Part shown: piece after piece, positions 1-64,000 of the stretch | Layout: each line of letters starts with the position of its first letter | Position numbering within the stretch: position 1 is the first letter of the stretch | Assembly: GCF_000013725.1 (NCBI RefSeq) | Contig: NC_007955.1 | Span: forward strand, 2,325,579-2,389,578 | DNA length: 64,000 nucleotides | Source of the DNA: Methanococcoides burtonii DSM 6242 | GTDB taxonomy: Archaea > Halobacteriota > Methanosarcinia > Methanosarcinales > Methanosarcinaceae | Direction: 5' to 3' | Position numbers and translations under genes: made by a program | Notes under the pieces: generated by a model | Database searches by the model: none | Told to the model about the DNA's origin: nothing | Seen by the model: only the letters and a program-made list of their open reading frames with translations

Positions 1-54
1 CTAACAGTGTAAAGCTCTCACCTGCCTTGAAAGGTTCAAGGAAGGTGGAAGCTA

Positions 55-1243
55 ATGTCACTGCACGACTACGATGAGCGGCTTAAAGCTGCGGAAAAAC
101 GCATCATGAATGCGTCTTATTCTGAGAATGACAAAAATGTTCTCTTCAGCTATGAGGATGAACTTTTTACAGAAGATCTGAGTCTTTCACGTATATCAAA
201 GTATTTGGGGCAATTAAATAGACTCCGAAATATGATCAATGTTAATTTTGAAGATGCGACTGAAAGAGATCTCAAAAATTTCGTTGGAAAATCCAAATAG
301 ATGGAGAACTTGCCGCATCAACAAAGAAACATTATAAGATATGCATACGGAAATTCTATCAGTGGTTCAAACCAGAGGAGTATTCTTCCATTCTGGAATG
401 GTTGATAATCTGAGAAAAGATCGGTAACTCAAAAGTTCCTGATAATCTACTTACGGAATAAGATCTTTTTAAAATGATGGAGGTATTCAACCATCTGCGC
501 GACAAAGCTTAATTGCAACACTTTACGAATCTGCGGCGAGAATTGGTGAGATGTCTAACCTCATGATCAAGCACGTACATTTTTGATGAACTTGGTGCAC
601 AGTTGACTTCGACTGGAAAAACAGGGATAGACGGATACGCACTATAATTTGTGCACCTTACCTTGCATCCTGGCTTCCCATACACCCAAATCGTGATAAC
701 CCCAAAAGTTATGTTTGGATTAACATCGGGACACGTAGCTATGGAAAACCCATGAACTACAATGGTTATAATGTCCTTTTAAAGAGGACTGCTGAAAGAG
801 CAGGAATTAAGAAAAGGATCTATCCCCATTTGTTCAGGCATTCGAGATGTACAATCCTTGCCCAGAACCTAACTGAAGCTCAACTGGATAAATATGCAGA
901 TTGGGTATCAGGATCAGACATGTCGGGCGTATGTGTCTATCTTTCAGGGAAATATCTTGATGGAGCAATATTAAAGTTGTACGGATTGGAAATCGAAGAA
1001 TCAAAGCCCCAAATATCATTCAAGCGATGTCCACGGTGTGGTACAACCAATAAGGCAACCAATAAGGCAACCAATAAGATCTGCAAAAAGTGTGGACTTG
1101 CATTTAATATTAAAGGTGCTATCGAACTGGGAGACAAATCCGAGGAATCAACAAACAAACTGATTGAAAAGATGAAGGATAATCCTGAGCTCAGGTCTTT
1201 ACTTGAAGACTTGGTGGATAAGGCGCAATTCAACGATGAATGA
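55..1243 (+). pseudogene. Broken tyrosine recombinase (phage/plasmid-type integrase)
   Basis: This is a degraded site-specific recombinase. The first 81 codons (55-300) look like a SAM-like core-binding domain. The same protein continues in another frame from about 282 (residues like DGELAASTKKHYK, then FYQWFKPEE). It then passes through more frameshifts and stops across 400-750, where ESAARIGE (the Arg-I region) can still be read. The last 163 codons (752-1243) carry the HLFRHSR box and the C-terminal LSGK region. By eye, the usual catalytic Tyr two residues before the LSG motif is a Cys (VCVYLSG). A C-terminal zinc-ribbon tail (CPRCG, CKKCG) contains a short NKAT tandem repeat. At least two frameshifts plus the lost Tyr make it inactive. 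It suggests a former integrative element at this edge of the window; no att site was identified. Confidence 0.85.
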
Positions 1244-1288
1244 TTTTTTAAATCATTTTGAGTCAAATGTAGTATTTTCTTTTTTATT

Positions 1289-1843
1289 TTACTCTTCCGC
1301 TACATTTTGAATTTCTATAAAACGCCATATCTGAGCTCTTCCTTGCTTTCCAGTTAACTCAATCTTTTTGTCCTTATTTAAATATCTAATATGTGAACGA
1401 GCACGATTACGGAGGGTGCCATCTCCATTATTTGGCCAAAACTCCTTTAATAGTTCGACTACATCTCCTGTTGTGAACGTATCGGTGAATTCCTCTTTCA
1501 TTCGGTTTAGGACATTGCTATATATTCTGACAAAATTTATTGATGCTACACTTGTGCCTAGATCAGTAATACTATCGTTTGAGTCAGCAATTTGTCCTTG
1601 TTGCTCTTGAATCTGGATCTCCGAATTTGATGCTAGCTGGGCATCATCCTCACTCAGCATTCTGATTATTTCACGTACATCGACATCGAATGTGTCAACA
1701 AACGCCTTTGTAGCATCACAAAGAATCTGTACAACTTTAGATGGATCCTCTGCTTGACTTTCAGATTTAACTGTCAATAACATATCACCAGCTTTGATAA
1801 TCTTGATATTCCCTGCTTCCACATTCCATGGTTTTATTTCCAT
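1289..1843 (-). CDS. Hypothetical protein with winged-helix-like C-terminus
   Basis: The product is 184 residues and I do not recognise its family. It has no signal peptide or membrane segment. The N-terminal half is acidic and mixed helix/strand. A Gln/Asp-rich linker sits near residues 78-95. The C-terminal 75 residues (VVELLKEFWPN, RSHIRYLNKDKKIEL, RAQIWRFIE) have the pattern of a small winged-helix DNA-binding domain. The start ATG follows a GGAGG-like site (the minus-strand reading of 1848-1855). The only structured DNA nearby is a set of 32-bp direct repeats 75 bp upstream, which makes self-regulation or an element-maintenance role possible. That is inference. It converges on the broken integrase. 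Confidence 0.6.
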   Translation of the reverse strand: MEIKPWNVEAGNIKIIKAGDMLLTVKSESQAEDPSKVVQILCDATKAFVDTFDVDVREIIRMLSEDDAQLASNSEIQIQEQQGQIADSNDSITDLGTSVASINFVRIYSNVLNRMKEEFTDTFTTGDVVELLKEFWPNNGDGTLRNRARSHIRYLNKDKKIELTGKQGRAQIWRFIEIQNVAEE

Positions 1844-1918
1844 TAATTTTCCTCCGTATGATTGTTTAGTTACACATTGTTAAGGATGCTCTCGTTTATT
1901 ACACGTTTGCTAATATGA

Positions 1919-2022
1919 ACTAGTGCGTAACTAGTATTTAGTGGTTGCGTTATCGTGCTTAACTAGTAATTGATAGTTATGTCATCGTGCTTAACTAATA
2001 ATTTATAGTTACATCATCGTGC
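1919..2022. repeat. Iteron-like array, about 3.5 copies of a 32-bp direct repeat
   Basis: The core (A/T)TCGTGCTTAACTA recurs with its ATCGTGC part at 1952, 1984 and 2016, exactly 32 bp apart. A more diverged copy (AGTGCGTAACTAG) lies 32 bp before the first. Immediately beyond the array (about 2050-2070) TAACGCGT occurs twice, eight bases apart. The array is 75 bp upstream of the minus-strand gene ending at 1289. It could be an operator array or the iterons of an integrated replicon; sequence alone cannot decide. Confidence 0.7.
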
Positions 2023-2140
2023 GCATTCAGCTCAAATACATCACACACCTGCATAACGCGTTCCTAACGCGTATGTTTTGTCACACATAGGATGCTCATA
2101 ATTCAGGTTAACAAAAGGACACACCGACGTATCATAGTTT

Positions 2141-2359
2141 TCAATGAAGTACCAAATAATAAACAAGATTTTGACTAAAACCACTACTTGTATCAGAATC
2201 CATGACTTTTTGCAAGTCTTCCATGCTTGAAATTATTATGATATTATTAGAAGATGCTTCGTAATTCAACTCTTGTGAATTCAACTCAGCAACGCATCCA
2301 CTATTGCTTAATACAATTAACATTATTGGAACAGCCAATATCTTCTTTTGGAAAGTCAT
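2141..2359 (-). CDS. Short lipoprotein, possible N-terminal fragment of a thioredoxin-like protein
   Basis: The product is 72 residues from the ATG at 2359. I prefer this start over the upstream ATG at 2419 because it places a signal peptide first: Lys-Lys, then a hydrophobic stretch, then the lipobox LSNSGC, where Cys would be lipidated. The mature part is Ser/Asn-rich and reads NNIIIISSMEDLQKVMDS, which resembles the region just before the CxxC strand of archaeal thioredoxin-like lipoproteins. No CxxC follows, so the gene may be truncated. Flanking sequence is non-coding and mobile-element rich. Confidence 0.4.
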   Translation of the reverse strand: MTFQKKILAVPIMLIVLSNSGCVAELNSQELNYEASSNNIIIISSMEDLQKVMDSDTSSGFSQNLVYYLVLH

Positions 2360-2419
2360 GCAATTTGTCATTACGATCACTTTAAAAGATTGAACTGGAA
2401 TGTCCATTTTATTTCTCAA

Positions 2420-2971
2420 GTTCGAAACTCATAACCTTTAGAATTATATAATTATATTGTGCAAGTAATCTATCTTTGTAGATGGATTTGAGCAAAAAAG
2501 TAATGATATTGTCAACAAGGCTTCAATCAATTTGTAGATTTACTTTGCTGGTGGAAAGCACTTCCACGGTTTTAATGATGTTTTCTGCAGATTCAACTGC
2601 CTCTTGAGTTGAATCGACACAACCTGAGAATGCCAAGGGCGATAAACCATTTATTCTCAATGTTCATGTGAGGGGGAGATTGGAAGGATGGGGGAAACTT
2701 ACTCTGATATCTTCTAGCCTCAAATGGGGTATAAGTGAAGGAAGTGATGACTTATGGATAAATGCACAATCATTGTTTCTACAGAGCCATAAAATATATA
2801 AATTCATAAAACATAGAACAAACCATCTAATAAGTGCATAAAGAGTCCTTGTAATTTTCATATGTATTTGAGATATGTCCATTAGACAAAATCCCAATTT
2901 ACAGCCCCTCATCATTGTAAGGTAATTTTAAAGTATGAACATGTCTAATAAAAATCATTTGATTTTAAATG
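2420..2971. other. Gene-poor spacer with a lipoprotein remnant and an orphan transposon end
   Basis: No intact gene is visible. On the minus strand about 2523-2630 can be read as a lipoprotein tail (LAFSGCVDSTQEAVESAE, then a stop at 2523-2525), but its start is not intact. At 2775-2788 the sequence GTTTCTACAGAGCC matches the right terminus shared by the MITEs and IS5-like element nearby, with no partner left end. The rest is AT-rich and featureless. Confidence 0.5.
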
Positions 2972-3102
2972 GGCTCTGTAGAAAACATATCAAAATCAAT
3001 CTCAATAGGCTGAATCGAGATTATATTCCAATATCGTGCAACACATCCAATAATATTTTTAAATTTAATTATTGTCCGAATATTGAGGATTTCTACAGAG
3101 CC
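2972..3102 (+). mobile_element. MITE, copy 1 (131 bp, GGCTCTGTAGAAA termini)
   Basis: The element begins GGCTCTGTAGAAAAC and ends GATTTCTACAGAGCC, giving terminal inverted repeats of about 13 bp. It has no coding capacity. A second copy in the same orientation at 4663-4794 is very similar, including ATCAAAATCAAT near the left end and TTATTGTCCGAATATTGAGG near the right end. The termini match those of the IS5-like element at 5091-5830, which may have mobilised it. It ends 5 bp before the ATG of the following membrane-protein gene. Confidence 0.85.
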
Positions 3103-3107
3103 TTAAA

Positions 3108-4385
3108 ATGATATCTGTTAAAATAATAAAGGAAGCCTTTTCAACCGATGTATTGCATCTGTGGATATCACGGATTGCCTACTATATTCTTCTCTTTTTG
3201 TTTAGTATTGGAATATTGCACTACATTAACGTACTATTTGGCCCTTCAACTTATGACATGACAAGTGCACGATATATGATAAGTGCTCTCATACAGAGTG
3301 AAGCAGCTATAATGGCCATAATTGTTTCATTTAGCCTTGTTGCTGTGGAACTTGCTTCAAGTTCCTATTCTGTGAGAATGATAGACCTTCTCAGGGCATA
3401 TAATCCAGATTTCTGGATATTGATGGTTATTTATATTGGCTCCATGACCTATAGTTTGTTCGTTCTCAAGTCGATTCCAGGAAATGAGGGCAAATATGAT
3501 ATGCAACTACAGATCGCCATTTCATTCTACACTGGAGTTTATTCGTTTCTAACATTATTCCCATACCTATTTAGAACACTTCATATGCTCAAACCTTCAA
3601 CGTTGCTGAATATACAGGCCATGAAACTGACCGCAGGCAGTATCACAACAGATGTCCACTCTGATGCCTACACTGCTCATGAAAATGATCCTATACAACC
3701 TATTATTGATATTATCAGCAGCTCCCTTTTAAATCACGATTTTGAAACAACAAGGAACGGCCTAAATATCATAGGAATGCGTGCCAAAGAAATATTTATA
3801 CGCAATAACCTTGAACCGACCAAACAAAAAATAATTGCCAACTATATCTTTTCCCGCTTGGCAAAAATTGGAAAGTTCACCTTGATACACAGTGACGAAG
3901 ATTCCACATTTATTGTTATCAGGAACCTTGAGATTTTATGGAAGGAATTAGAGAAGAATGATCTTGGTGAATCAGTACTGCAGGCTTCTTCATCCCTTGA
4001 GCAGATAGGGACAGTTGCAGCAGACACAAATCAAAGAAGTGTGTTGTCTACCGTCATTAATCATCTTTATGAAATAGGACAAAAAGCAATTGATATGAAT
4101 TATGATGGAGAATCTTCAAGGGTTATAGATTCTCTTGGTTCCGTTGGTGTTTCCTGTGTGAATAAAAGAATAGATCCCTTGATTGTGGAAGAGATAATCA
4201 ATAGTATTGGCAAACTTGGCATAAAAGCATCAGAAAGTGATCAGGAATTATCTGTATCCAAGTCACTTGATTCTATGAATGCTTTAAAAGGTTCCATGGA
4301 ACTTATAGAAACTCCTGAGTATCAGCAACTATGCCTAAAATCAGAGAATTTTTCAAGGTCAATTACCAAGAGTAATTTATATTAA
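3108..4385 (+). CDS. Four-helix membrane protein, DUF2254-like N-terminus
   Basis: The product is 425 residues. The N-terminal third has about four hydrophobic segments, near residues 20-45, 60-90, 105-125 and 140-165. Phrases such as SFSLVAVELASSSYSVRM and DFWILMVIYIGSMTYSLFVL resemble the membrane core of the DUF2254 family. Residues 180-425 form a soluble, mostly helical region with loosely repeating units (NHLYEIGQKAIDMN, SLGSVGVSCVNKR, SIGKLGIKASE), perhaps an alpha-solenoid. Function is unknown. The gene is bracketed by two same-orientation MITE copies, and the ATG lies just beyond the first, so its native promoter and possibly an original N-terminus have been replaced. Confidence 0.6.
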   Translation: MISVKIIKEAFSTDVLHLWISRIAYYILLFLFSIGILHYINVLFGPSTYDMTSARYMISALIQSEAAIMAIIVSFSLVAVELASSSYSVRMIDLLRAYNPDFWILMVIYIGSMTYSLFVLKSIPGNEGKYDMQLQIAISFYTGVYSFLTLFPYLFRTLHMLKPSTLLNIQAMKLTAGSITTDVHSDAYTAHENDPIQPIIDIISSSLLNHDFETTRNGLNIIGMRAKEIFIRNNLEPTKQKIIANYIFSRLAKIGKFTLIHSDEDSTFIVIRNLEILWKELEKNDLGESVLQASSSLEQIGTVAADTNQRSVLSTVINHLYEIGQKAIDMNYDGESSRVIDSLGSVGVSCVNKRIDPLIVEEIINSIGKLGIKASESDQELSVSKSLDSMNALKGSMELIETPEYQQLCLKSENFSRSITKSNLY

Positions 4386-4397
4386 TAGTCTATCCTT

Positions 4398-4650
4398 TTA
4401 CATATATTCAGAAACAATTGTCATCAATTTGTGAGTTTCCATAATAGGGAAGGTATCGATCTGACAAATGTCTTTCCAGGAAAATGCCGCAGCCACAGAA
4501 GCTTCAGAATCCTTAATATCCACTACAACAATATATCTGGAAGTCGAAAGGTCAATCCATTCACTGATGGATTCCACTCTATTGGGCTATTTTCATTCAT
4601 GCTATCTTCGAGTTATTCCATTATTGTCTTTAGGGTTCCATTTAATTATA
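4398..4650 (-). pseudogene. DUF3303-like protein remnant
   Basis: The minus strand reads EWIDLSTSRYIVVVDIKDSE, then ASVAAAFSWKDICQIDTFP and IMETHKLM, ending at the TAA at 4398-4400. The spacing of the SRYIVV, D-x-x-x-A, W-x-D-x-C-x-I-x-T-x-P residues matches the two intact DUF3303-type proteins at 28750 and 29179. The upstream half (WNPKDNNG and onward) has several in-frame stops and no start. The MITE at 4663 lies directly upstream. I am fairly sure of the family likeness and sure that it is broken. Confidence 0.55.
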
Positions 4651-4662
4651 TGTATGAATAAC

Positions 4663-4794
4663 GGCTCTGTAGAAAACCTATCAAAATCAATATATATGAG
4701 CTGGAATTGGAATTCTATTCCAATATCATGTAACACATCCACTAATTCTTTTAAAGTTGATTATTGTCCGAATATTGAGGATTTCTACAGAGCC
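4663..4794 (+). mobile_element. MITE, copy 2 (132 bp)
   Basis: Same termini (GGCTCTGTAGAAAACC at the left, GGATTTCTACAGAGCC at the right), orientation and internal layout as the copy at 2972-3102. It has no coding capacity and no clear target duplication. The two copies define a 1.83-kb unit with the membrane gene inside. Confidence 0.85.
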
Positions 4795-4872
4795 TTAATT
4801 TCAGATATTTATATCCCCTCTTCTATTAGTGATATAGCCTTCTCTACTGATATTTATTAAGCAAAGGGATTT

Positions 4873-5028
4873 TTACAGCAAAATGGTAATAATAGCCAGT
4901 ACAATAAAGATTATCACAAGCCATTTTGCAATTGTCATGGATAGTCCAGCAACCCCTCTTGCGCCCAGTACATAAGCAACCAGAGCGAATATCAGAAATA
5001 CTATAGCAAGTCCAATTAAATCAGCCAT
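4873..5028 (-). CDS. DUF1328-family small membrane protein (51 residues)
   Basis: This short gene starts at the ATG at 5028 behind a strong GGGGAGGAG ribosome-binding site (minus reading of 5032-5040). The product begins [20 protein letters not shown], continues [17 protein letters not shown] and ends in a second hydrophobic stretch ([14 protein letters not shown]). Two membrane helices joined by a Gly-rich loop (GARGVAG) at about 50-55 residues are the hallmark of DUF1328/UPF0391 (YtjA-like) proteins. Their function is poorly known, and stress linkage is often suggested. It sits alone between a MITE and an IS but is intact. Confidence 0.8.
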
Positions 5029-5090
5029 TTACTCCTCCCCCTATAAATTTGACTATATTCAGACATTGTTTTATTATAATTTATAATTTG

Positions 5091-5830
5091 GGCTCTGTAG
5101 ACATCCTCTTTTCTAACTTCAACTAAGCCACTTATTTTTATAATAAGAAGTCCCATGTGATTGTTCTCCATCAAACTTCAAAAATTTGTTACTCGTACAT
5201 ATTCTGTTGTTTTGGATACCATATTTAAGAAAACACTTGACCGATTATATAAAAATAGAGACTCTATAGACATTACTGCAATTGATTCCACTGGGTTCAC
5301 AAGTGGTTATTGTAGCAATTATTATTCCTGGCGAATTAAAAAGTGGAGGCGAAGTTACGTTAAAACTAGCATTTCAGTTGTTGTTAGTAAATTTGTAATC
5401 ACTGGTTACAAGATATCTGGTAAATCTGTTCATGATGCAAAACATGCAAAGACATTGCTATCACAATGTCATCGCAATAGGAGATCTATATATTATGTGA
5501 TGGATAAAGCCTATGATTTTGAAAACATCCACGAATTAGCAAGGGGGAAACTTGGATCAATAGCAATTGTTCCACTAAGAAAACGTGAACGAAAGTGAAT
5601 CAAAGAAAGATATCGTAATAACATGTTACGGGAATTCGATAGCAAGATATACTCTATGCGAAATTTGAGTGAAACGATGTTTTCGGTTTTGAAAAGAAAA
5701 TATGGAGAAAACTTGCGTGCGAGAAAGTATAGAAATCAAGTAAATAAGTGAAGTTCAAAGTGATATTGCACAATCTTGACAGATTTATCAAGACTGTGTT
5801 TTTAGTTTGGATGAGGATTTTTACAAAGCC
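5091..5830 (+). mobile_element. Degenerate IS5-like insertion sequence
   Basis: The left end GGCTCTGTAGACATCCTC and the right end GAGGATTTTTACAAAGCC form imperfect inverted repeats of about 18 bp. Between them is a damaged DDE transposase gene. At about 740 bp the element is shorter than usual for the family, implying internal loss near the start of the transposase gene. No target duplication is evident. The right end lies inside the 3' end of the oppositely oriented sulfite-reductase-like gene. Confidence 0.75.
5161..5800 (+). pseudogene. IS5-family DDE transposase, inactivated
   Basis: The longest open part (5161-5598, TTG start directly after a TGA) encodes IDITAIDSTGF (first catalytic Asp), a central region with VSKFVITGYKISGKSVHD, and VMDKAYDFENIHELA (second Asp). 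It is then cut by a TGA at 5596-5598. The same frame continues as ERYRNNMLREFDSKIYSMRN, then LSETMFSVLKRKYG (the region of the catalytic Glu) until another stop near 5748. The C-terminal tail continues in a second frame (KFKVILHNLDRFIK). One nonsense codon and one frameshift are visible, and the N-terminal domain is missing. It is not expected to transpose itself or the MITEs. Confidence 0.8.
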
Positions 5831-6671
5831 CTTTTTTGCACTTCTCAATGCCAATCCTATCGATAACATCTCCCAATCTCTCACCCTCTCTGCCGTGCTT
5901 ACAATAAAGGTCAAGGGTTCTGTCAACAATATCATAGACCTTCTCCAGCTCAAAAAGTTCCACAAGCTTTGTACCTTCACGGGGGAACTTTCCCACCTTT
6001 CCTCCCACAAATATTGTATGCCCTATCTTTTCCGCTTGTAGTGCATCCTTTTTACAGGCGAGGATACAGTCTCCACAGAGTATGCATCTATCTTTGTCAA
6101 TACGAATGGTGCTGCCTGATCTGGTTATGGCATTGGCTTTACAGTGCTTTATACACACACCACATTCTGTGCATGTGTCCTTGCTCCATTTAGGATGTAC
6201 TGTTCCCATGATGCCTAAGTCATTTTCCTGCGGTTTCAGACATGCTGAGGGACATCCTGTTATAGCGATCTTGAACTTGTATGGTACATCTGCTCCGAAA
6301 TATAAATTGTCAAGGCGTTCCGCAATTGTCTGACAGTCTATCAATCCGTGATTGCACACCTGGTCTCCCTGACATGCTACGACTGCACGCACCCTCTTGC
6401 CAGCAACACCTGCTCTTATGTTTGCGTCATCCATGTTACATCTGACAGCATCCGTATCGTTAAGGTCAATAAAAGGTATTTCGATGCCCTGTCGGGACGT
6501 GATGTGCACATATCCTTCGCCATACTTTTCAGCAGCATCCGCAAGGGCTTTTAATTGACCTGCATCCACATGACCTCCAGTGACGCCAATGCGCATTGAG
6601 AACAAGTCTTTCTGTCTTTGGGGGAGAAAACCATTCCTTTTGAGTTGTACGATGTTGAGATTATTTTTCAT
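5802..6671 (-). CDS. Small siroheme sulfite/nitrite reductase-like protein with ferredoxin domain
   Basis: The product is 289 residues, a single-subunit dissimilatory-type sulfite-reductase-like protein of the kind found in methanogens. The N-terminal ferredoxin-like half includes HITSRQGIEIPFI (about 56-68). The siroheme-[4Fe-4S] cysteines fit C100-x5-C106 and C140-x3-C144 (TGCPSAC). A bacterial-type two-cluster ferredoxin is inserted with C167, C170, C173, C177 and C196, C199, C202, C206. The likely activity is six-electron reduction of sulfite or a related small substrate. The physiological role of these short homologues is unsettled. The final residues (LCKNPHPN) are encoded by the terminal repeat of the adjacent insertion sequence, so the native C-terminus was probably different. 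A long spacer precedes the start at 6671, which is divergent from the MFS gene. Confidence 0.85.
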   Translation of the reverse strand: MKNNLNIVQLKRNGFLPQRQKDLFSMRIGVTGGHVDAGQLKALADAAEKYGEGYVHITSRQGIEIPFIDLNDTDAVRCNMDDANIRAGVAGKRVRAVVACQGDQVCNHGLIDCQTIAERLDNLYFGADVPYKFKIAITGCPSACLKPQENDLGIMGTVHPKWSKDTCTECGVCIKHCKANAITRSGSTIRIDKDRCILCGDCILACKKDALQAEKIGHTIFVGGKVGKFPREGTKLVELFELEKVYDIVDRTLDLYCKHGREGERLGDVIDRIGIEKCKKGLCKNPHPN

Positions 6672-6860
6672 ATGTCACATCTCTATATGATGTTTTGATC
6701 GTATCTGTTCGATCTGGCCTAGCTTTGACACATTTAGTATATGCTAGTTTCGTTTTAGTACTGACTCAATTCATTCTCTTTTCTCTTTTTCTGGTCGTAC
6801 AGTGAACTTAATTAAACATCATCTCATCTCTAAGACCAAATTCTCCCAGGACCTCTAAAA

Positions 6861-8015
6861 ATGCAATTCAAACCCTATCACCTTTCATTCCTTGCAGCAA
6901 CTGCCTTCTTTGCAATGGCAGGTGGTGCTATACTTGCTCCTGTCCTTCCTCAGATGGTGGGTCCACTTGGCAGGATGCCCCACGAAGTTGCACAGTTGAT
7001 GACCGTATATACTATTTCCACAGCCATCTTTTCGCTGGTAATTGGTCATTTCGTGGATAGGGTCAATAGGAAGACCATCCTTGTTCCATGTCTTGTGCTC
7101 AATGGTCTGATGGGGCTTCTCAGCTTCTTTGCTACCGATCTTGAAACGTTGCTTGTCCTGAGGTTTGTTCAGGGTGTGGGGATAGCCGGTATGATGTCAC
7201 TGGTAATGCTGGTCATAGGGGATGTCTATGAAGGGCTTGACCGTGTTCACTCCATGGGCAGGATAAGTATGGCTATCGCCATTGGGTCTGTTACAGCACC
7301 TCTTATAGGTGGAGGGCTGGCGACAGTGGGGTGGAACTATCCGTTCCTGTTCTACGTCCTCTCCCTGCCATTTTCCCTTCTGATGTGGATGTTGCTTCCT
7401 GAAACTAAGAATAATTCTCACCACGAAACTGCAAGAGGACTTGGTGAAGCATTACGTGCATTAAAAGATATCAGAATTGCTTACACTGTCTTTCTAAGCT
7501 TTGCTATTTTCTTTTTGCTCTTCTCTATTATCGTTTACATTCCTTTCATGCTCAAAGATATATTCGGGTTCGCAGCAAAAGAAGCAGGCCTTGTACTATC
7601 AATTCAGGGTATCGCTATTATTCTAGTAGCTTCCACTATCAAAAGGATCGCTTCGAAATTCTCATTGCCAGTGCTGATAGGTTCAGGTCTTTTCCTGATG
7701 GCAACATCCATATTTTTAATATCATTTAGTGTTCAGCTTCCAGTACTATTTCTTCTTTTACTGGTATTTGGAGCAGGTTTTGGTCTTACACAAACAAGTA
7801 CCGATACACAAATAATTCAAATTGCACCCTTAAGGTCAAAAGGAGGCGTTCTCTCTATCTACAATACTATGAAATATTTAGGACAAAGTGCTGCTCCGAT
7901 CACATTGGGTATAATTTTACTATATTTTGGTTTGCAAGCTGTTTTCATTCTTTCAGGTATTTTCGGATTGCTTGTAGCAGTAACTACATTCATGGTCAGA
8001 AGCCGGTTTGAGTGA
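6861..8015 (+). CDS. MFS drug/metabolite exporter
   Basis: The product is 384 residues with 12 predicted membrane helices. The motif-A-like loop VIGHFVDRVNRKTI (about 60-73) between helices 2 and 3 and LRFVQGVGIAGM in helix 4 identify a DHA1-type (Bcr/EmrD-like) major facilitator, probably a proton-driven exporter in the cytoplasmic membrane. Substrate cannot be assigned. It diverges from the sulfite-reductase-like gene, and the 190-bp gap should hold both promoters. The alkyl-transferase gene follows 70 bp downstream on the same strand. Confidence 0.85.
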   Translation: MQFKPYHLSFLAATAFFAMAGGAILAPVLPQMVGPLGRMPHEVAQLMTVYTISTAIFSLVIGHFVDRVNRKTILVPCLVLNGLMGLLSFFATDLETLLVLRFVQGVGIAGMMSLVMLVIGDVYEGLDRVHSMGRISMAIAIGSVTAPLIGGGLATVGWNYPFLFYVLSLPFSLLMWMLLPETKNNSHHETARGLGEALRALKDIRIAYTVFLSFAIFFLLFSIIVYIPFMLKDIFGFAAKEAGLVLSIQGIAIILVASTIKRIASKFSLPVLIGSGLFLMATSIFLISFSVQLPVLFLLLLVFGAGFGLTQTSTDTQIIQIAPLRSKGGVLSIYNTMKYLGQSAAPITLGIILLYFGLQAVFILSGIFGLLVAVTTFMVRSRFE

Positions 8016-8087
8016 TAATAACAGGCCGATCGATCTGGGATCAAGAACTAAACACTATTTTATATTTGAAAGAACAAAGTTATTGTT

Positions 8088-8594
8088 ATGTACTATGACA
8101 CAATGCAAACAGACCTTGTAGGTGAGATCCTTCTCGTAGGTGATACTGATGAGCTGAAAATGGTCGCACTTCAGCAAGGCAAAAAAAGATTATCTATCTC
8201 ATCTGAGTGGACACATGATGGTTCTCTATTCTCGAATGCTAAGGAGCAGTTGCAACAATATTTTAATGGTGATCTGAAAGACTTCGATCTTGAATTATTG
8301 CCTGATGGAACTGATTTTCAAAAAAAGGTATGGTCAGCTCTTAGGAATATCCAATTCGGAACCACGGTCTCCTATTCTGATATCGCAAAAGCAATAGGCA
8401 ATCCCAAAGCTGTACGTGCAGTCGGTAGTGCAATTGGGGCAAACCCGATATCAACAATAATTCCTTGTCATCGTGTTGTCAGTTCTTCAGGAAAGTTAAC
8501 TGGTTTTTCAAGTGGTATCGATCTTAAGATATTACTTCTGGAACATGAAGGTCTAAAAGTAAAAGGCAATGGCAAAGATGCTATTGTGGATTGA
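8088..8594 (+). CDS. ogt: Methylated-DNA--protein-cysteine methyltransferase
   Basis: The product is 168 residues, the normal length for Ogt/MGMT. It transfers the alkyl group of O6-methylguanine to its own cysteine in a suicide repair reaction. The active-site box IIPCHRVV puts the acceptor at C127. The HTH-like recognition region (VSYSDIAKAIGNPKAVRAVG, 95-114) and the Asn hinge residue are present, and so is the N-terminal RNase-H-like domain. The ATG at 8088 follows a weak Shine-Dalgarno-like stretch. It is possibly co-transcribed with the upstream exporter. Confidence 0.93.
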   Translation: MYYDTMQTDLVGEILLVGDTDELKMVALQQGKKRLSISSEWTHDGSLFSNAKEQLQQYFNGDLKDFDLELLPDGTDFQKKVWSALRNIQFGTTVSYSDIAKAIGNPKAVRAVGSAIGANPISTIIPCHRVVSSSGKLTGFSSGIDLKILLLEHEGLKVKGNGKDAIVD

Positions 8595-8648
8595 AACCCC
8601 AATGACAAAAATAACTCTTCGATGTGTTTTATTTTTGAGCTCTGTATC

Positions 8649-9000
8649 TTATTTTACAGGGATCGTGAAATAGAACGTAGTTCTTTTTCCTTCTTCAGAT
8701 TCGGCTCTTATATTTCCACCCATAAGTTCTACAAGATATCTGGAAATTGCAAGTCCTAATCCTGTTCCTTTATACTTTCTTGAGTGTTCTCCATCCACCT
8801 GGCGGAACCTCTCAAATATTGTTGCCAGATATTTTCAGGTATTCCTATGCCAGTATCCTTTACATAAAATTCAAGCATGTTCCTGTTCTCTGAGCATAAC
8901 CGGATTCTTTCGTATCCTTATACGTAAATTTGAAGTGAATTGTCAATGAGGTTCATTAAAACTTGTCCAAGCTCGTTTCTATCACAGGATACGATTTAGC
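8649..9000 (-). pseudogene. Histidine-kinase ATPase-domain remnant
   Basis: The minus strand reads ELGQVLMNLIDNSL (N box), then after a frame change [18 protein letters not shown] (G1 box), and after another [35 protein letters not shown] (F and G2 boxes) and a C-terminal FYFTIPVK stop at 8649-8651. The upstream sensor and His-dimerisation regions are missing. At least two frameshifts exclude a functional kinase. No response regulator lies nearby. Confidence 0.8.
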
Positions 9001-9165
9001 TTAGTCCCATACGCATATTGCCTTTACAGTTGACACAAATAGGTCTTGATGTGGGACTCATCATCGGAAGATCAATTATCCGAAAATGAGACATGGTTCT
9101 CTGAATTTGAAATCAAAATAAATTAATGTATTTTAAGTAGTAAATCAGTTAAAAAAATAAAAATG

Positions 9166-9186
9166 GAAGGGTCAATTTAACCCTTC
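9166..9186 (-). terminator. Hairpin plus T-run terminator
   Basis: In the minus direction GAAGGGT-TAAATTG-ACCCTTC forms a 7-bp stem just after the surface-protein stop codon. It is followed by CATTTTTATTTTTTTAAC. Confidence 0.65.
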
Positions 9187-9190
9187 AGTA

Positions 9191-10069
9191 TTACTCAATA
9201 TCCTTTCTTCTTACAATATATGCGACTGCTAGTAATCCTGCGATAGCAAACACTGCCTCAAATCCAGGTAGTAGTCCGGATGGCTTCTCCGTTGTTTCCG
9301 GAGTAGTCTCATTTGTACCGTCATCAGAATCGGTAGTTCCATCTGTACCGTCATCAGAATCGGTAGTTCCATCTGTGCCGTCACCTGATCCGGTATCGTC
9401 CTCTGGTTCCTCGGTGTCATCAGCAGCAACTATACGTACTCCACCGCTGCCGCTGCCGCCACCACTGCTGCCGCCGCTACTAGGGCTGCTGGCTGCTTCA
9501 ATTGTGAAGGATGCAGATGGTGAGTCAAATGAAGGCTTTGCTGAATTGCCTGTGTTCAGGGATAATACCGCTTCGTGGGCACCGGTATTGAGGATGGATG
9601 TGTCCAGGGTGATGGTATATTTATATTCAACATCTTCTCCGCCTGCACCATATCCGTATCCATACCCATATCCGTATCCAAAGTCATACCCATAGCCCAC
9701 ATTGGAGTCATAGCCATACCCATAACCGTGGCCATATTCCGCTGATAACGGGCTTGTAACGGCTACAACTGTTATACCTGATCCTGATAGTACAGTTCCA
9801 TCTGTTGAAAAGACAACTTCTGTGGTAGTAGCACCTGTGATATCCAATGAGAAATTATCAATTGGTACGTATTTATCAGGGTCCTCGATTGTCGCAGTAA
9901 CATCAAATGTTACAGAATCACCCTTTGTAGGAGTGGTTCCATCCAGGCCGGTAATTCCTACTGTAACAGCACTTACAGGACCTGACAAGACCATCATTAT
10001 TACAACGGCAATCGTTATTCCAATACTGGCATATCTTCTATGCATTTTGGTTCTAGATTTTGACTGCAT
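9191..10069 (-). CDS. Secreted PGF-CTERM-type surface protein with Gly-Tyr repeat
   Basis: The product is 292 residues. It has an N-terminal signal peptide (basic start, hydrophobic core 14-33, cut near VSA) and a beta-sandwich-like domain (about 36-105). A Gly-Tyr-rich tract follows (about 113-142, repeated GYG units with a few Asp/His). A second strand-rich region leads to a Ser/Gly linker and an acidic Thr/Asp/Gly tandem linker (DSDDGTDGTT repeated) suited to O-glycosylation. The C-terminus reads LLPGFEAVFAIAGLLAVAYI then VRRKD. That is a PGF box, hydrophobic helix and Arg cluster, the layout of proteins processed by archaeosortase A and lipid-anchored outside the cell. Its position at the end of the glycan cluster fits a glycosylated envelope protein. 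Confidence 0.8.
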   Translation of the reverse strand: MQSKSRTKMHRRYASIGITIAVVIMMVLSGPVSAVTVGITGLDGTTPTKGDSVTFDVTATIEDPDKYVPIDNFSLDITGATTTEVVFSTDGTVLSGSGITVVAVTSPLSAEYGHGYGYGYDSNVGYGYDFGYGYGYGYGYGAGGEDVEYKYTITLDTSILNTGAHEAVLSLNTGNSAKPSFDSPSASFTIEAASSPSSGGSSGGGSGSGGVRIVAADDTEEPEDDTGSGDGTDGTTDSDDGTDGTTDSDDGTNETTPETTEKPSGLLPGFEAVFAIAGLLAVAYIVRRKDIE

Positions 10070-10221
10070 ATTTAACCTCTAATATTTATAAGACCACATC
10101 CCATATGATAATGATAACAATTGGTCCGTTATCTTCAAGTGATTTGTTATAAGCAATAAACTATATAAAAGCACCGAAATATTTGTTCATTGTTACAAAG
10201 TCTGATACTCTTATATGAGAG

Positions 10222-12348
10222 TTATGATTGAAGTATGGATCTTCTATAGCGGTGCAACAAAATGATCGCTGTCATCAAGATAGAGATAAATGCTCCTATT
10301 ATATATGTGTTGAAGGGTTCATAGTAAATATCCCTGCTACCTGCAATATTGTCGGATGTTGTAAATATTGACGTTAATCCTGCTGAATCCAAACTTTTAC
10401 CACTATCAATTACCCAGCCATTTTGATCATGGTCAGGTGAGGTAAAGAGTATATATTCTGCTGAGTCATGCAAATGATACTTAAATGGCGATACTTTAGT
10501 ATAGTTGAGTTCTTTTTCCGATGTATCGATTGCATCCATCTCAATACCTTCTGTATCAGCAGATGTTATCAAATAACCATGTTCATTAATATCGACTGTT
10601 TTGCTCAGCTCTACCAATTCAGCCCAATTCTTTATTTCGATCAAAGAATTTACTTCCCTCACCCTTGAAGTATTATGAAGGTTCTTGAATACGACAAGTT
10701 CTTCATTTTCCATAACTAATTCCAGATCACTCTGATCATAGAGGAAATCATATTGATAATAATCAACATCCTTTGCAAGAACTAAATATCTGACGTTCAA
10801 TGGCACTATGAGTTCTCCAAAATTATTGATCTCGTTTTTGTGTTCCAGTAAATACCCCACATAATGTTGTGTTGGTTTTGAACTCTGTGTCTGTATGTTC
10901 CCAACCTCTGCATTCTCCCCGATCATTGTGGGTTTTTCAAAGAAGATGCCTGCGGGATTTGCGATCCTCCTGTCGCTCCAACTGAAGCTCATGTATAAGT
11001 GCCAGGGGAAGAACAGGACATCAAAATCTTCGGTATCGTTGTTTAGAAGATCGTTGACATCATACCATTCTGGGGGATAGTCCTTTGGTTCGATCTGACC
11101 GTGAAATCCATTGAAAATAGTAAACGAATAAACTAATGGAACTGCAATTATGAGCACAGCCAGAGCTATTGAACATATCTTTTGTTTATTTTTTGATGCC
11201 AGTTCTATTCTTTTACTATTTCTAAAACCATTTAATAGCTCATCAACACCCAAACTGCCCAGGAATGAATATGCTAAAACCAAAACACCTACAAATTTCT
11301 GAGAATCTCTCATGCCTTTGAATATGAATAAATGATCGAACAAGTACTCAAAGATCGGTGCAAAATATGGGTATGAGATACCACCTGCAAGTACTAAAGA
11401 GATCATGGCAGATAGTACCAGGCCTTTGTGCAGGGGTTTCTTTGTGTTATATAAAAATCCGTGAACTGCGAGGAACAAAATTGCAGTAAAGAGTAGCACA
11501 AATATCCACTTAGGTGCAAAATGAAATGGATACTCATACCCCCCACGCCAGAAACCATACATCATAGCATTTGAGAGCAGTATATTCCCTGAGATCGTAC
11601 CGCTGGCGGTGAAAGCGGATAGGTCCGGTGTTGATATCTGACCCAGGAAGCTTGATCCTTGAAAAACAGATGAAAATACAGGTAAGATCCAGAACATATT
11701 GACTGCTAAATAAACTAAACCTAAATGAACAGTACTTTTAATAATGTTCTTTCGTTCTTCTTTTTTATCATATACGGCAAAAACAAATATGCACAATTGA
11801 ATGAAAAAGACGGTCAGAAGAACGTGCATATCTAATATCCCTACAATAGTGGTCCATAGCAATGCTCTTTTCCATTTAGTTCTATCCTCTAGAAAATCCG
11901 AGAAACTTCTAATTGCAAGGGGTACGAAAGCGTATGCTAACAGTAGATAGAGATGTCCGGCCAAAAATCGGGTGTAAATGAACGGATTTATTGCATACAG
12001 GGTTCCGCTAAAGTATTTGCCGTGAACAGACTTAGATGGGGCAGATATGTGGGCAGATATGCCTGACATTAAAAAAGCTGAGAACAAGATGATTTTTTGT
12101 GTGGCCCATGAAGGTAAGATCAGTTCTAGAAACTGGAGAAGCGCAAGGAATGGTGTCTGTCCCCCAATGGCGTTGCTCAGGATATGATCTGCAAGATAAT
12201 TTCGGTGAGGGGCCCAGATAGTATCTAAAGTCAGAATATAGCCAGGTCGAAATAGCGGCAGGAAGATCGCAAGTGTCAGTAGAGTATAATAAATAAGGGC
12301 ATATCTATCCATTGAATGCCGGGCCGCACTATTCTTTGTTCCACTCAT
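10222..12348 (-). CDS. Large polytopic membrane protein, GT-C-like (surface glycan assembly)
   Basis: The product is 708 residues. About 11-12 hydrophobic helices occupy residues 15-400. The first large loop has LDTIWAPHRNYLADHIL, with acidic residues in a position typical of GT-C enzymes. Residues 420-675 form an extracytoplasmic, strand-rich domain (HLYMSFSWSDRRIANPAG and onward), and a final helix plus RYRRS tail closes the protein. This layout resembles lipid-linked-sugar-dependent arabinosyl/mannosyl-type transferases and YfhO-like proteins. I cannot name a family with certainty. Another protein of the same architecture is encoded at 16584-18887. It is 12 bp downstream of the 188-residue membrane gene, so one transcript is likely. 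Confidence 0.65.
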   Translation of the reverse strand: MSGTKNSAARHSMDRYALIYYTLLTLAIFLPLFRPGYILTLDTIWAPHRNYLADHILSNAIGGQTPFLALLQFLELILPSWATQKIILFSAFLMSGISAHISAPSKSVHGKYFSGTLYAINPFIYTRFLAGHLYLLLAYAFVPLAIRSFSDFLEDRTKWKRALLWTTIVGILDMHVLLTVFFIQLCIFVFAVYDKKEERKNIIKSTVHLGLVYLAVNMFWILPVFSSVFQGSSFLGQISTPDLSAFTASGTISGNILLSNAMMYGFWRGGYEYPFHFAPKWIFVLLFTAILFLAVHGFLYNTKKPLHKGLVLSAMISLVLAGGISYPYFAPIFEYLFDHLFIFKGMRDSQKFVGVLVLAYSFLGSLGVDELLNGFRNSKRIELASKNKQKICSIALAVLIIAVPLVYSFTIFNGFHGQIEPKDYPPEWYDVNDLLNNDTEDFDVLFFPWHLYMSFSWSDRRIANPAGIFFEKPTMIGENAEVGNIQTQSSKPTQHYVGYLLEHKNEINNFGELIVPLNVRYLVLAKDVDYYQYDFLYDQSDLELVMENEELVVFKNLHNTSRVREVNSLIEIKNWAELVELSKTVDINEHGYLITSADTEGIEMDAIDTSEKELNYTKVSPFKYHLHDSAEYILFTSPDHDQNGWVIDSGKSLDSAGLTSIFTTSDNIAGSRDIYYEPFNTYIIGAFISILMTAIILLHRYRRSILQS

Positions 12349-12360
12349 TATGCACCCGGT

Positions 12361-12927
12361 TTAATTTTCACTTGACTGCCTAAGAAGTATGCTCGACAGC
12401 AGATACAGTGAAGAAAATCCAATCACTACCAAAAGGATCATTTCCAGATATCCCCTGACGATCCACCAGCCGAACATGGACCCATATACATACAGTATAA
12501 CAGACAATACCCCTAGATTGATCGATACATCCTTTGATATACTCTTCATAAGCACCAAATGGGATCGTTTGATCACTTGTTCCATGCGGGGCAGGGATAT
12601 TGGCTTATGTTCCATGGACGGCTTCAATCCACTGAGCTTTTGAAATATGTGTATATTTCCTGCAGATCGACTACACAATGCGTATAATTTACGTAAGGTT
12701 CCTGATACCCGGGCCATTGCAGATCTGAGCTTTTCCGGAGTGTTGTCTGGAAGGGAAATCTCCAGGAACCTTATGGTCACACCAATGACCAACAGATAAT
12801 ATGCATAGATGGCAAGGTTCTCAGCCCGACTCTCATTACCCATTGCAAGGGTCACTGCTGTGGCTGCAAGCAAGACTAATGCAAGAAAAATCGGATAATT
12901 GGATGGTGGCCAGTTACTTGTTTCCAT
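12361..12927 (-). CDS. Small four-helix membrane protein
   Basis: The product is 188 residues of no recognised family. Two hydrophobic helices lie near the N-terminus (12-30 and 38-55), then a soluble basic/helical stretch (60-125), then two more helices (about 133-155 and 158-178). It sits between the flippase gene and the large GT-C-like gene in the same direction with short gaps, so I infer an accessory role in glycan export. Confidence 0.6.
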   Translation of the reverse strand: METSNWPPSNYPIFLALVLLAATAVTLAMGNESRAENLAIYAYYLLVIGVTIRFLEISLPDNTPEKLRSAMARVSGTLRKLYALCSRSAGNIHIFQKLSGLKPSMEHKPISLPRMEQVIKRSHLVLMKSISKDVSINLGVLSVILYVYGSMFGWWIVRGYLEMILLVVIGFSSLYLLSSILLRQSSEN

Positions 12928-13013
12928 TTTAATTTTTACCTGTGAGAGATTCTTCGTCTATCAGTCATATCTTATAATTTTAATCGTTCGGTCAATATGA
13001 TACAGGCGTATCA

Positions 13014-14501
13014 TCACACCCGGTTCAGTTTTTTGATGACCCTGGAGATCATTTCTGCGATGGGGGTTACGGCTTTATGGTTCGGCATACCAGCAAGGAA
13101 TATTGATGCATCTTCTTCTGTCAACAACCTGAAGCTTGCCAATACCACAAGATATACGATGCCACTTAGGGTCAGACTTCCCACCAGTGGGAATAAACCC
13201 GTATGCGGGAGGGTGTATAGTACCAGTAGCAGTATGCAAAAGCTCACCAGTGTTTTCACCATTGCAAGATGGTCCAGTTTGAGTTTATATGTGTGCACAT
13301 AAAGACCTGCCATTACGGTACATCCGATTGAGCATGCTATGGTGGTCGATGCTGCTGCACCGACTATCCCGTATGAGGGAACCAACAAGATCAGTAAGAT
13401 GATCTCAATTATCACGGCCAGTGGCAGGACAATCGCTGGTATTCTTGGAACATTGCGTGCCTGGAATATGTTTGTAAAGACCATTGTCATGACCAAAAAA
13501 CCCATGCCTATGGCCACTATGGCAAGTGCCGGTGCACTTGCGATATATTCCGGTGGGAACATTAACAGAATAAAAGCGTCTGGGACCGCTGCGATCACAA
13601 GTGCAAGGGGGAGGATGAACAATGCACCGTATTTGATACTCTTTGATGCATACCTGTCATTTTCGGTGTGCTTTGAGATGTACGGGAATAGTACGCTCAT
13701 CAATGCACCTACCATGAATATGGGTAACTGTGCAAGGATCAAAGCTGCTCTGTAGTACCCAGAGAGCGCATCTGAAAGCGCTACGTCTGTGAGGAACTTC
13801 ACGCCTATGATATCGATGTTCATGAGCAGTGTGGTACCCAGTGTGCCAAAGAACATCGGCAGGGCGAAGAAGTAGACATTGGTATCAGCCCATCCTTTTG
13901 TTTTCCAGAAGGTGAAGTCCCTGGTAAGTAGGATCGCAAGGGAAAGCCCAATGAACACTGATATGGGGAAGCTGAGGACTGCACCAAGTGCCCCAAAACC
14001 CATTTTAACCAGTATGACTCCGGATATGAGCTTTGCAAAAATAGTTATGATCCCGATGAATGCAAAGGACTTGAAGCGGAAAGTTCCCTGAAGTATGCTA
14101 AAATAAATGACTGCCATGGCAGTGAGTATTGTTGCAAGCAGGATGCCTATGACTAATAAGTTGTAACTTGCTCCAAGATCGATAATATTAGTTGTATAAC
14201 TAATATAGAATAACACGGATAAGAGCACAGCAATGCCGATGTTTGCAATTAATGCGCTCTTAAATACACGGTGTTTTGTAGATCTATCATGCTTTCCTGA
14301 GATGAATTTGGTAGTGGTAAGCGGAAACGCAGATGTCACAAATAGCGAAAGTATGAGCAGAAATGATGCTGATACCCCTAACATGCCGAATTGTGCAGGT
14401 GTCAGCATCCAGCCCATTACAACATTGAATGCATAGTTAAGGAATGCACCTATGAAGAATGCCGCAAACATCACAAAGCTGTTCTTTGAAGGATTGGTCA
14501 T
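13014..14501 (-). CDS. Polysaccharide flippase (Wzx/MATE-like)
   Basis: The product is 495 residues with about 14 hydrophobic helices in six-plus-two bundles, an N-terminal FVMFAAFFIGAFLNYAFN, and a polar central loop with LPMFFGTLGTTLLMNIDIIG. Length and pattern fit the polysaccharide-biosynthesis/MurJ-like exporter superfamily, which flips lipid-linked oligosaccharides across the membrane. The neighbouring glycosyltransferases and dTDP-sugar genes support a role in exporting the glycan built by this island. It is co-directional with the genes on both sides. Confidence 0.85.
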   Translation of the reverse strand: MTNPSKNSFVMFAAFFIGAFLNYAFNVVMGWMLTPAQFGMLGVSASFLLILSLFVTSAFPLTTTKFISGKHDRSTKHRVFKSALIANIGIAVLLSVLFYISYTTNIIDLGASYNLLVIGILLATILTAMAVIYFSILQGTFRFKSFAFIGIITIFAKLISGVILVKMGFGALGAVLSFPISVFIGLSLAILLTRDFTFWKTKGWADTNVYFFALPMFFGTLGTTLLMNIDIIGVKFLTDVALSDALSGYYRAALILAQLPIFMVGALMSVLFPYISKHTENDRYASKSIKYGALFILPLALVIAAVPDAFILLMFPPEYIASAPALAIVAIGMGFLVMTMVFTNIFQARNVPRIPAIVLPLAVIIEIILLILLVPSYGIVGAAASTTIACSIGCTVMAGLYVHTYKLKLDHLAMVKTLVSFCILLLVLYTLPHTGLFPLVGSLTLSGIVYLVVLASFRLLTEEDASIFLAGMPNHKAVTPIAEMISRVIKKLNRV

Positions 14502-14551
14502 TTATTACCTCGGAGATCCATTATAATTTCGTATGCGGGTCAGAATATATC

Positions 14552-16540
14552 TCATCTTCTCCTATACAGGTTCAGTGCACTATAATACCCGACCAGTGTC
14601 CCGACAACGATGTAAAAACTCCACTCCGGCACTTGCATGACAATATACCCCGCACTAAGGAACACCAGTAGCATCCCTGCAAAGTCGTGCAGATGTGAAT
14701 CCATCATAAACACTTTACCCACAGCCGAATCACTCCTCCTGACCACAGCCATACCGATGCCAGTGCCAGTCAGGACGATCCCCGCAGCAGCCATGTCAGA
14801 TTCCCCTCTGATAAACGCAGCTGCAAGCACTGCAAGCCCGCAGGCGATCGCCAGTATATCAAGTGGAAGCGACCGCGTCATCCTTTGCATGTGGTTCCTC
14901 ACAGACACTGCCGCAAACATACCTATCAGAAGCATCATGAGCTTTGGATACAGTTCACCGGTAAGGATGGTAGGCGGCATTTCATCTCCAGTCGGAGCAT
15001 AAGTAAAATCCTCTCCCACGATCTCGAATAGATCGCTGTCCTGCATTCCCCCGGTGTCCACACTAACAACATACTGGCCATCCCCACGGTAGAACTCATT
15101 GTACCCCAAAGCGATGTTAAATGTAGAGCCAGTGACAGGCACATCCTTGGAATATATCTCCTTCTTCCCGTTATCAACAACTCTGTAGACCCTGATCGCT
15201 GCCGTCGTATCCCAATCCACCAGTTCAGCAGAGAATGGAGAACCTATGCTGACAGTACCACGTATCCCGTTATCTTCCTGCAGGTCTGCTGAGAGTGTCG
15301 TAACCGTCGGGTTGATTACCCGCACCTGATAGTCCACCGACTTCTCAATGGTAGAATACTCGGTCCTGATCGTCACAGTGACCTTCTGACTGCCCTGTTT
15401 TTGAGGTGCCTTCAGCACGACCTTGATCTCTTCCGAATCCCCTGATAAAAGATCAAGTTCCTGATAAATGGTCTTGCTATCCCCGTCTGTGGATATTGTG
15501 ATCTCAGGCTTGGCAGTATACCTGCCCCCGTCCAGGTTTTTCACCGAGAATTGGATCTCCATATCCTCTTCCTGGTAATAGCTCGGCTCGATCGATATCT
15601 CATCCACACCAATGTTAAGGTCATCAGTACTGGCTGAGATGATATCCTCAAGCCAGACTGCGCTGTTATCCTCTGCATCGAATACTTGTGTTACTTTGAA
15701 GTTCACAGCCTCATCCCCATTCTCAAAGTTGAGAGATACTGTATCACCTTCCGATGCTACATTTGAGTCCAGGGTTTTGCCGAACTTGCTCAAACTGAAC
15801 ATGACGTTTTCATTTGTGATGTCATCTAGGTGGAGTGTGTAAATCGAGCCGATGCGGGTGGTTGGGTTGGTGGAGGTGAGGTTGAGTTCGTTGATGTAGC
15901 CAGAGGCGTTCTCCATGAGGATGGGGCGGAGATAGAAGTTGTCGAAATAGCCTGTGCATGAGTATACATAAAAGCCGACTTTCCCTGCCGGATTTTCGTC
16001 TTTGAATTCAAATGTCAGAGCAAGTTCGTCATCGAAGTAGACGTATATGTTTTTGTTGAGGCGGACCACTTTTAGGTGGTGCATGACGTTGGAATCGAAC
16101 TCTACCGAAGTGTTGCTAGAGGTATTAATGTTGTAGGTCCGAGCATTCGCAAAGGAAGGACCTTTTGATTCATAATCAAGTCCATCATAATTATCTTTGC
16201 CTCGATCATCGTCCCTCAAAAAAATTCTTACATAATTATCAGAATCTTCGTAGTAAACATAAAAACCAATCTGTGAATATTTATTTATTAGTGTATCATT
16301 TGCAGTAACATCGATTTCACTGATGTATTGTGTATCATCCCATTCATTATAAATTAAACCAGGGTTTCCGCCTGTACTGGTAGCTATACCATTCTCAATC
16401 TGCCAAGAATCTAAAGTAATTGCAGTCCAACTGGATAAATCGAGATTGAAAATATCTGAATGAATATCTTCTTGGGCTGATGTTAAGCCAACAAATATAC
16501 ATAAGAATAAAATCGATAGAATCATGTATTTACGTATCAT
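14552..16540 (-). CDS. Secreted membrane-anchored protein with concanavalin-like domain
   Basis: I start at the ATG at 16540 (behind AAAGGGAT), which puts a signal peptide first (MIRKYMILSILFLCIF, cut near TSA). Upstream in-frame ATGs overlap the preceding gene and lack this. Residues about 25-210 look like a jelly-roll/LamG-type carbohydrate-binding domain (SSWTAITLDSWQIENG, QIGFYVYYEDSDNYVRIFLR, VGFYVYSCTGYFDNFYLRP). Two or three Ig-like strand-rich modules follow (about 215-520). The C-terminal quarter holds about four to five membrane helices. I infer an envelope protein displaying sugar-binding and Ig-like domains outside the cell. Exact function is unknown. Confidence 0.7.
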   Translation of the reverse strand: MIRKYMILSILFLCIFVGLTSAQEDIHSDIFNLDLSSWTAITLDSWQIENGIATSTGGNPGLIYNEWDDTQYISEIDVTANDTLINKYSQIGFYVYYEDSDNYVRIFLRDDDRGKDNYDGLDYESKGPSFANARTYNINTSSNTSVEFDSNVMHHLKVVRLNKNIYVYFDDELALTFEFKDENPAGKVGFYVYSCTGYFDNFYLRPILMENASGYINELNLTSTNPTTRIGSIYTLHLDDITNENVMFSLSKFGKTLDSNVASEGDTVSLNFENGDEAVNFKVTQVFDAEDNSAVWLEDIISASTDDLNIGVDEISIEPSYYQEEDMEIQFSVKNLDGGRYTAKPEITISTDGDSKTIYQELDLLSGDSEEIKVVLKAPQKQGSQKVTVTIRTEYSTIEKSVDYQVRVINPTVTTLSADLQEDNGIRGTVSIGSPFSAELVDWDTTAAIRVYRVVDNGKKEIYSKDVPVTGSTFNIALGYNEFYRGDGQYVVSVDTGGMQDSDLFEIVGEDFTYAPTGDEMPPTILTGELYPKLMMLLIGMFAAVSVRNHMQRMTRSLPLDILAIACGLAVLAAAFIRGESDMAAAGIVLTGTGIGMAVVRRSDSAVGKVFMMDSHLHDFAGMLLVFLSAGYIVMQVPEWSFYIVVGTLVGYYSALNLYRRR

Positions 16541-16583
16541 AATATATCCCTTTATATATAACTTCAATTTCTGGCATAATCTT

Positions 16584-18887
16584 TCAACTTTTTTCAATTA
16601 TTTTGCGGTTGGAAGTATTTTTTATTTTGATCATTGTCTTCCAATCCCATAGTAAATAACTAATACATAATGTCAAGATAAGTGTTGAGATAAGAAGCCC
16701 GATATAGAAATAGGACTGAGGCTTGAAATATAGTACCATTTCTACTTCAATACTTCCATCCTGATTTTCTTTGTAGAATTCTTTTGGATAATTTTCTTTA
16801 ATGTACTCTGGATCAATAGTCCAACCATTGGCATATTCGCTTACTATTTCATGCGTATCATCAAAAATAGGTTTTTTCCATAAATATGTCAATTCGTTGA
16901 GTTCGAATATTTTATTTGTGGGTTCACATTCGATCGTTTTAGTATTTTCGTAGTATGTTAGTGGTTTACACCAGGAATCATTTGGATTCGATTCAAGGTA
17001 GAGCTTCCATTGGGAATTATGAGATTGATGAAATTCGATGTTTGTCTTTTCCGTTATATTGTGTATATTAATTCTATATTTGATAGGATTAATTTTCTGA
17101 AAATCGACAGCATTGTTATCAGATAAAATCAATGGTATCAAATAATTTTCATCTAATTCATATAATGTGAAATAATCATTTTCAACCAATTTTATTAGAA
17201 TGTGATTTGATTCCAATTCTTTTATTGTTTCGTCTACAACTTTAGAATTATCGACCCATTGTCGATTAATATCTTTATGCAATATAATATATTGCGTACT
17301 ATATTTCTGCAATATGCTAATAAACTCATCGTTGTTTACTATATTTGCTTTGTTGTATTCCCAAAATGTCAATTTTGTTTCCAATGAGGGGTGATCATAC
17401 GTATTAGCCGAAATATATAATTTATTATAGAGTAGATGTAAAACATCGTGGCCAACAAAATGCCATTTTGGATAATTAGCCCAATTTAATGAAGTAACTA
17501 CACTATATGGTAAAGAAATAATTGATAGCTGACGATTGTCAGCATTAATTATTCCTTTGATACCATAATATTCTGATGGAATTTGAATGGTATCTTTATA
17601 CCCATCTTGATTTTCGTGAGATAAATATGTAGGGATACCCCCGATATAAAACGGAATAGGTATAATTAAAATGAGAATTAAAATAGTCGTTATCATTTTT
17701 TTAGAAAACTTGCTATAGCACAATAATAAACTCAATAAAATTAAATAAAAAAATGGATAAAATACAAATAATTTATCTGGAGAGCGAAATAATGTAAATC
17801 CAGGCAATGTATATATAAATATGTTAATTATATCAAAAGGAGATGTTCCACGCATTAATAATAACAAAAGTACTACAAGAATTATCAAATAATGTAGCCA
17901 ATTTTTGTCTTGCTTACTTTCTTGACACAATATTGCAATAATTAGAAATATTATATAGCCAAGTGAAATTGCGGGAAATATATCCGAGCTAGAATATAAA
18001 TTATTCAATGGATATTTATCGTTATACATTGCGAATGAAAATATGCCGTATACATGATTTGAAGTCCAAGCGAATATAGTTGACATATCCCCCAATACTT
18101 TTCCGCTGGTGATCATTGAAATATATTCAAATTGTGAAGCAAAGAATGGCAAAATGAAATATATAGATAATAACAATTGTAAAATTAAAATAAAGAATAT
18201 TCGCTTCATTGTTTTTAATGTGAATGGGATTTTTTTTGTTGCAAAAAACGCAATTGAAACTAACACTTGAATAAATAATAAAGCTGCTAGATAAGCTATA
18301 TTATTGAAACCCATAGTTGAAATTAAAAATAGTATTGTAAAATAAGCAATGTTTTTTCTGGAATAATTGCTTACTAAATGTTCAAATAAAGCAATCAATA
18401 TTGGTATAAATATATAAATAATATAGTGATGCGTAAACCCCCATGAATAAGTGAAAATCGTGAAGGTGAAAATGTTTATAGCATAAATAGCTGAACTCAA
18501 TATTCTAATGTGATTTGTAATATTTATATCAATTATTCTTGCAGCAAAATAAAAACTATAAAATGAACCAATGAAAAAGATAAACATTATTGTATTAGCA
18601 ATATTTGCATAAGATAATCCTAAATTGTATAAAATAGATTGAAGTGCATAAAATGGGAATGCTACAATTAGGGGATTATATTGCCCTTGTCCTAGTTGAT
18701 TGAACCATGTAAATAAATACCGATCAAGATTATCATTAATATCAATTAGTTGGTAAAAATCACCGCTTGCGATGAAGGTTCCATCTGGAATCTTATTGAT
18801 TACAAAAGATAATAATAAAAACAGTATAACTATACCTGTATGTAACATTAAGTCATGTGCCATTTTCTTGCTGTAATTTATTGACAT
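16584..18887 (-). CDS. Large polytopic membrane protein, GT-C-like
   Basis: The product is 767 residues. About 12 hydrophobic helices span residues 10-430. A long extracytoplasmic C-terminal domain (about 430-735, with WKLYLESNPNDSWCKPLTYY) and one last helix (FKPQSYFYIGLLISTLILTL) follow. It shares overall plan with the 708-residue protein at 10222 (FRSPDKLFVFYPF here, FKGMRDSQKFVGVL there), though identity is low by eye. The DNA is markedly AT-rich with many Ile/Asn/Tyr codons compared with rfbA-rfbB next door, which suggests separate acquisition. A role as a lipid-linked sugar transferase is inferred. Confidence 0.65.
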   Translation of the reverse strand: MSINYSKKMAHDLMLHTGIVILFLLLSFVINKIPDGTFIASGDFYQLIDINDNLDRYLFTWFNQLGQGQYNPLIVAFPFYALQSILYNLGLSYANIANTIMFIFFIGSFYSFYFAARIIDINITNHIRILSSAIYAINIFTFTIFTYSWGFTHHYIIYIFIPILIALFEHLVSNYSRKNIAYFTILFLISTMGFNNIAYLAALLFIQVLVSIAFFATKKIPFTLKTMKRIFFILILQLLLSIYFILPFFASQFEYISMITSGKVLGDMSTIFAWTSNHVYGIFSFAMYNDKYPLNNLYSSSDIFPAISLGYIIFLIIAILCQESKQDKNWLHYLIILVVLLLLLMRGTSPFDIINIFIYTLPGFTLFRSPDKLFVFYPFFYLILLSLLLCYSKFSKKMITTILILILIIPIPFYIGGIPTYLSHENQDGYKDTIQIPSEYYGIKGIINADNRQLSIISLPYSVVTSLNWANYPKWHFVGHDVLHLLYNKLYISANTYDHPSLETKLTFWEYNKANIVNNDEFISILQKYSTQYIILHKDINRQWVDNSKVVDETIKELESNHILIKLVENDYFTLYELDENYLIPLILSDNNAVDFQKINPIKYRINIHNITEKTNIEFHQSHNSQWKLYLESNPNDSWCKPLTYYENTKTIECEPTNKIFELNELTYLWKKPIFDDTHEIVSEYANGWTIDPEYIKENYPKEFYKENQDGSIEVEMVLYFKPQSYFYIGLLISTLILTLCISYLLWDWKTMIKIKNTSNRKIIEKS

Positions 18888-19159
18888 AGATCATATCCTA
18901 TTCAAATTATTGGAAAACCAAATTTTTAATTCATGCACTTTTCTCTATATCGGACGTTCCTGCGAAAGCATATCGAGTTACAGCTAAAAATCCAATGCAA
19001 CATAACCTATTCAATTAGTTATCAGGATCAATTTATTGCATAATTTATTGTTGCACTAATCGAATCAGGTATAGAATATTTAAGCAGTTCTAAAAATATT
19101 CGGTTCTATAATCGAGTTAATTTTTTTGAATTCCACAACATGCATGTAATATTTTTGTA

Positions 19160-20230
19160 TCAATCATGTTTTTTCACACTATCATAAATTTCAAGCATCT
19201 GTTCTACCCTGTTATGATAAGTGTGCTCTTTTAAAACTTTGTCTCTACCAGCTTCTATAATTGCTAACCTTTTATCCGGATTGTTCATGTAATAATCAAT
19301 TTTTTCAAGCCAATCCTCTCGGTTTTTGGCAATGATAATTTCTTTTCCATCTTCAAAATATTTACGAATACAAGCTACATCATCCGTAATCTCAAAACCG
19401 CCACAAAGAGGGATTTTAAATGTTCGTTCATTGCAATCTCCGCCATATTTCTTTTGATATTCCTCATGAACATTAATACATATTTTTGAAGATGAGTATA
19501 TCTTAGCTTCATCTCCAAGTTGTAATTTTGGCTTTTGAATTGTTTTTAAGTATTTGATATTATAATATTGTCCAAATTTTTGAACCCAACCCATTAATCT
19601 ATCCCGTAATGTCCAATCTTGACCATATAATTTTAGATCATATTTGTGTTTTAATGGGAATACACAATCTTTAAAAAACATTCTTTTGCTTGGCAAATAA
19701 GTACCTATGTAAGAAATATCAGCAATAAAATCTTTACTATATTCGTTTTTTAAGGTCATTTTATCTGCAGCAAGTGGTATTGTGAAATATTTGTAGCCGG
19801 TTTCGCTTTCAAACCCTTCCATTCGTTCGTCGAATTGTTCGACCACATGGAAAAAAACATCGCCAAGTAATCCGTCTTTTATTAACTGAACTGTTTTAGT
19901 ATCGTCTTTCAAACTCTTTGATTCGTTAATTCTTAAACTTGATAAGGGTGAATTCCAAAAGTCAATTTTCGTGAACAATACCATTCCTTTATTTCTATAT
20001 TTCTTTAAAACATTTAAATTTATATATTTTTGGTAGTAAAAATGGCTTGAGGTGATGAAAATATCAATATGATTTCGATCTAAAAAATTGTCTAGATTGT
20101 CTCCATAGGAAAAGGTAACAAAATTATGCCCTAAATCTTCAAAAGCAGCCTTGTATCCATAATAAATTGTTCTTTGAGCATAAATAGTATCCATTGAAGG
20201 CATATGATAAGCAATATTCATATTATTCAT
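19160..20230 (-). CDS. Glycosyltransferase, CgeB/GT1-like
   Basis: The product is 356 residues (an in-frame ATG at 20221 is an equally good start and gives MNIAYHMPS). The C-terminal half has SKICINVHEEYQKKYGGDCN, ERTFKIPLCGGFEITDD and YFEDGKEIIIAKNREDW. This is the Glyco_trans_1_2/CgeB pattern, in which a Glu-rich loop followed by the CGGFEITDD turn binds the sugar nucleotide. The N-terminal half is Rossmann-like without a signal peptide. It probably adds one sugar at the cytoplasmic face during glycan assembly. It overlaps the preceding GT2 gene by 8 bp. Confidence 0.75.
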   Translation of the reverse strand: MNNMNIAYHMPSMDTIYAQRTIYYGYKAAFEDLGHNFVTFSYGDNLDNFLDRNHIDIFITSSHFYYQKYINLNVLKKYRNKGMVLFTKIDFWNSPLSSLRINESKSLKDDTKTVQLIKDGLLGDVFFHVVEQFDERMEGFESETGYKYFTIPLAADKMTLKNEYSKDFIADISYIGTYLPSKRMFFKDCVFPLKHKYDLKLYGQDWTLRDRLMGWVQKFGQYYNIKYLKTIQKPKLQLGDEAKIYSSSKICINVHEEYQKKYGGDCNERTFKIPLCGGFEITDDVACIRKYFEDGKEIIIAKNREDWLEKIDYYMNNPDKRLAIIEAGRDKVLKEHTYHNRVEQMLEIYDSVKKHD

Positions 20231-21047
20231 CCCTTATAAAATTAAATACCCATATCTTTATGTTGTATGGTACAAATTTTGTTGTTCGAATCGATAAATT
20301 ATAGACTTTATCAAATAAAGTCATTGAATAACCATAGCCATGTGAGTACTTTTTTCGTATTTTTAAAGTCATAGCTTCCATTTTCTTGGTTGTTGAAATA
20401 GTCGCTGACTTTTTGTGTACCCTGTATTTAAGTAAAATCTCTTGTATGTTTGCAAATTTGTATTTTGTACCAATCCTAAACCATAGATCTAAGTCCTCAG
20501 CCGGAGGGTATTTTGGATCATAGTATCCAAGAGTCTCAAAAACCTCTTTCCGCATCATGCAGACAGGTTGTGCAACAGGACAATACAAAAAAAGTCTTTT
20601 GCGTAAGTTTGCATCATCTTCATAGTATTTTCGCACTCCAATAATCTTACTTGTATCACTATCAAACAATTCTATGAAACCGCCTACAACTCCACAATCC
20701 TTGTGTTCTTCTAAATAGTTGTATTGCTTCTCAAGCCTTGTTAATATTGAAATATCGTCTGCATCAGATACTGCAATATACTTTCCTTTTGAATATTTGG
20801 TACCTTTTGTTCTTGTTTCAGCAATTCCTAAATTGATTTCGTTTCTCAGAACAACAATCCTTTTATCTTTCTTCGAATATTCTTCGATTATTTCATGGCT
20901 ATTATCGGTAGAAGCATCATCAACAATAATAAATTCAAAATCGGTATATGTTTGATCTAAAATACTTTCAATTGAGTCTTTAAGATATGCTTCAGCATTG
21001 TAGGCCGGCATCACCACCGATATTTTAACGCTTTCTTTTTCTGACAT
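20223..21047 (-). CDS. Family 2 glycosyltransferase
   Basis: The product is 274 residues with the GT-A fold of family 2. It has VVMPAYNAEAYLKDSIESIL (13-32), IIVDDASTDNS (40-50) and the metal-binding Asp cluster SDADD (about 94-98). The acceptor-side motif DLDLWFRIG carries the catalytic-base region. No membrane helix is present. The likely role is transferring a dTDP- or UDP-sugar made by the adjacent genes. It lies 6 bp after rfbA in the same transcript. Confidence 0.88.
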   Translation of the reverse strand: MSEKESVKISVVMPAYNAEAYLKDSIESILDQTYTDFEFIIVDDASTDNSHEIIEEYSKKDKRIVVLRNEINLGIAETRTKGTKYSKGKYIAVSDADDISILTRLEKQYNYLEEHKDCGVVGGFIELFDSDTSKIIGVRKYYEDDANLRKRLFLYCPVAQPVCMMRKEVFETLGYYDPKYPPAEDLDLWFRIGTKYKFANIQEILLKYRVHKKSATISTTKKMEAMTLKIRKKYSHGYGYSMTLFDKVYNLSIRTTKFVPYNIKIWVFNFIRDE

Positions 21048-21053
21048 AATTTT

Positions 21054-21761
21054 TTATCCTTTCTGCACCATCAATCCTGCCCGGAGCAGACTATCGAATG
21101 TACCGGCATCAGTCCATTGACCCTCAATTTCTGAATATTTCATCAGTCCTTGTCGAATATATTCGTTGTTCACATCCGTGATCTCCAGTTCACCCCGTCC
21201 CGATGGTTTTAACGTTTGTATGATCTCAAACACACTGCTGTCATACACATATAGTCCTGTCACAGCATAATCAGACTTTGGCACTTCAGGCTTCTCTTCG
21301 ATACTAAGCACCTGTCTGCTGCTTTCATCTATCTCTGCAACACCAAACCTTGCAGCATCAGGAACTTGTTTCAGAAATATTTGTGCACCTGTCTTGAAAG
21401 ACTGTACTGCATCACGGATAATGTCCTGGAATATGTTGTCTCCAAGGATTACGGTTATGTCATCATCGTCTGCAAAATCCCTTGTCAGATTCAGGGCCTG
21501 GGCGATTCCACCTGCTTCGTCCTGTATCTCGTAGGTGAATCTCGCCCCGAAATCGGAGCCGGAACCAAGAAGTTCCAGGAAATGGCCTGCGTGGCCACGG
21601 CCAGAGACTATCATGATGTCATTTATTCCTGCATCCAAAAGGGTTTGCAGAGGATAGTAGATCATGGGTTTGTCGTAGACTGGAAGCAGGTGCTTGTTCG
21701 TGACTTTGGTCAGAGGGTACAGCCTGCTGCCTGTACCGCCTGCGAGGATTATTCCTTTCAT
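21054..21761 (-). CDS. rfbA: Glucose-1-phosphate thymidylyltransferase (short archaeal type)
   Basis: The product is 235 residues. It makes dTDP-glucose from dTTP and glucose-1-phosphate, the first step to dTDP-rhamnose. The nucleotide signature GGTGSRLYPLTKVTNKHLLP lies at 7-26, with YDKPMIYYPLQTL, VILGDNIF (metal Asp) and IEEKPEVPKSDYAVTGLYVYD. It lacks the C-terminal extension of bacterial RmlA, as usual for short archaeal forms. It overlaps rfbD by 4 bp. Confidence 0.9.
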   Translation of the reverse strand: MKGIILAGGTGSRLYPLTKVTNKHLLPVYDKPMIYYPLQTLLDAGINDIMIVSGRGHAGHFLELLGSGSDFGARFTYEIQDEAGGIAQALNLTRDFADDDDITVILGDNIFQDIIRDAVQSFKTGAQIFLKQVPDAARFGVAEIDESSRQVLSIEEKPEVPKSDYAVTGLYVYDSSVFEIIQTLKPSGRGELEITDVNNEYIRQGLMKYSEIEGQWTDAGTFDSLLRAGLMVQKG

Positions 21762-22567
21762 GATTGATTCTCCTTCAGGTATTCGTTAAGTGCATTCTTC
21801 CAGTGTCTCATGGGAGTTGTTTTTGTGTTCGTGAGGACGGAGTAGGTCGGACGTTTTGCTTTTGTGGGAAACTCTTCACTGGAGCATGGAACTGTGTTAT
21901 TGATGATCTCGGATGCGAATTCGTACCAGGTGCATGGGCCTTCATTAGTTATGTGGTAGATGCCAGGATTAAGGTTGATGATCTCGGCGGTCTTGCGGGC
22001 TATATCCGCTGTGTGGGTGGGTTTGCCGAACTGGTCGTTGACGACTTTTACGTTTTCCATCTCTTTTGAGAGCCTTAACATCGTATCTACGAAGTTCTTT
22101 CCGTTTTTCCCAAAAAGCCAGGAGGTGCGTATGATCCTGTAGTTGTCCGTGTTTTTGATGATCTCCTGCTCACCCATCAGTTTGGACTGGCCGTAGACAT
22201 TGATGGGTTTGGTGATATTAGATTCCACGTATTCTTTTTTTGAGCCATCAAAGACATAATCGGTACTAAAATGGACCAGAATTGCACCGATATCGGAACA
22301 TGCCTGTGCGATATAGCCGGGTGCGTGTCCGTTGACCTTGAAAGCAATATCCTGCTCGTCTTCGCATCCGTCTACGTTTGTGTAAGCGGCAGCGTTGATC
22401 ACAACATAGGGTTTTATTTCCTCAATTTTCTTGAGGACCTGTTGCTTGTTGGTGATGTCCAGGTCGTGGTGTGTGAATTTTACAGCATCGGGGAATGCTC
22501 TGGACAGGTCTGAACCCAGCATTCCACTTGCACCGATTATCACTGTTTTAATGGTTCCCACCACCAT
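21758..22567 (-). CDS. rfbD: dTDP-4-dehydrorhamnose reductase
   Basis: The product is 269 residues. It reduces dTDP-4-keto-rhamnose to dTDP-L-rhamnose. It has the Rossmann motif VIIGASGMLGSDLSRAF (9-25), the NAD-binding NAAAYTNVDGCE, the catalytic STDYVFDG and YGQSKLMGE (Tyr-x3-Lys), and FGKPTHTADIA for substrate binding. The chosen ATG overlaps the 3' end of rfbB by 28 bp. A GTG at 22543 (GTGA overlap) would cut into the first strand and is less likely. Confidence 0.92.
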   Translation of the reverse strand: MVVGTIKTVIIGASGMLGSDLSRAFPDAVKFTHHDLDITNKQQVLKKIEEIKPYVVINAAAYTNVDGCEDEQDIAFKVNGHAPGYIAQACSDIGAILVHFSTDYVFDGSKKEYVESNITKPINVYGQSKLMGEQEIIKNTDNYRIIRTSWLFGKNGKNFVDTMLRLSKEMENVKVVNDQFGKPTHTADIARKTAEIINLNPGIYHITNEGPCTWYEFASEIINNTVPCSSEEFPTKAKRPTYSVLTNTKTTPMRHWKNALNEYLKENQS

Positions 22568-23496
22568 CTGTTTTCAACGTACCATTTTACGGTGCTGGAA
22601 AGGGCTGACTCAAAGTCATATTCCGGCTTCCAGCCCATCTTCTTTAGTTTGGTGCAGTCAAGGGAATAGCGGAAATCGTGACCTTTCCTATCTTCCACAT
22701 ACCTGATCATGGATTCATCCTTTCCGAGATCTTTTAGGACTCGGTGAGTAATGTCAAGATTTGTCAGTTCGTTTCCCCCGCCTATATTGTAAACCTCGCC
22801 GGAGTTTCCGTTTTGGAGTACAAAATCAATGCCTGAGCAATGGTCATCGACATGGATCCAGTCCCTTATGTTCAGGCCGGTTCCGTAAACAGGCACTTTC
22901 TCACTTTCCATAAGATTAGTTATGAAAAGAGGAATGAGTTTTTCGGGGTACTGGTATGGGCCGAAGTTGTTAGTACATCTTGTGATACTCACTGGTAAGC
23001 CGTATGTTGTGTGATATGACATTGCAAGAAGGTCTGATCCTGCTTTGCTTGATGAGTATGGACTGGATGGTTCAAGATTGTCCTCTTCTTTGAACGAACC
23101 AGTTTCTGTGCTCCCATATACCTCATCGGTTGAAACATGGATGAATTTCTTGATGTCGGATCGTAATGCACAATTTAGCAATGTATTTGTTCCAAGAACG
23201 TTCGTCCTGACAAAAACATCTCCATCCTCGATTGAACGATCTACGTGACTCTCGGCAGCAAAATGGATCACTATATCTACATTTTCCATTGCCTTTTCCA
23301 CAACATGTGGGTCACAGATATCCCCTTTTATGAATGAATAATTTGGATTGTCCCGTATGTCCTTCAGATTCTCAGGGTTTCCTGCGTAGGTCAATTTGTC
23401 AAGATTTGTGATATCGCAATCTGGATATCTTTGTAGCATCATGCGGACAAAATTACTACCTATGAATCCGCAACCTCCTGTGACAAGTAATTTCAA
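22540..23496 (-). CDS. rfbB: dTDP-glucose 4,6-dehydratase
   Basis: The product is 318 residues, an extended short-chain dehydrogenase. It has GGCGFIGSNFVRMM (7-20), NAD-adenine Asp in NLDKLTYAGNP, catalytic STDEVYGS (Thr-Asp-Glu triad) and YSSSKAGSD (Tyr-x3-Lys). The C-terminal GHDFRYSLDCTKLKKMGW and KWYVENRWWWEPL are RmlB signatures. It converts dTDP-glucose to the 4-keto-6-deoxy sugar. Confidence 0.94.
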   Translation of the reverse strand: MKLLVTGGCGFIGSNFVRMMLQRYPDCDITNLDKLTYAGNPENLKDIRDNPNYSFIKGDICDPHVVEKAMENVDIVIHFAAESHVDRSIEDGDVFVRTNVLGTNTLLNCALRSDIKKFIHVSTDEVYGSTETGSFKEEDNLEPSSPYSSSKAGSDLLAMSYHTTYGLPVSITRCTNNFGPYQYPEKLIPLFITNLMESEKVPVYGTGLNIRDWIHVDDHCSGIDFVLQNGNSGEVYNIGGGNELTNLDITHRVLKDLGKDESMIRYVEDRKGHDFRYSLDCTKLKKMGWKPEYDFESALSSTVKWYVENRWWWEPLKQ

Positions 23497-23535
23497 TATA
23501 TCTAACTCCTTGATTTTCTGTTAACGTGTATTTAT

Positions 23536-24087
23536 TCAAAACGAAATTTTAGTATTTTCAAATGTGGGCAATTCTTTGTCTTTGTCAGCTACTATGGCAT
23601 CTTCCTTTTTGACCTTCCAGTCGATGTTGAGTGTGGGATCATCATACATAATGCCGCCTTCTGATTCTGGATTATAATAATCGTCACATTTGTAAGCAAA
23701 TATAGCAGTTTCACTCAACACAGAGAAACCGTGTGCAAACCCCTTTGGAATTAAAAATTGTTTTTTATTATCCTCTGAGAGTTCAACACCAACCCACTCA
23801 CCAAACGTACAAGACTCTTTTCGAAGGTCTACGACCACATCATAAACGGTTCCTTGAATCACACGGACGAGTTTGGTCTGGCTGTAGGGTTCTAACTGGT
23901 AGTGAAGACCTCGTATCACTCCATAGGATGATCTGGACTCATTATCCTGAACGAAATTGTACTTTTTTCCAACCAATTCATCGAGTACTCTCGCATTGTA
24001 GCTTTCAAAAAAGTATCCTCTTTCATCACCGAAAACCTTTGGTTTAAGGATATATAGGTCTTCTATCTTTGTATCTATAAATTCCAT
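23536..24087 (-). CDS. rfbC: dTDP-4-dehydrorhamnose 3,5-epimerase
   Basis: The product is 183 residues, a cupin-fold epimerase. Key features are YFFESYNARV, the catalytic His region RGLHYQLEPYSQTKLVRVIQ (His-Tyr-Gln with Lys/Arg), VVDLRKESCTFGEW and PKGFAHGFSVLSE. It completes the dTDP-L-rhamnose pathway with rfbA, rfbB and rfbD. The gene order here is rfbC, rfbB, rfbD, rfbA in transcription. A promoter for the set should lie in the 248-bp gap upstream. Confidence 0.93.
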   Translation of the reverse strand: MEFIDTKIEDLYILKPKVFGDERGYFFESYNARVLDELVGKKYNFVQDNESRSSYGVIRGLHYQLEPYSQTKLVRVIQGTVYDVVVDLRKESCTFGEWVGVELSEDNKKQFLIPKGFAHGFSVLSETAIFAYKCDDYYNPESEGGIMYDDPTLNIDWKVKKEDAIVADKDKELPTFENTKISF

Positions 24088-24335
24088 AGTTTAACCCAAT
24101 ATTTCAGAATTTCATTGGAAATATAACTTAATACTGCAAGGATGGAAGATGCAAGTATATGCCATTTGGGCATCATGCTGGAATCTCCTCTCTATCAGAA
24201 AATATATTCATTCAAAGATAGCTTCCGCTTCAACAAGCAATCCATGTTTTTTCCATGGTGCTTGCAAATACAAAGTTGTATATCACAGTCCATAACAGGA
24301 CATATCAAATATACAACTCAAAGCTTCTCCTGGAA

Positions 24336-25277
24336 TTAGTCTGATCTGTTCACCGCTCTGAAATACTCAACCGTCTTCTCAAGTCCATCTTGCAGATCGA
24401 CCTTTGGCTCCCAGCCAAGTAGTTTCTTTGCTTTTGTGATATCTGGCCTTCTTACCTTTGGGTCGTCCTGGGGAAGGTCACAGTATATGATATTTGAACT
24501 GCTTCCGGTCAACTCTATCACGGTTTCTGCAAATTCCAGTACAGATATCTCATTTGGATTGCCAATGTTCACCGGGTCGCAATAATCGGACATCATAAGT
24601 CGATATATTCCTTCGACCTCATCTGACACGTAGCAGAACGATCTCGTCTGGGATCCGTCACCATACACGGTTATGTCCTCTCCTTTAAGGGCCTGGTTGA
24701 CAAAATTGGGGACGACCCGACCATCATTTCCACGCATCCTGGGACCATAGGTATTGAAGATACGGACAATGCGGGTATCGATGTTATGGTAGCGGTGGTA
24801 TGCCATGGTAATCGCTTCTGCATACCGTTTAGCCTCATCGTACACGCCCCTGGGGCCTATGGTGTTCACGTTGCCCCAGTATTCTTCTGGCTGTGGGTTC
24901 ACAAGTGGATCGCCGTAGACCTCTGATGTGGAGGCGAGGAGAATGCGTGCCCCTTTTTCCTTGGCAAGGCCAAGCATGTTGTAGGTACCAAGAGCACCCA
25001 CTTTCAGGGTCTGTATGGGGAATTCGAGATAATCCACGGGGCTTGCAGGGCTGGCCATGTGGAAGATGTAATCTATATCTTCGTCAAGGAAGAGAGGTTT
25101 TGATATGTCATGGTTGATGAATGTGAAATTATCCTTGTCCGCCATGTGGTGTGCCATGTTATCCATATTGCCGGTGACAAGGTTGTCCACGCATACGACC
25201 TCGTGTCCTTTTGAGAGTAGCAGGTCGCACATATGCGAAGGCATAAACCCTGCTCCTCCAGTGACTAACGTTCTCAT
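24336..25277 (-). CDS. NAD-dependent epimerase/decarboxylase, UDP-glucuronate-decarboxylase-like
   Basis: The product is 313 residues, an extended SDR close to UDP-xylose synthase. Features include the N-terminal Rossmann motif [29 protein letters not shown], catalytic STSEVYGDP and [10 protein letters not shown] (Tyr-x3-Lys), [10 protein letters not shown] and [14 protein letters not shown]. The probable product is UDP-xylose or a related 4-keto sugar. Residue 13, normally the third Gly of the GxxGxxG dinucleotide motif, reads Pro here (FMPSH, not FIGSH). It is a single gene between rfbC and a sugar nucleotidyltransferase cluster. Confidence 0.85.
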
Positions 25278-25375
25278 TCAATCCCACCTACTGTATTTTG
25301 CATCGGGGTTATGCCGATGACAAACTTTTGACATAATTGTATAAATGATAGCATGATCATCAGTTCCATCTAGTT

Positions 25376-25663
25376 TCATTTGTTTGATGTTCTCAATGTG
25401 ATCGTGGATTTGCCCCCGTGGGCATTATTCTTCTCGAACATTTCTTTTATCAGGGCGATCAGTTTCCCTGTTTTAAGGTGTGTAGTTTGAGGACTGTGAT
25501 TGATCAGACCGCAATCTTTGCAAGCATGATGTTTCTTGATCGATTCAACTACAGGTAGGTATTCGTTTTGAGTATGATCCCATTCATGGTGACAATTATC
25601 AATTTCCATATTGATCACATGTTTTTTATGGTTGGAGAAATCTGTAAGGTTTACGGTCACCAT
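25376..25663 (-). CDS. Small hypothetical Cys/His protein
   Basis: The product is 95 residues from the ATG at 25663 (MVTVNLTDFSNHKKH), 14 bp after the nucleotidyltransferase stop. An earlier in-frame start would overlap that gene. I do not recognise it. CHHEWDHTQ in the middle and CKDCGLINHS later give a Cys/His set (CHH, H, C-x2-C) that could bind one zinc. The C-terminus is basic. It probably shares a transcript with the upstream sugar genes. Confidence 0.5.
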   Translation of the reverse strand: MVTVNLTDFSNHKKHVINMEIDNCHHEWDHTQNEYLPVVESIKKHHACKDCGLINHSPQTTHLKTGKLIALIKEMFEKNNAHGGKSTITLRTSNK

Positions 25664-25676
25664 TTTTGCACTACCG

Positions 25677-26735
25677 TTATAATTCGATGGACGATGAATC
25701 CCCAACATTCAACGAATTATGTTTGCTATTCACATTTACATCATCGCCTATGATAGATGACCGCAAATTCACACCCTTTATGGCAGAACCTGAGCCAATA
25801 ATGCTGTTCGCTACGATCGAACCATCTATATTGGAATTTTCAGCGATAGATACATGCGGTCCTACTACGGAATTTGTAATGATGACACCATTACCGATGG
25901 AAACAGGTTCAATGATGACAGATTCCTTTGTGTTAAGGTTACCATTAAATTCTTTCACCATACATGGATCAATGGCTCGTACTTCTGATAGGTCCAAACA
26001 TTGGTTTTTCTCGTGGGATTCATCCAGTAAGACCCTATTGGTCTCTAAAAGGGATGTCGAATGACCGCAATCATACCAGCTGGATACATAGAAATGTTTC
26101 AATCGATGGCCGCTACTAACCATACCTTGCAATGCATCCGTCAGCTGGATCTCATTTCCGGTATGTTCATCTACCATCTTCTCAAGTATGTCAAATAATA
26201 CAGAAGGTTCCTTTAGGAAATATACGCCTGCAATCCCCAGGTTCGACATGGGGTATTTGGGTTTTTCCACCATTTTGGATATGCATTCCCCATCCAGTTC
26301 CACGATTCCGTATTTTTCAGGTGCATCGACTTCCCATACACCGATTGAACCGGCGCAATTACCGTTGTTAAAATGCTTCTGGTAAAAATCAAGATACCCT
26401 GCCTTAAATATCATATCTCCCAGGGTTATCATGATGGGGGAATCGCCCACCGCATCCTTTGCTACATAAATAGAGTGTCCCAACCCAAGCTGATGGTTCT
26501 GCTCTACATAAGTGATCTTGAATATGTCTGAATAATTCCTATCCACATATGAGATGATCTGCTCTTTTCTGTAGCCCACCACCAGAATGATCTCCTCAGG
26601 TTTCAGGTCGATCATCCGGTCCAGAATATGCCCTATCACAGGTTTCCCTGCAATATATACCATCGGTTTGGGTTTTGTAAAAGTATGAGGGTAAAGGCGT
26701 TTTCCGGTCCCTGCAACAGGTATTATAACTTTCAG
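25677..26735 (-). CDS. Sugar-phosphate nucleotidyltransferase with left-handed beta-helix; probable CTG start
   Basis: The catalytic domain has VIIPVAGTGKRLYPHTFTKP (signature Gly/Arg/Lys), ILVVGYRKEQI, TLGDMIFKAG and GIVELDGECISKMVEKP. The C-terminal 100 residues are hexapeptide repeats (IGNGVIITNSVVGPHVSIAE, GSIVANSIIGSGSAI) of a left-handed beta-helix. It probably makes a dTDP- or UDP-sugar. Codon usage and the family start point to Leu-Lys-Val-Ile-Ile as the N-terminus. That Leu is a CTG at 26735 placed 7 bp after GGAGG and overlapping the TGA of the upstream gene as CTGA. The first ATG (26798) lies 63 bp earlier, inside that gene. Confidence 0.8.
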   Translation of the reverse strand: MKVIIPVAGTGKRLYPHTFTKPKPMVYIAGKPVIGHILDRMIDLKPEEIILVVGYRKEQIISYVDRNYSDIFKITYVEQNHQLGLGHSIYVAKDAVGDSPIMITLGDMIFKAGYLDFYQKHFNNGNCAGSIGVWEVDAPEKYGIVELDGECISKMVEKPKYPMSNLGIAGVYFLKEPSVLFDILEKMVDEHTGNEIQLTDALQGMVSSGHRLKHFYVSSWYDCGHSTSLLETNRVLLDESHEKNQCLDLSEVRAIDPCMVKEFNGNLNTKESVIIEPVSIGNGVIITNSVVGPHVSIAENSNIDGSIVANSIIGSGSAIKGVNLRSSIIGDDVNVNSKHNSLNVGDSSSIEL

Positions 26736-27535
26736 ATTATACCCTCCTGCTCTGGAATTATGTTTTGTCCTGCAATACCTTTCTCTTCTATATGGCATTG
26801 TCCAGCAATTTCGTCACTATCGTAATATCTCAAAATATTCAACCTATAGTAGATCGCAGCTGTATCGACTGCAATATTTAATATGTCCTTCAATCTCATT
26901 CGGTCCCCTGCTGGGTCGAAATCAATTTGTACGGGACATTCCTCGATCTTGTAGCCGTGTTTGTGTGCGAGAACGATCTGTTCAACATCTGCTGCATATC
27001 GTTTAACCAGCAACTTTGGCATGATCGTGTTCACAACATCTTTACGATATAGTTTGACCCCGACCTGTGTATCAGAAACAGGCAGATTGAACAACAGTTT
27101 GATCAGTAAATTGTATGACCGACTTAAAAATCGTCTTTTTATGGGAAAACCTTTCACACAGCTATGGGGGTGTCGTTTCGATTGGATCACAAAATCGGCA
27201 CCCGTTTCGGAAATCATTTTCAGCAATGGTTCGATCTGTTTTGGTGGGATGTCAAGATCAGCATCAAGAATGCTGATAAATCCTTTGGATGCAGCTTTGT
27301 AACCTTCTATGGTAGCGTTCCCCTTTCCTTGGTTTTCGGTGTAGGAGATTATCTTTATATTATCTGTCTTTTCAGCTGCCCTTTTTGCCTCTACTAATGT
27401 ATGGTCAGTACTGCCATCGTTGACAAATATTATTTCAAAGCTATCACAAAAAGTCCTCAGTTCATCATTAATTTCTAATAAATTGTCGTGTATATGATGC
27501 CCTTCGTTGTATGCTGGAATTATGACTGAAAGCAT
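26732..27535 (-). CDS. Dolichyl-phosphate hexose synthase-like glycosyltransferase (GT2)
   Basis: The product is 267 residues with SVIIPAYNEGHHIHDNLLEI (3-22), IIFVNDGSTDHT, the Asp motif DADLDIPPKQIEP (about 95-107) and KRRFLSRSYNLLIKLLFNLP. This is the layout of Alg5/DPM-type enzymes that charge a polyprenyl phosphate with glucose or mannose. No C-terminal membrane helices are present. The C-terminus (AGQNIIPEQEGII) overlaps the next gene by 4 bp, indicating translational coupling. Confidence 0.85.
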   Translation of the reverse strand: MLSVIIPAYNEGHHIHDNLLEINDELRTFCDSFEIIFVNDGSTDHTLVEAKRAAEKTDNIKIISYTENQGKGNATIEGYKAASKGFISILDADLDIPPKQIEPLLKMISETGADFVIQSKRHPHSCVKGFPIKRRFLSRSYNLLIKLLFNLPVSDTQVGVKLYRKDVVNTIMPKLLVKRYAADVEQIVLAHKHGYKIEECPVQIDFDPAGDRMRLKDILNIAVDTAAIYYRLNILRYYDSDEIAGQCHIEEKGIAGQNIIPEQEGII

Positions 27536-28039
27536 GTGGCTTCACCCTCTCTTTTCTGGTCACTCTACATGAGTGTGAATTAATAATTGATATTATATTT
27601 ATAAATTTTAATGCAAGTATTCAACCCACCACAATGATGATGGGGATGATGGTAATAATGGAGTGTTTATATTATTCTAGACTCTACTATCTATTATTAT
27701 ATAAGAATATTGCAATGTTAGTTTGGATGTTTATCCATTTCTATATTCAGTCCAGCTGTCTCAAATATCGCGTCGACATTCGCTCTAGTAGACCCTTCAA
27801 AATCTAAGATGAACATTTGACCTACTTTCCAAAGCAGAAAACAAAATACAAGAAAAGAATTATTGTATCAATGTTTTGTTAAACGAATCAAAGAATATCA
27901 AGATCACAACTTCTCAATAAATCTAAATAGTATCCATTTTAATGTAATTGTATGGACCAATGGGAAATTTGGTGGAACCAGAAGTAATTACAACCTTGTC
28001 TTAACTTTTCTGATATCCTTCGGCTACTTCTCCTGAAAA
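27536..28039. other. AT-rich spacer without a clear gene
   Basis: Nothing convincing is encoded. A minus-strand reading frame at 27718-27816 gives a 32-residue peptide (MFILDFEGSTRANVDAIFET and onward) that could be the tail of a lost gene. It has no ribosome-binding site. The region also contains the promoter of the glycan cluster (downstream part) and whatever drives the following plus-strand gene. Confidence 0.4.
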
Positions 28040-28738
28040 TTGAAGGAAGATCAGCATCTAAAGTCACGAATTCATTTAGATATATATGCAGAACATTATT
28101 ATTTCAGGTACTTGTGGGAATCTGTAGTATATGGGGTGATCATTACGATCAAAGAAGATTATAATCTATTCCTTACGATCATCAAGAAAATAAATTCATT
28201 ATTCTATAGGCAAGTTCCTGAAATATCTCATGGGGATATAATTGAATGGGATGTATCTGCTATTCAATTAAAGCAAGGGGAGGAGCTAATGATCTCAGGT
28301 AAAACTAAACCTGATAAAAGTATAAAATTGGATGTTAATTTCGAGGTTTCAATTCCTGTTAAAGATAATAAGTATGAGCACAGGTTCGATGACGTAGCAA
28401 TAAATTCAATACCAAATGAATTCCATGTCGAGGCATATGAAGTCAAGAACATGACCTTCACGGTCCGAATGCTGATACCTTTCAAGCAGCGCAGAGAAGC
28501 TGAAAATGGACGGGCAGTATACATTGACAAAGATGTTCCTTCAGGAAACTATGATATAATCATAAATGGAGAAACTGAAAGTGCAGAAAATGTTCTATTG
28601 AAGATCAAAGCTTCACAAACAATCGTTTCAGACAGTGAAGGCAATTTTGCTTACGGATATCCAACAAAAGCATTCCCTGTTGGACCCATTAACTTATTCT
28701 TAGGAACGGAAGAAAAAGAAATAAAAATAATCCCCTGA
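28040..28738 (+). CDS. Hypothetical protein resembling a surface-protein beta-sandwich, likely 5'-truncated
   Basis: The product is 232 residues from a TTG. A stop lies two codons upstream and there is no ribosome-binding site, so the start is doubtful. From about residue 70 the text AIQLKQGEELMISGKTKPD, VTVR-like MTFTVRMLIPF, DKDVPSGNYDIIINGETES and DSEGNFAYGYPTKAFPVGPI matches the strand pattern of the Ig-like modules found in secreted Methanosarcinales surface proteins. Residues 1-65 (WESVVYGVIITIKEDYNLFL) look unrelated, and no signal peptide is seen. I infer a decayed or rearranged envelope-protein gene. Confidence 0.5.
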   Translation: MKEDQHLKSRIHLDIYAEHYYFRYLWESVVYGVIITIKEDYNLFLTIIKKINSLFYRQVPEISHGDIIEWDVSAIQLKQGEELMISGKTKPDKSIKLDVNFEVSIPVKDNKYEHRFDDVAINSIPNEFHVEAYEVKNMTFTVRMLIPFKQRREAENGRAVYIDKDVPSGNYDIIINGETESAENVLLKIKASQTIVSDSEGNFAYGYPTKAFPVGPINLFLGTEEKEIKIIP

Positions 28739-28750
28739 AAATAGGGGATT
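28729..28750. terminator. Bidirectional hairpin between convergent genes
   Basis: AATCCCCT and AGGGGATT form an 8-bp perfect stem with a six-base loop. It spans the stop codons of the plus-strand gene ending at 28738 and the minus-strand gene ending at 28750. Confidence 0.6.
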
Positions 28751-29016
28751 CAGTTCCTTTTGCTCATTAATGACATGAAATCGGTTGATCCCATTACAGG
28801 GACCGTTTCAATGTAGCACACATCTGACCATGGGAGGTTGAATGTTGCCAAAGCCTCTGCATCATCGCACTCATATAGGATAAAATATCTGCCTCCTGTA
28901 AGATCGACCCATTGGTTGTGGACCTTTATTCCTGCAGGCATTTTTATTTCTTTAAAGTGTTCAAGTATGAGATCGCGACTTTCTGGTTCCCAAGTACTGA
29001 TTTCCATATATAACAT
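28750..29016 (-). CDS. DUF3303-type small protein, copy 1
   Basis: The product is 88 residues. It has MLYMEISTWEPESRDLILEH, GIKVHNQWVDLTGGRYFILY, ECDDAEALATFNLPWSDVCY and IETVPVM. The metal/ligand role of this dimeric alpha-beta-barrel-like family is not established. The ATG is preceded by GTGGGGTAATTAAT, a usable ribosome-binding site. It is nearly identical to the copy 160 bp upstream at 29179-29445, so the pair arose by recent tandem duplication. A third, broken relative lies at 4398. Confidence 0.7.
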   Translation of the reverse strand: MLYMEISTWEPESRDLILEHFKEIKMPAGIKVHNQWVDLTGGRYFILYECDDAEALATFNLPWSDVCYIETVPVMGSTDFMSLMSKRN

Positions 29017-29178
29017 ATTAATTACCCCACTTTTAATTTAACAATTATACCATAAAAAATTAGATCCAAGGGGATCTCATGGTATCACTAGTGTTCTAAT
29101 GATGTTTCTTATCCATTACTGGTTTCAATATCTTCCTGGATCACATTTTGCATTATTTACTTTTGACCATCTCGGATC

Positions 29179-29445
29179 TCAGCTTTTTCTGCTCATTAGT
29201 GATATGAACTCGGTTGATTTCATTACAGGGACAGTTTCAATGTAGCACACATCCGACCATGGAAGGTTGAATGTTGCCATAGCCTCTGCATCATCGCACT
29301 CATATAGGATAAAATATCGAGATCCTGTGAGATCGATCCATTGATCGTGGACCTTTACTCCTGCAGGCATCTTCAGCTCTTTAAAGTGTTCAAGTATCAG
29401 ATCACGTTTCTCTGGTTCCCAAGTACTGATTTCCATGTATAACAT
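29179..29445 (-). CDS. DUF3303-type small protein, copy 2
   Basis: The product is 88 residues from the ATG at 29445, which matches the N-terminus of the paralogue (MLYMEISTWEPEKRD) and lies 8 bp after AGGGG. An ATG two codons earlier (29451) is too close to that site. Differences from copy 1 are few and conservative (GIKVHNQW versus GVKVHDQW, ALATFN versus AMATFN). It is probably transcribed with copy 1. Confidence 0.7.
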   Translation of the reverse strand: MLYMEISTWEPEKRDLILEHFKELKMPAGVKVHDQWIDLTGSRYFILYECDDAEAMATFNLPWSDVCYIETVPVMKSTEFISLMSRKS

Positions 29446-29747
29446 TTTCATTTCCCCTATTTGATTTATCGATTATTTACTTTTAAGCCATCTCTGGTAT
29501 CAAAAATAATTGATCTTCCATGGACAGTTTATACAGATCTCCTAATTACTAAAAGCACAGCTAATCGTCCTTTTAGCATTTTCATCTGTATCCCCCGACC
29601 ACCAAATAAATTATGCATGTTAAGTTCAATCTCTATCTCATATATAGCTTACTATCTATTCTAACAAAACTATATTTAGCTTTAAAATTCACTCAATAAG
29701 AAGCTTCTAATGTAGGGTCATGAGCTAATATGACCAAGACAATTCCT

Positions 29748-30785
29748 TTAGTTTAAATGTACTTTGGATCGCTCGGATGCAATCGGGAAATTAGCCCAGA
29801 AATCCCGATCCCTTTCAGTTTCTGATTCACTTCTCAATTCTTCCGGATATGGGAAGAACAATCTGGAATATTCTTTTTTCGAGTCACTAAAACGCATAAC
29901 ATAAAACTTAAGGATCTCAAGTAATGCATCGTATGTCAATCGATTATCAGTATATTTTTTTATGATCTGAGCCAGATATTTCTCTTCAACAATGTTCAAG
30001 GAAGAGACTATATTTAAGAATGTTTCATTTGCAACATCTATAAATTCATTTGACTTCGGTTCTCTGGAAAAAATATGTGGCATTATTCTTTCGTATTCTT
30101 TCAAGATCGCATCGAATTTTAAAGAATTCTTATTTTCAACCAGCTCATCCAATTTTAAAGAGATATCATGATTGTAGAGACGGAAAAGATAGTGATTATA
30201 CTGATGGAATTGTTCCAAATTTTCAATTGAACCTGATTCTTTTACTTTCCTAAGATCTGCAAAAGCAAAAAGTTTTGTAAGGAAATGGTGCCTTATAATA
30301 TTGTTCTTCAGCCGATCATCTTCTTCCATCGGGTAGTCAATGTAGTCACGAAGTATCTTCTCTGCAAAAAAACCATTACCACGATCGACCACTAATCCTT
30401 TCACTTTATCGGAGTAGATCTTGATATCCCGCATCCCAATGGTGGGGGATCCGGATTTAAATATGAAACCATCAACCGGGGGAAGTTCTTTTAGGAATGT
30501 GTTGGTGAAGTTATCCATCTTTTCTGTTAGGTCATTCTGTGTTATTGGTTGAATTAATCTTTTTTTCCCATCTACAAGTACTATCCTCATAGAATCACGT
30601 GGAACCCCAAGTCCAATTTCCACTTCTGGACACACTTTAATAAAATCTGCAAATTGCATCATATCACGAACTGTCTGGCAATGTATGACACTTCCATCAT
30701 AGCGCACATTTTCAAACTCCAGACATTTACTTACCACAATGCGAGGCTTTGTGTAAGGATACTCAGGAATCTCATAATCCACCAT
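29748..30785 (-). CDS. DUF523-DUF1722 fusion (YbbK/TudS plus YbgA-like), third cluster cysteine missing
   Basis: The product is about 345 residues from the ATG at 30785, which follows GGAGGGAG; a TTG four codons earlier is less likely. The N-terminal part matches DUF523, the thiouracil desulfurase (TudS) fold: RIVVSKCLEFENVRYDGSV and KVCPEVEIGLGVPRDSMRIV. The canonical third cysteine in SPSCG is absent: the segment reads KSGSPTIGMRDIKIY. The C-terminal DUF1722 region is helical (YPMEEDDRLKNNIIRHHFLT, EQFHQYNHYLFRLYNHD, LLEILKFYVMRF). The E. coli YbgA protein has the same two-domain order. The loss of one of three cluster ligands implies an altered or lost [4Fe-4S] role. Confidence 0.8.
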   Translation of the reverse strand: MVDYEIPEYPYTKPRIVVSKCLEFENVRYDGSVIHCQTVRDMMQFADFIKVCPEVEIGLGVPRDSMRIVLVDGKKRLIQPITQNDLTEKMDNFTNTFLKELPPVDGFIFKSGSPTIGMRDIKIYSDKVKGLVVDRGNGFFAEKILRDYIDYPMEEDDRLKNNIIRHHFLTKLFAFADLRKVKESGSIENLEQFHQYNHYLFRLYNHDISLKLDELVENKNSLKFDAILKEYERIMPHIFSREPKSNEFIDVANETFLNIVSSLNIVEEKYLAQIIKKYTDNRLTYDALLEILKFYVMRFSDSKKEYSRLFFPYPEELRSESETERDRDFWANFPIASERSKVHLN

Positions 30786-31204
30786 CTCTCCCTCCAATTA
30801 GCTTATAAATAAAATGAAAACACCAATTAATATTTGTAATACAAACATAAAAGGTAGTGGCTCGATAACTACGTGCTGTTCATTTCGAAATACGTCATAT
30901 GATCCACCGACATTATGACTGGAAAGTATTCCATTCTTGTAATTATGCTATGGACGAACATCAAAATTATAATTTACAGAAGTCTTTTTGCAATACATAA
31001 TATTTATAATTGGTGTAAAATACTAATTATATATTGCTTTTTTTATATTTTTAATTCGTTATTATATAAGGCACGTTATTAAATGACCTATCTGAGTAAA
31101 ATCCAATCTAAAAAGGACGAAATGAAAAGAAAAAGGCTAGAAATAGTTGACAAAAGGCTTTGTCAAATTTCTCACCCGACGATCTCATGATCCTGGCATA
31201 TCTT
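30786..31204. other. Spacer with a perfect hairpin
   Basis: No gene is supported, although a 35-codon plus-strand frame starts at 31083 behind a TATA-like run (TTATTATATAAGG). At 31147-31166 TTGACAAA-AGGC-TTTGTCAA is a perfect 8-bp hairpin. Read on the minus strand it follows the rfcL stop and precedes T-rich sequence, so it may terminate rfcL transcripts. Confidence 0.5.
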
Positions 31205-32698
31205 TCAGAAATCGAACAATGTCTTTTGCGGTTTAGCCTTTGATGCACTCTTTTTAACAGGAGGTACATTCTCGGTCTCTTTCTTTTCGACCTTGTCCTC
31301 TTGAGGTGTACTGTTAATTATCTGTGTCAGATCCATCTGTTTCTTGTCAGGGGTCTGTTTTTTAGGCTTCTTCTCAAAGAATGCCTTGCCTTCATCGCGT
31401 CCAAGGCTCCGTCGCTTTGCCTGTGCGAGGTCATGTATCCTCTGTATGTCCTTTGTGACCTTTTTTTTGCCCGTGAGATAGACCATCTCATCAATGCTCA
31501 GTTCAAGATCGAAAGTGACATCTGCTGCATATTCGTTTTCTTCCAGCATCCTGCCGTAAAGGTGTGCAAGGTCTGTGCGTGAATATCGCATGGATTTATT
31601 GGCATGGTCCGCGATCTTTGAAGCGATATTATCTCTCATGTCACGTTTTGCCCTTAGCTGTCCCATCTTTCGCCAGAACGATGGTGGCTGGTACTTTGTG
31701 AACCCGCGACCAACGTGGGTCTTTGAAACAACGGTTCCGCATGTCATAAGCGCACCTGCATATCTCCAGAGGCGGTAGCTCTGTCGTTTTCTTACGCGTC
31801 CGAGGTATCTGTCCGCTTTGGCCAGATATTCATACCCTGTGATGAGGTCTTCCTGTGTGCCTTCTTCAGTTCCATATTGTAAAGGCAGGTTCTCATCTAT
31901 CCAGTGGATAAGGTTCTCAGGGGTCTCATCAAGACCATAGGTAGCTTCCAGTGCTTTCTTTGGGTCTGTGCTCTTGAATATCTTTCCAAGTACTTTGAAG
32001 ATAGACTCTTTTGTATCCCTTTCGGAAGTAGCGATATCCTCTATATGTATCTCATCTCTTCCTGTTGCCACAGCCTGAAGGTCTTTAATGGCACTTCGCA
32101 GGTCCCCTCCGGCGCTCTCTGCCAGCTTTTCAAGAACTCCTACACCGCACATTATCTTCTCTTCGACACAGATCCTCTTCATTGCCGGTATCATGGAACG
32201 TCCCTGTACCGAATTGAACTTGAGCTCAATGCAGAGTGAACGCACGGAAGGTGTAAGTCCATATAGGTCGTTGGCAATAAGCACGATTGGTTGATCTGTA
32301 TTCTTTATGATACCACCGATGGCCCGGGCTCCTCCTCTGTCGGCATTCCCGTGTATATTGTCGGCTTCATCAAGTATAATAAGTCTCTTTGCAGTGGTTC
32401 CGGTAAGGGAGCTCATCTTTGATGCAGATCCAGCGACCCTTTCAATAACACCTGCTGTTCTCTGGTCACTTGCGTTAAGTTCAATGGTCTCCCAGTCGAG
32501 GTCCCTGGCAAGTGCGTGTGCTGCGGAGGTTTTTCCAACTCCTGCAGGACCATGCAGTATGATCGCTCTTTTTTCAGGCGTTCCTGATAGCCATGACTGT
32601 GCCCATTCACGCATATCCACAACAGACTTTTTGTTGCCTACAATGTCCGTAAGGGACTGTGGTCGGTATTTTTCAACCCATTCGATAGATTCTGCCAT
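31205..32698 (-). CDS. rfcL: Replication factor C large subunit
   Basis: The product is 497 residues, the archaeal clamp-loader large subunit that with RfcS loads PCNA onto primed DNA. Walker A is GPAGVGKT (50-57) and Walker B is [12 protein letters not shown] (about 106-117). The N-terminal [16 protein letters not shown] is the RFC box. The C-terminal part includes the collar domain and a charged Lys-rich tail that ends in a PCNA-interaction box (QKTLFDF). Length is normal. It diverges from mtxX with an 88-bp gap. Confidence 0.95.
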
Positions 32699-32786
32699 CT
32701 GTGATCATACCTTAAATAAAAGGGAAAAGTAATTAATGTTTGCATTTCTTTGTTGATTCTACTTAATCATTTCCGGCAGGTGTATC

Positions 32787-33644
32787 GTGGCTCGGCAAAG
32801 CAGCACAGAAGGTCTTATGGATGTTGTCAGTAAAAGGGCTATTTTAAATATGGCAAAAGTTGCTATAGGTGTTAGGACCCCTTCTGCAAAGATGATATCT
32901 AGTATTGAGAATGCCCATAATTCTGGTTATGCTCATGTTATTCTCGTTGGGGACAAAAAAGAGATAGATTCTGTGGGAACTTCTCTTGAGATAATTAATA
33001 CCCATGAACCCGAGATGGTGCTTGGTGATCTACTTGCTTCCGGTTCTGTAGATGCTGTAGTTAGAGGTACTGCTAATGCTTCCGGTACTCTTTCTCATCT
33101 TAAGGATGTCCTCGGTATTGAAAAGTTGTATCGCATGGCCTTTCTGATAAGTGCGGATGGTGTCCCGTTCTTCCTTGCTCCTGTTGGTATAGATGAGGGA
33201 AATGATATTTCGGACAAGATAACTCTTGCAAAGCTTGGTGTTGAACATATACGCAGGTTCGGTATCGAACCGGTGGTGGGTGTACTTTCCGGTGGTAGGA
33301 TGGGGGACCTTGGCAGACACGAAAAGATCGATCGTACTCTTGCAGATGGGGATTTTCTTGCTTCCCGGCTCCGGGAAAATGGTATATGTGCAAAGCATTA
33401 TACAATACTTATTGAAGATGCTATCAAGGAAGCGAATTTTATCTTTGCTCCGGATGGTATAACCGGCAACCTGATCTTCAGGACACTTGTTTTCCTCGGA
33501 GGGGGGGACGGCATTGGTGCGCCGGTATTGATGGATGATCATGTATTCGTGGACACTTCACGAGTTGGTGGCCATTATACGAAAGCTATAATGCTTGCCA
33601 GTGCTCTTGTGGACATCAGAAACGAAAGGAATGGATCGAATTAA
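32787..33644 (+). CDS. mtxX: Methyltransferase-associated protein MtxX (methanogen marker 4)
   Basis: The product is 285 residues with a phosphotransacetylase-like fold: [79 protein letters not shown] and [16 protein letters not shown]. As I recall, mtxX was named with mtxA and mtxH in Methanosarcina barkeri and belongs to the conserved methanogen marker proteins. The role is unknown. The GTG start at 32787 lies behind GGCAGGTG. The MtrA-MtrH fusion gene starts at or just after its stop, matching the mtx order. Confidence 0.85.
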
Positions 33645-33655
33645 GGGGTGTTTAT

Positions 33656-35113
33656 ATAGAAACTGTTGCCTGTGACTGGCCTGTTGTAAAAGGGGATTGT
33701 ATATCCGGTAAAGAGGATTCCTGTATTGCTGTTATCACGCTTGCGAGTTCATTGGAACCGTATGAGAAAGCTGCTATGTGGGGTAGTTGCAAGACCGAGA
33801 ACCTTGGTGCGGAAAAGATCATCATAAACACTATCTCAAATTCTAATATCAGGTATGTTCTGTTATGTGGTAATGAATCAAAAGGTCACCTTGCCGGACA
33901 AACGCTTATTGCACTTCATAAGAACGGCATTGATAATGATGGTCGCATAATTGGTTCGGATGGTGCTATTCCTTTTGTCGAGAACATCGGAAAGGATGCC
34001 ATCGAACGTTTCCAGAAACAGGTTACCATAATTGATCACATAGGTCTTACTGACCTTGACGAAATTTACAATATTGTGGATGAATACAGCTCAAAAGGCA
34101 GTCCATACTCGGAAGGTCCTTTTGTTGTGGAAGTTGTGACGAAGAGGAAAACAGTTCCAACGAATATGGTGGGTGGTAGCATGTTTTGTTTCCAGAAGGA
34201 ACAGAATGTCGTGAATATTGCCGGAGTGAAGATGGGCGGTCAACCCGGTGAGCTACCGACAGTCCTTGCAGGTACTATTTTCTACGAAGGGCATAAGATT
34301 GTAGAGGATGCGGATGTTGGGATATTTGACCGGTTCGCTGCTGAGGACCTTGTGAATGTGCAGGACCTGATATCGGATGAGACCGGTAATCCTTCGATAG
34401 TGCATATCTTTGCCAACACTGTCAAAAGTATGCAGGAATATATTGACTTTGTTTCATCTGTAACTGATTCTCCCTTCATAATAGATTCTCCGCAACCGGA
34501 GGTCAGAATGGCTTCTGCTGGGTATGTTACTGATATCGGTCTTGCTGACAAGACCATCTACAATTCCATCAATATGAGCATCACAGAAGCTGAATGCGAA
34601 GCCCTCCGACTTTCTGACATTGACAGTTCTATTGTTCTTGGTTTCAATGCAATGGATTCTTCCCTTGAGGGAAGGATGTCCCTTCTTGAGGATGGCGGCA
34701 AACTGCTTGACAAGGGATTGATCGAAGTGGCAGAAGACTGTGGTATCAGTAATATCCTTATTGATCCGAGCATTACTCCCATGGGCAATGGTGCAGGCAT
34801 TGCACTTCGTATGACTATGGCAGCTAAAGAAAAATGGGGATTCCCGGTAGGTTCAGGTATTCATAATGCTCCTTCTTCATGGAGATGGCTCAAGGAAAAG
34901 AAGAAGCTTGATCCTCTCGTATATCGTATGTGTGATGTCGGAACAGTAACGATGCAGCAATTGGTAGGTGGCGATTTTGTACTTTATGGTCCTATCGAGA
35001 ATGCCATGTACACTTTCCCAATGGCTGCAATGGCTGATATTATGATCGCGGAAGCTTCATCTGATATGGGGCGGTCGATAGCATCCAGTCATCCTCTTAA
35101 CAGGTTGGTCTGA
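33656..35113 (+). CDS. MtrA-MtrH-like corrinoid protein/methyltransferase fusion (mtxA-mtxH)
   Basis: The frame is open from about 33620 to 35113. Residues encoded from 33659 (ETVACDWPVVKGDCISGKED, SCIAVITLASSLEPYEKAAM) match MtrA of tetrahydromethanopterin S-methyltransferase. RYVLLCGNESKGHLAGQTL carries the candidate cobalt-ligand His. The later two-thirds (MFCFQKEQNVVNIAGVKMGG, PFIIDSPQPEVRMASAGYVT, NILIDPSITPMGNGAGIALR) match MtrH, which transfers methyl from methyl-tetrahydromethanopterin. So one chain carries both corrinoid and methyltransferase modules. No ATG, GTG or TTG begins the MtrA part. An ATA at 33656 lies after AAGGGGTG. Otherwise a frameshift near 33645-33658 separates it from an ATG at 33631. 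The TTG at 33752 would delete 32 conserved residues. Confidence 0.8.
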   Translation: METVACDWPVVKGDCISGKEDSCIAVITLASSLEPYEKAAMWGSCKTENLGAEKIIINTISNSNIRYVLLCGNESKGHLAGQTLIALHKNGIDNDGRIIGSDGAIPFVENIGKDAIERFQKQVTIIDHIGLTDLDEIYNIVDEYSSKGSPYSEGPFVVEVVTKRKTVPTNMVGGSMFCFQKEQNVVNIAGVKMGGQPGELPTVLAGTIFYEGHKIVEDADVGIFDRFAAEDLVNVQDLISDETGNPSIVHIFANTVKSMQEYIDFVSSVTDSPFIIDSPQPEVRMASAGYVTDIGLADKTIYNSINMSITEAECEALRLSDIDSSIVLGFNAMDSSLEGRMSLLEDGGKLLDKGLIEVAEDCGISNILIDPSITPMGNGAGIALRMTMAAKEKWGFPVGSGIHNAPSSWRWLKEKKKLDPLVYRMCDVGTVTMQQLVGGDFVLYGPIENAMYTFPMAAMADIMIAEASSDMGRSIASSHPLNRLV

Positions 35114-35184
35114 TATATTCGGTCTTGGAAATGTTTATGTATTACTTCCATGCATATTTCTTTTAACTTCCAGGTTGGTCAGGC

Positions 35185-37116
35185 ATGAAAGAACTTAAGA
35201 TTAGTATATCTGATGAGTTATATGAGGGATTGTCCGATGTTGAGGATATGGATTCCTTTATAGCGGCAGTTCTTGAGAAAGAGCTGAAAAGGGCAGGGTG
35301 CGAAGCTTCGGTGTCGAAGAACATCTCTAATTATGCAGGGCTTGAAGATATTTTGGGTATTATGCCGACCCAGAAAGATGTGTCTGGACAGGTTGCATTA
35401 TCTCCTGACGTTCTGAATGGATCAAGTGGCAATGGAATGTTTGTGTCCATTGAAAAAATAGTGTGTTTTCAGCTTTCGATCGCAGATCTGGTAAACCGCA
35501 TAGGCGAACTCGAAGACCTGGAAAATCGTATTGATGGACTCGAAAATAAGATCCGTGATATGAATCATCTCGTTTTATCCCGTAAGGGTATGTCGAGTAT
35601 CAATGAGTTAGGATCTGTTGAGGATTTGGACTGTATGAATTCTTTACCTGAACCCGCCGATTCTCCTTTAGTGTCTGATTCCGTCATTTCTCCTTCCTTA
35701 CCTGATCCATTCGATTCTCCTTTAGTGTCTGATCCTGTCATTTCTCCTTCCTTACCTGATCCATTCGATTCTCCTTTAGTGTCTGATTCTGTCATTTCTC
35801 CTTCCTTACCTGATCCATTGGATTCTCCTTTAATTTCTGATTCCGTCATTTCTCCTTCCTTACCTGATCCATTCGATTCTCCTTTAGTGTCTGATCCTGT
35901 CATTTCTCCTTCCTTACCTGATCCATTGGATTCTCCTTTAATTTCTGATTCCGTCATTTCTCCTTCCTTACCTGATCCATTGGATTCTCCTTTAATTTCT
36001 GATTCCGTCATTTCTCCTTCCTTACCTGATCCATTGGATTCTCCTTTCGTGTCTGATCCTGTCATTTCTCCTTCCTTACCTGATTCCACCGATTCTCCTT
36101 TCATGTCCGATTCTGTCACTTCCCCTTCCTTACCTGATCCCTTGGATTCTCCTTTCGTGTCTGATCCTGTCATTTCTCCTTCCTTACCTGATTCCACTGA
36201 TTCTCCTTTCATGTCTGATTCTGTCACTTCCCCTTCCTTACCTGATCCCTTGGATTCTCCTTTAATTTCTGATTCCGTCATTTCTCCTTCCTTACCTGAT
36301 CCCTTGGATTCTCCTTTAATTTCTGATTCCGTCATTTCCCCTTCCTTACCTGATCCATTGGATTCTCCTTTAATTTCTGATTCCGTCATTTCCCCTTCCT
36401 TACCTGATTCCACTGATTCTCCTTTCATGTCTGATTCTGTCACTTCCCCTTCCTTACCTGATTCATTGGATTCTCCTTTCGTGTCTGATCCTGTCATTTC
36501 TCCTTCCTCACCTGATTCCACTGATTCTGTCGTGTCACCTTCTGTACCCAATTCAACAGTTCCAAACAATTCTGAAAGAAAACTTCCTTATGAAACCTTA
36601 TCATTTCCTGAATTGAAAATACCGCCGGAATTACTACCTGATGAAGATGGCCTTTCTCTGAAAGAAAGGACGGCTGCACAGGATATTTCTTTCGACGCCT
36701 TCCTAAACAGATCTATACCATCTGCTTTTCCAGAGCCTACTTCCTTTGAGACTCTCGTTTCTCTCAGGCAGGACGTATTCAAGAATGATATGCGTGAAAT
36801 GGACAGTTCAGCGAATGATCTGGAGCCTCAATTGGAAAACTTGCTGAAAAAATCTATACCTTCAATGGATAATTTCACACCTGCTCCCAATGATGCGGTT
36901 CCCGGGATCGACAAGTTGGAGTGTTCTATTCTTGCATACTTGCCATTTGGTTATGAAGTAAAAAAGAACGTAATCAAGAACCTTCTTCCAAATACATATG
37001 CAGATGACGATCTTGAGACTAAGATAGGTCAGCTTCTGGCTTCAGGGGAGGTGTCCAGTATTGTGAAAGATGGAATCGTCTTCCTTACAAGAACATTTGA
37101 AAAAGAGACAAAATAA
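35185..37116 (+). CDS. Ribbon-helix-helix-like protein with 16 tandem 18-residue Pro/Ser/Asp repeats
   Basis: The product is 643 residues of unknown function. The N-terminus (MKELKISISDELYEGLSDVE, then IAAVLEKELKR) resembles a short ribbon-helix-helix region. Residues about 90-130 form a leucine-heptad coiled coil (IADLVNRIGELEDLENRIDG). Residues 159-446 are 16 copies of DSPLxSDxVISPSLPDPx followed by a decayed copy. The C-terminal domain (about 570-643: SILAYLPFGYEVKKNVIKNL, VFLTRTF) looks like a small winged helix. No signal peptide or membrane segment is seen, so the repeat is probably a cytoplasmic, disordered acidic spacer. The start ATG is preceded by CCAGGTTGGTCAGGC. Confidence 0.75.
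   Translation: MKELKISISDELYEGLSDVEDMDSFIAAVLEKELKRAGCEASVSKNISNYAGLEDILGIMPTQKDVSGQVALSPDVLNGSSGNGMFVSIEKIVCFQLSIADLVNRIGELEDLENRIDGLENKIRDMNHLVLSRKGMSSINELGSVEDLDCMNSLPEPADSPLVSDSVISPSLPDPFDSPLVSDPVISPSLPDPFDSPLVSDSVISPSLPDPLDSPLISDSVISPSLPDPFDSPLVSDPVISPSLPDPLDSPLISDSVISPSLPDPLDSPLISDSVISPSLPDPLDSPFVSDPVISPSLPDSTDSPFMSDSVTSPSLPDPLDSPFVSDPVISPSLPDSTDSPFMSDSVTSPSLPDPLDSPLISDSVISPSLPDPLDSPLISDSVISPSLPDPLDSPLISDSVISPSLPDSTDSPFMSDSVTSPSLPDSLDSPFVSDPVISPSSPDSTDSVVSPSVPNSTVPNNSERKLPYETLSFPELKIPPELLPDEDGLSLKERTAAQDISFDAFLNRSIPSAFPEPTSFETLVSLRQDVFKNDMREMDSSANDLEPQLENLLKKSIPSMDNFTPAPNDAVPGIDKLECSILAYLPFGYEVKKNVIKNLLPNTYADDDLETKIGQLLASGEVSSIVKDGIVFLTRTFEKETK
35659..36522 (+). repeat. 54-bp minisatellite, 16 units, in frame
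   Basis: Unit pattern GATTCTCCTTTAxTTTCTGA and onward repeats every 54 bp with in-frame variants. Three unit classes alternate (PLVS/PLIS, PFVS-DPVI, PFMS-DSVT). Units 8-9 and 10-11 form a duplicated 108-bp pair, which shows successive expansion events. A degenerate 17th unit follows. Confidence 0.9.
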
Positions 37117-37163
37117 TAACATTGATCTTAATAAAATGGAAAGGTCAGCTGCATGGTGCAGCT

Positions 37164-38825
37164 TTACTCTCTGATAGCACCTTTGCTTGCTGAGGACACA
37201 ATCTTTCGATAGCGTGAAAGGTATCCAGTAGCTTCCTTTTCTACTGGTTTGAACAATACCCTTCTTTTTTCAAGATCTTCTTCCGAAACTTTGAGCTCAA
37301 GTCTTCTTTCAGGCATATCAATCTCGATGATGTCGCCTTCCTGTATCAATCCAATAGGACCGCCCTCATAAGCTTCAGGGGATATATGTCCTATGCATGG
37401 ACCTCTTGTACCGCCTGAGAACCTTCCATCCGTAATGAGTGCAACGGAATCGATAAGTCCCATTCCTGCTATGGCGGATGTAGGGGAGAGCATTTCACGC
37501 ATTCCTGGTCCTCCTTTTGGTCCTTCATACCTGATGACCACAACGTCACCTGATTTGATATCTCCTTTAAGGATGGTCTCCATTGCCTCCTCTTCACTGT
37601 CGAAGACCCTTGCAGGCCCGGTGTGTCTGAGCATCTTTTCATGAACGGCAGACTGTTTGACCACAGATCCATCAGGGGCAAGGTTTCCTTTCAGGACCGC
37701 AATACCGCCTTCTTCGTGGAGTGGCTCTTCGATCGTCGTGATGACGCGTGCGTTTGTCTTTGGATTGACAATTACGAATTCGTCTATGTTCTCACCAACG
37801 GTCTTTCCTGTGATCGTTTTCTCGTCAAGATTGAGTTTTGTTACAAGTCTCTTCATTATCGCCTGAACTCCGCCAGCTCTTTCGAAATCAATCATGAAGT
37901 TCTCTCCACCCGGTCTTAGTCCTATTAGGTGAGGAGTTGTCTTGCTCAGTTCATTGAATTTCTCTAGAGGAAGTTCAAGTCCGAATTCGTGGGCAATAGC
38001 AGGTAGATGAAGTGTTGTGTTCGTACTTCCTCCAACTGCAAGGTCTACTCTGATCGCATTCTCGAATGACTTGTCAGTGACTATCTTGCGTGCTGTCAGT
38101 CCTTCACTGACCATTTCAACGATACGTTCTCCTGATTCCTTTGCCATACGCATCTTCTTTGCATCTACTGCATGTGCAGTAGCACAGCCCGGAAGACTAA
38201 GCCCAAGAGCTTCTGTCATGCATGCCATTGTGTTTGCAGTGAACATTCCTGCACATGAACCTGCACCACAGCAACAGAGGTCTTCAAGTTGTTTTAGTTT
38301 CTCAGATGAGACTGCACCACTCTGGCAGGAACCGACTCCTTCGAAAACGGATACGAGATCTGTGTACTTATCATCAACAAATCCGGGGAGCATTGGGCCA
38401 CCTGTTACAACGATGGCCGGGATATCAACTCTTCCGGCAGCCATCAAGTGTCCGGGGGTGATCTTGTCACATGAAGTGACCATGACCATACCGTCCATCT
38501 GTTGTCCCTGTATCATTATTTCGATAGTATCTTCGATAGCTTCTCTGCTTGGAAGTGAGTACTTCATACCTTCATGTCCCATTGCAATACCATCACAGAC
38601 TCCAATTGTATGGAACTCGAAAGGAACGCCGCCCGCATTACGAATACCGGCTTTCACAGCTTCTGCTACTTTGTCAAGGTGAATATGTCCCGGAATGAAC
38701 TCTGTCCAGGAGTTCACAACAGCTATGAACGGTTTCTTCATTTCAGAATCCGTCACTCCTATAGCTTTCAAAAGCGATCGATTTGGCGCTCGTGCGTCTC
38801 CTTTCTTTGTATTGTCACTTCTCAT
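37164..38825 (-). CDS. ilvD: Dihydroxy-acid dehydratase
   Basis: The product is 553 residues from the ATG at 38825, which follows GAGGTTACC; an upstream ATG at 38846 adds seven residues without a ribosome site. It dehydrates 2,3-dihydroxy acids in valine and isoleucine synthesis. Visible signatures are [20 protein letters not shown] (cluster Cys and Lys), [17 protein letters not shown] (Fe-S Cys), [14 protein letters not shown] and [11 protein letters not shown] near the C-terminus. Length is normal. It diverges from the radical SAM gene with a 117-bp gap. Confidence 0.97.
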
Positions 38826-38942
38826 ATGGTAACCTCGTAAATTCAATGACCAACTATTCTACACGATTAAAGTATATGAATAATACTGTGGTACATTATA
38901 TCAAAAGGTTCATTTATAAGCCATCCTTCCTTTTAGTATCCC

Positions 38943-40643
38943 ATGAAAGCTGTGATAATAGATGGCTATGTGGATGAGCCGGCATGTTTCGGAGTCCCGC
39001 CCTATATTTCTCCTTATGTTCGTTACATAGCTGGAGCCCTGCGTGAAAAGGGCTTTTTAGAGCATGACATTAATTATTTTACCATCGACAGTCTCAGAAA
39101 AGCAACTTCTGAAGATGTCCATATTTTAAAAAAGGCAGATATTGTGGTCATATTGTCCGGTATGACAGTTCCCGGCAAATACCTTCGTTCCTCACCGATA
39201 ACTCCTGGTGAGATCGAGAACCTCTGCACCCTTGCTTCAGGCATCAAGGTCATAGGTGGTCCCATTCGTCTTGGTTTCAGTAAAGAGGGTGGTAAGGGTG
39301 CAAAAGAACTTGGAACTGATGCCGAGGGAACTGTTCTCGCGAAAAGCGATATCGAAGCTTTTGTCTATGACCTTTTTGAAAATGGCAAGCTCTGTGATCC
39401 TGAAGATATTTTCCACAGGAGGAGGACCGTGCATGAGATTGGCAGATGGGCTAAGCTCGGTGCTTTCATAATAGCTCAACATCCCGATTATCCTCACGTT
39501 ATGTGTGAAATGGAAACCTATCGCGGATGTGGTCGCAAGGTGCACTGTTCTTTCTGCACTGAACGATTCTACGGTCATTCCGATTACCGTCCTGTGGCAG
39601 ATGTGATCGCTGAAGTGTCTTCACTTTATGATCTTGGTGCAAGGAACTTCCGTATTGGGAGGCAGCCGGACCTATTAAGTTATCATGCAAAGGATATAGG
39701 TGCTGATGTTCTTCAGCCGAGCCCGGAAATTCTGGAAAGCCTTTACAGTGGTATCCGAAAGGTCGCACCTGAACTGAAAGTTCTGCACATGGATAACACG
39801 AACCCTGCAACGATGGTGGCCTATCCGGAACAGAGTTTTGAGATATTGAAGACCATCGTGAAATATCATACCTCTGGCGACATAGCAGCACTGGGCATAG
39901 AAACTGCGGACCCTGCCGTTGTTAGTGCAAATGATCTAAAAGTACATCCGGATGATGTGTTGGATGTAATTAAGATGATAAACGATGTTGGTTCGGCAAG
40001 GGGTAGCAGTGGTTTGCCGGAATTGCTTCCGGGATTGAACTTTGTTCATGGTCTGCCTGGGGAGACCAGGAAGACATTCGAGCTGAACTATGATCTTCTT
40101 AAGGATATACTGGATTCCGGGCTTCTTGTAAGAAGGATAAATATTCGTCAGGTCATGGCATTTCCGGGAACAAAAGTGTATGGGAACGATGACCTTGTTT
40201 ACAAGCACAAAAAACTGTTTCTTAAATACAAAGAAAAGATACGAAAGGATATCGACCTGCCGATGCTAAGGAAGATCGTGCCGATCGGAACTGTGCTCAG
40301 GGATGTAATGTGCGAGATCCATGATGAAAGATCAAAGCACGATCTGACATTTGGCAGACAGTTAGGTTCATATCCTCTGCTTGTAGGATTTCCTCTCAAT
40401 CTTCCTCTGGGTGCATTCATCGATGCTGCTATTGTGGGACATGGGCAGCGTTCTGTAAAAGCGATACCTTTTCCACTGGATGTAAATTCCACTCCTTTGC
40501 AGGTGATCAGGGAAATTCCCGGGCTAAATGCTATGGATGTATCTAAGATCATAAGTGGTGTGCCTTATGCGAATATGGATGAACTTGTTCAAAAGGTAGC
40601 TCTACCGGAAAATATACTTGAATACCTATCTGTGAATCCCTGA
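38943..40643 (+). CDS. Radical SAM protein with C-terminal helix-hairpin-helix (COG1031-like)
   Basis: The product is 566 residues. An N-terminal B12-binding-like half (MKAVIIDGYVDEPACFGVPP, VVILSGMTVPGKYLRSSPIT, KVIGGPIRLG) is followed by the radical SAM core. The cluster cysteines are C196-x5-C202-x2-C205 (GCGRKVHCSFCTE), a wider first spacing than the usual CxxxCxxC but, as I remember, typical of this archaeal family. FVHGLPGETRKTFELNYDLL is the SAM-binding Gly-rich strand. The C-terminus (LQVIREIPGLNAMDVSKIIS) is a helix-hairpin-helix. The substrate is unknown. The start is just after a TATA-like ATTTATAAG. Confidence 0.85.
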   Translation: MKAVIIDGYVDEPACFGVPPYISPYVRYIAGALREKGFLEHDINYFTIDSLRKATSEDVHILKKADIVVILSGMTVPGKYLRSSPITPGEIENLCTLASGIKVIGGPIRLGFSKEGGKGAKELGTDAEGTVLAKSDIEAFVYDLFENGKLCDPEDIFHRRRTVHEIGRWAKLGAFIIAQHPDYPHVMCEMETYRGCGRKVHCSFCTERFYGHSDYRPVADVIAEVSSLYDLGARNFRIGRQPDLLSYHAKDIGADVLQPSPEILESLYSGIRKVAPELKVLHMDNTNPATMVAYPEQSFEILKTIVKYHTSGDIAALGIETADPAVVSANDLKVHPDDVLDVIKMINDVGSARGSSGLPELLPGLNFVHGLPGETRKTFELNYDLLKDILDSGLLVRRINIRQVMAFPGTKVYGNDDLVYKHKKLFLKYKEKIRKDIDLPMLRKIVPIGTVLRDVMCEIHDERSKHDLTFGRQLGSYPLLVGFPLNLPLGAFIDAAIVGHGQRSVKAIPFPLDVNSTPLQVIREIPGLNAMDVSKIISGVPYANMDELVQKVALPENILEYLSVNP

Positions 40644-40706
40644 ATCCTCATTCGGGGATGTCCTTTTATCTTCTTCTAAGCAAGAAGACCACCGGTTTCA
40701 ATCTCG

Positions 40707-40788
40707 CATTAAATCGAAGATTTAATGGGAGTTTCATTTCATCGAAAACGTCCAGATCAATCTGGATGTCTTGCAGTGTAACTGCAAG
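40707..40788 (+). repeat. Three consecutive perfect hairpins at the left end of the TnpB element
   Basis: CATTAAATC-GAA-GATTTAATG (40707-40727), TCCAGAT-CA-ATCTGGA (40751-40766) and CTTGCAGT-GTA-ACTGCAAG (40770-40788) follow one another within 82 bp. They may be single-strand recognition hairpins for an IS200-type transposase or a leader structure. Confidence 0.75.
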
Positions 40789-41868
40789 ATGAATCAGGTG
40801 GATGAATTGCGTACACTTTTACGGTTTCTCGCGGACAGACGAAATGCGTATGACAGATGCAATCAGGGATTAACTACGTTTGACCAGACCAACCAGGTCA
40901 AGTATATCGAGTGCAAGACCGAAGTATTCTCACAGATCAAGCAGGATGTACTGAGAAGACTTGGCAAGTAATTCGATGCTTTTTTCAGACGGTGCAAATC
41001 AGGTGAAACACCAGGTTATCCGAGATTCAAGGGGAAGGACAGGTATAACAGTTTCACATATCCCCAATCTGGTTTCAAGATCGAAGATGACAAACTGAAA
41101 CTTTCCAAGATCGGAAAGATCAAAATCAAACAGCACCGAGAGATAGAAGGTAAGATCAAGACATGTTCCATCAAACGTGAAACCGATCAGTGGTATGCAG
41201 TGTTCTCTGTCGATATGGGTGCAAATCCCAAAAAGGTCAATCCGAATACATCCATAGGTATTGATGTTGGGCTTAACTCCTGTGTCACGCTGAGCAATGG
41301 GGAACAGTTCGATTCTCCTACATATTTCCGCAAGTCTGAGAGATCCCTCGCAGTCCAGCAAAAAAGACTGAGCAAGAAGAAGAAAGGTTCAGTGAATCGG
41401 CTCAATCAAAAAATTAAAGTTGTTAAAATCCATAGAAAGGTACGTAACCAGAGACTTGATTTTAACCATACGTTGAGCAGGGCCCTTGTCAACAGGTTTG
41501 ACCGGATACTGTTCGAGGATTTGAGTATCAAAAACATGGTTAAAAATCATCATCTCGCGAAATCAATATATGATGTTGCATGGGGTCAACTGATCCAGAT
41601 GGCAAAAAGCAAAGCGGAAGAGGCTGGCAAGTATGTCGAATTGGTTAACCCATACAACACATCACAAAAATGCAGCAGCTGTGGAAACATCGTCAAAAAA
41701 AGTTTAGCTGTCAGGGTTCACAGATGTCAAGAGTGTGGACTTGAGCTTGACAGAGACGTTAATGCTGCAATCAATATTCTCGATCTATGCACCGTAGGGA
41801 CTACGGATAGAGCCTGTGGAGTCACGGACGTTGGTCTGGGCTTTGAAGCAGGAAGCCACCCATTTTAA
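40771..41868 (+). pseudogene. tnpB: tnpB, interrupted by one in-frame TAA
   Basis: The frame runs without shift from 40771 to 41868 but has a TAA at 40969-40971 (LGK stop FDAFFRR). Downstream it reads RRCKSGETPGYPRFKGKDRY, then the RuvC-like catalytic residues: IGIDVGLNS (Asp), FEDLSIKNMV (Glu) and a zinc finger CSSCG/CQECG followed by DRDVNAAIN (Asp). Nonsense suppression or a single reversion would restore the protein. The N-terminus seems short for TnpB, and the first 15-20 residues of the family are not recognisable. Without suppression the truncated 66-residue product is inactive. Confidence 0.8.
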
Positions 41869-41884
41869 TGGGTGGTAGTTCACC
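41740..41884 (+). ncRNA. Putative right-end guide (omega/reRNA) region of the TnpB element
   Basis: The 3' end of the tnpB frame plus flank contains CCGTAGGGACTACGGATAGA, then CCTGTGGAGTCACGGACG, GAAGCAGGAAGCC and the terminal hairpin. This order is the conserved layout of TnpB-associated right-end RNAs, in which the guide would begin just after TAGTTCAC near 41884. Transcription is inferred. Confidence 0.55.
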
Positions 41885-41905
41885 AGTGTTCATTTCCTTA
41901 TATGT

Positions 41906-42940
41906 TCATTTCTTGATGGATTCGTTGATGATATCTGCATCTTTGAGTACCTTAATGCTGATAAATCCTCCAACAACGATATTCATATAATAGGTGAGTG
42001 CTCTCCATGTGAGCACTGTTATACCTATCAGCGAGGGGGTCGCTATAACAATGGAAAAGAGCGAGCTGGCACCAAATTCAGCAATACCGCTTGCTCCGGG
42101 GGTTGCAGGTATTATCATAAGACATGTAAGAAGTATCTGTGCCATGAATGAAAGCAATATCTCCGGAGGCTGTCCAAGTCCTGCAAGTATCACTGGCAGT
42201 ATGGAGTAAAGTGTTCCTCTGTAAATGATAGTGCATATAATTCCATAATAAACCCCTTTCCTCCCCTTTTTGGTGAAATACCTGATTCCATATTGGAAAT
42301 TATCTATCTCTATATCGATCTTTTCCAGAACGTTCGCAAGAGCTTCATCTGTCTTCCTGCCATGGAAGCGCTTTGTCTTGTTCACAAAAAAATGAATGGT
42401 AGACTTTGTTTTGTTTGGTTTCAATATTGAATAGATCAGTATTCCCAGGATAATAAAAATGAATAGTTCCCCTGCTATCAATAGCATATCGAAGTTCTCT
42501 TTGGGGAAAAACCCCCTTAGGATGTAAAGGGCAAATGGTGCGATAAGAAGGATGAGAAATGCATCAGTCAACCTTTCTCCCACTACGACAGCTGTGGCCT
42601 TTCCAATAGGGATCTCGTTTTTGGAAAGCAGATGTATCCTCAATGCTTCTCCACCGGCAGAAGAGGGGGTAACAGCCGCTACAAGAAGGCTGGATATTGC
42701 GATCTCAGTAGTTTTCAAGGTCTTTATGTCATGTCCAAGTGACTGACACATGAATTTCGTTCGTAATCCCCATACCACGTATGAGAACAACTGAAGGGCT
42801 ATTGCAGCAACAATAGCCTCTTTCTTAATGTTCCGGATCGCATCAATGGTCGTGGTATCTACTGTGAATACCAACAGAAGTACTATCGATATAAAGCTAA
42901 TAACAAGCGAAACAGAGAGCCACTTGAAGATCCGATTCAT
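41906..42940 (-). CDS. Flippase-like membrane protein (UPF0104/AglD-type)
   Basis: The product is 344 residues with about eight hydrophobic helices. It shares LLVAAVTPSSAGGEALRIHL, VVGERLTDAFLILLIAP and IPATPGASGIAEFGASSLFS with the lysylphosphatidylglycerol-synthase transmembrane family. In archaea such domains occur alone or fused to glycosyltransferases (AglD) and are thought to move lipid-linked sugars. It lies 20 bp after the nucleotidyltransferase gene, so the pair may act together in glycolipid or N-glycan assembly. Confidence 0.85.
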   Translation of the reverse strand: MNRIFKWLSVSLVISFISIVLLLVFTVDTTTIDAIRNIKKEAIVAAIALQLFSYVVWGLRTKFMCQSLGHDIKTLKTTEIAISSLLVAAVTPSSAGGEALRIHLLSKNEIPIGKATAVVVGERLTDAFLILLIAPFALYILRGFFPKENFDMLLIAGELFIFIILGILIYSILKPNKTKSTIHFFVNKTKRFHGRKTDEALANVLEKIDIEIDNFQYGIRYFTKKGRKGVYYGIICTIIYRGTLYSILPVILAGLGQPPEILLSFMAQILLTCLMIIPATPGASGIAEFGASSLFSIVIATPSLIGITVLTWRALTYYMNIVVGGFISIKVLKDADIINESIKK

Positions 42941-42960
42941 GGTTTTGGTAACTTCGATGT

Positions 42961-44160
42961 TTAGTCGAATTCTGGATTTATTATGGTCTCCTTGATCCTT
43001 GAACCTGCTTTGATGTTCACTTCAGGCCATATTTTCACATCAGAGTGGATCGTCGCATCATCACGTATTATAACACGTGGTCCTATGACAGTTCCGTTCT
43101 CAAGGTTACAATTTTGTCCGACAATGGTGTGGTTGTCGATTATGGATCCGGATGCATTTGTGTTGCTTCCAATGGTCACATCGTTGAATATGTATGAAGA
43201 TAATATCCTGCAATTGTCCTTGATGACACAATTGGATCCTATCGCAGTGTAAGGTCCGATAAGCACGTTGTCTCCGATGGTAGTGTTATTACCTATCACC
43301 ATAGGCCCCACAAGTGCGGAATTCGTACCGACGATAACGTTGTTCCCTATCTTCAGAGGTCCCTGTATTCGTGCGTCCTTCGTATTGAAATTACCTTCAA
43401 TGGATGTTCCCGGGAGGGATTCAAGCATCCATCTCTGTGCCTGCCTGTATGCTGTGGAACTTCCCACATCGGTCCAGTGGCCACGCACCAGCATTCCATT
43501 GATCTTCTTTCCTTTGCTCATCAATGCAGGGAACAGGTCCTTTGCAAAATCATATTTTTCATCTTTGGGTATCCAGTCGAATATTTCCGGGGAACACATG
43601 TAGATACCTGTACTGGCAAGATTACTGAATATCTCTCCTGGACCGGGTTTCTCTAAAAAGCGGTGTATCCTGTTATTGACATCCATGTCTGCAATACCAA
43701 ATTCACGGGGGTCATCGATGGACATAAGTCCGATGGTTATCATGGCATCGTTCATTTCATGCTGGCGATATATGCTGCGCAGACTAAGGTCCATTACGTG
43801 GTCTCCGCCCACTATCATGAACGGTTCATCTTTTAGGAATTCTTCCGCATTTTTCACTCCACCTGCAGTACCGAGCCTCTTTTCTTCATATACATATTCG
43901 ATATACACTCCGTACATACGGCCGTCACCAAGGCACTCTTCTATCTTTTCTGCCATATATCCAATCGTAATGACGATCTCAGTGAATCCCTCTTTTGCAA
44001 GGTGTTCTACCAGATGCACAACGGATGGTTTGTTCAGAATAGGTATGCTTGGCTTTGGTCTTTCAAAAGTTAAAGGGCGAAGTCGTGTGCCTTCCCCGCC
44101 ACACATGATACACGCTTTCATGTCTTCCAATATGTTGTTTTTCTTTATTACTGTTGCCAT
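42961..44160 (-). CDS. Sugar-phosphate nucleotidyltransferase (mannose-1-phosphate guanylyltransferase-like)
   Basis: The product is about 399 residues. The catalytic domain starts MKACIMCGGEGTRLRPLTFE with KPSIPILNKP and has MIVGGDHVMDLSLRSIY (metal Asp), FGIADMDVNNRIHRFLEKPG and VRGHWTDVGSSTAYRQAQRW. From about residue 255 repeated hexapeptides (IGNNVIVGTNSALVGPMVIG) form a left-handed beta-helix. This architecture fits archaeal GDP-mannose or UDP-sugar pyrophosphorylases. I choose the ATG at 44160 because GGGAGGGG precedes it, but that sequence is the terminal hairpin of the neighbouring TnpB element. The original start may be the ATG at 44121 (MKACIM). Confidence 0.85.
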   Translation of the reverse strand: MATVIKKNNILEDMKACIMCGGEGTRLRPLTFERPKPSIPILNKPSVVHLVEHLAKEGFTEIVITIGYMAEKIEECLGDGRMYGVYIEYVYEEKRLGTAGGVKNAEEFLKDEPFMIVGGDHVMDLSLRSIYRQHEMNDAMITIGLMSIDDPREFGIADMDVNNRIHRFLEKPGPGEIFSNLASTGIYMCSPEIFDWIPKDEKYDFAKDLFPALMSKGKKINGMLVRGHWTDVGSSTAYRQAQRWMLESLPGTSIEGNFNTKDARIQGPLKIGNNVIVGTNSALVGPMVIGNNTTIGDNVLIGPYTAIGSNCVIKDNCRILSSYIFNDVTIGSNTNASGSIIDNHTIVGQNCNLENGTVIGPRVIIRDDATIHSDVKIWPEVNIKAGSRIKETIINPEFD

Positions 44161-44593
44161 AGTCAACTACCCCTCCCTGACTGAAGGGGCTTGATTGTCA
44201 TTTATGCAATCGTCTGGGCGGTTGACAAACTCCCCTGAGACTCCAAGATATACCTGAAATCTCTTGTTTTATGTTCTATGTTCATTGCACCAATGAGATC
44301 TGCATTGTTTTGGTATCCGCAGATTTCACATTCAAAGCTCAATCTGTTACGATTGTTTTTGGAAATGTGGTTGCAACGAATACATGTCTGAGAAGTATAA
44401 GCAGGGTCGATATAGTGGGTGAGTATTCCTGCTTCTCTTGCTTTATATTCAATGAAAGTTTGCAGTTGTCGATAAGCCCAACTACTGTGAGTGTGCTTTC
44501 TCTTTTTATGGACTTTTTTGAGAGTAGCATCACGGATACCTGTTAAGTCTTCTAAACCAATTACAGATACATTATTTTCAAGTGCGAACTTAA

Positions 44594-44601
44594 CAATTTC
44601 T
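44594..44601. repeat. 8-bp target-site duplication, left copy
   Basis: CAATTTCT adjoins the left end of the IS66-family element and recurs at 46235-46242. Confidence 0.9.
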
Positions 44602-46234
44602 GTAACTATTCAGCCACCTTTGCGTGCTAAAATCCCCCCACCTCAATCTATTTCATCTTCTGACATGGATTTTTACGAAAAAAGCAAGTAGTAGCATTCT
44701 ATTTAAGTTCACACCCAAAAAATCAATTGGTTTTGCCAAACAGGAGGTGAATGAACACGAAACGCAAAGAAATCCTAGCAGTTTATGAACAAGGTCCCGA
44801 AGCAGTTGTCACTCTTGTCACTACATTGTACGACATCATTGCTGAACAACAAAAGATCATAGAACTACAAGCTGCCAGAATAACCGAACTCGAAGAACGA
44901 GTTAAAAAGTTGGAAGAGCAACTCAAAAAAAACAGCCGAAACAGCAGTAAACCACCTTCAACTGATGTTTTTATTAATGAGAAACCAAAAACAAAAAGCA
45001 GACGAAAAAAGAGTGGAAAGAAACCAGGTGGTCAGAAAGACCATCCTGGAACTACTCTCAGAATGGTAGATGTTCCTGACGAAGTTATAATTCACAAAGT
45101 ACACAAATGTAGCAATTGTGAAAGATCGCTTGAAGATATAGAAGTTAAAGATCATGAAAAAAGGCAAGTATTTGACATACCTCCCATTAAACTTCAAGTA
45201 ACAGAACATCGTGCTGAAATCAAGTCCTGTCCTCACTGCGGTTGCAAGAACAAAGCTACTTTTTCAGAAAAGGTTAAACAACCCACGCAATATGGCTTAC
45301 GTCTTGCATCATTAGCAGTCTACTTACATGATTATCAATTACTTCCTTATGATCGCAGCTGTGAATTGCTAGCTGATGTTTGTGGATGTGAAATAAGTCC
45401 CGCTACTTTGGCTAGGGCAGAGAAGACATGTTTTGAAAAACTTGAAGATTTCGAACAGCAGATCAAGAACTTCTTAATAGAATCTCCTGTGATAAATTGT
45501 GATGAAACTGGTATGAGGATAGAAGGAAAACGACAGTGGTTACATGTTGCTTCTACAAACAAAATGACATGTTATTATCCTCATCAAAAAAGAGGCTCTG
45601 ACGCAATGAATGCGATGGGAATCTTACCAAATTTTAATGGTACAGTAGTTCATGATTTCTGGAAATCATATTACAAATATGATTGTGATCATTCGATCTG
45701 TAATGCTCATCTATTGCGAGAATTAACAAGTGTAAGCGAGAACGATGATCAATTGTGGTCAAAAGCTATGAATATTCTACTTATTGATGTCAAAAAGTCA
45801 GTTGACCAGATCCGAGAAATGTCTGGTTGTATGAAACCAGAGAGAATTAAAGAGTTTGAAGATTGGTACGGCCAGATAATTCATATTGGGATAGAAGAAA
45901 ATCCTCAACTTCAAGCCAAATCAAAAAATGATATTCTCAGATTTATGCATGATCTAAAAGTTCCATTTGAGAATAATCTTGCAGAAAGGGATGTGAGAAT
46001 GATGAAAGTACAGCAGAAGATATCAGGTACATTCCGAAGTATGCAAGGAGCATTAATTTTCTCGCGGGTAAGAAGTTACATTTCTACTGTTAAGAAGAAT
46101 CAAGTTCCTGTGATGGATGCAATTCGAAATGCAATTGCTGGAATGCCATTTATTCCAACAATTGTTTGAGCTTCTAATTTTTTTGTGTAAAGGTTGGTAA
46201 TACAGGATTGACTATAGGTAGGCTGAATAGTTAC
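44602..46234 (+). mobile_element. IS66-family insertion sequence, 1633 bp, single transposase gene
   Basis: The ends are GTAACTATTCAGCC and GGCTGAATAGTTAC, a perfect 14-bp inverted repeat. The element is flanked by the 8-bp direct repeat CAATTTCT, the duplication length expected for IS66. It carries only the large transposase (TnpC-like), without the small tnpA/tnpB helper genes of classical IS66. It interrupts a TnpB gene. Confidence 0.93.
44751..46169 (+). CDS. IS66-family transposase (TnpC-like), internally shortened
   Basis: The product is 472 residues. The N-terminal leucine-zipper-like helix (IAEQQKIIELQAARITELEE) and a Ser/Pro/Lys linker precede a zinc-binding region (CSNCERS, CPHCGCKN). 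The catalytic residues are Asp in INCDETGMRIEGKRQW, Asp in VVHDFWKSYYKYD and Glu in FENNLAERDVRMMK. Between EENPQLQAKSKN and ILRFMHDLKVPF the family usually has 25-30 more residues, by memory, so a small in-frame deletion is likely and activity is uncertain. A ribosome site (AGGAGGTG) directly precedes the ATG. Confidence 0.9.
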   Translation: MNTKRKEILAVYEQGPEAVVTLVTTLYDIIAEQQKIIELQAARITELEERVKKLEEQLKKNSRNSSKPPSTDVFINEKPKTKSRRKKSGKKPGGQKDHPGTTLRMVDVPDEVIIHKVHKCSNCERSLEDIEVKDHEKRQVFDIPPIKLQVTEHRAEIKSCPHCGCKNKATFSEKVKQPTQYGLRLASLAVYLHDYQLLPYDRSCELLADVCGCEISPATLARAEKTCFEKLEDFEQQIKNFLIESPVINCDETGMRIEGKRQWLHVASTNKMTCYYPHQKRGSDAMNAMGILPNFNGTVVHDFWKSYYKYDCDHSICNAHLLRELTSVSENDDQLWSKAMNILLIDVKKSVDQIREMSGCMKPERIKEFEDWYGQIIHIGIEENPQLQAKSKNDILRFMHDLKVPFENNLAERDVRMMKVQQKISGTFRSMQGALIFSRVRSYISTVKKNQVPVMDAIRNAIAGMPFIPTIV

Positions 46235-46242
46235 CAATTTCT
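46235..46242. repeat. 8-bp target-site duplication, right copy
   Basis: CAATTTCT is identical to 44594-44601 and resumes the interrupted tnpB reading frame. Confidence 0.9.
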
Positions 46243-47124
46243 TTTGATATTTTGTGGTTTATATCTCGCATAAGACGTTTTTCTTTACCGGAAATGTATT
46301 TGAGTATACGCTTTGCCGATAAAGTTCCCTTCGATTGTAAACGAGTCCGCATTGATTTGTAATGGTTGCGAAGGTTCTTGATTTTACCACCTGCAAAGAA
46401 TTTGCATTTTTTATCGGTGGTTGATGCAACAGCAAGATAATTAATTCCAACATCAACACCCATAAAAGTAGATGCTTCTATTATGCTTTTGTCTGGAATT
46501 TCTTTTTCAATGGAAAGGTGGATAAAATAATTTCCGTCATTATGTTTTACAATTTTGGAAGCTTGATATTTCCAAGAACCATCAAAATATTGCTTTGCGT
46601 GGTTGTAATTCAGAATAGTATAAGCTTTCCTGCTACTGTTGAAGGTTGTTATTTTTACAGTATTTTCATCAATGGTGAAGTCTCGTTTATACGAAAGTGT
46701 CATTGATGTGGGACTAAATTCTACTTGTTGCCAATGAGATTTTTTAGTCTTTATTTGTTCTTTCAATGTTTTATAACAACCTGCAACCTGACGTGGAATG
46801 TTACAGCTCATTTGGGACTTTAAACCTAAGTTTTCTCGAAGATGAGGATAAACTAATTTTTGGAGTTTCATGGCTCCCATTGTTTTACCATTTTCGAAAA
46901 GAACCTTGGAAACGTGATTCATCCCTTCTGAATATTTTTGCATAGTTTCAACTAACTCGGTATCAGGGGTTTCAATTTTCAAGATAACGGTTTTAGTTAA
47001 GAACATACAATGATGTATTCACACGTTTTGTATAAATAACGTTTGTGTGAAAAAGAGACGTATTCCTCTCCACCTTACGGAAGGAGACTCCTACTCAAAA
47101 GGTTGAACAAAATGCCTGTAAGTT

Positions 47125-47505
47125 TCAGAGCTTTTCAACATCCTTCTTGTCCTTAACAATGATCTCAAGTTCACCTTCGTACTCGTCAAGGACCCCTGCA
47201 ATATGTGCCATATCATTGACTGCCAGTTCCTTGCCTATCTCTTTGGCACCTTTATTGTTCGGAACGAATACAGTGATCATCTCACCTTCGTGTTCGATCT
47301 CCAGGATAAGATGGTCTCCGGAATAGGTCATTCTCTTATTGAGGACAGCTCCTTCAACAAAGACTTTTTCTCCGAGGGTGGTTGAATCTGACAATGGTTC
47401 AATATTGCCGCCCAACTCTCCGGGCATATATATAAAATAAGCTACTGCCAGCGATAGTATAGCCATTGCCAGCAGAATAGCAATTATTTTCTCTTCTTTT
47501 TCCAT
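47125..47505 (-). CDS. Membrane-anchored OB-fold protein
   Basis: The product is 126 residues. One N-terminal membrane helix (IIAILLAMAILSLAVAYFIY, 7-26) is followed by an extracytoplasmic OB-fold (about 40-122: TLGEKVFVEGAVLNKRMTYS, LEIEHEGEMITVFVPNN, VNDMAHIAGVLDEYEGELEI). This resembles nucleic-acid-binding OB domains but may bind another ligand. It starts 9 bp after the FKBP gene, and a piece of its 5' end is duplicated downstream of the other FKBP gene (about 48001-48036). Confidence 0.75.
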   Translation of the reverse strand: MEKEEKIIAILLAMAILSLAVAYFIYMPGELGGNIEPLSDSTTLGEKVFVEGAVLNKRMTYSGDHLILEIEHEGEMITVFVPNNKGAKEIGKELAVNDMAHIAGVLDEYEGELEIIVKDKKDVEKL

Positions 47506-48542
47506 AGGTACTGTTCATTCCTTGCCAATGGATACCAGCGTGATCTTGAAGGTAAGTGTCTCTCCGGCAAGGTGGTGGTTGTAGTCAACATATGCGTTGG
47601 TCTCATCTATTCTTACAATAGTGACCTGACCATACTGGGTGAAGAGTGGCATGCCTACCTCTGGCTCGATGCCCATTTCTTTAAGCTGGGTTCTTGGGAC
47701 CGGCTGAACAAGTTCCTCATCGTATTCTCCATAGGCTTCTGCTGCTGGGATGGTGACTGTCTTTTCTTCACCGACCGTCATGCCGACAACGCCTGCATCG
47801 AACCCGGGGATCATCTGGCCTGCGCCGACCGTGAACTCAAGGGGTTCGTATCCTCTTGCAGGATTGTGCTGCCCTGCTTCCTTTGCGACATCTTCAAGAG
47901 ATGTATCAAAGATAGTTCCGTCTTCAAGCTGACCGATGTAGTTGACCGATATTAGATCTCCTTCTTGTACCATATTATCTTCCTGACTTTCTTTAATTGT
48001 AAACTCGAAATTATTTTCTCTTCTTTTTCTATATGTAATGTTCAGTCCTGGCCAATGGAAACAAGTGTGATCTGGAAGGTAAGTGTCTCTCCGGCAAGGG
48101 GGTAGTTGTTGTCAACATATGCGTTGGTCTCATCCATTCTAACAATGGGGACTTGTTGGCCGGAAATAGTATTAAGTAGCATGCCGACTTCTGGCTCAAT
48201 ATCCTTTTCTTTAAGTTGGCTTATTGGGACCGGTTGGACACGTTCTTCATCATATTCTCCGTAGGCTTCTGCAGCTGGGATGACCACTGTCTTTTCTTCA
48301 CCGACTGTCATGCCGACAACACCTGCATCGAAACCTGCGATCAACCGGCTGGCACCGACCGTGAATTCAAGGGGTTCGTATCCTCTTGCAGGATTGTACT
48401 GTCCTGCTTCCTTTGCGACATCTTCAAAGGATGTATCAAAGATCGTTCCGTCGTCAAGCTGGCCTATATAGTTGACCGATATTAGATCTCCTTCTTGTAC
48501 CATGGTATTTTCCTGATCTCCGTTGCTTGCACACCCGCTCAC
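47491..48542. repeat. Two tandem 526-bp units covering the FKBP genes
   Basis: CTCTTCTTTT plus flank recurs at 47491 and 48017, and the FKBP frames between are collinear at the same 526-bp offset. Unit B is 47491-48016 and unit A 48017-48542 (outer limits approximate). The internal junction near 48001-48016 joins the first codons of the OB-fold gene to FKBP linker sequence. Confidence 0.75.
47515..47973 (-). CDS. FKBP-type peptidyl-prolyl isomerase, copy lacking a signal peptide
   Basis: The product is 152 residues with the FKBP core split by a flap insertion (SlyD-like): SVNYIGQLEDGTIFDTSLED, FTVGAGQMIPGFDAGVVGM and GEEKTVTIPAAEAYGEYDEE. It isomerises prolyl bonds and may chaperone folding. 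The second copy at 48042 carries a lipoprotein signal. Sequence homology between the copies extends upstream of this ATG (ESQEDN here, GDQENT there), so this copy lost its secretion signal when the unit duplicated and is predicted to be cytoplasmic. Confidence 0.9.
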   Translation of the reverse strand: MVQEGDLISVNYIGQLEDGTIFDTSLEDVAKEAGQHNPARGYEPLEFTVGAGQMIPGFDAGVVGMTVGEEKTVTIPAAEAYGEYDEELVQPVPRTQLKEMGIEPEVGMPLFTQYGQVTIVRIDETNAYVDYNHHLAGETLTFKITLVSIGKE

Positions 48543-48587
48543 AAGGAGCATGCCTGTAAGTATTAGGAGTAATAGTGCTTTTCTCAT
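48042..48587 (-). CDS. Lipoprotein FKBP-type peptidyl-prolyl isomerase
   Basis: The product is 181 residues from the ATG at 48587 (MRKALLLLILTGMLLVSGCA, a lipobox with Cys 19). A further upstream TTG only adds three residues. The mature protein is nearly the same FKBP domain as the next gene (SVNYIGQLDDGTIFDTSFED, FTVGASRLIAGFDAGVVGM). It should be tethered to the outer face of the membrane and assist folding of secreted proteins. Confidence 0.9.
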   Translation of the reverse strand: MRKALLLLILTGMLLVSGCASNGDQENTMVQEGDLISVNYIGQLDDGTIFDTSFEDVAKEAGQYNPARGYEPLEFTVGASRLIAGFDAGVVGMTVGEEKTVVIPAAEAYGEYDEERVQPVPISQLKEKDIEPEVGMLLNTISGQQVPIVRMDETNAYVDNNYPLAGETLTFQITLVSIGQD

Positions 48588-48596
48588 TGGAATCAA

Positions 48597-48892
48597 TAGT
48601 CCTAATCTTATTATGTGTGATAAGCGTTTTGATTACTACAATTATCTTAAAAACGATCTCATATGACATCTTCGCAGTTGTGGGCGTATGTCTATGAGCT
48701 TGCTGAGAACGCTGTAACTGGATATTTTTCTCAGATAACTTTCTTTAATCTTTTCTCTTTTCTTTTTTTTAAAAAACTTCTAATCAATTGTGCAATCGTT
48801 ATCATTTTGGATTATATATGTATCAAATTCATGGTGTGTATATACTCAGTTTTAGTTACATATATAATCTAAATACACGTCTTTATATGTCA
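48597..48892. other. Spacer upstream of the FKBP gene and the chelatase-type operon
   Basis: No gene is supported; a plus-strand open frame at 48663 is AT-rich and has no ribosome-binding site. Both divergent promoters must lie in this stretch or just after it. Confidence 0.45.
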
Positions 48893-48910
48893 TAACAAGT
48901 TTACTTGTTA
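48893..48910. promoter_or_regulatory. Perfect palindrome upstream of the TolQ/CobN-type operon
   Basis: TAACAAGTTTACTTGTTA is two perfect 8-bp arms around TT. It ends about 28 bp before a TATA-like TGCATATAAT (48938-48947). The size and symmetry fit a dimeric regulator site. Which regulator binds is unknown. Confidence 0.5.
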
Positions 48911-48937
48911 CAATTCAGATAGTTTGTATTAAATTAT

Positions 48938-48947
48938 GCATATAATT
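48938..48947 (+). promoter_or_regulatory. Candidate TATA box for the operon
   Basis: TGCATATAAT lies about 43 bp before the leader frame and 100 bp before the DUF2162 start. It is AT-rich in context, so the assignment is tentative. Confidence 0.35.
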
Positions 48948-48989
48948 TCAAAATTTAGATCTTAATTATAAGCAAAAAGGGTGGTATAT

Positions 48990-49052
48990 GTGGTCATAAA
49001 TAAATACATTTCAGCATTTAGCTCGCCATGCTCAATGGGTGTTACTAAATGA
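48990..49052 (+). CDS. Possible 20-residue leader peptide overlapping the DUF2162 gene
   Basis: A GTG after AAAGGGTGGTATAT opens a 20-codon frame (VVINKYISAFSSPCSMGVTK). Its TGA overlaps the downstream ATG as ATGA, the arrangement of translational coupling. It may be a regulatory upstream frame or an accident of the ribosome-binding site. Confidence 0.35.
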   Translation: MVINKYISAFSSPCSMGVTK

Positions 49053-49723
49053 ACATGGTAATTCTCACAGTCATAGGTATCCTAATGGCTATCTTACTCT
49101 TTGGAGTGAAAACCGGGATTGGTTGTGGCTTCTCTAACCGTAGTCTGAAAAGCATTCTTCTATTGGCTTCCAGTTATCTTATTTTGTCCATTGTTCTGGG
49201 CAGTCTGATTGGATATGTGGACCAGTCGAACCTTGATGTTATTGCGAGCATGGGTATGTCTCTCCACGTCCTTGTTGCATTGTTACTTATTGGGGCAGGC
49301 ATCTATACCCAAAAACAATGGAATTGTGGCTGTGATGTTTCCCATAGGACATTCCTTGTGATCTCCCTGCCCTGTCCTGTCTGCCTGACAGCATTGTTCA
49401 TATCCTGTATGCTGCTGGCATCGTACATCGATATGAGTGGTACTCTGATAGGGTTGCTTGTGGGTGTAGTTTTTTTTATTTCTGTCGTTTCAACATCACT
49501 GCTTTGCAAGAAACTTGGCAAGACCCCCGAAACGCTCGGTAACATCATGATGATCCTTGGTATCTACTATCTAATGGGTGCCATTATTGTTCCTGCTTAC
49601 ATCAAAACGAAACAGATGAACATCCCTCAATATACTGCACCGCCTATTGATATTCTTCCCTTTGTGGTCTTCGCGGTCTTCATTGCCGGGGGATTTGTTC
49701 TGAATAATATACGGAGTAATTAA
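49049..49723 (+). CDS. DUF2162-family membrane protein
   Basis: The product is 224 residues with about six to seven membrane helices. It contains Cys residues in or near the membrane: C26 (GIGCGF), C93 and C95 (WNCGCD) and a C109-P-V-C112 pair (LPCPVCLTALF). DUF2162 is annotated as a predicted transporter. Here it heads a four-gene set with TolQ-like, TolR-like and CobN-like genes, so the thiols might handle a metal or redox partner. That role is inference. The stop is 3 bp before the next ATG. Confidence 0.8.
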   Translation: MNMVILTVIGILMAILLFGVKTGIGCGFSNRSLKSILLLASSYLILSIVLGSLIGYVDQSNLDVIASMGMSLHVLVALLLIGAGIYTQKQWNCGCDVSHRTFLVISLPCPVCLTALFISCMLLASYIDMSGTLIGLLVGVVFFISVVSTSLLCKKLGKTPETLGNIMMILGIYYLMGAIIVPAYIKTKQMNIPQYTAPPIDILPFVVFAVFIAGGFVLNNIRSN

Positions 49724-49725
49724 AA

Positions 49726-50349
49726 ATGGCTATTGATTCATTTTTGTTTCAGCTGATGTACACTGCATCAGCCGCGTTGTTATATCCAGTGGTCATACTG
49801 CTGCTTTTAGCAGTCGCAGCATCTCTTGGATTGATTGGTGAGTTCATTTCGGAATATGCAAAACGTCACCGCAATGTACGGGAACTTGAAAAAGTTGGTC
49901 GAAGCGTGCAGGAAAGCGTGAAAGCTTCTTCGCTTGACAATGCAGCAGAAAAATTGCATAGTCTTGATCAGAACCAATTGGTAACCTCATTTGCAAAAGA
50001 TGCTGGTGAATATCTGAAACAGAACTCAATTTCCTCTATTGACTGGCTTTCAGAAGAGTATGAGGTAAGGATGACAAAGCGTCTGGAGCAGACCAAGATA
50101 CTATCTACGGTTGCTCCAATGCTCGGTCTGATGGGTACTCTAATTCCACTGGGTCCTGCGCTCATTGGTCTTGCACAGGGTGATATCCTACAGCTTGCTA
50201 ACAACCTGATGATCGCTTTTGCAACAACAGTTCTCGGACTGTTCGCAGGTGTCGTAGGGTATGTCCTGACACTTATCAGAAAACGGTGGTACTGGCAGGA
50301 TATGGCAGATATCGATTATCTTATGGATTCCATGGGGAGTGACCAATGA
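49726..50349 (+). CDS. MotA/TolQ/ExbB-type proton channel protein
   Basis: The product is 207 residues. One N-terminal helix (about 12-38), a cytoplasmic helical loop (EYAKRHRNVRELEKVGRSVQ and on) and two helices follow. The first of these carries TILSTVAPMLGLMGTLIPLG, the TolQ/ExbB signature in which a conserved Thr/Pro line lines the proton path; the second is LMIAFATTVLGLFAGVVGYV. It probably forms a pentamer with the DUF2149 protein to harvest proton or sodium motive force. The next ATG overlaps its stop (ATGA). Confidence 0.88.
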   Translation: MAIDSFLFQLMYTASAALLYPVVILLLLAVAASLGLIGEFISEYAKRHRNVRELEKVGRSVQESVKASSLDNAAEKLHSLDQNQLVTSFAKDAGEYLKQNSISSIDWLSEEYEVRMTKRLEQTKILSTVAPMLGLMGTLIPLGPALIGLAQGDILQLANNLMIAFATTVLGLFAGVVGYVLTLIRKRWYWQDMADIDYLMDSMGSDQ

Positions 50350-50705
50350 GGAGAAAACGCTATCATAGGCCCGGCATCCTCTATGAGGAAGATGACCAGA
50401 ACCCTCTGACAGGTGTTGCGAATCTATTCGATATCGCCATGGTGTTCTCAGTAGCACTTATGATAGCTCTTGTCATGTCTTTCCAGCTTCCCGAACTTCT
50501 AAGTCCTACGGCGGATATAACCATTGTTAAAAATCCGGGTCAGCCTGATATGAAGATCATTGTCAAGGAAGGTCAGAATATAGAAGTACTGAATATGACC
50601 GATCAGATAGGCGGTGGTACCGGTGAGGCTCTTGGTACTGCCTATCAGTTGGCTGATGGAAGGGTCGTCTATGTTCCGGACTCAGGAAATGACACCGGAT
50701 CCTGA
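50346..50705 (+). CDS. DUF2149 protein, TolR/ExbD-like partner
   Basis: The product is 119 residues. A short basic cytoplasmic N-terminus, an Asp at the start of the single helix (NLFDIAMVFSVALMIALVMS, about 22-41) and an extracytoplasmic domain (DITIVKNPGQPDMKIIVKEG) give TolR/ExbD topology. The membrane-proximal Asp is expected to carry protons. Overlap with the TolQ-like gene implies a fixed stoichiometric complex. Confidence 0.8.
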   Translation: MRRKRYHRPGILYEEDDQNPLTGVANLFDIAMVFSVALMIALVMSFQLPELLSPTADITIVKNPGQPDMKIIVKEGQNIEVLNMTDQIGGGTGEALGTAYQLADGRVVYVPDSGNDTGS

Positions 50706-50805
50706 TCCTTTATTGGCTCTTTATGATGTGAAATATAATTTGAACATTATTAGAAAAAATTGAATTAAGAAGTGAATTGAATGTGGAATTATTAGTAGTT
50801 TGAAA

Positions 50806-50862
50806 CATCCCGATAAGCTGCCAAGCAAATTTCCGGGATGCTTCAGGCACATTATCGGGTGG
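50806..50862 (+). promoter_or_regulatory. Leader with two mutually exclusive hairpins; one masks the ribosome-binding site
   Basis: Hairpin A pairs CATCCCG (50806-50812) with CGGGATG (50834-50840). Hairpin B pairs CCCGATAA (50809-50816) with TTATCGGG (50852-50859), a perfect 8-bp stem. They share 50809-50812, so only one can form. B includes most of GGGTGG (50857-50862), the ribosome-binding site of the chelatase-like gene at 50868. This has riboswitch or attenuator logic; ligand and RNA class are unknown. Confidence 0.5.
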
Positions 50863-50867
50863 ATAAT

Positions 50868-53800
50868 ATGCAGAATATAAAACATCAATTATTACTATTA
50901 AGTGTTTTGATTTTACTGGCGATTTCGCCAGTGGTATCGGCAGACGAGAACAAAGTGAACATTGCGTATATTGCCTATTCTCCAAGTTCAGCTTTGGAAA
51001 TGGCTAGTCAGAGCCATGAACACAGTGATGAGATCGGGTATATTTACATACCCGCTTACAACACAACTTCCTGGGGACCAAGCGATGAATTGCTTAATGC
51101 TGCTCAAAATGGTATTCTGGACCAACAGGATGCGATCCTTTGTGACATGTTCTCTTCTGGTCTCTTCATCCCAATGAATGATACATTGTCAGCAGTGCAT
51201 GATAATGGTATTTCATTACTTGATATTCGCTCAACCGGTACTCCTGAATACTTTGATTACGTTTCAAATGGTTCTATTGACGATACCATTTGCAACTACT
51301 ATAACAATATGGGTACAGATGAAAATGGTGTTGAAAATGCTGAAAAGTTATTGAGTCACATCTCAATAGAATATGGCAACCAGCATGATATTACAGACGA
51401 ATGGATGGTCCTGATCACCTATATCGCCTATTCTCCAAGTACTGCTCTTGATCTTGGAAGCCAGAGCAATCTCCACCATGACGATATTATGTACACATAT
51501 ATCCCTGCTTACAATACGACTTCCTGGGGTCCTAGTGATGAATTGCTGGAAGCTTCACAGAATGGTCAGCTTGCTCGTCAGGATCTCCTTTTCTGTGACA
51601 TGTTCTCTTCTGGTCTCTTTGATCCAATGAATGATACATTCTCAGCTTTGCATGATAATGGAGCTTCGTTACTTGATATTCGTTCAACCGGTACTCCTGA
51701 ATACTTTGATTATGCTTCAAATGGGTCCATTGACGATATTATCTGCAACTACTATAACAACTTAGGAACAGATCAAGTCGGTGTAAAGAATGCGGAAGAT
51801 ATGTTGCTCTATCTTGCAGATGAATATGGCAATAAGCCAGATGTGACCGACAATTGGGTTTCAATTAAAGTCTCGTATATTGCTTATTCTCCAAGTATGG
51901 CCCTCGCAAATGCAAGTCAAAGCAATCCGTATGCTGAATTCATAGAATACAATTACATTCCTGCTTACAACACGACAACATGGGGTCCAAGCGATGAGCT
52001 TTTAGGATCTATATCCAGTGGTGTACTTGCAGAACAAAATGTCATTTTCTGTGATATGTTCTCTTCTGGTCTCTTTATTCCATTGAACGATACTTTTGCA
52101 GATATGCATGATAATGGTACTTCTTTACTTGATATTCGCTCAACAGACACTCCTGAATACTTTGATTATGTCTCCAACGGTTCGATCAATGATACGATCT
52201 GTAACTATTACAACAATATGGGCGTAAGCACATCAGCCGAATTAAGAAACGCTGAAAGCCTGCTTGTCTATATTGCAAAAGAGTATGGTGGGGAGACTGC
52301 TTTGACTGCTGGGTGGGATTATGCAAATGTTTCATCAAGTGGTCTTCCTGCAGTAGGAATTTACCATCCCGACTATGGCTACAAGTATTTTGAAACAACA
52401 GCTGAATATCTTGAATGGTATCAGCAGGAAAGCTCTGAAAGAAGGGTGTACGATCCTTCAAGACCTACTATCGGGATGTGGTTCCACCGGAATGACGTTC
52501 AGAATGGCCAGACCGGTGTGGTCGATGCTTTGATAGAAGACATTGAATCCAAGGACTGTAACGTTATAGTTGGTTTTGATACATTCGATGATATCGTTCA
52601 GTACTATTGTGACGAAAACGAGGAACCACTTGTACAGTCTGTTATTTCTCTCAAGAGCTTTAGACTTAATTACCTTGATCCTTTAAAAGGCGAGGAAGAA
52701 CTGAAAAAGCTCAATGTTCCTGTTCTAAGGGGAATAGTAGCAGAAATATCTGATTCTACCAATGTTGCAGATTCCAATAGTGGTATTCCCAATGCTCAGA
52801 TGGTGCGAAAGACGATATCACCAAATCTTGATGGTATCTTTGAATACATTCTGGTCGGGCAGTCAATATACGATGCTGAATCCATGAGTAGTGAATATGT
52901 ACCGATCGATGGACAGGTCGATTGGATAAGTAACAGATCTATCAAATGGGCAGAGTTGAAACTTGCTGAGAACGAAGATAAAAAAGTAGCTGTTATCTAC
53001 TACAACTATCCTTCAGGAAAGGATAACATCGGGGCAAGCTATCTCGATACCATCACAAGCATGAGGCTTTTGCTGGATGAAATGGATGATGCAAATTATA
53101 CTGTTTCTGATCTTCCTGCTAACAACAGCGAACTTCTTGAAAGGATATGGGCACAGGGTATAAACGCTGGTTCCTGGGCACCTGGTGTTCTTGATGAGAT
53201 GGTGGAGAACCGCACCGAATGGGGACTTCAGCTTATTCCGATGGAAACGTATAAGCAATGGTTCGAAGAAGAACTTCCTGAAGACCTAAGAAATTCCGTC
53301 ATTGAAGAATGGGGTGAGCCATGGGCAGAAGAGCTTCCTGAGAACAAGTCTGTGATGATATGGGAAAATGAAACGGGTCAGTATTTGGTCATTCCTGCTG
53401 TACAGTATGGAAATGTATTGTTAATGCCACAGCCAGCCCGTGGTTTCATGCAGAATGACGATACGCTGTATCATAGTAGTGTTGTTCCTCCGACCCATCA
53501 ATACATCGGTTTCTACCTATGGTTGAACAATGACTGGCAACCAGATGCTATCATACATTTCGGAACCCATGGAACACATGAATGGCTTCCTGGAAAGTCT
53601 TATGGTCTTGACAGAAAGACCGAATGGGCACCATTGTTGCTTCAGGACCTTCCGAACATCTATCCTTACATAGTTGCAAATGTCGGAGAAGGTCTGACCG
53701 CTGAATACCGTGGTAATGCACTTATCGTAGACCACATGACCCCTACACTTGAGCGTTCGGGAAGTTATGGTAAGATCGAAGAGTTGTCTCGTTTGACACA

Positions 53801-56120
53801 GATCTACTATGGACCTGAGATGAGTCCCGAGACAAAGGCTGCTTATCAGGCACAGATAGTTTACGAGATCGGAGAAACACACATCGATTCTGACCTCGGG
53901 CTTAATATAACCGATCTGGCAAGCTACAATGAGTCCGAGTTCAGTAGTTTTGTTAAAAATGTGCTGCATGAGTATATTGAAGAGATCGAGGGTGAGAATA
54001 TCCCTTATGGTATGCATATCTTCGGTGAAACGCCTGCTACGAACACTACCGGTTATCTTCATGATGAATTGTCTCTGATGGTCAGATCGATGCTCAAGAG
54101 TGGATTTGAGGGGTCAGTTCTGTCAGCATTCTATCCTGAAGATGATTATCCTCTGGGGGTTCCTTTCAATGACACACGTGTAGATCAGATGCTCTGGGAA
54201 GTTGTAACCAATGGTACTGATGTGAATGAGTCCCAGATGATGTTCTATGGCAAGACCAATGAGTCTGTAACTGTGGATCTCGTGAAAGGTCTCGTTTATA
54301 GGGATCGGCTTGTAGATTCTTCAATGGAAATGGACCGGCTTTTATCTGCACTCAATGCAGGTTTCATTCCGGCAGGTCCGGGCACTGATCCTGTGATGAA
54401 TCCCGAGTCTGTGCCTACTGGCAGGAACTTCTATGGTGTGAATCCTGAGCTTTATCCTTCTAAGGCTACATGGTTAGTTGGCAAACAAATGGCGATTGAT
54501 CTGATAGATGCAACTTATGACAGCGAAAATGGTACGTATCCAGATACGATTGCATTCTCAAGGTTCGGTGTGGAGTTCATACGTGATCATGGTACTCTCG
54601 AAGCTGCAATAATGTACACACTTGGTGTCAGGCCGGTGTGGGATGAAGATAATGGATATGTGATCGGTGTCGAAGAAATACCTGAAGAGGAGTTGCTTCC
54701 AAACTATGATCCTTCAGTTCCCGGGAGACCTCGTATCGATATCGTTTATCTTACTGCCGGAATGCGTGATGCTTTCCCGAGCAAGGTGCAGATGATAGAT
54801 GATTCGATAAGACTTGCCAATAGTATCGAACCGGTGAATTATCCAAACTATGTACGTGAACATTCAGATGCAAACTATGAGCAGTACTATGAAGAGCTGT
54901 CTAAGACAATGGATGAGGAAACTGCATCCAATCTTGCAAGGAAGTTGTCCACTATGCGCTGTTATGCGGTGCGTGATGGAACTTATGAGATCGGAACTGG
55001 AAATGCAATGGGTGCAAGTGGTTCCTGGGAGTCAGATGAAGAGATCGTAAATATCTATCTTGAAAAGATGGGATTCCTTTATGGTAGTGAACTTTGGGGA
55101 TATGAGTTCAGTCAGTCCCTTATAGCCAATCTCATGAATGTAGATGCTTCAGTTCATTCTGTAAACTCCAATCTATATAATTCCATAGACAATGATGATT
55201 TCTTCCAATATTTTGGAGCATTGAATCTGGCGATAAGGAATCTTTCTGGAGATAACCCTGATTCTTATGTTGTGGATGGTAGTGACCCTGAGATGACTGA
55301 GCTCTCTACTCTGAAAGAATACTTTATGAAAGATTTACGTACCACTGCTTTTAACCCGAAATGGATCGAAGGTATGAAGGGGTCAGGTTATGCAGGTGGC
55401 AGGATGTTTGCAGAAATTATTGATAATGTATGGCTTGCGGAAGTTTCGGATCCAGAACTGGTTGATGATTCTACCTGGGAAATGCTTCACAATACATATG
55501 TCAATGATGAGATGAGGGAATGGTTCAATGAGAATAATCCGGGTGCTTATCAGTCCATTACAGGAAGGATGCTTGAGGCTGCAAGAAAGGATTACTGGGA
55601 TGCTCCTCAGGAGGTCATTGACCATCTTGTCAAGGAATATGTTGAATCCGTCGTTGAAAATGGTGTGACCTGCTGCCATCACACGTGTGGCAACATTCCT
55701 CTTGATGACTATGTTGTGAATCAGGCACTTGCTTCAGGGGCTGTTAGTATGAGCACTTTAGATGATTATCAGCGTATCTTGGAGGATGCGACACAACGAG
55801 AGGTTCCAAAGCAGGAAGTTTCCAGCACTGCTGTTAGAAGTAATGGTGGCAGTTCTTCAGGAAAAGCGGTTGTCTCTGAAAGTGCGAACCAGAATTCAAG
55901 TTCAACAGGTGGCTATGACGTTGATCTTGAGAGTGATCCTTCTCCTGTAAAAGCTGCTGATTCTCCTGACAATTATGTGGAAGGTTATGAGATGACCTCT
56001 GAATCGATTTCTGAAACCGAAGTGGAAAGTTCTCCTTTCTCAACATCTGATATTGTGGGGACCTTGATCCTTCTAGTATCTGTCGGGATGATCTATGTGG
56101 GGTTCATGAGAAAGAAATAA
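50868..56120 (+). CDS. Secreted, membrane-anchored CobN/HmuS-type chelatase-like protein with triplicated N-terminal module
   Basis: The product is 1750 residues from the ATG at 50868 (after GGGTGGATAAT); an upstream ATG at 50838 lies inside the leader hairpin. The N-terminal signal peptide (LLLLSVLILLAISPVVSA) and a C-terminal helix (VGTLILLVSVGMIYVGFMRK) place the body outside the cell. Residues about 30-180, 181-331 and 332-480 are three copies of one module (YIAYSPSxAL, YIPAYNTTxWGPSDELL, CDMFSSGLFxPxNDTF, LLDIRSTxTPEYFDY). The CobN core follows, with HFGTHGTHEWLPGKSYGLDR near residue 897 and VTCCHHTCGNIPLDDYV near 1600. Cytoplasmic CobN inserts cobalt into corrinoids. The secreted location and the TolQ/TolR-like partners upstream instead fit HmuS-type tetrapyrrole chelatase or dechelatase systems. 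Substrate is unproven. Confidence 0.85.
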   Translation: MQNIKHQLLLLSVLILLAISPVVSADENKVNIAYIAYSPSSALEMASQSHEHSDEIGYIYIPAYNTTSWGPSDELLNAAQNGILDQQDAILCDMFSSGLFIPMNDTLSAVHDNGISLLDIRSTGTPEYFDYVSNGSIDDTICNYYNNMGTDENGVENAEKLLSHISIEYGNQHDITDEWMVLITYIAYSPSTALDLGSQSNLHHDDIMYTYIPAYNTTSWGPSDELLEASQNGQLARQDLLFCDMFSSGLFDPMNDTFSALHDNGASLLDIRSTGTPEYFDYASNGSIDDIICNYYNNLGTDQVGVKNAEDMLLYLADEYGNKPDVTDNWVSIKVSYIAYSPSMALANASQSNPYAEFIEYNYIPAYNTTTWGPSDELLGSISSGVLAEQNVIFCDMFSSGLFIPLNDTFADMHDNGTSLLDIRSTDTPEYFDYVSNGSINDTICNYYNNMGVSTSAELRNAESLLVYIAKEYGGETALTAGWDYANVSSSGLPAVGIYHPDYGYKYFETTAEYLEWYQQESSERRVYDPSRPTIGMWFHRNDVQNGQTGVVDALIEDIESKDCNVIVGFDTFDDIVQYYCDENEEPLVQSVISLKSFRLNYLDPLKGEEELKKLNVPVLRGIVAEISDSTNVADSNSGIPNAQMVRKTISPNLDGIFEYILVGQSIYDAESMSSEYVPIDGQVDWISNRSIKWAELKLAENEDKKVAVIYYNYPSGKDNIGASYLDTITSMRLLLDEMDDANYTVSDLPANNSELLERIWAQGINAGSWAPGVLDEMVENRTEWGLQLIPMETYKQWFEEELPEDLRNSVIEEWGEPWAEELPENKSVMIWENETGQYLVIPAVQYGNVLLMPQPARGFMQNDDTLYHSSVVPPTHQYIGFYLWLNNDWQPDAIIHFGTHGTHEWLPGKSYGLDRKTEWAPLLLQDLPNIYPYIVANVGEGLTAEYRGNALIVDHMTPTLERSGSYGKIEELSRLTQIYYGPEMSPETKAAYQAQIVYEIGETHIDSDLGLNITDLASYNESEFSSFVKNVLHEYIEEIEGENIPYGMHIFGETPATNTTGYLHDELSLMVRSMLKSGFEGSVLSAFYPEDDYPLGVPFNDTRVDQMLWEVVTNGTDVNESQMMFYGKTNESVTVDLVKGLVYRDRLVDSSMEMDRLLSALNAGFIPAGPGTDPVMNPESVPTGRNFYGVNPELYPSKATWLVGKQMAIDLIDATYDSENGTYPDTIAFSRFGVEFIRDHGTLEAAIMYTLGVRPVWDEDNGYVIGVEEIPEEELLPNYDPSVPGRPRIDIVYLTAGMRDAFPSKVQMIDDSIRLANSIEPVNYPNYVREHSDANYEQYYEELSKTMDEETASNLARKLSTMRCYAVRDGTYEIGTGNAMGASGSWESDEEIVNIYLEKMGFLYGSELWGYEFSQSLIANLMNVDASVHSVNSNLYNSIDNDDFFQYFGALNLAIRNLSGDNPDSYVVDGSDPEMTELSTLKEYFMKDLRTTAFNPKWIEGMKGSGYAGGRMFAEIIDNVWLAEVSDPELVDDSTWEMLHNTYVNDEMREWFNENNPGAYQSITGRMLEAARKDYWDAPQEVIDHLVKEYVESVVENGVTCCHHTCGNIPLDDYVVNQALASGAVSMSTLDDYQRILEDATQREVPKQEVSSTAVRSNGGSSSGKAVVSESANQNSSSTGGYDVDLESDPSPVKAADSPDNYVEGYEMTSESISETEVESSPFSTSDIVGTLILLVSVGMIYVGFMRKK

Positions 56121-56142
56121 TATGTGTAAAAAAGGTTTCATT

Positions 56143-56166
56143 CCCCTGCATTTTTTAATGTGGGGG
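56143..56166 (+). terminator. Hairpin terminator after the chelatase-like gene
   Basis: CCCCTGCATT-TTTT-AATGTGGGGG (10 bp with two G-U pairs) lies 22 bp after the stop and is followed by CTAATTTTATTTTTTG. Confidence 0.7.
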
Positions 56167-56241
56167 CTAATTTTATTTTTTGTAAATGGGTTTTTTAGTT
56201 CTCTTAATTTCCATCATTATCAACAATTAAAATTAACATTC

Positions 56242-56286
56242 ATTAAAGTTAGCTTTAATACGAATGATTTATTAGTTCTATCATTC
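56242..56286. promoter_or_regulatory. Inverted repeats upstream of the FrhB-like gene
   Basis: ATTAAAG-TTAG-CTTTAAT (56242-56259) and GAATGAT...ATCATTC (56262-56286) are two palindromes within 60 bp of the next start. Either could be an operator; AT-rich context makes chance occurrence possible. Confidence 0.3.
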
Positions 56287-56299
56287 ACATCCTTTTGGA

Positions 56300-57469
56300 A
56301 TGATAACAATGTTCATTGATCCCATCTGTAAAGTTCATATGTCTGAAAAGAGTGACTTTGTCACTGAATATGGTGGCAAAACATACTATTTCTGTTCTGG
56401 TAAGTGCAAGAGCAAGTTCGACAGGCTTGAAAAAAGCGTTATACGCCTTAAGCGCAATATCGGTGATCGTGAGAAAATATCTTTTGGCAGGTTGAACAAG
56501 GAGATAATCAAGACTGGAATATGCACTTTGTGTGGTGCATGTGTTGCTTCCTGTGAATATGTCACTTTTGTGGACAACAAGCCAAAACTTGTGGGCAAAT
56601 GCACTGCCTGTGGGGTTTGTTATAATCAATGTCCTAGAACCATTACCAAGGAAGAGGACCTCATTGGAAAGATAAGGTACGCTTATGCTGCAAGGTCCGC
56701 GATCCCCGGGGTAAAAGGGCAGGATGGTGGCGTTGTAACTTCAATGCTTGCATATGCACTTGATGAAGGGTTGCTTGATTGTGCGGTCGTTACGAAACGA
56801 TCTAAGGATGAACCCTGGAAGGCTGAGCCTGTGATAGTTAGAACCTCTGCTGAAGTGCTTGAGTCTGCTGGCAGCATCTATACCCATAGTATGACACTGG
56901 AACCTTTGATGAGCGCCATAAAGCAGGGGATGGGGAGCATTGGATTTGTTGGTCCAAGTTGCAATATAGATGCAGTACACAAGATGCAGACAAGTTCTTA
57001 TGGTTTTCTTCATCTTTTCTTAAGGGCAAGGGTGCTTAAGTTCGGTCTGTTCTGTATGGACAGCTTTGAACATGACGGGATTAAGGAATTCGTTGAGTCA
57101 AAGGGTATGGACCTTAATGATATCCACTCTATGAAGATCCGAAAAGGTCTTTTTGAGCTTGGTACTTCTGAAGGTATGAAGAGCTATGATCTTTCAGAAT
57201 TAGATCAGTACCGATGCAGTTCATGCAAATACTGTACGGACATGGTTTCAGAGAATACTGATATTTCATTTGGTGGCGTGGGAACCCCGGTTGGTTGGAC
57301 AACAGTGCTTATAAGGTCCTCTGTCGGGTATGAAATATTTAATGAAGCGGTAGATAGTGGTTATCTGGAAGCCCGTCCTCTGGAAAAAGCTGAAATGGAT
57401 CGAACGATCAACCTTGCAAAGATGAAAAAGGTACAGATGTACACGTTGAACCGTAGGCAACAGGGATAA
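56300..57469 (+). CDS. YHS/TRASH-ferredoxin-FrhB fusion (F420-type oxidoreductase subunit)
   Basis: The product is 389 residues (386 if it starts at the ATG at 56309). Residues 4-45 form a TRASH/YHS metal-sensing module (DPICKVHMSEKS, YYFCSGKCKSKFDRLEK; C10, C32, C36). A two-cluster ferredoxin follows (CTLCGACVASC, CTACGVCYNQC). The rest matches FrhB/FpoF-type proteins (GKIRYAYAARSAIPGVKGQD, GGVVTSMLAYALDEGLLDCA, GFVGPSCNIDAVHKM, CSSCKYCTDMVSENTDISFG), which bind FAD and exchange electrons with F420. A heavy-metal-type domain on an F420 oxidoreductase is unusual. It lies 180 bp after the chelatase-like gene behind a terminator, so it is separately transcribed. Confidence 0.85.
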   Translation: MITMFIDPICKVHMSEKSDFVTEYGGKTYYFCSGKCKSKFDRLEKSVIRLKRNIGDREKISFGRLNKEIIKTGICTLCGACVASCEYVTFVDNKPKLVGKCTACGVCYNQCPRTITKEEDLIGKIRYAYAARSAIPGVKGQDGGVVTSMLAYALDEGLLDCAVVTKRSKDEPWKAEPVIVRTSAEVLESAGSIYTHSMTLEPLMSAIKQGMGSIGFVGPSCNIDAVHKMQTSSYGFLHLFLRARVLKFGLFCMDSFEHDGIKEFVESKGMDLNDIHSMKIRKGLFELGTSEGMKSYDLSELDQYRCSSCKYCTDMVSENTDISFGGVGTPVGWTTVLIRSSVGYEIFNEAVDSGYLEARPLEKAEMDRTINLAKMKKVQMYTLNRRQQG

Positions 57470-57689
57470 TGGTTCACAGATCCTTTTATCTGAAAGTAAA
57501 CGTCAAGACCGGCCGATAAAATATGTTCTGTCTATGGGTGCGTATGTCTCGGTAAGTATCTCCTCAGGCGTCACTTCCCTTGGATCGTTCAGAACCTTCT
57601 GGTGGAAATATGGGAAAATTAGCACACTTGACAATCTAGCAAATAAAATGCAAAAAAATAATTTCAAGATATGTATCTCTAAAAAAGGT

Positions 57690-57764
57690 TGGTGGACCGG
57701 TCGGGAATTGAACCCGAGGCCTCTACCATGCCAAGGTAGCGATCTTCCCCTGATCTACCGGCCC
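57690..57764 (-). tRNA. tRNA-Ala (anticodon GGC)
   Basis: On the minus strand the acceptor stem GGGCCGG pairs with CCGGTCC, including the G3-U70 pair diagnostic of alanine tRNA. The anticodon stem-loop is CTACC-TTGGCAT-GGTAG, and the T arm contains GGGTTCAATTCCC. The terminal CCA (57690-57692) is genomically encoded. Confidence 0.95.
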
Positions 57765-57961
57765 ACAATTGAATTATTGAATTAGATAATTAGTGACATA
57801 GTTACAATAATGTCAGATAAACCTATCGCTTTCTGCTGAAACTCTCCTCCTCATCTCCATTTATTTTTTCGGGGAGAGGCGGATCCAAAGCGAAATCTTA
57901 ATGTAATAGAATGAGTATTGTGTAGCTCGTACGATGAACAGCATCGTGCAAGATACGCATT

Positions 57962-58035
57962 GGGCCCGTAGCTTAGCTAGGTGGAGCGCACGGCTGATAA
58001 CCGTGAGGCCATGAGTTCGAATCTCATCGGGCCCA
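57962..58035 (+). tRNA. tRNA-Ile (anticodon GAT)
   Basis: Acceptor GGGCCCG pairs with CGGGCCC. The anticodon stem-loop is CACGG-CTGATAA-CCGTG, and the T arm contains GAGTTCGAATCTC. CCA is not encoded. It is 197 bp from the alanine tRNA on the opposite strand. Confidence 0.95.
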
Positions 58036-58094
58036 CTATTCTTGTTCTTATTAATAGTTTTCAAAAAAAAGCTTTTGCTTTTTGTTTTCTTTTC

Positions 58095-58306
58095 TAAACC
58101 CCAAGTTTGACAGTTCTATTTTTTAGTCTTTTAGAATTGGACAATTGTTATTAAGTTAAATATTTATGTTAATTAATGTTATGTAAAAACTATAATTTGT
58201 GATATATTCTTATTTTAGTTACAGATTAGGCAAATATTGATAGAAAATAAGCAAAATGCCACATAAATTAACATTAATTTTTATAAACTGTCAAATTCGG
58301 GCTAAA
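58095..58306. repeat. AT-rich segment with imperfect terminal inverted repeats
   Basis: Left TAAACCCCAAGTTTGACAGTT and right AACTGTCAAATTCGGGCTAAA match at 16 of 21 positions when inverted. Inner arms (GTTAATTAATGTTA, ATTAACATTAAT) are also inverted. No gene lies inside. It could be a decayed MITE or a regulatory hairpin zone. Confidence 0.45.
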
Positions 58307-58547
58307 CCAATATTCTGAGAAATATCGCTGTGATCTCTGTTGGTGAAAAACCATGATTATTTCGCTCAAATGGAAGTTATGCGGGTGGTATATGGGTATC
58401 AGAGGCGTGATTTTATTGGAATTTATCATTTTATTTATATTCGGCCGAAAGTCTATGCAGATGTTTATCTTGTAACTATTATATTAAAAATACCATAAAT
58501 CTTATAAACTACTAAGATAATATGTTCTTTATAAAATATGCGTTATA

Positions 58548-58928
58548 ATGGTGGACATGGATAACGGAGAGTCGTATATGGATGACAAAGAACATGAAAT
58601 GGTGATGCTTCTTCAGAAGCTTAATGTATCAAAACCGGTTGCAAAAGCACTTGCTTGTTTACTTAGTACTGAACGGATAACTTCTCGTGAGGTCGAGATG
58701 ATGTCTCGTCTGAGGCAGCCGGAAGTCAGCATCGCTATGAACTATCTCAAAGAGAACAATTGGGTCGATGTCGAAGAAATAAAGAAGGAACAGGGCAAAG
58801 GAAGGCCAATAAAGGTTTATTCGCTCATTGTTCCAATGAACGAGATCATTGAGACCATTGAATCTAAAGTATTGGCTGAAAACAAAATTCTCTTGGAGAA
58901 TATTGAAAAGCTTAAGAGCTTATCTTAA
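58548..58928 (+). CDS. HTH transcriptional regulator (ArsR/TrmB-like)
   Basis: The product is 126 residues. The winged-helix core spans about residues 15-95: LNVSKPVAKALACLLSTERI, TSREVEMMSRLRQPEVSIAM, NYLKENNWVDVEEIKKEQGK, GRPIKVYSL. The C-terminus is a dimerisation helix (IIETIESKVLAENKILLENI). Such proteins are common in methanogens, with targets unknown. A short acidic N-terminus precedes an internal ATG at 58578, which is an alternative start. The long AT-rich spacer upstream fits autoregulation. Confidence 0.75.
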   Translation: MVDMDNGESYMDDKEHEMVMLLQKLNVSKPVAKALACLLSTERITSREVEMMSRLRQPEVSIAMNYLKENNWVDVEEIKKEQGKGRPIKVYSLIVPMNEIIETIESKVLAENKILLENIEKLKSLS

Positions 58929-59083
58929 TCTACTTTTCTTTCTTTCTGGCCTTTTGCACCTTTCTTTTTTACCGTTGAAATCATCTTTTTTTAGATATAT
59001 TTCGATCAGTGGACGGATATAAATATTTACATGTTCATTGTACTGTAATATATACTAAGCAAGAGACACAAGGAGTTAATCTT

Positions 59084-60325
59084 TTGAGTACCATCAGTGA
59101 AAAAATATTCAGCAAAGCAAGTGGAAAGGATGTAAAAGCCAATGAGTTCGTCATGGCAAAAGTAGACTATGCAATGGCTCACGATGGCACAAGTGTGCTT
59201 GCAGTACGTTCTTTCAAGAACATGGGGCTTGAAAATGTGTGGGATCCAAAGCGCATTGTTATTCCTTTTGATCATTTAACTCCTGCAAACACGGAAACTA
59301 CTGCGGATTTACATCATGATATCCGTGAATGGATCGGGGGGCAGGGCATACCGAACTTCTTCGATGTTGGTGAAGGTATCTGCCATCAGGTCCTTCCTGA
59401 GAACGGCTTTGCAATGCCGGGAAAGCTCGTTGTTGGTGCTGATTCCCATTCATGCACCTATGGCGCTTTCGGTGCGTTTGGTACGGGTGTCGGTGCAACT
59501 GACATGTCCGAGATATTTGCATCCGGTGAACTCTGGTTCAGGGTGCCTGAGACCATTAAAGTAACTGCTTCCGGAAAACTGAAGAAGGATGTTCTTGCCA
59601 AGGACGTAACACTCAAAGTGATCGGTACGGTTGGTGCATCCGGAGCTACTTACAAAGCTGCTGAATTCTATGGTGATACAATAACCGATCTGTCAATATC
59701 CGGCAGGATGACCTTATCAAATATGGCTATTGAGATGGGTGCTAAAGCAGGCATCGTTCCGCCTGACCAAAAGACCTTCGATTTCCTTGAAGGCAGGGCT
59801 GTGGAAGGTTATGAGCCAGTTTATGCAGATGAGGATGCTGAATACTGTGCAGAATATGACATTGATGGTGCGAACCTTGAGCCACAGATTGCACTTCCGC
59901 ATCAGGTGGACAATGTGTGTGATGTATCGGAGATCGAGGGTAAAAAGGTGGACCAGGTGTTCATCGGAACCTGTACCAATGGACGACTGGAAGATCTTGA
60001 AGTGGCCGCTGAGATCCTCAAAGGTGAGCAGGTCGCTGTAAGGACCATTGTAATTCCGGCATCCCGTTCAATAATGCTTGAAGCTGTCCGAAATGGTACA
60101 GCAGAAACACTTCTCGATGCTGGTGTCACACTGGGCTCTCCTGGATGTGGTCCATGTCTTGGCGGACATATGGGGGTTATCGGTGAAGGTGAGGTATGTA
60201 TCTCGACAGCAAACCGTAATTTCAGAGGCAGGATGGGCAAAGGCGGTTTCATCTATCTTTCATCTCCTGCTACAGCAGCGGCATCAGCGATCACAGGTGA
60301 AATAACCGACCCAAGAACTGTATGA
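59084..60325 (+). CDS. 3-isopropylmalate/homoaconitate dehydratase large subunit
   Basis: The product is 413 residues from a TTG at 59084 behind AAGGAG. An in-frame upstream ATG (59009) adds residues unlike the family. It is an aconitase-superfamily large subunit binding a [4Fe-4S] cluster through CTNGR (with [19 protein letters not shown]) and [30 protein letters not shown] lies in the active site. In methanogens, paralogues serve leucine (LeuC) or coenzyme B biosynthesis (AksD). The sequence alone does not let me choose. The small subunit is not adjacent. Confidence 0.9.
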
Positions 60326-60347
60326 ATTTCAAAGTGGAGGTATTATC

Positions 60348-60560
60348 ATGGTAGAAGAACTTGATGAAGGTAAACTGGAACATCTTCTGGAACATTGGAT
60401 CGAACATAGTGAAAGTCATAGCAAGAGCTTCAACGATTGGATCTCCAAGCTGGAAGCTGCGGGATTTAAGGAAGTTGCAGATCATATCCGTACGGCAGCT
60501 ACGAAAATGGATGAGTGTACCGGATATTTAAAACAAGCAAAAGATGTCGTGAGGAAATAA
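60348..60560 (+). CDS. Small acidic helical protein
   Basis: The product is 70 residues, mainly helical and His/Glu-rich at its start (DEGKLEHLLEHWIEHSESHS), then FNDWISKLEAAGFKEVADHI and a basic end. The ATG follows GTGGAGG. It is 22 bp after the aconitase-type gene and probably co-transcribed. I do not recognise a named family. The EHLLEHWIEH pattern could bind metal. Confidence 0.65.
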   Translation: MVEELDEGKLEHLLEHWIEHSESHSKSFNDWISKLEAAGFKEVADHIRTAATKMDECTGYLKQAKDVVRK

Positions 60561-60673
60561 ATCCTTACGAACAACTTTTTTAATTTTAGTTCTGGCCGAA
60601 TGGCCAATTATTGAAGAAAATATAGTTGGCACGATATCTGCAATGAATATCGATGCCTGACAAAAAACAAATA

Positions 60674-60811
60674 TCATTCTGCAATGGATGCATGAATATC
60701 TGGGATTGCATGCATTTTGTTTTCAGGTTTTGCATCGCTCAATTTGAACCCATGCAATACATGTGCCATTGGTGAAGTATTGACTACTCGGACCTCTATT
60801 TTCTCAGACAT
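60674..60811 (-). CDS. Possible 45-residue protein
   Basis: A minus-strand frame begins ATG at 60811 after AAGGAGAAACAGTT and reads MSEKIEVRVVNTSPMAHVLH, then GFKLSDAKPENKMHAIPD, ending IHASIAE at a TGA (60674-60676). Codon usage and the ribosome-binding site look genuine; the family is unknown. It is isolated in an AT-rich spacer. Confidence 0.45.
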   Translation of the reverse strand: MSEKIEVRVVNTSPMAHVLHGFKLSDAKPENKMHAIPDIHASIAE

Positions 60812-61413
60812 AACTGTTTCTCCTTTTAGTTAAATCGTTTTTGGACTCCTTTTTGCCGATCGCCTGTTATTCAATCGGCAAATGAAGTCTAATATTCTAC
60901 TATTTATAGTTTACTCATGCATTTATATATCCTTCTTGCAAATGTGCTAAATTTAATGTTTGTTTATAATTTTTTTATAAACAAATTTGCTTGTGCAAAA
61001 CTTTATGCATATAATGTTTTCTATAATTTATGATATGTGCTTTAATAACTTTATTATTCTAAAAAATCAACATCTGTTGAAGTTATTGGTCTTTTTGTCA
61101 GTGTATATTTCAAATAATACTTATTTTCTGAAGATCGGATAACTGTTATTATATCTCTTAAAATCAATTTCTAATGGCATTAAAATCTGAAATTTGCTAA
61201 AAAAAGTAGAAAATGATCAATTTTGATGTAAGCATCTTTTTCGGAGTAAGATCATTATAATATATAAGATGTATTTCACGCTACTACTGCCTTTTCTTTA
61301 ATAACAAGCAGGTTTGTTTTGAAATGCCCTTTCTTAATAAATGCAACTTTGTGGCTTCATTTTTGACAAGCGTTCAATTTATGCACCCATTATCAAATAA
61401 TCTACCCTACATT
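60812..61413. other. AT-rich spacer
   Basis: I see no gene or RNA signature here beyond AT-rich promoter-like sequence for the 45-residue frame and the 3' side of larC. Confidence 0.5.
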
Positions 61414-62604
61414 TTATTTCTTTAGAATATTGTTCCAGGCCTTCTCCTCGGCGCGCCTTATCACTTCTTTCAAGGGAAGTCCGCATTCCTGACTTATTCT
61501 TCTGCAATCCTCGAATTCAGCTGAAATATGAAGAACTTCATCAGACCTGTCATGTGCTATCTTTACAGTTACTTGAAATGTCTGCTTCCCTATTATTATA
61601 TTCACTTTTTCCATCTTACGCTCTGCAATAAAACGATGCTTCGTTGGGAGGATGCGAACTCCAAGGGTCCCAGTCTGTCTTATGAGCTCCCTTGCGATTC
61701 TTTCGCTGTTCTCAGGATGAGCGATAACGTGTATGATGTGGCCAGTACGCCCCTTTTTCATAGTGGCAGGTGTAATCGTTACATCTTTGGCTCCCTCTTT
61801 CATTAGGGTTTCAAAAAGATTCCCAAGCACTTCTCCGGTAACATCATCCACGTTTGTCTCAAGAACTTCCATGTGGTCACGTGAAAGGTTCCCTGTGGTT
61901 TCCATGAGCATTGTACGAAGAACGTTGGGCATGTCAGTTTCCGCATCTCCTGCTCCATATCCGGTGGTCAGTATCTTTCCTGTGGGTAGTTGGTCGCTAG
62001 GGTTTGCAAAATAAGTGAGTAGAGCAGCTCCTGTTGGGGTGAGAAGTTCCCTATCACCGTTGCTATGTACCTCCAGACCACTTCCGCTTAGTATCTCTGT
62101 GGTCGCAGGAACTGGCACAGGCAATGTACCATGTGCAGTTCTCACGCTTCCCCCTCCTACATTGACCGGAGTGCACAATATATTTTCTACCTTCATCCTG
62201 TGAATTGCATAACAAGAACCTATGACATCCGCAAGTGCATCATCCTGACCGACCTCGTGAAAATGTAGTTGCTCAAGAGACATACCGTGGACCTTTGCTT
62301 CCGCATCTCCAATAATCCTGAATACAGCAATAGCATTTTTTTCCACTTCTTCGGGAAGGTTCGCATCCTTTATTATGTCTATAAGTTCCCCGAATGACCT
62401 TATCCTTGCACTGTCCTTTGTATGTATATTAACATCCGTGGCACGTATCCCGCATTTAGTGATATCTTCAATAGTTACGGAAACATCTACGGAGGCTTGG
62501 ATAACTTCCACTATCTCCCCTTTGTCTGCTCCGAGATCGATCAGTCCTGCAAGGATCATATCTCCGGAAGCACCTGAAAATGGCTCAAATACAAGTGTTC
62601 TCAT
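61414..62604 (-). CDS. larC: Nickel-pincer cofactor protein LarC
   Basis: The product is 396 residues from the ATG at 62604 (a TTG five codons earlier is less likely). It begins MRTLVFEPFSGASGDMILAG and contains HEVGQDDALADVIGSCYAIH, PTGAALLTYFANP, VLETNVDDVTGEVLGNLFET and PTKHRFIAERKMEKVNI. LarC is the CTP-dependent nickel insertase that completes the nickel-pincer nucleotide of lactate racemase-like enzymes. Length is normal. It is 20 bp downstream of larB. Confidence 0.92.
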   Translation of the reverse strand: MRTLVFEPFSGASGDMILAGLIDLGADKGEIVEVIQASVDVSVTIEDITKCGIRATDVNIHTKDSARIRSFGELIDIIKDANLPEEVEKNAIAVFRIIGDAEAKVHGMSLEQLHFHEVGQDDALADVIGSCYAIHRMKVENILCTPVNVGGGSVRTAHGTLPVPVPATTEILSGSGLEVHSNGDRELLTPTGAALLTYFANPSDQLPTGKILTTGYGAGDAETDMPNVLRTMLMETTGNLSRDHMEVLETNVDDVTGEVLGNLFETLMKEGAKDVTITPATMKKGRTGHIIHVIAHPENSERIARELIRQTGTLGVRILPTKHRFIAERKMEKVNIIIGKQTFQVTVKIAHDRSDEVLHISAEFEDCRRISQECGLPLKEVIRRAEEKAWNNILKK

Positions 62605-62624
62605 GTTATCCCGCCTCAAAACTC

Positions 62625-63395
62625 TTACTTTCTCGCTTCTGCAATGCTATTTGCTATCCTTGCGGCAAAAGCACCTGCCACGAACCCTGCATCGATGTTG
62701 ACCACTGATAATATAGAACATGACTGCAACATCGAAAGAAGTGCAGCCTCTCCTTTGGCACCTGCTCCATATCCAGTCGATACGGGCAGGCCTATTACAG
62801 GTACGTCTATAAGGCTGGATACCACCGTTGGTAGTGTTCCCTCTCTTCCGGCTGCCACAACGATAGCATCAGGTCTGTTCTTTTCGAAGCTCTTCATCTC
62901 GGATATCAGTCTATGAAATCCCGCCACTCCCACATCGTATATCTTAATGGTATTGCACCCCATTTCTGAGGCAGCCATCCGTGCTTCTTCTGCAACATCG
63001 ATATCCGCAGTGCCGGCTGAAATTATGGCTACAGTGCCTCCTGTCTTCGATACAGGAGTGCCATCATGCACGACAGCCGTTCTTGAATGTATGCCCCATT
63101 CGATATTTTCAGGCACGAATGCCTTTCTAAGGGCAGATGCCTGTACTTCATTGATGCGTGTGATAAGTGTTCTTCCAGTAGCCCTTTTGTGTGCTTTCAC
63201 AATCTCTATTATATCGTCTGCTTCCTTTCCCTCTGCGAGAATTGCTTCCATGAAACCGGTTCGACATTTTCGGAATGTGTCCAGCTTTGCGATATCTGAG
63301 ACGGGTACGTATCCCATGGAACGGATCTGGCTTTCCGCATTTTCAAGTTCCGTACTGCCATCCTTTACCTGTCGCAATATGTTCTTCAATTCCAT
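62625..63395 (-). CDS. larB: Nickel-pincer cofactor protein LarB
   Basis: The product is 256 residues. The N-terminal part is helical, and the C-terminal half resembles PurE: SKTGGTVAIISAGTADIDVA, EMGCNTIKIYDVGVAGFHRL, AIVVAAGREGTLPTVVSSLI, VPVIGLPVSTGYGAGAKGEA. LarB carboxylates and hydrolyses nicotinic acid adenine dinucleotide at the start of the pincer pathway. It forms a two-gene operon with larC. larE and a racemase are not in this window. Confidence 0.93.
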   Translation of the reverse strand: MELKNILRQVKDGSTELENAESQIRSMGYVPVSDIAKLDTFRKCRTGFMEAILAEGKEADDIIEIVKAHKRATGRTLITRINEVQASALRKAFVPENIEWGIHSRTAVVHDGTPVSKTGGTVAIISAGTADIDVAEEARMAASEMGCNTIKIYDVGVAGFHRLISEMKSFEKNRPDAIVVAAGREGTLPTVVSSLIDVPVIGLPVSTGYGAGAKGEAALLSMLQSCSILSVVNIDAGFVAGAFAARIANSIAEARK

Positions 63396-63527
63396 GTTAG
63401 ATCCTTCTTACAATGGACCGGGCTATATAAATAAAAGTCCCTTTTAGGCAAAGACTAATAACGATAGCTTGCTTTAAATGTAGTCGGATAACGTGGAAAT
63501 CAGGTACTAATCACAGGTTTATAGATC

Positions 63528-64000
63528 ATGTCACAAAGATCAAAAGATATGGCACTTCGTAATTTCAAAAAAGGGATGTCCTTTTTAGAAGCCGGACAAC
63601 AGAAAAAAGCTCTTGAAGTATTGCTTGTTGCTGAAAAACAAGCAAAGGACGCAGGCTCTACGGATCTGCTAATAAATATTTTTCAATCGGTTGCAAAAAT
63701 AATGGAATCCAACGGCGAAAAGGATGCAGCCCTTGAGAGGTACTTGGGTGCATCTGAGCTACTAGACGGTCTTGCAAACTCGGATCCTTCATTTGTGGAG
63801 CACAAAGCCCTTGCTATGAACAAGGCCGCCACCCTTCTTGCCAATAAAGGCGATGTGGAACATGCCGGATATTTATTTGAAGAAACAGTGAAAGCATATG
63901 ATAAACTGCTTTCAAAGGAGCCGAATAATGTTGTCCATTGTTCATCCATGTCTTCTGCACTCAATGATGTTGCTACCATCCTCGCCGAAAGGGGTCAGCA
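63528..64000 (+). CDS. Tetratricopeptide-repeat-like protein, partial at window end
   Basis: The frame is open from the ATG at 63528 to the last base (at least 157 residues). It is all helical with TPR-like spacing: MALRNFKKGMSFLEAGQQKK, ALEVLLVAEKQAKDAGSTDL, AALERYLGASELLDGLANSD, NKAATLLANKGDVEHAGYLF, SALNDVATILAERGQ. No signal peptide or membrane segment is seen. It is likely a scaffold protein. The C-terminus lies outside the window. Confidence 0.7.
   Translation, partial: MSQRSKDMALRNFKKGMSFLEAGQQKKALEVLLVAEKQAKDAGSTDLLINIFQSVAKIMESNGEKDAALERYLGASELLDGLANSDPSFVEHKALAMNKAATLLANKGDVEHAGYLFEETVKAYDKLLSKEPNNVVHCSSMSSALNDVATILAERGQ

Follow-up and report, generated by a model that had tools for sequence, protein, structure and literature searches.

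A conserved archaeal gene set joining a secreted CobN-like protein to TolQ/ExbB-family and DUF2149 membrane proteins, with a structured leader as candidate cis-regulatory RNA

The closest described systems are the Hmu system of Bacteroidota (HmuYRSTUV) and the BtuS family. HmuS was described as a heme de-chelatase, and in the published scheme HmuU and HmuV power an outer-membrane receptor; the same report called archaeal HmuS/CobN homologues unexplained and stated that archaea lack complete hmu operons (PMC12583661). Further accounts concern HmuS of P. gingivalis (PMC13227078) and the annotation of hmu genes (PMC10434189). BtuS, a third type of CobN-like protein, was proposed for metalloporphyrin salvage, at least as Rodionov et al. 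(2003) are cited in PMC6460266, which also treats the Bacteroides BtuS. In M. barkeri, BtuS proteins change with the iron source, and the entire operon was noted as lacking (PMC10846266). The CobN of Geobacter lovleyi was noted with its role unassigned and without CobS/CobT (PMC3403914). A literature search that left most subscription journals outside its reach found no account of an archaeal operon of the kind presented below or of the leader of its last gene.

The window analysed here is a stretch of 64,000 nucleotides from the genome of Methanococcoides burtonii DSM 6242. Four co-directional genes, named T, U, V and S, occupy positions 49049-56120 of its plus strand, at a locus syntenic with those of M. 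vulcani and M. alaskense. T (49049-49723, +) encodes a DUF2162 protein (Pfam E 2.5e-66), U (49726-50349, +) a member of the MotA/TolQ/ExbB family (Pfam MotA_ExbB, E 2e-9), V (50346-50705, +) a DUF2149 protein (E 5e-35) and S (50868-56120, +) a CobN-Mg_chel protein of 1750 aa (E 2e-284). An earlier note on this DNA had placed and named the four genes in the same way, and open reading frames and Pfam bore it out in position, strand and domains. The T-U-V-S set is real and conserved; the kind of system is known from Hmu and BtuS, whereas the variant and its leader element are new. S shares with the BtuS family the status of a third-type CobN-like protein; the archaeal operon, its cobalt context in relatives and the leader were not described in the BtuS literature that was found.

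Conservation of the T-U-V-S order is far beyond chance. Among 217 genomes of the phylum, DUF2162 scored above cut-off in 63, all of which also carried DUF2149 and CobN (totals of 72 and 138 genomes, respectively). At about 66 of the 71 T loci (counted from tables) V lay no more than 2 kb away, the exceptions being mostly contig ends. In the 40 neighbourhoods retrieved, T, U and V followed each other in this order with S directly 3' or, in some lineages, 5'. The earlier note would have abandoned its reading had the linkage been absent from relatives; it held in 63 of 63 genomes, with the order conserved. A profile scan of 84,980 species genomes yielded 69 DUF2162 loci, a lower bound since the scan was based on a single CPxC-centred peptide pattern. 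Archaeal loci belonged to Methanosarcinaceae, Methanothrix, ANME-1/-2, Methanoregulaceae and Methanocalculus, and bacterial ones to Trichlorobacter, Geobacteraceae, Methylacidiphilum and one Syntrophobacterales MAG. The T-U-V(-S) order was kept in methanogens, ANME archaea and a few bacteria. A tblastn search of plasmids gave no DUF2162 match; it was too insensitive, as the DUF2162 gene of T. lovleyi is plasmid-borne and was found through S.

S displays a signal peptide and a C-terminal anchor around a CobN/Mg-chelatase core (PF02514, aa 458-1583, 52239-55616, +). Like CobN of the CobNST cobaltochelatase, it combines this core with CobN-type active-site residues (DDxxQY and EW), but it differs from it in being secreted and anchored and in belonging to another clade. 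In a chelatase-core tree (n=63), S fell into a secreted clade of 42 members split from 21 cytosolic CobN/ChlH proteins with an SH-aLRT of 100, the tree being a quick one in which HmuS and ChlH occupy long branches. The secreted clade comprised Bacteroidota HmuS, T. lovleyi, Runella, Pseudoalteromonas and the archaeal secreted forms, the long HmuS branch standing beside the archaeal S proteins rather than nested among them; the same split was seen again in a 48-row tree. The CobN/ChlH/HmuS tree suggested in the earlier note had thus been run, and placed S in the HmuS superclade rather than with cytosolic CobN. As for CobS/CobT partners elsewhere, which that note held would speak against it, the window genome contained neither CobT nor a cytosolic CobN, its only two CobN-like genes being of the secreted type.

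Membrane signals followed the same division. By a simple hydropathy threshold, a C-terminal TM was present in 73 of 82 secreted S proteins (some of those lacking it are cut by contig ends) and in 0 of 24 cytosolic ones, and an N-terminal hydrophobic segment in 71/82 and 1/24, respectively. A CxxxxC[GD]N motif occurred in 61 of the 82 and in none of the 24. The form CCHHTCGN found in the window S (aa 1602-1609, 55671-55694, +) is common among secreted S and not seen in cytosolic CobN. Upstream of the core, the N-terminus consists of three tandem alpha/beta head-like repeats of about 147 aa (aa 29-476, 50952-52295, +); relatives carry 0-3. The best PDB match of an AF2 model of the repeats was HmuS (9d26, E 4e-6), with low TM-scores owing to a differing domain arrangement. 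This triplication had escaped the earlier note.

Resemblance to Hmu is extensive. Both systems associate, on one strand and with a T-U-V order, a secreted and anchored class I chelatase homologue with adjoining TolQ/ExbB-family and DUF2149 proteins, and the S proteins clade together. S carries HFGTHG at aa 897, where HmuS has HFG(T/A)HG with the catalytic His538, and its best PDB match is HmuS (9d26). One may hence consider that S, like HmuS, strips extracellular heme of its iron, which FeoB would import, a reading in keeping with the fact that HmuS is the nearest solved relative, with the match of the CobN, TolQ-like and DUF2149 set to hmuSUV (PMC10434189), with the iron response of the M. 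barkeri BtuS levels (PMC10846266) and with the presence of FeoB in 63 of 63 DUF2162 genomes. Yet the HmuS stretch LSLDHxxEFMGG, with His1209 and Glu1212, reads IDNDDFFQYFGA in the window S (DDFFQYFG at aa 1443), so that Asp1444 and Gln1447 stand at these positions, as in CobN and in the T. lovleyi S. With two defining active-site residues differing, S is not HmuS by signature; the HmuS-like DHxxEF sits instead in an orphan S paralogue of the window genome (L005). Moreover, T has no detectable similarity to HmuT, and in only 2 of 63 genomes was FeoB 10 kb or less away from the module, which is chance level. Heme-iron acquisition consequently appears unlikely. The likeness to HmuS pointed out in the earlier note stands for clade and HFGTHG, and fails for His1209/Glu1212 and for T. 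Other differences from Hmu are the triplicated head-like domains, the dedicated structured leader of S in Methanosarcinaceae, and the lack of HmuY, of a TonB receptor and of a complete hmuYRSTUV operon. The head/neck region of S failed to align with that of HmuS, whose marks there are site 1 (Met79/His254) and a Met-rich insertion.

T is a polytopic membrane protein of 224 aa. Its CPxC pair, already noticed earlier, proved genuine and almost unchanging: across 49 homologues, P108, C109 and P110 were invariant and C112 was kept in at least 90%. Besides C109 and C112, C26 and K21 were conserved. The AF2 model (pLDDT 85) displayed no significant fold match in the PDB, transporter folds included. 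Two candidate identities were discarded: HmuT, as profile similarity to the Bacteroides protein was undetectable, and a NicO/DsbD/CcdA-like permease, as neither profile similarity to the Runella/Spirosoma proteins nor a PDB fold match was observed. Since DUF2162 shows no detectable similarity to HmuT or to the NicO/DsbD-like protein found in that slot in Runella, the occupant of the T slot seems exchangeable, as would suit a membrane partner specific to a metal or a substrate.

U matched PF01618 at 37.6 bits (cut-off 22.9), and its channel helices displayed an invariant MGTLIP and a conserved TTV, T138 being kept at 100%. V consists of a single N-terminal TM helix with Asp29 in the sequence NLFDxAMVF, this residue being present in 99% of 85 sequences. 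As in TolQR, ExbBD and MotAB stators, a MotA_ExbB protein is thus accompanied by a protein whose one TM helix carries a conserved Asp, and V may be called TolR/ExbD-like by architecture, Asp29 being catalytic by analogy. Unlike in those stators, however, V is a DUF2149 protein, which compared with one ExbD gave an hhalign E of 0.54 (shallow profiles, a single ExbD), and no outer membrane is present. The earlier note had assumed that no outer membrane exists here, and no TonB-dependent receptor was detected in the window genome. As this genome also lacks CobT and a cytosolic CobN, U and V most likely energise S and T. The Trichlorobacter (Geobacter) lovleyi TonB-CobN cluster (pGLOV01/pSZ77) is informative in this respect. 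It shares with the window an identical T-U-V-S order, DUF2162 and a DDFFQY-type S, but belongs to a Gram-negative bacterium with TonB receptors, is embedded in cobalamin genes and contains a separate ExbB-ExbD-TonB set in addition to U-V, which indicates that U-V is not merely a TonB energiser; no S leader was found in it. That the module occurs in cells which have no outer membrane sets the inner-membrane core apart from the receptor, and speaks for the chelatase, not a TonB receptor, as the partner served by the TolQ-like pair.

We infer from these features, with what we regard as an even chance of being right, an extracytoplasmic, ion-motor-driven (de)chelatase complex for cobalt tetrapyrroles within the HmuS/BtuS superclade. 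S would be exported and held by its C-terminal helix, and outside the membrane its class I chelatase cavity (the His of HFGTHG with the Asp/Gln of DDxFQY) would act on a metal-tetrapyrrole. U and V would together make up an ion-driven stator of the TolQ/TolR type, in which the conserved TM Asp and Thr pass force to S or T, replacing the ATP-driven CobST/ChlID motors, that is, an ion motor instead of an AAA+ partner, because ATP is not available outside. T, which bears the CPxC pair, might convey either the freed metal or reducing equivalents through the membrane. The substrate would most likely be a cobalt tetrapyrrole (a cobamide or similar), whose metal ECF transporters, for instance CbiMNQO, would then take up. 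Corrins bind cobalt very tightly, so its de-chelation would be chemically demanding. Points counted against this cobalt motor model are the context in the window's own family, the Runella locus, the M. barkeri BtuS proteins, the V/ExbD comparison and the S proteins without the His.

These last S proteins, in which the catalytic His motif is lost despite linkage to T-U-V (L054, L055, L060, L105 and L149), rather suit a scheme in which S serves for binding, and T-U-V, driven by ions, brings in intact corrinoids or another tetrapyrrole with the metal left in place. BtuCD/BtuF-like genes adjoining three modules (L130, L137 and L086) point the same way, as does the handover of heme from HmuS to HmuTUV proposed for P. 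gingivalis (PMC13227078). Such an importer nevertheless seems decidedly improbable given that the window S and most relatives retain an intact catalytic motif, that the commoner neighbour is CbiMNQO, a metal-ion transporter, and that T is without a transporter-fold match.

Neighbouring genes in relatives favour cobalt for the DUF2162 type, nickel and heme being live rivals. The T. lovleyi module is surrounded by genes for cobalamin biosynthesis and by CbiMNQO; in other bacteria CobQ, CbiB or BtuF adjoin it, and in ANME-1-type archaea CbiMNQO, CbiT, CbiF, CbiA, CobQ, CobT or BtuCD do, several of these cob/cbi names coming from a reading of the sequences and not from Pfam. In 6 of 63 genomes, where chance would give about 1.3, CbiM lay no more than 10 kb from the module; these genomes represent two families only. 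The corrinoid, heme or F430-like substrate considered at the outset is thus narrowed: the cobalt/corrinoid part agrees with this context, and the heme part does not, the link between FeoB and the module having been rejected. In Methanosarcinaceae, the family of the window, no cobalt gene adjoins the module and no context gene decides the substrate.

A related U-V-S set of Runella, with DUF2149 and a NicO/DsbD-like T but without DUF2162, sits in a NiFe-hydrogenase/hyp cluster, which suggests nickel for that locus. Methanogens make abundant F430, and S could be imagined to draw its nickel from tetrapyrroles of the F430 type, or from nickelophores, outside the cell. A CobN homologue of Methanothermobacter marburgensis (CobN1), which may lie outside the S clade, was abundant only under nickel limitation (PMC12350162). 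With the Runella T not being DUF2162, and with DUF2162 loci that have a context sitting beside cobalt and not nickel genes, we regard a nickel system as a poor prospect. The methane metabolism of these organisms depends on both cobalt and nickel cofactors. The module suggests that salvaging metal from tetrapyrroles may be a general task outside the cytoplasm, the metal being cobalt where T is of the DUF2162 type.

The gap between V and S measures 162 bp, in agreement with the leader of some 160 bp recorded in the earlier note, which had overlooked its structure. It holds a structured element (50794-50870, +; covariance model R1, 70.5 bits; folding z -4.4) belonging to a type of 75-80 nt found 5' of S in many Methanosarcinaceae and ending on the S start codon. 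In the window this ATG (50868) is preceded by GGGTGG and gives the 1750 aa product; an earlier ATG in the same frame, at 50838, would lengthen this by 10 residues but overlaps the leader. A first stem of 9-10 bp, differing in sequence by lineage (CATCCCGG, ACACTCCC, GCATTTCGG, CACTTCGG), bears the conserved loop GCC-x-x-CAAGC and is followed by a short hairpin, TTATC..GATAA, that encloses the ribosome-binding site. Over 36 sequences, stem pairing was kept in 93% of cells, with 77 two-sided changes against at most 17 in slid controls, counts inflated by related sequences. The second hairpin also covaried (G65-C85 to A65-U85). Folding z-scores ranged from -4.4 to -5.5 in four of five single sequences, the loop-inverted L092 reaching -2.3. 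A pseudoknot between loop and ribosome-binding site, considered by eye, was dropped as consistent covariation was absent.

The covariance model found matches in 50 of 81 Methanosarcinaceae genomes, with 1-4 copies each. In about 60 of 67 matches examined, the terminal ATG started an S-type chelatase gene; the remainder preceded very short, truncated or S-remnant frames. In a search aimed beyond this family, covering 37 genomes of which 35 came from other families, one weak match appeared, in inverted orientation directly 5' of an S gene. Rfam 15 returned chance-level matches only, none near the gathering score. The leader is a candidate for a previously undescribed archaeal cis-regulatory RNA, which by enclosing the ribosome-binding site probably controls S translation; should it bind a ligand, that ligand would show what S acts on.

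Template switching at hairpins is known to produce inverted loops. Inverted loops at L092, L113, L120, L132, L039, L121 and, in another family, L061, together with G-U intermediates of the stem that are few next to the 77 two-sided changes, keep alive a DNA-level element (a cruciform or protein-binding site, its palindrome kept by template switching) instead of a regulatory RNA. We hold this to be a serious possibility, if the lesser one, against a position fixed on the start codon, a second hairpin around the ribosome-binding site that itself covaries, an invariant loop and strong folding z-scores. The combination of a new cis-regulatory RNA, possibly a tetrapyrrole/metal riboswitch, with TolQR-driven removal of cobalt or nickel from extracellular cofactors is proposed tentatively and with more doubt than confidence; if true, the RNA-controlled, ion-motor S would be the first cobalt de-chelatase.

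Two minor elements precede T. The palindrome TAACAAGTttACTTGTTA (48893-48910), directly 3' of a TATA-like stretch, is a possible operator of the T-U-V operon, and degenerate forms were seen 5' of T in some other Methanococcoides; a regulon operator was discarded, no second site with up to two mismatches being present in the genome. A 20-codon upstream ORF, MVINKYISAFSSPCSMGVTK (48990-49052, +; read by eye and weak), has a stop that overlaps the T start (ATGA), and a like peptide, equally weak and by eye, was noticed in several Methanococcoides.

Two types of S, the secreted and C-terminally anchored CobN-like chelatase, occurred in tandem in Methanococcoides, S1 displaying TQEW and S2 THEW (L128, 11791-20557). 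The window S (50868-56120) was of the S2 type, the sole one kept there, and S1 was found alone in other Methanococcoides. Directly 3' of S lay a gene for a YHS and FrhB-type F420 oxidoreductase (window 56300-57469), whose retention was limited to Methanococcoides and whose product could possibly supply reductant. Near-identical transposase copies were found close to both S loci of the genome (window 44751-46169, and 14755-16236 at L005, the locus of the orphan S paralogue).

One S subtype linked to the T-U-V genes (encoding the DUF2162 membrane protein, the TolQ/ExbB-family channel subunit and the single-helix DUF2149 protein) had lost the catalytic HxGxHG motif (L054, L055, L060, L105 and L149), which suggests that its function has changed or is limited to binding. 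In the structured leader of S, which ends on the S start codon (window 50794-50870), the hairpin loop lay in the opposite orientation between the stems, as though it had been turned around, at seven loci (L092, L113, L120, L132, L039, L121 and, from another family, L061); such inversions possibly represent a flip-flop or phase switch.

Flavodoxin has been proposed as electron donor for HmuS, the Bacteroidota heme de-chelatase related to S. In one genus (L051 and L069), the module was accompanied by flavodoxin and exporter-type half-ABC proteins. On a Runella slithyformis plasmid (L080), a hyp/NiFe-hydrogenase cluster enclosed U-V-S together with a NicO/DsbD-like T, and this set is probably a nickel version of the system. 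Cytosolic CobN-like proteins of archaea displayed the motif LLGCCCYFGTHGG (L156, L157 and L158), those of L156 adjoining FecCD-type permeases and periplasmic binding proteins.

U-V pairs also occurred with neither T nor chelatase, next to other large predicted secreted proteins (L172, 8157-9069; L173, 8919-9901), and this predicted ion-motor pair may thus serve other extracellular partners in archaea.
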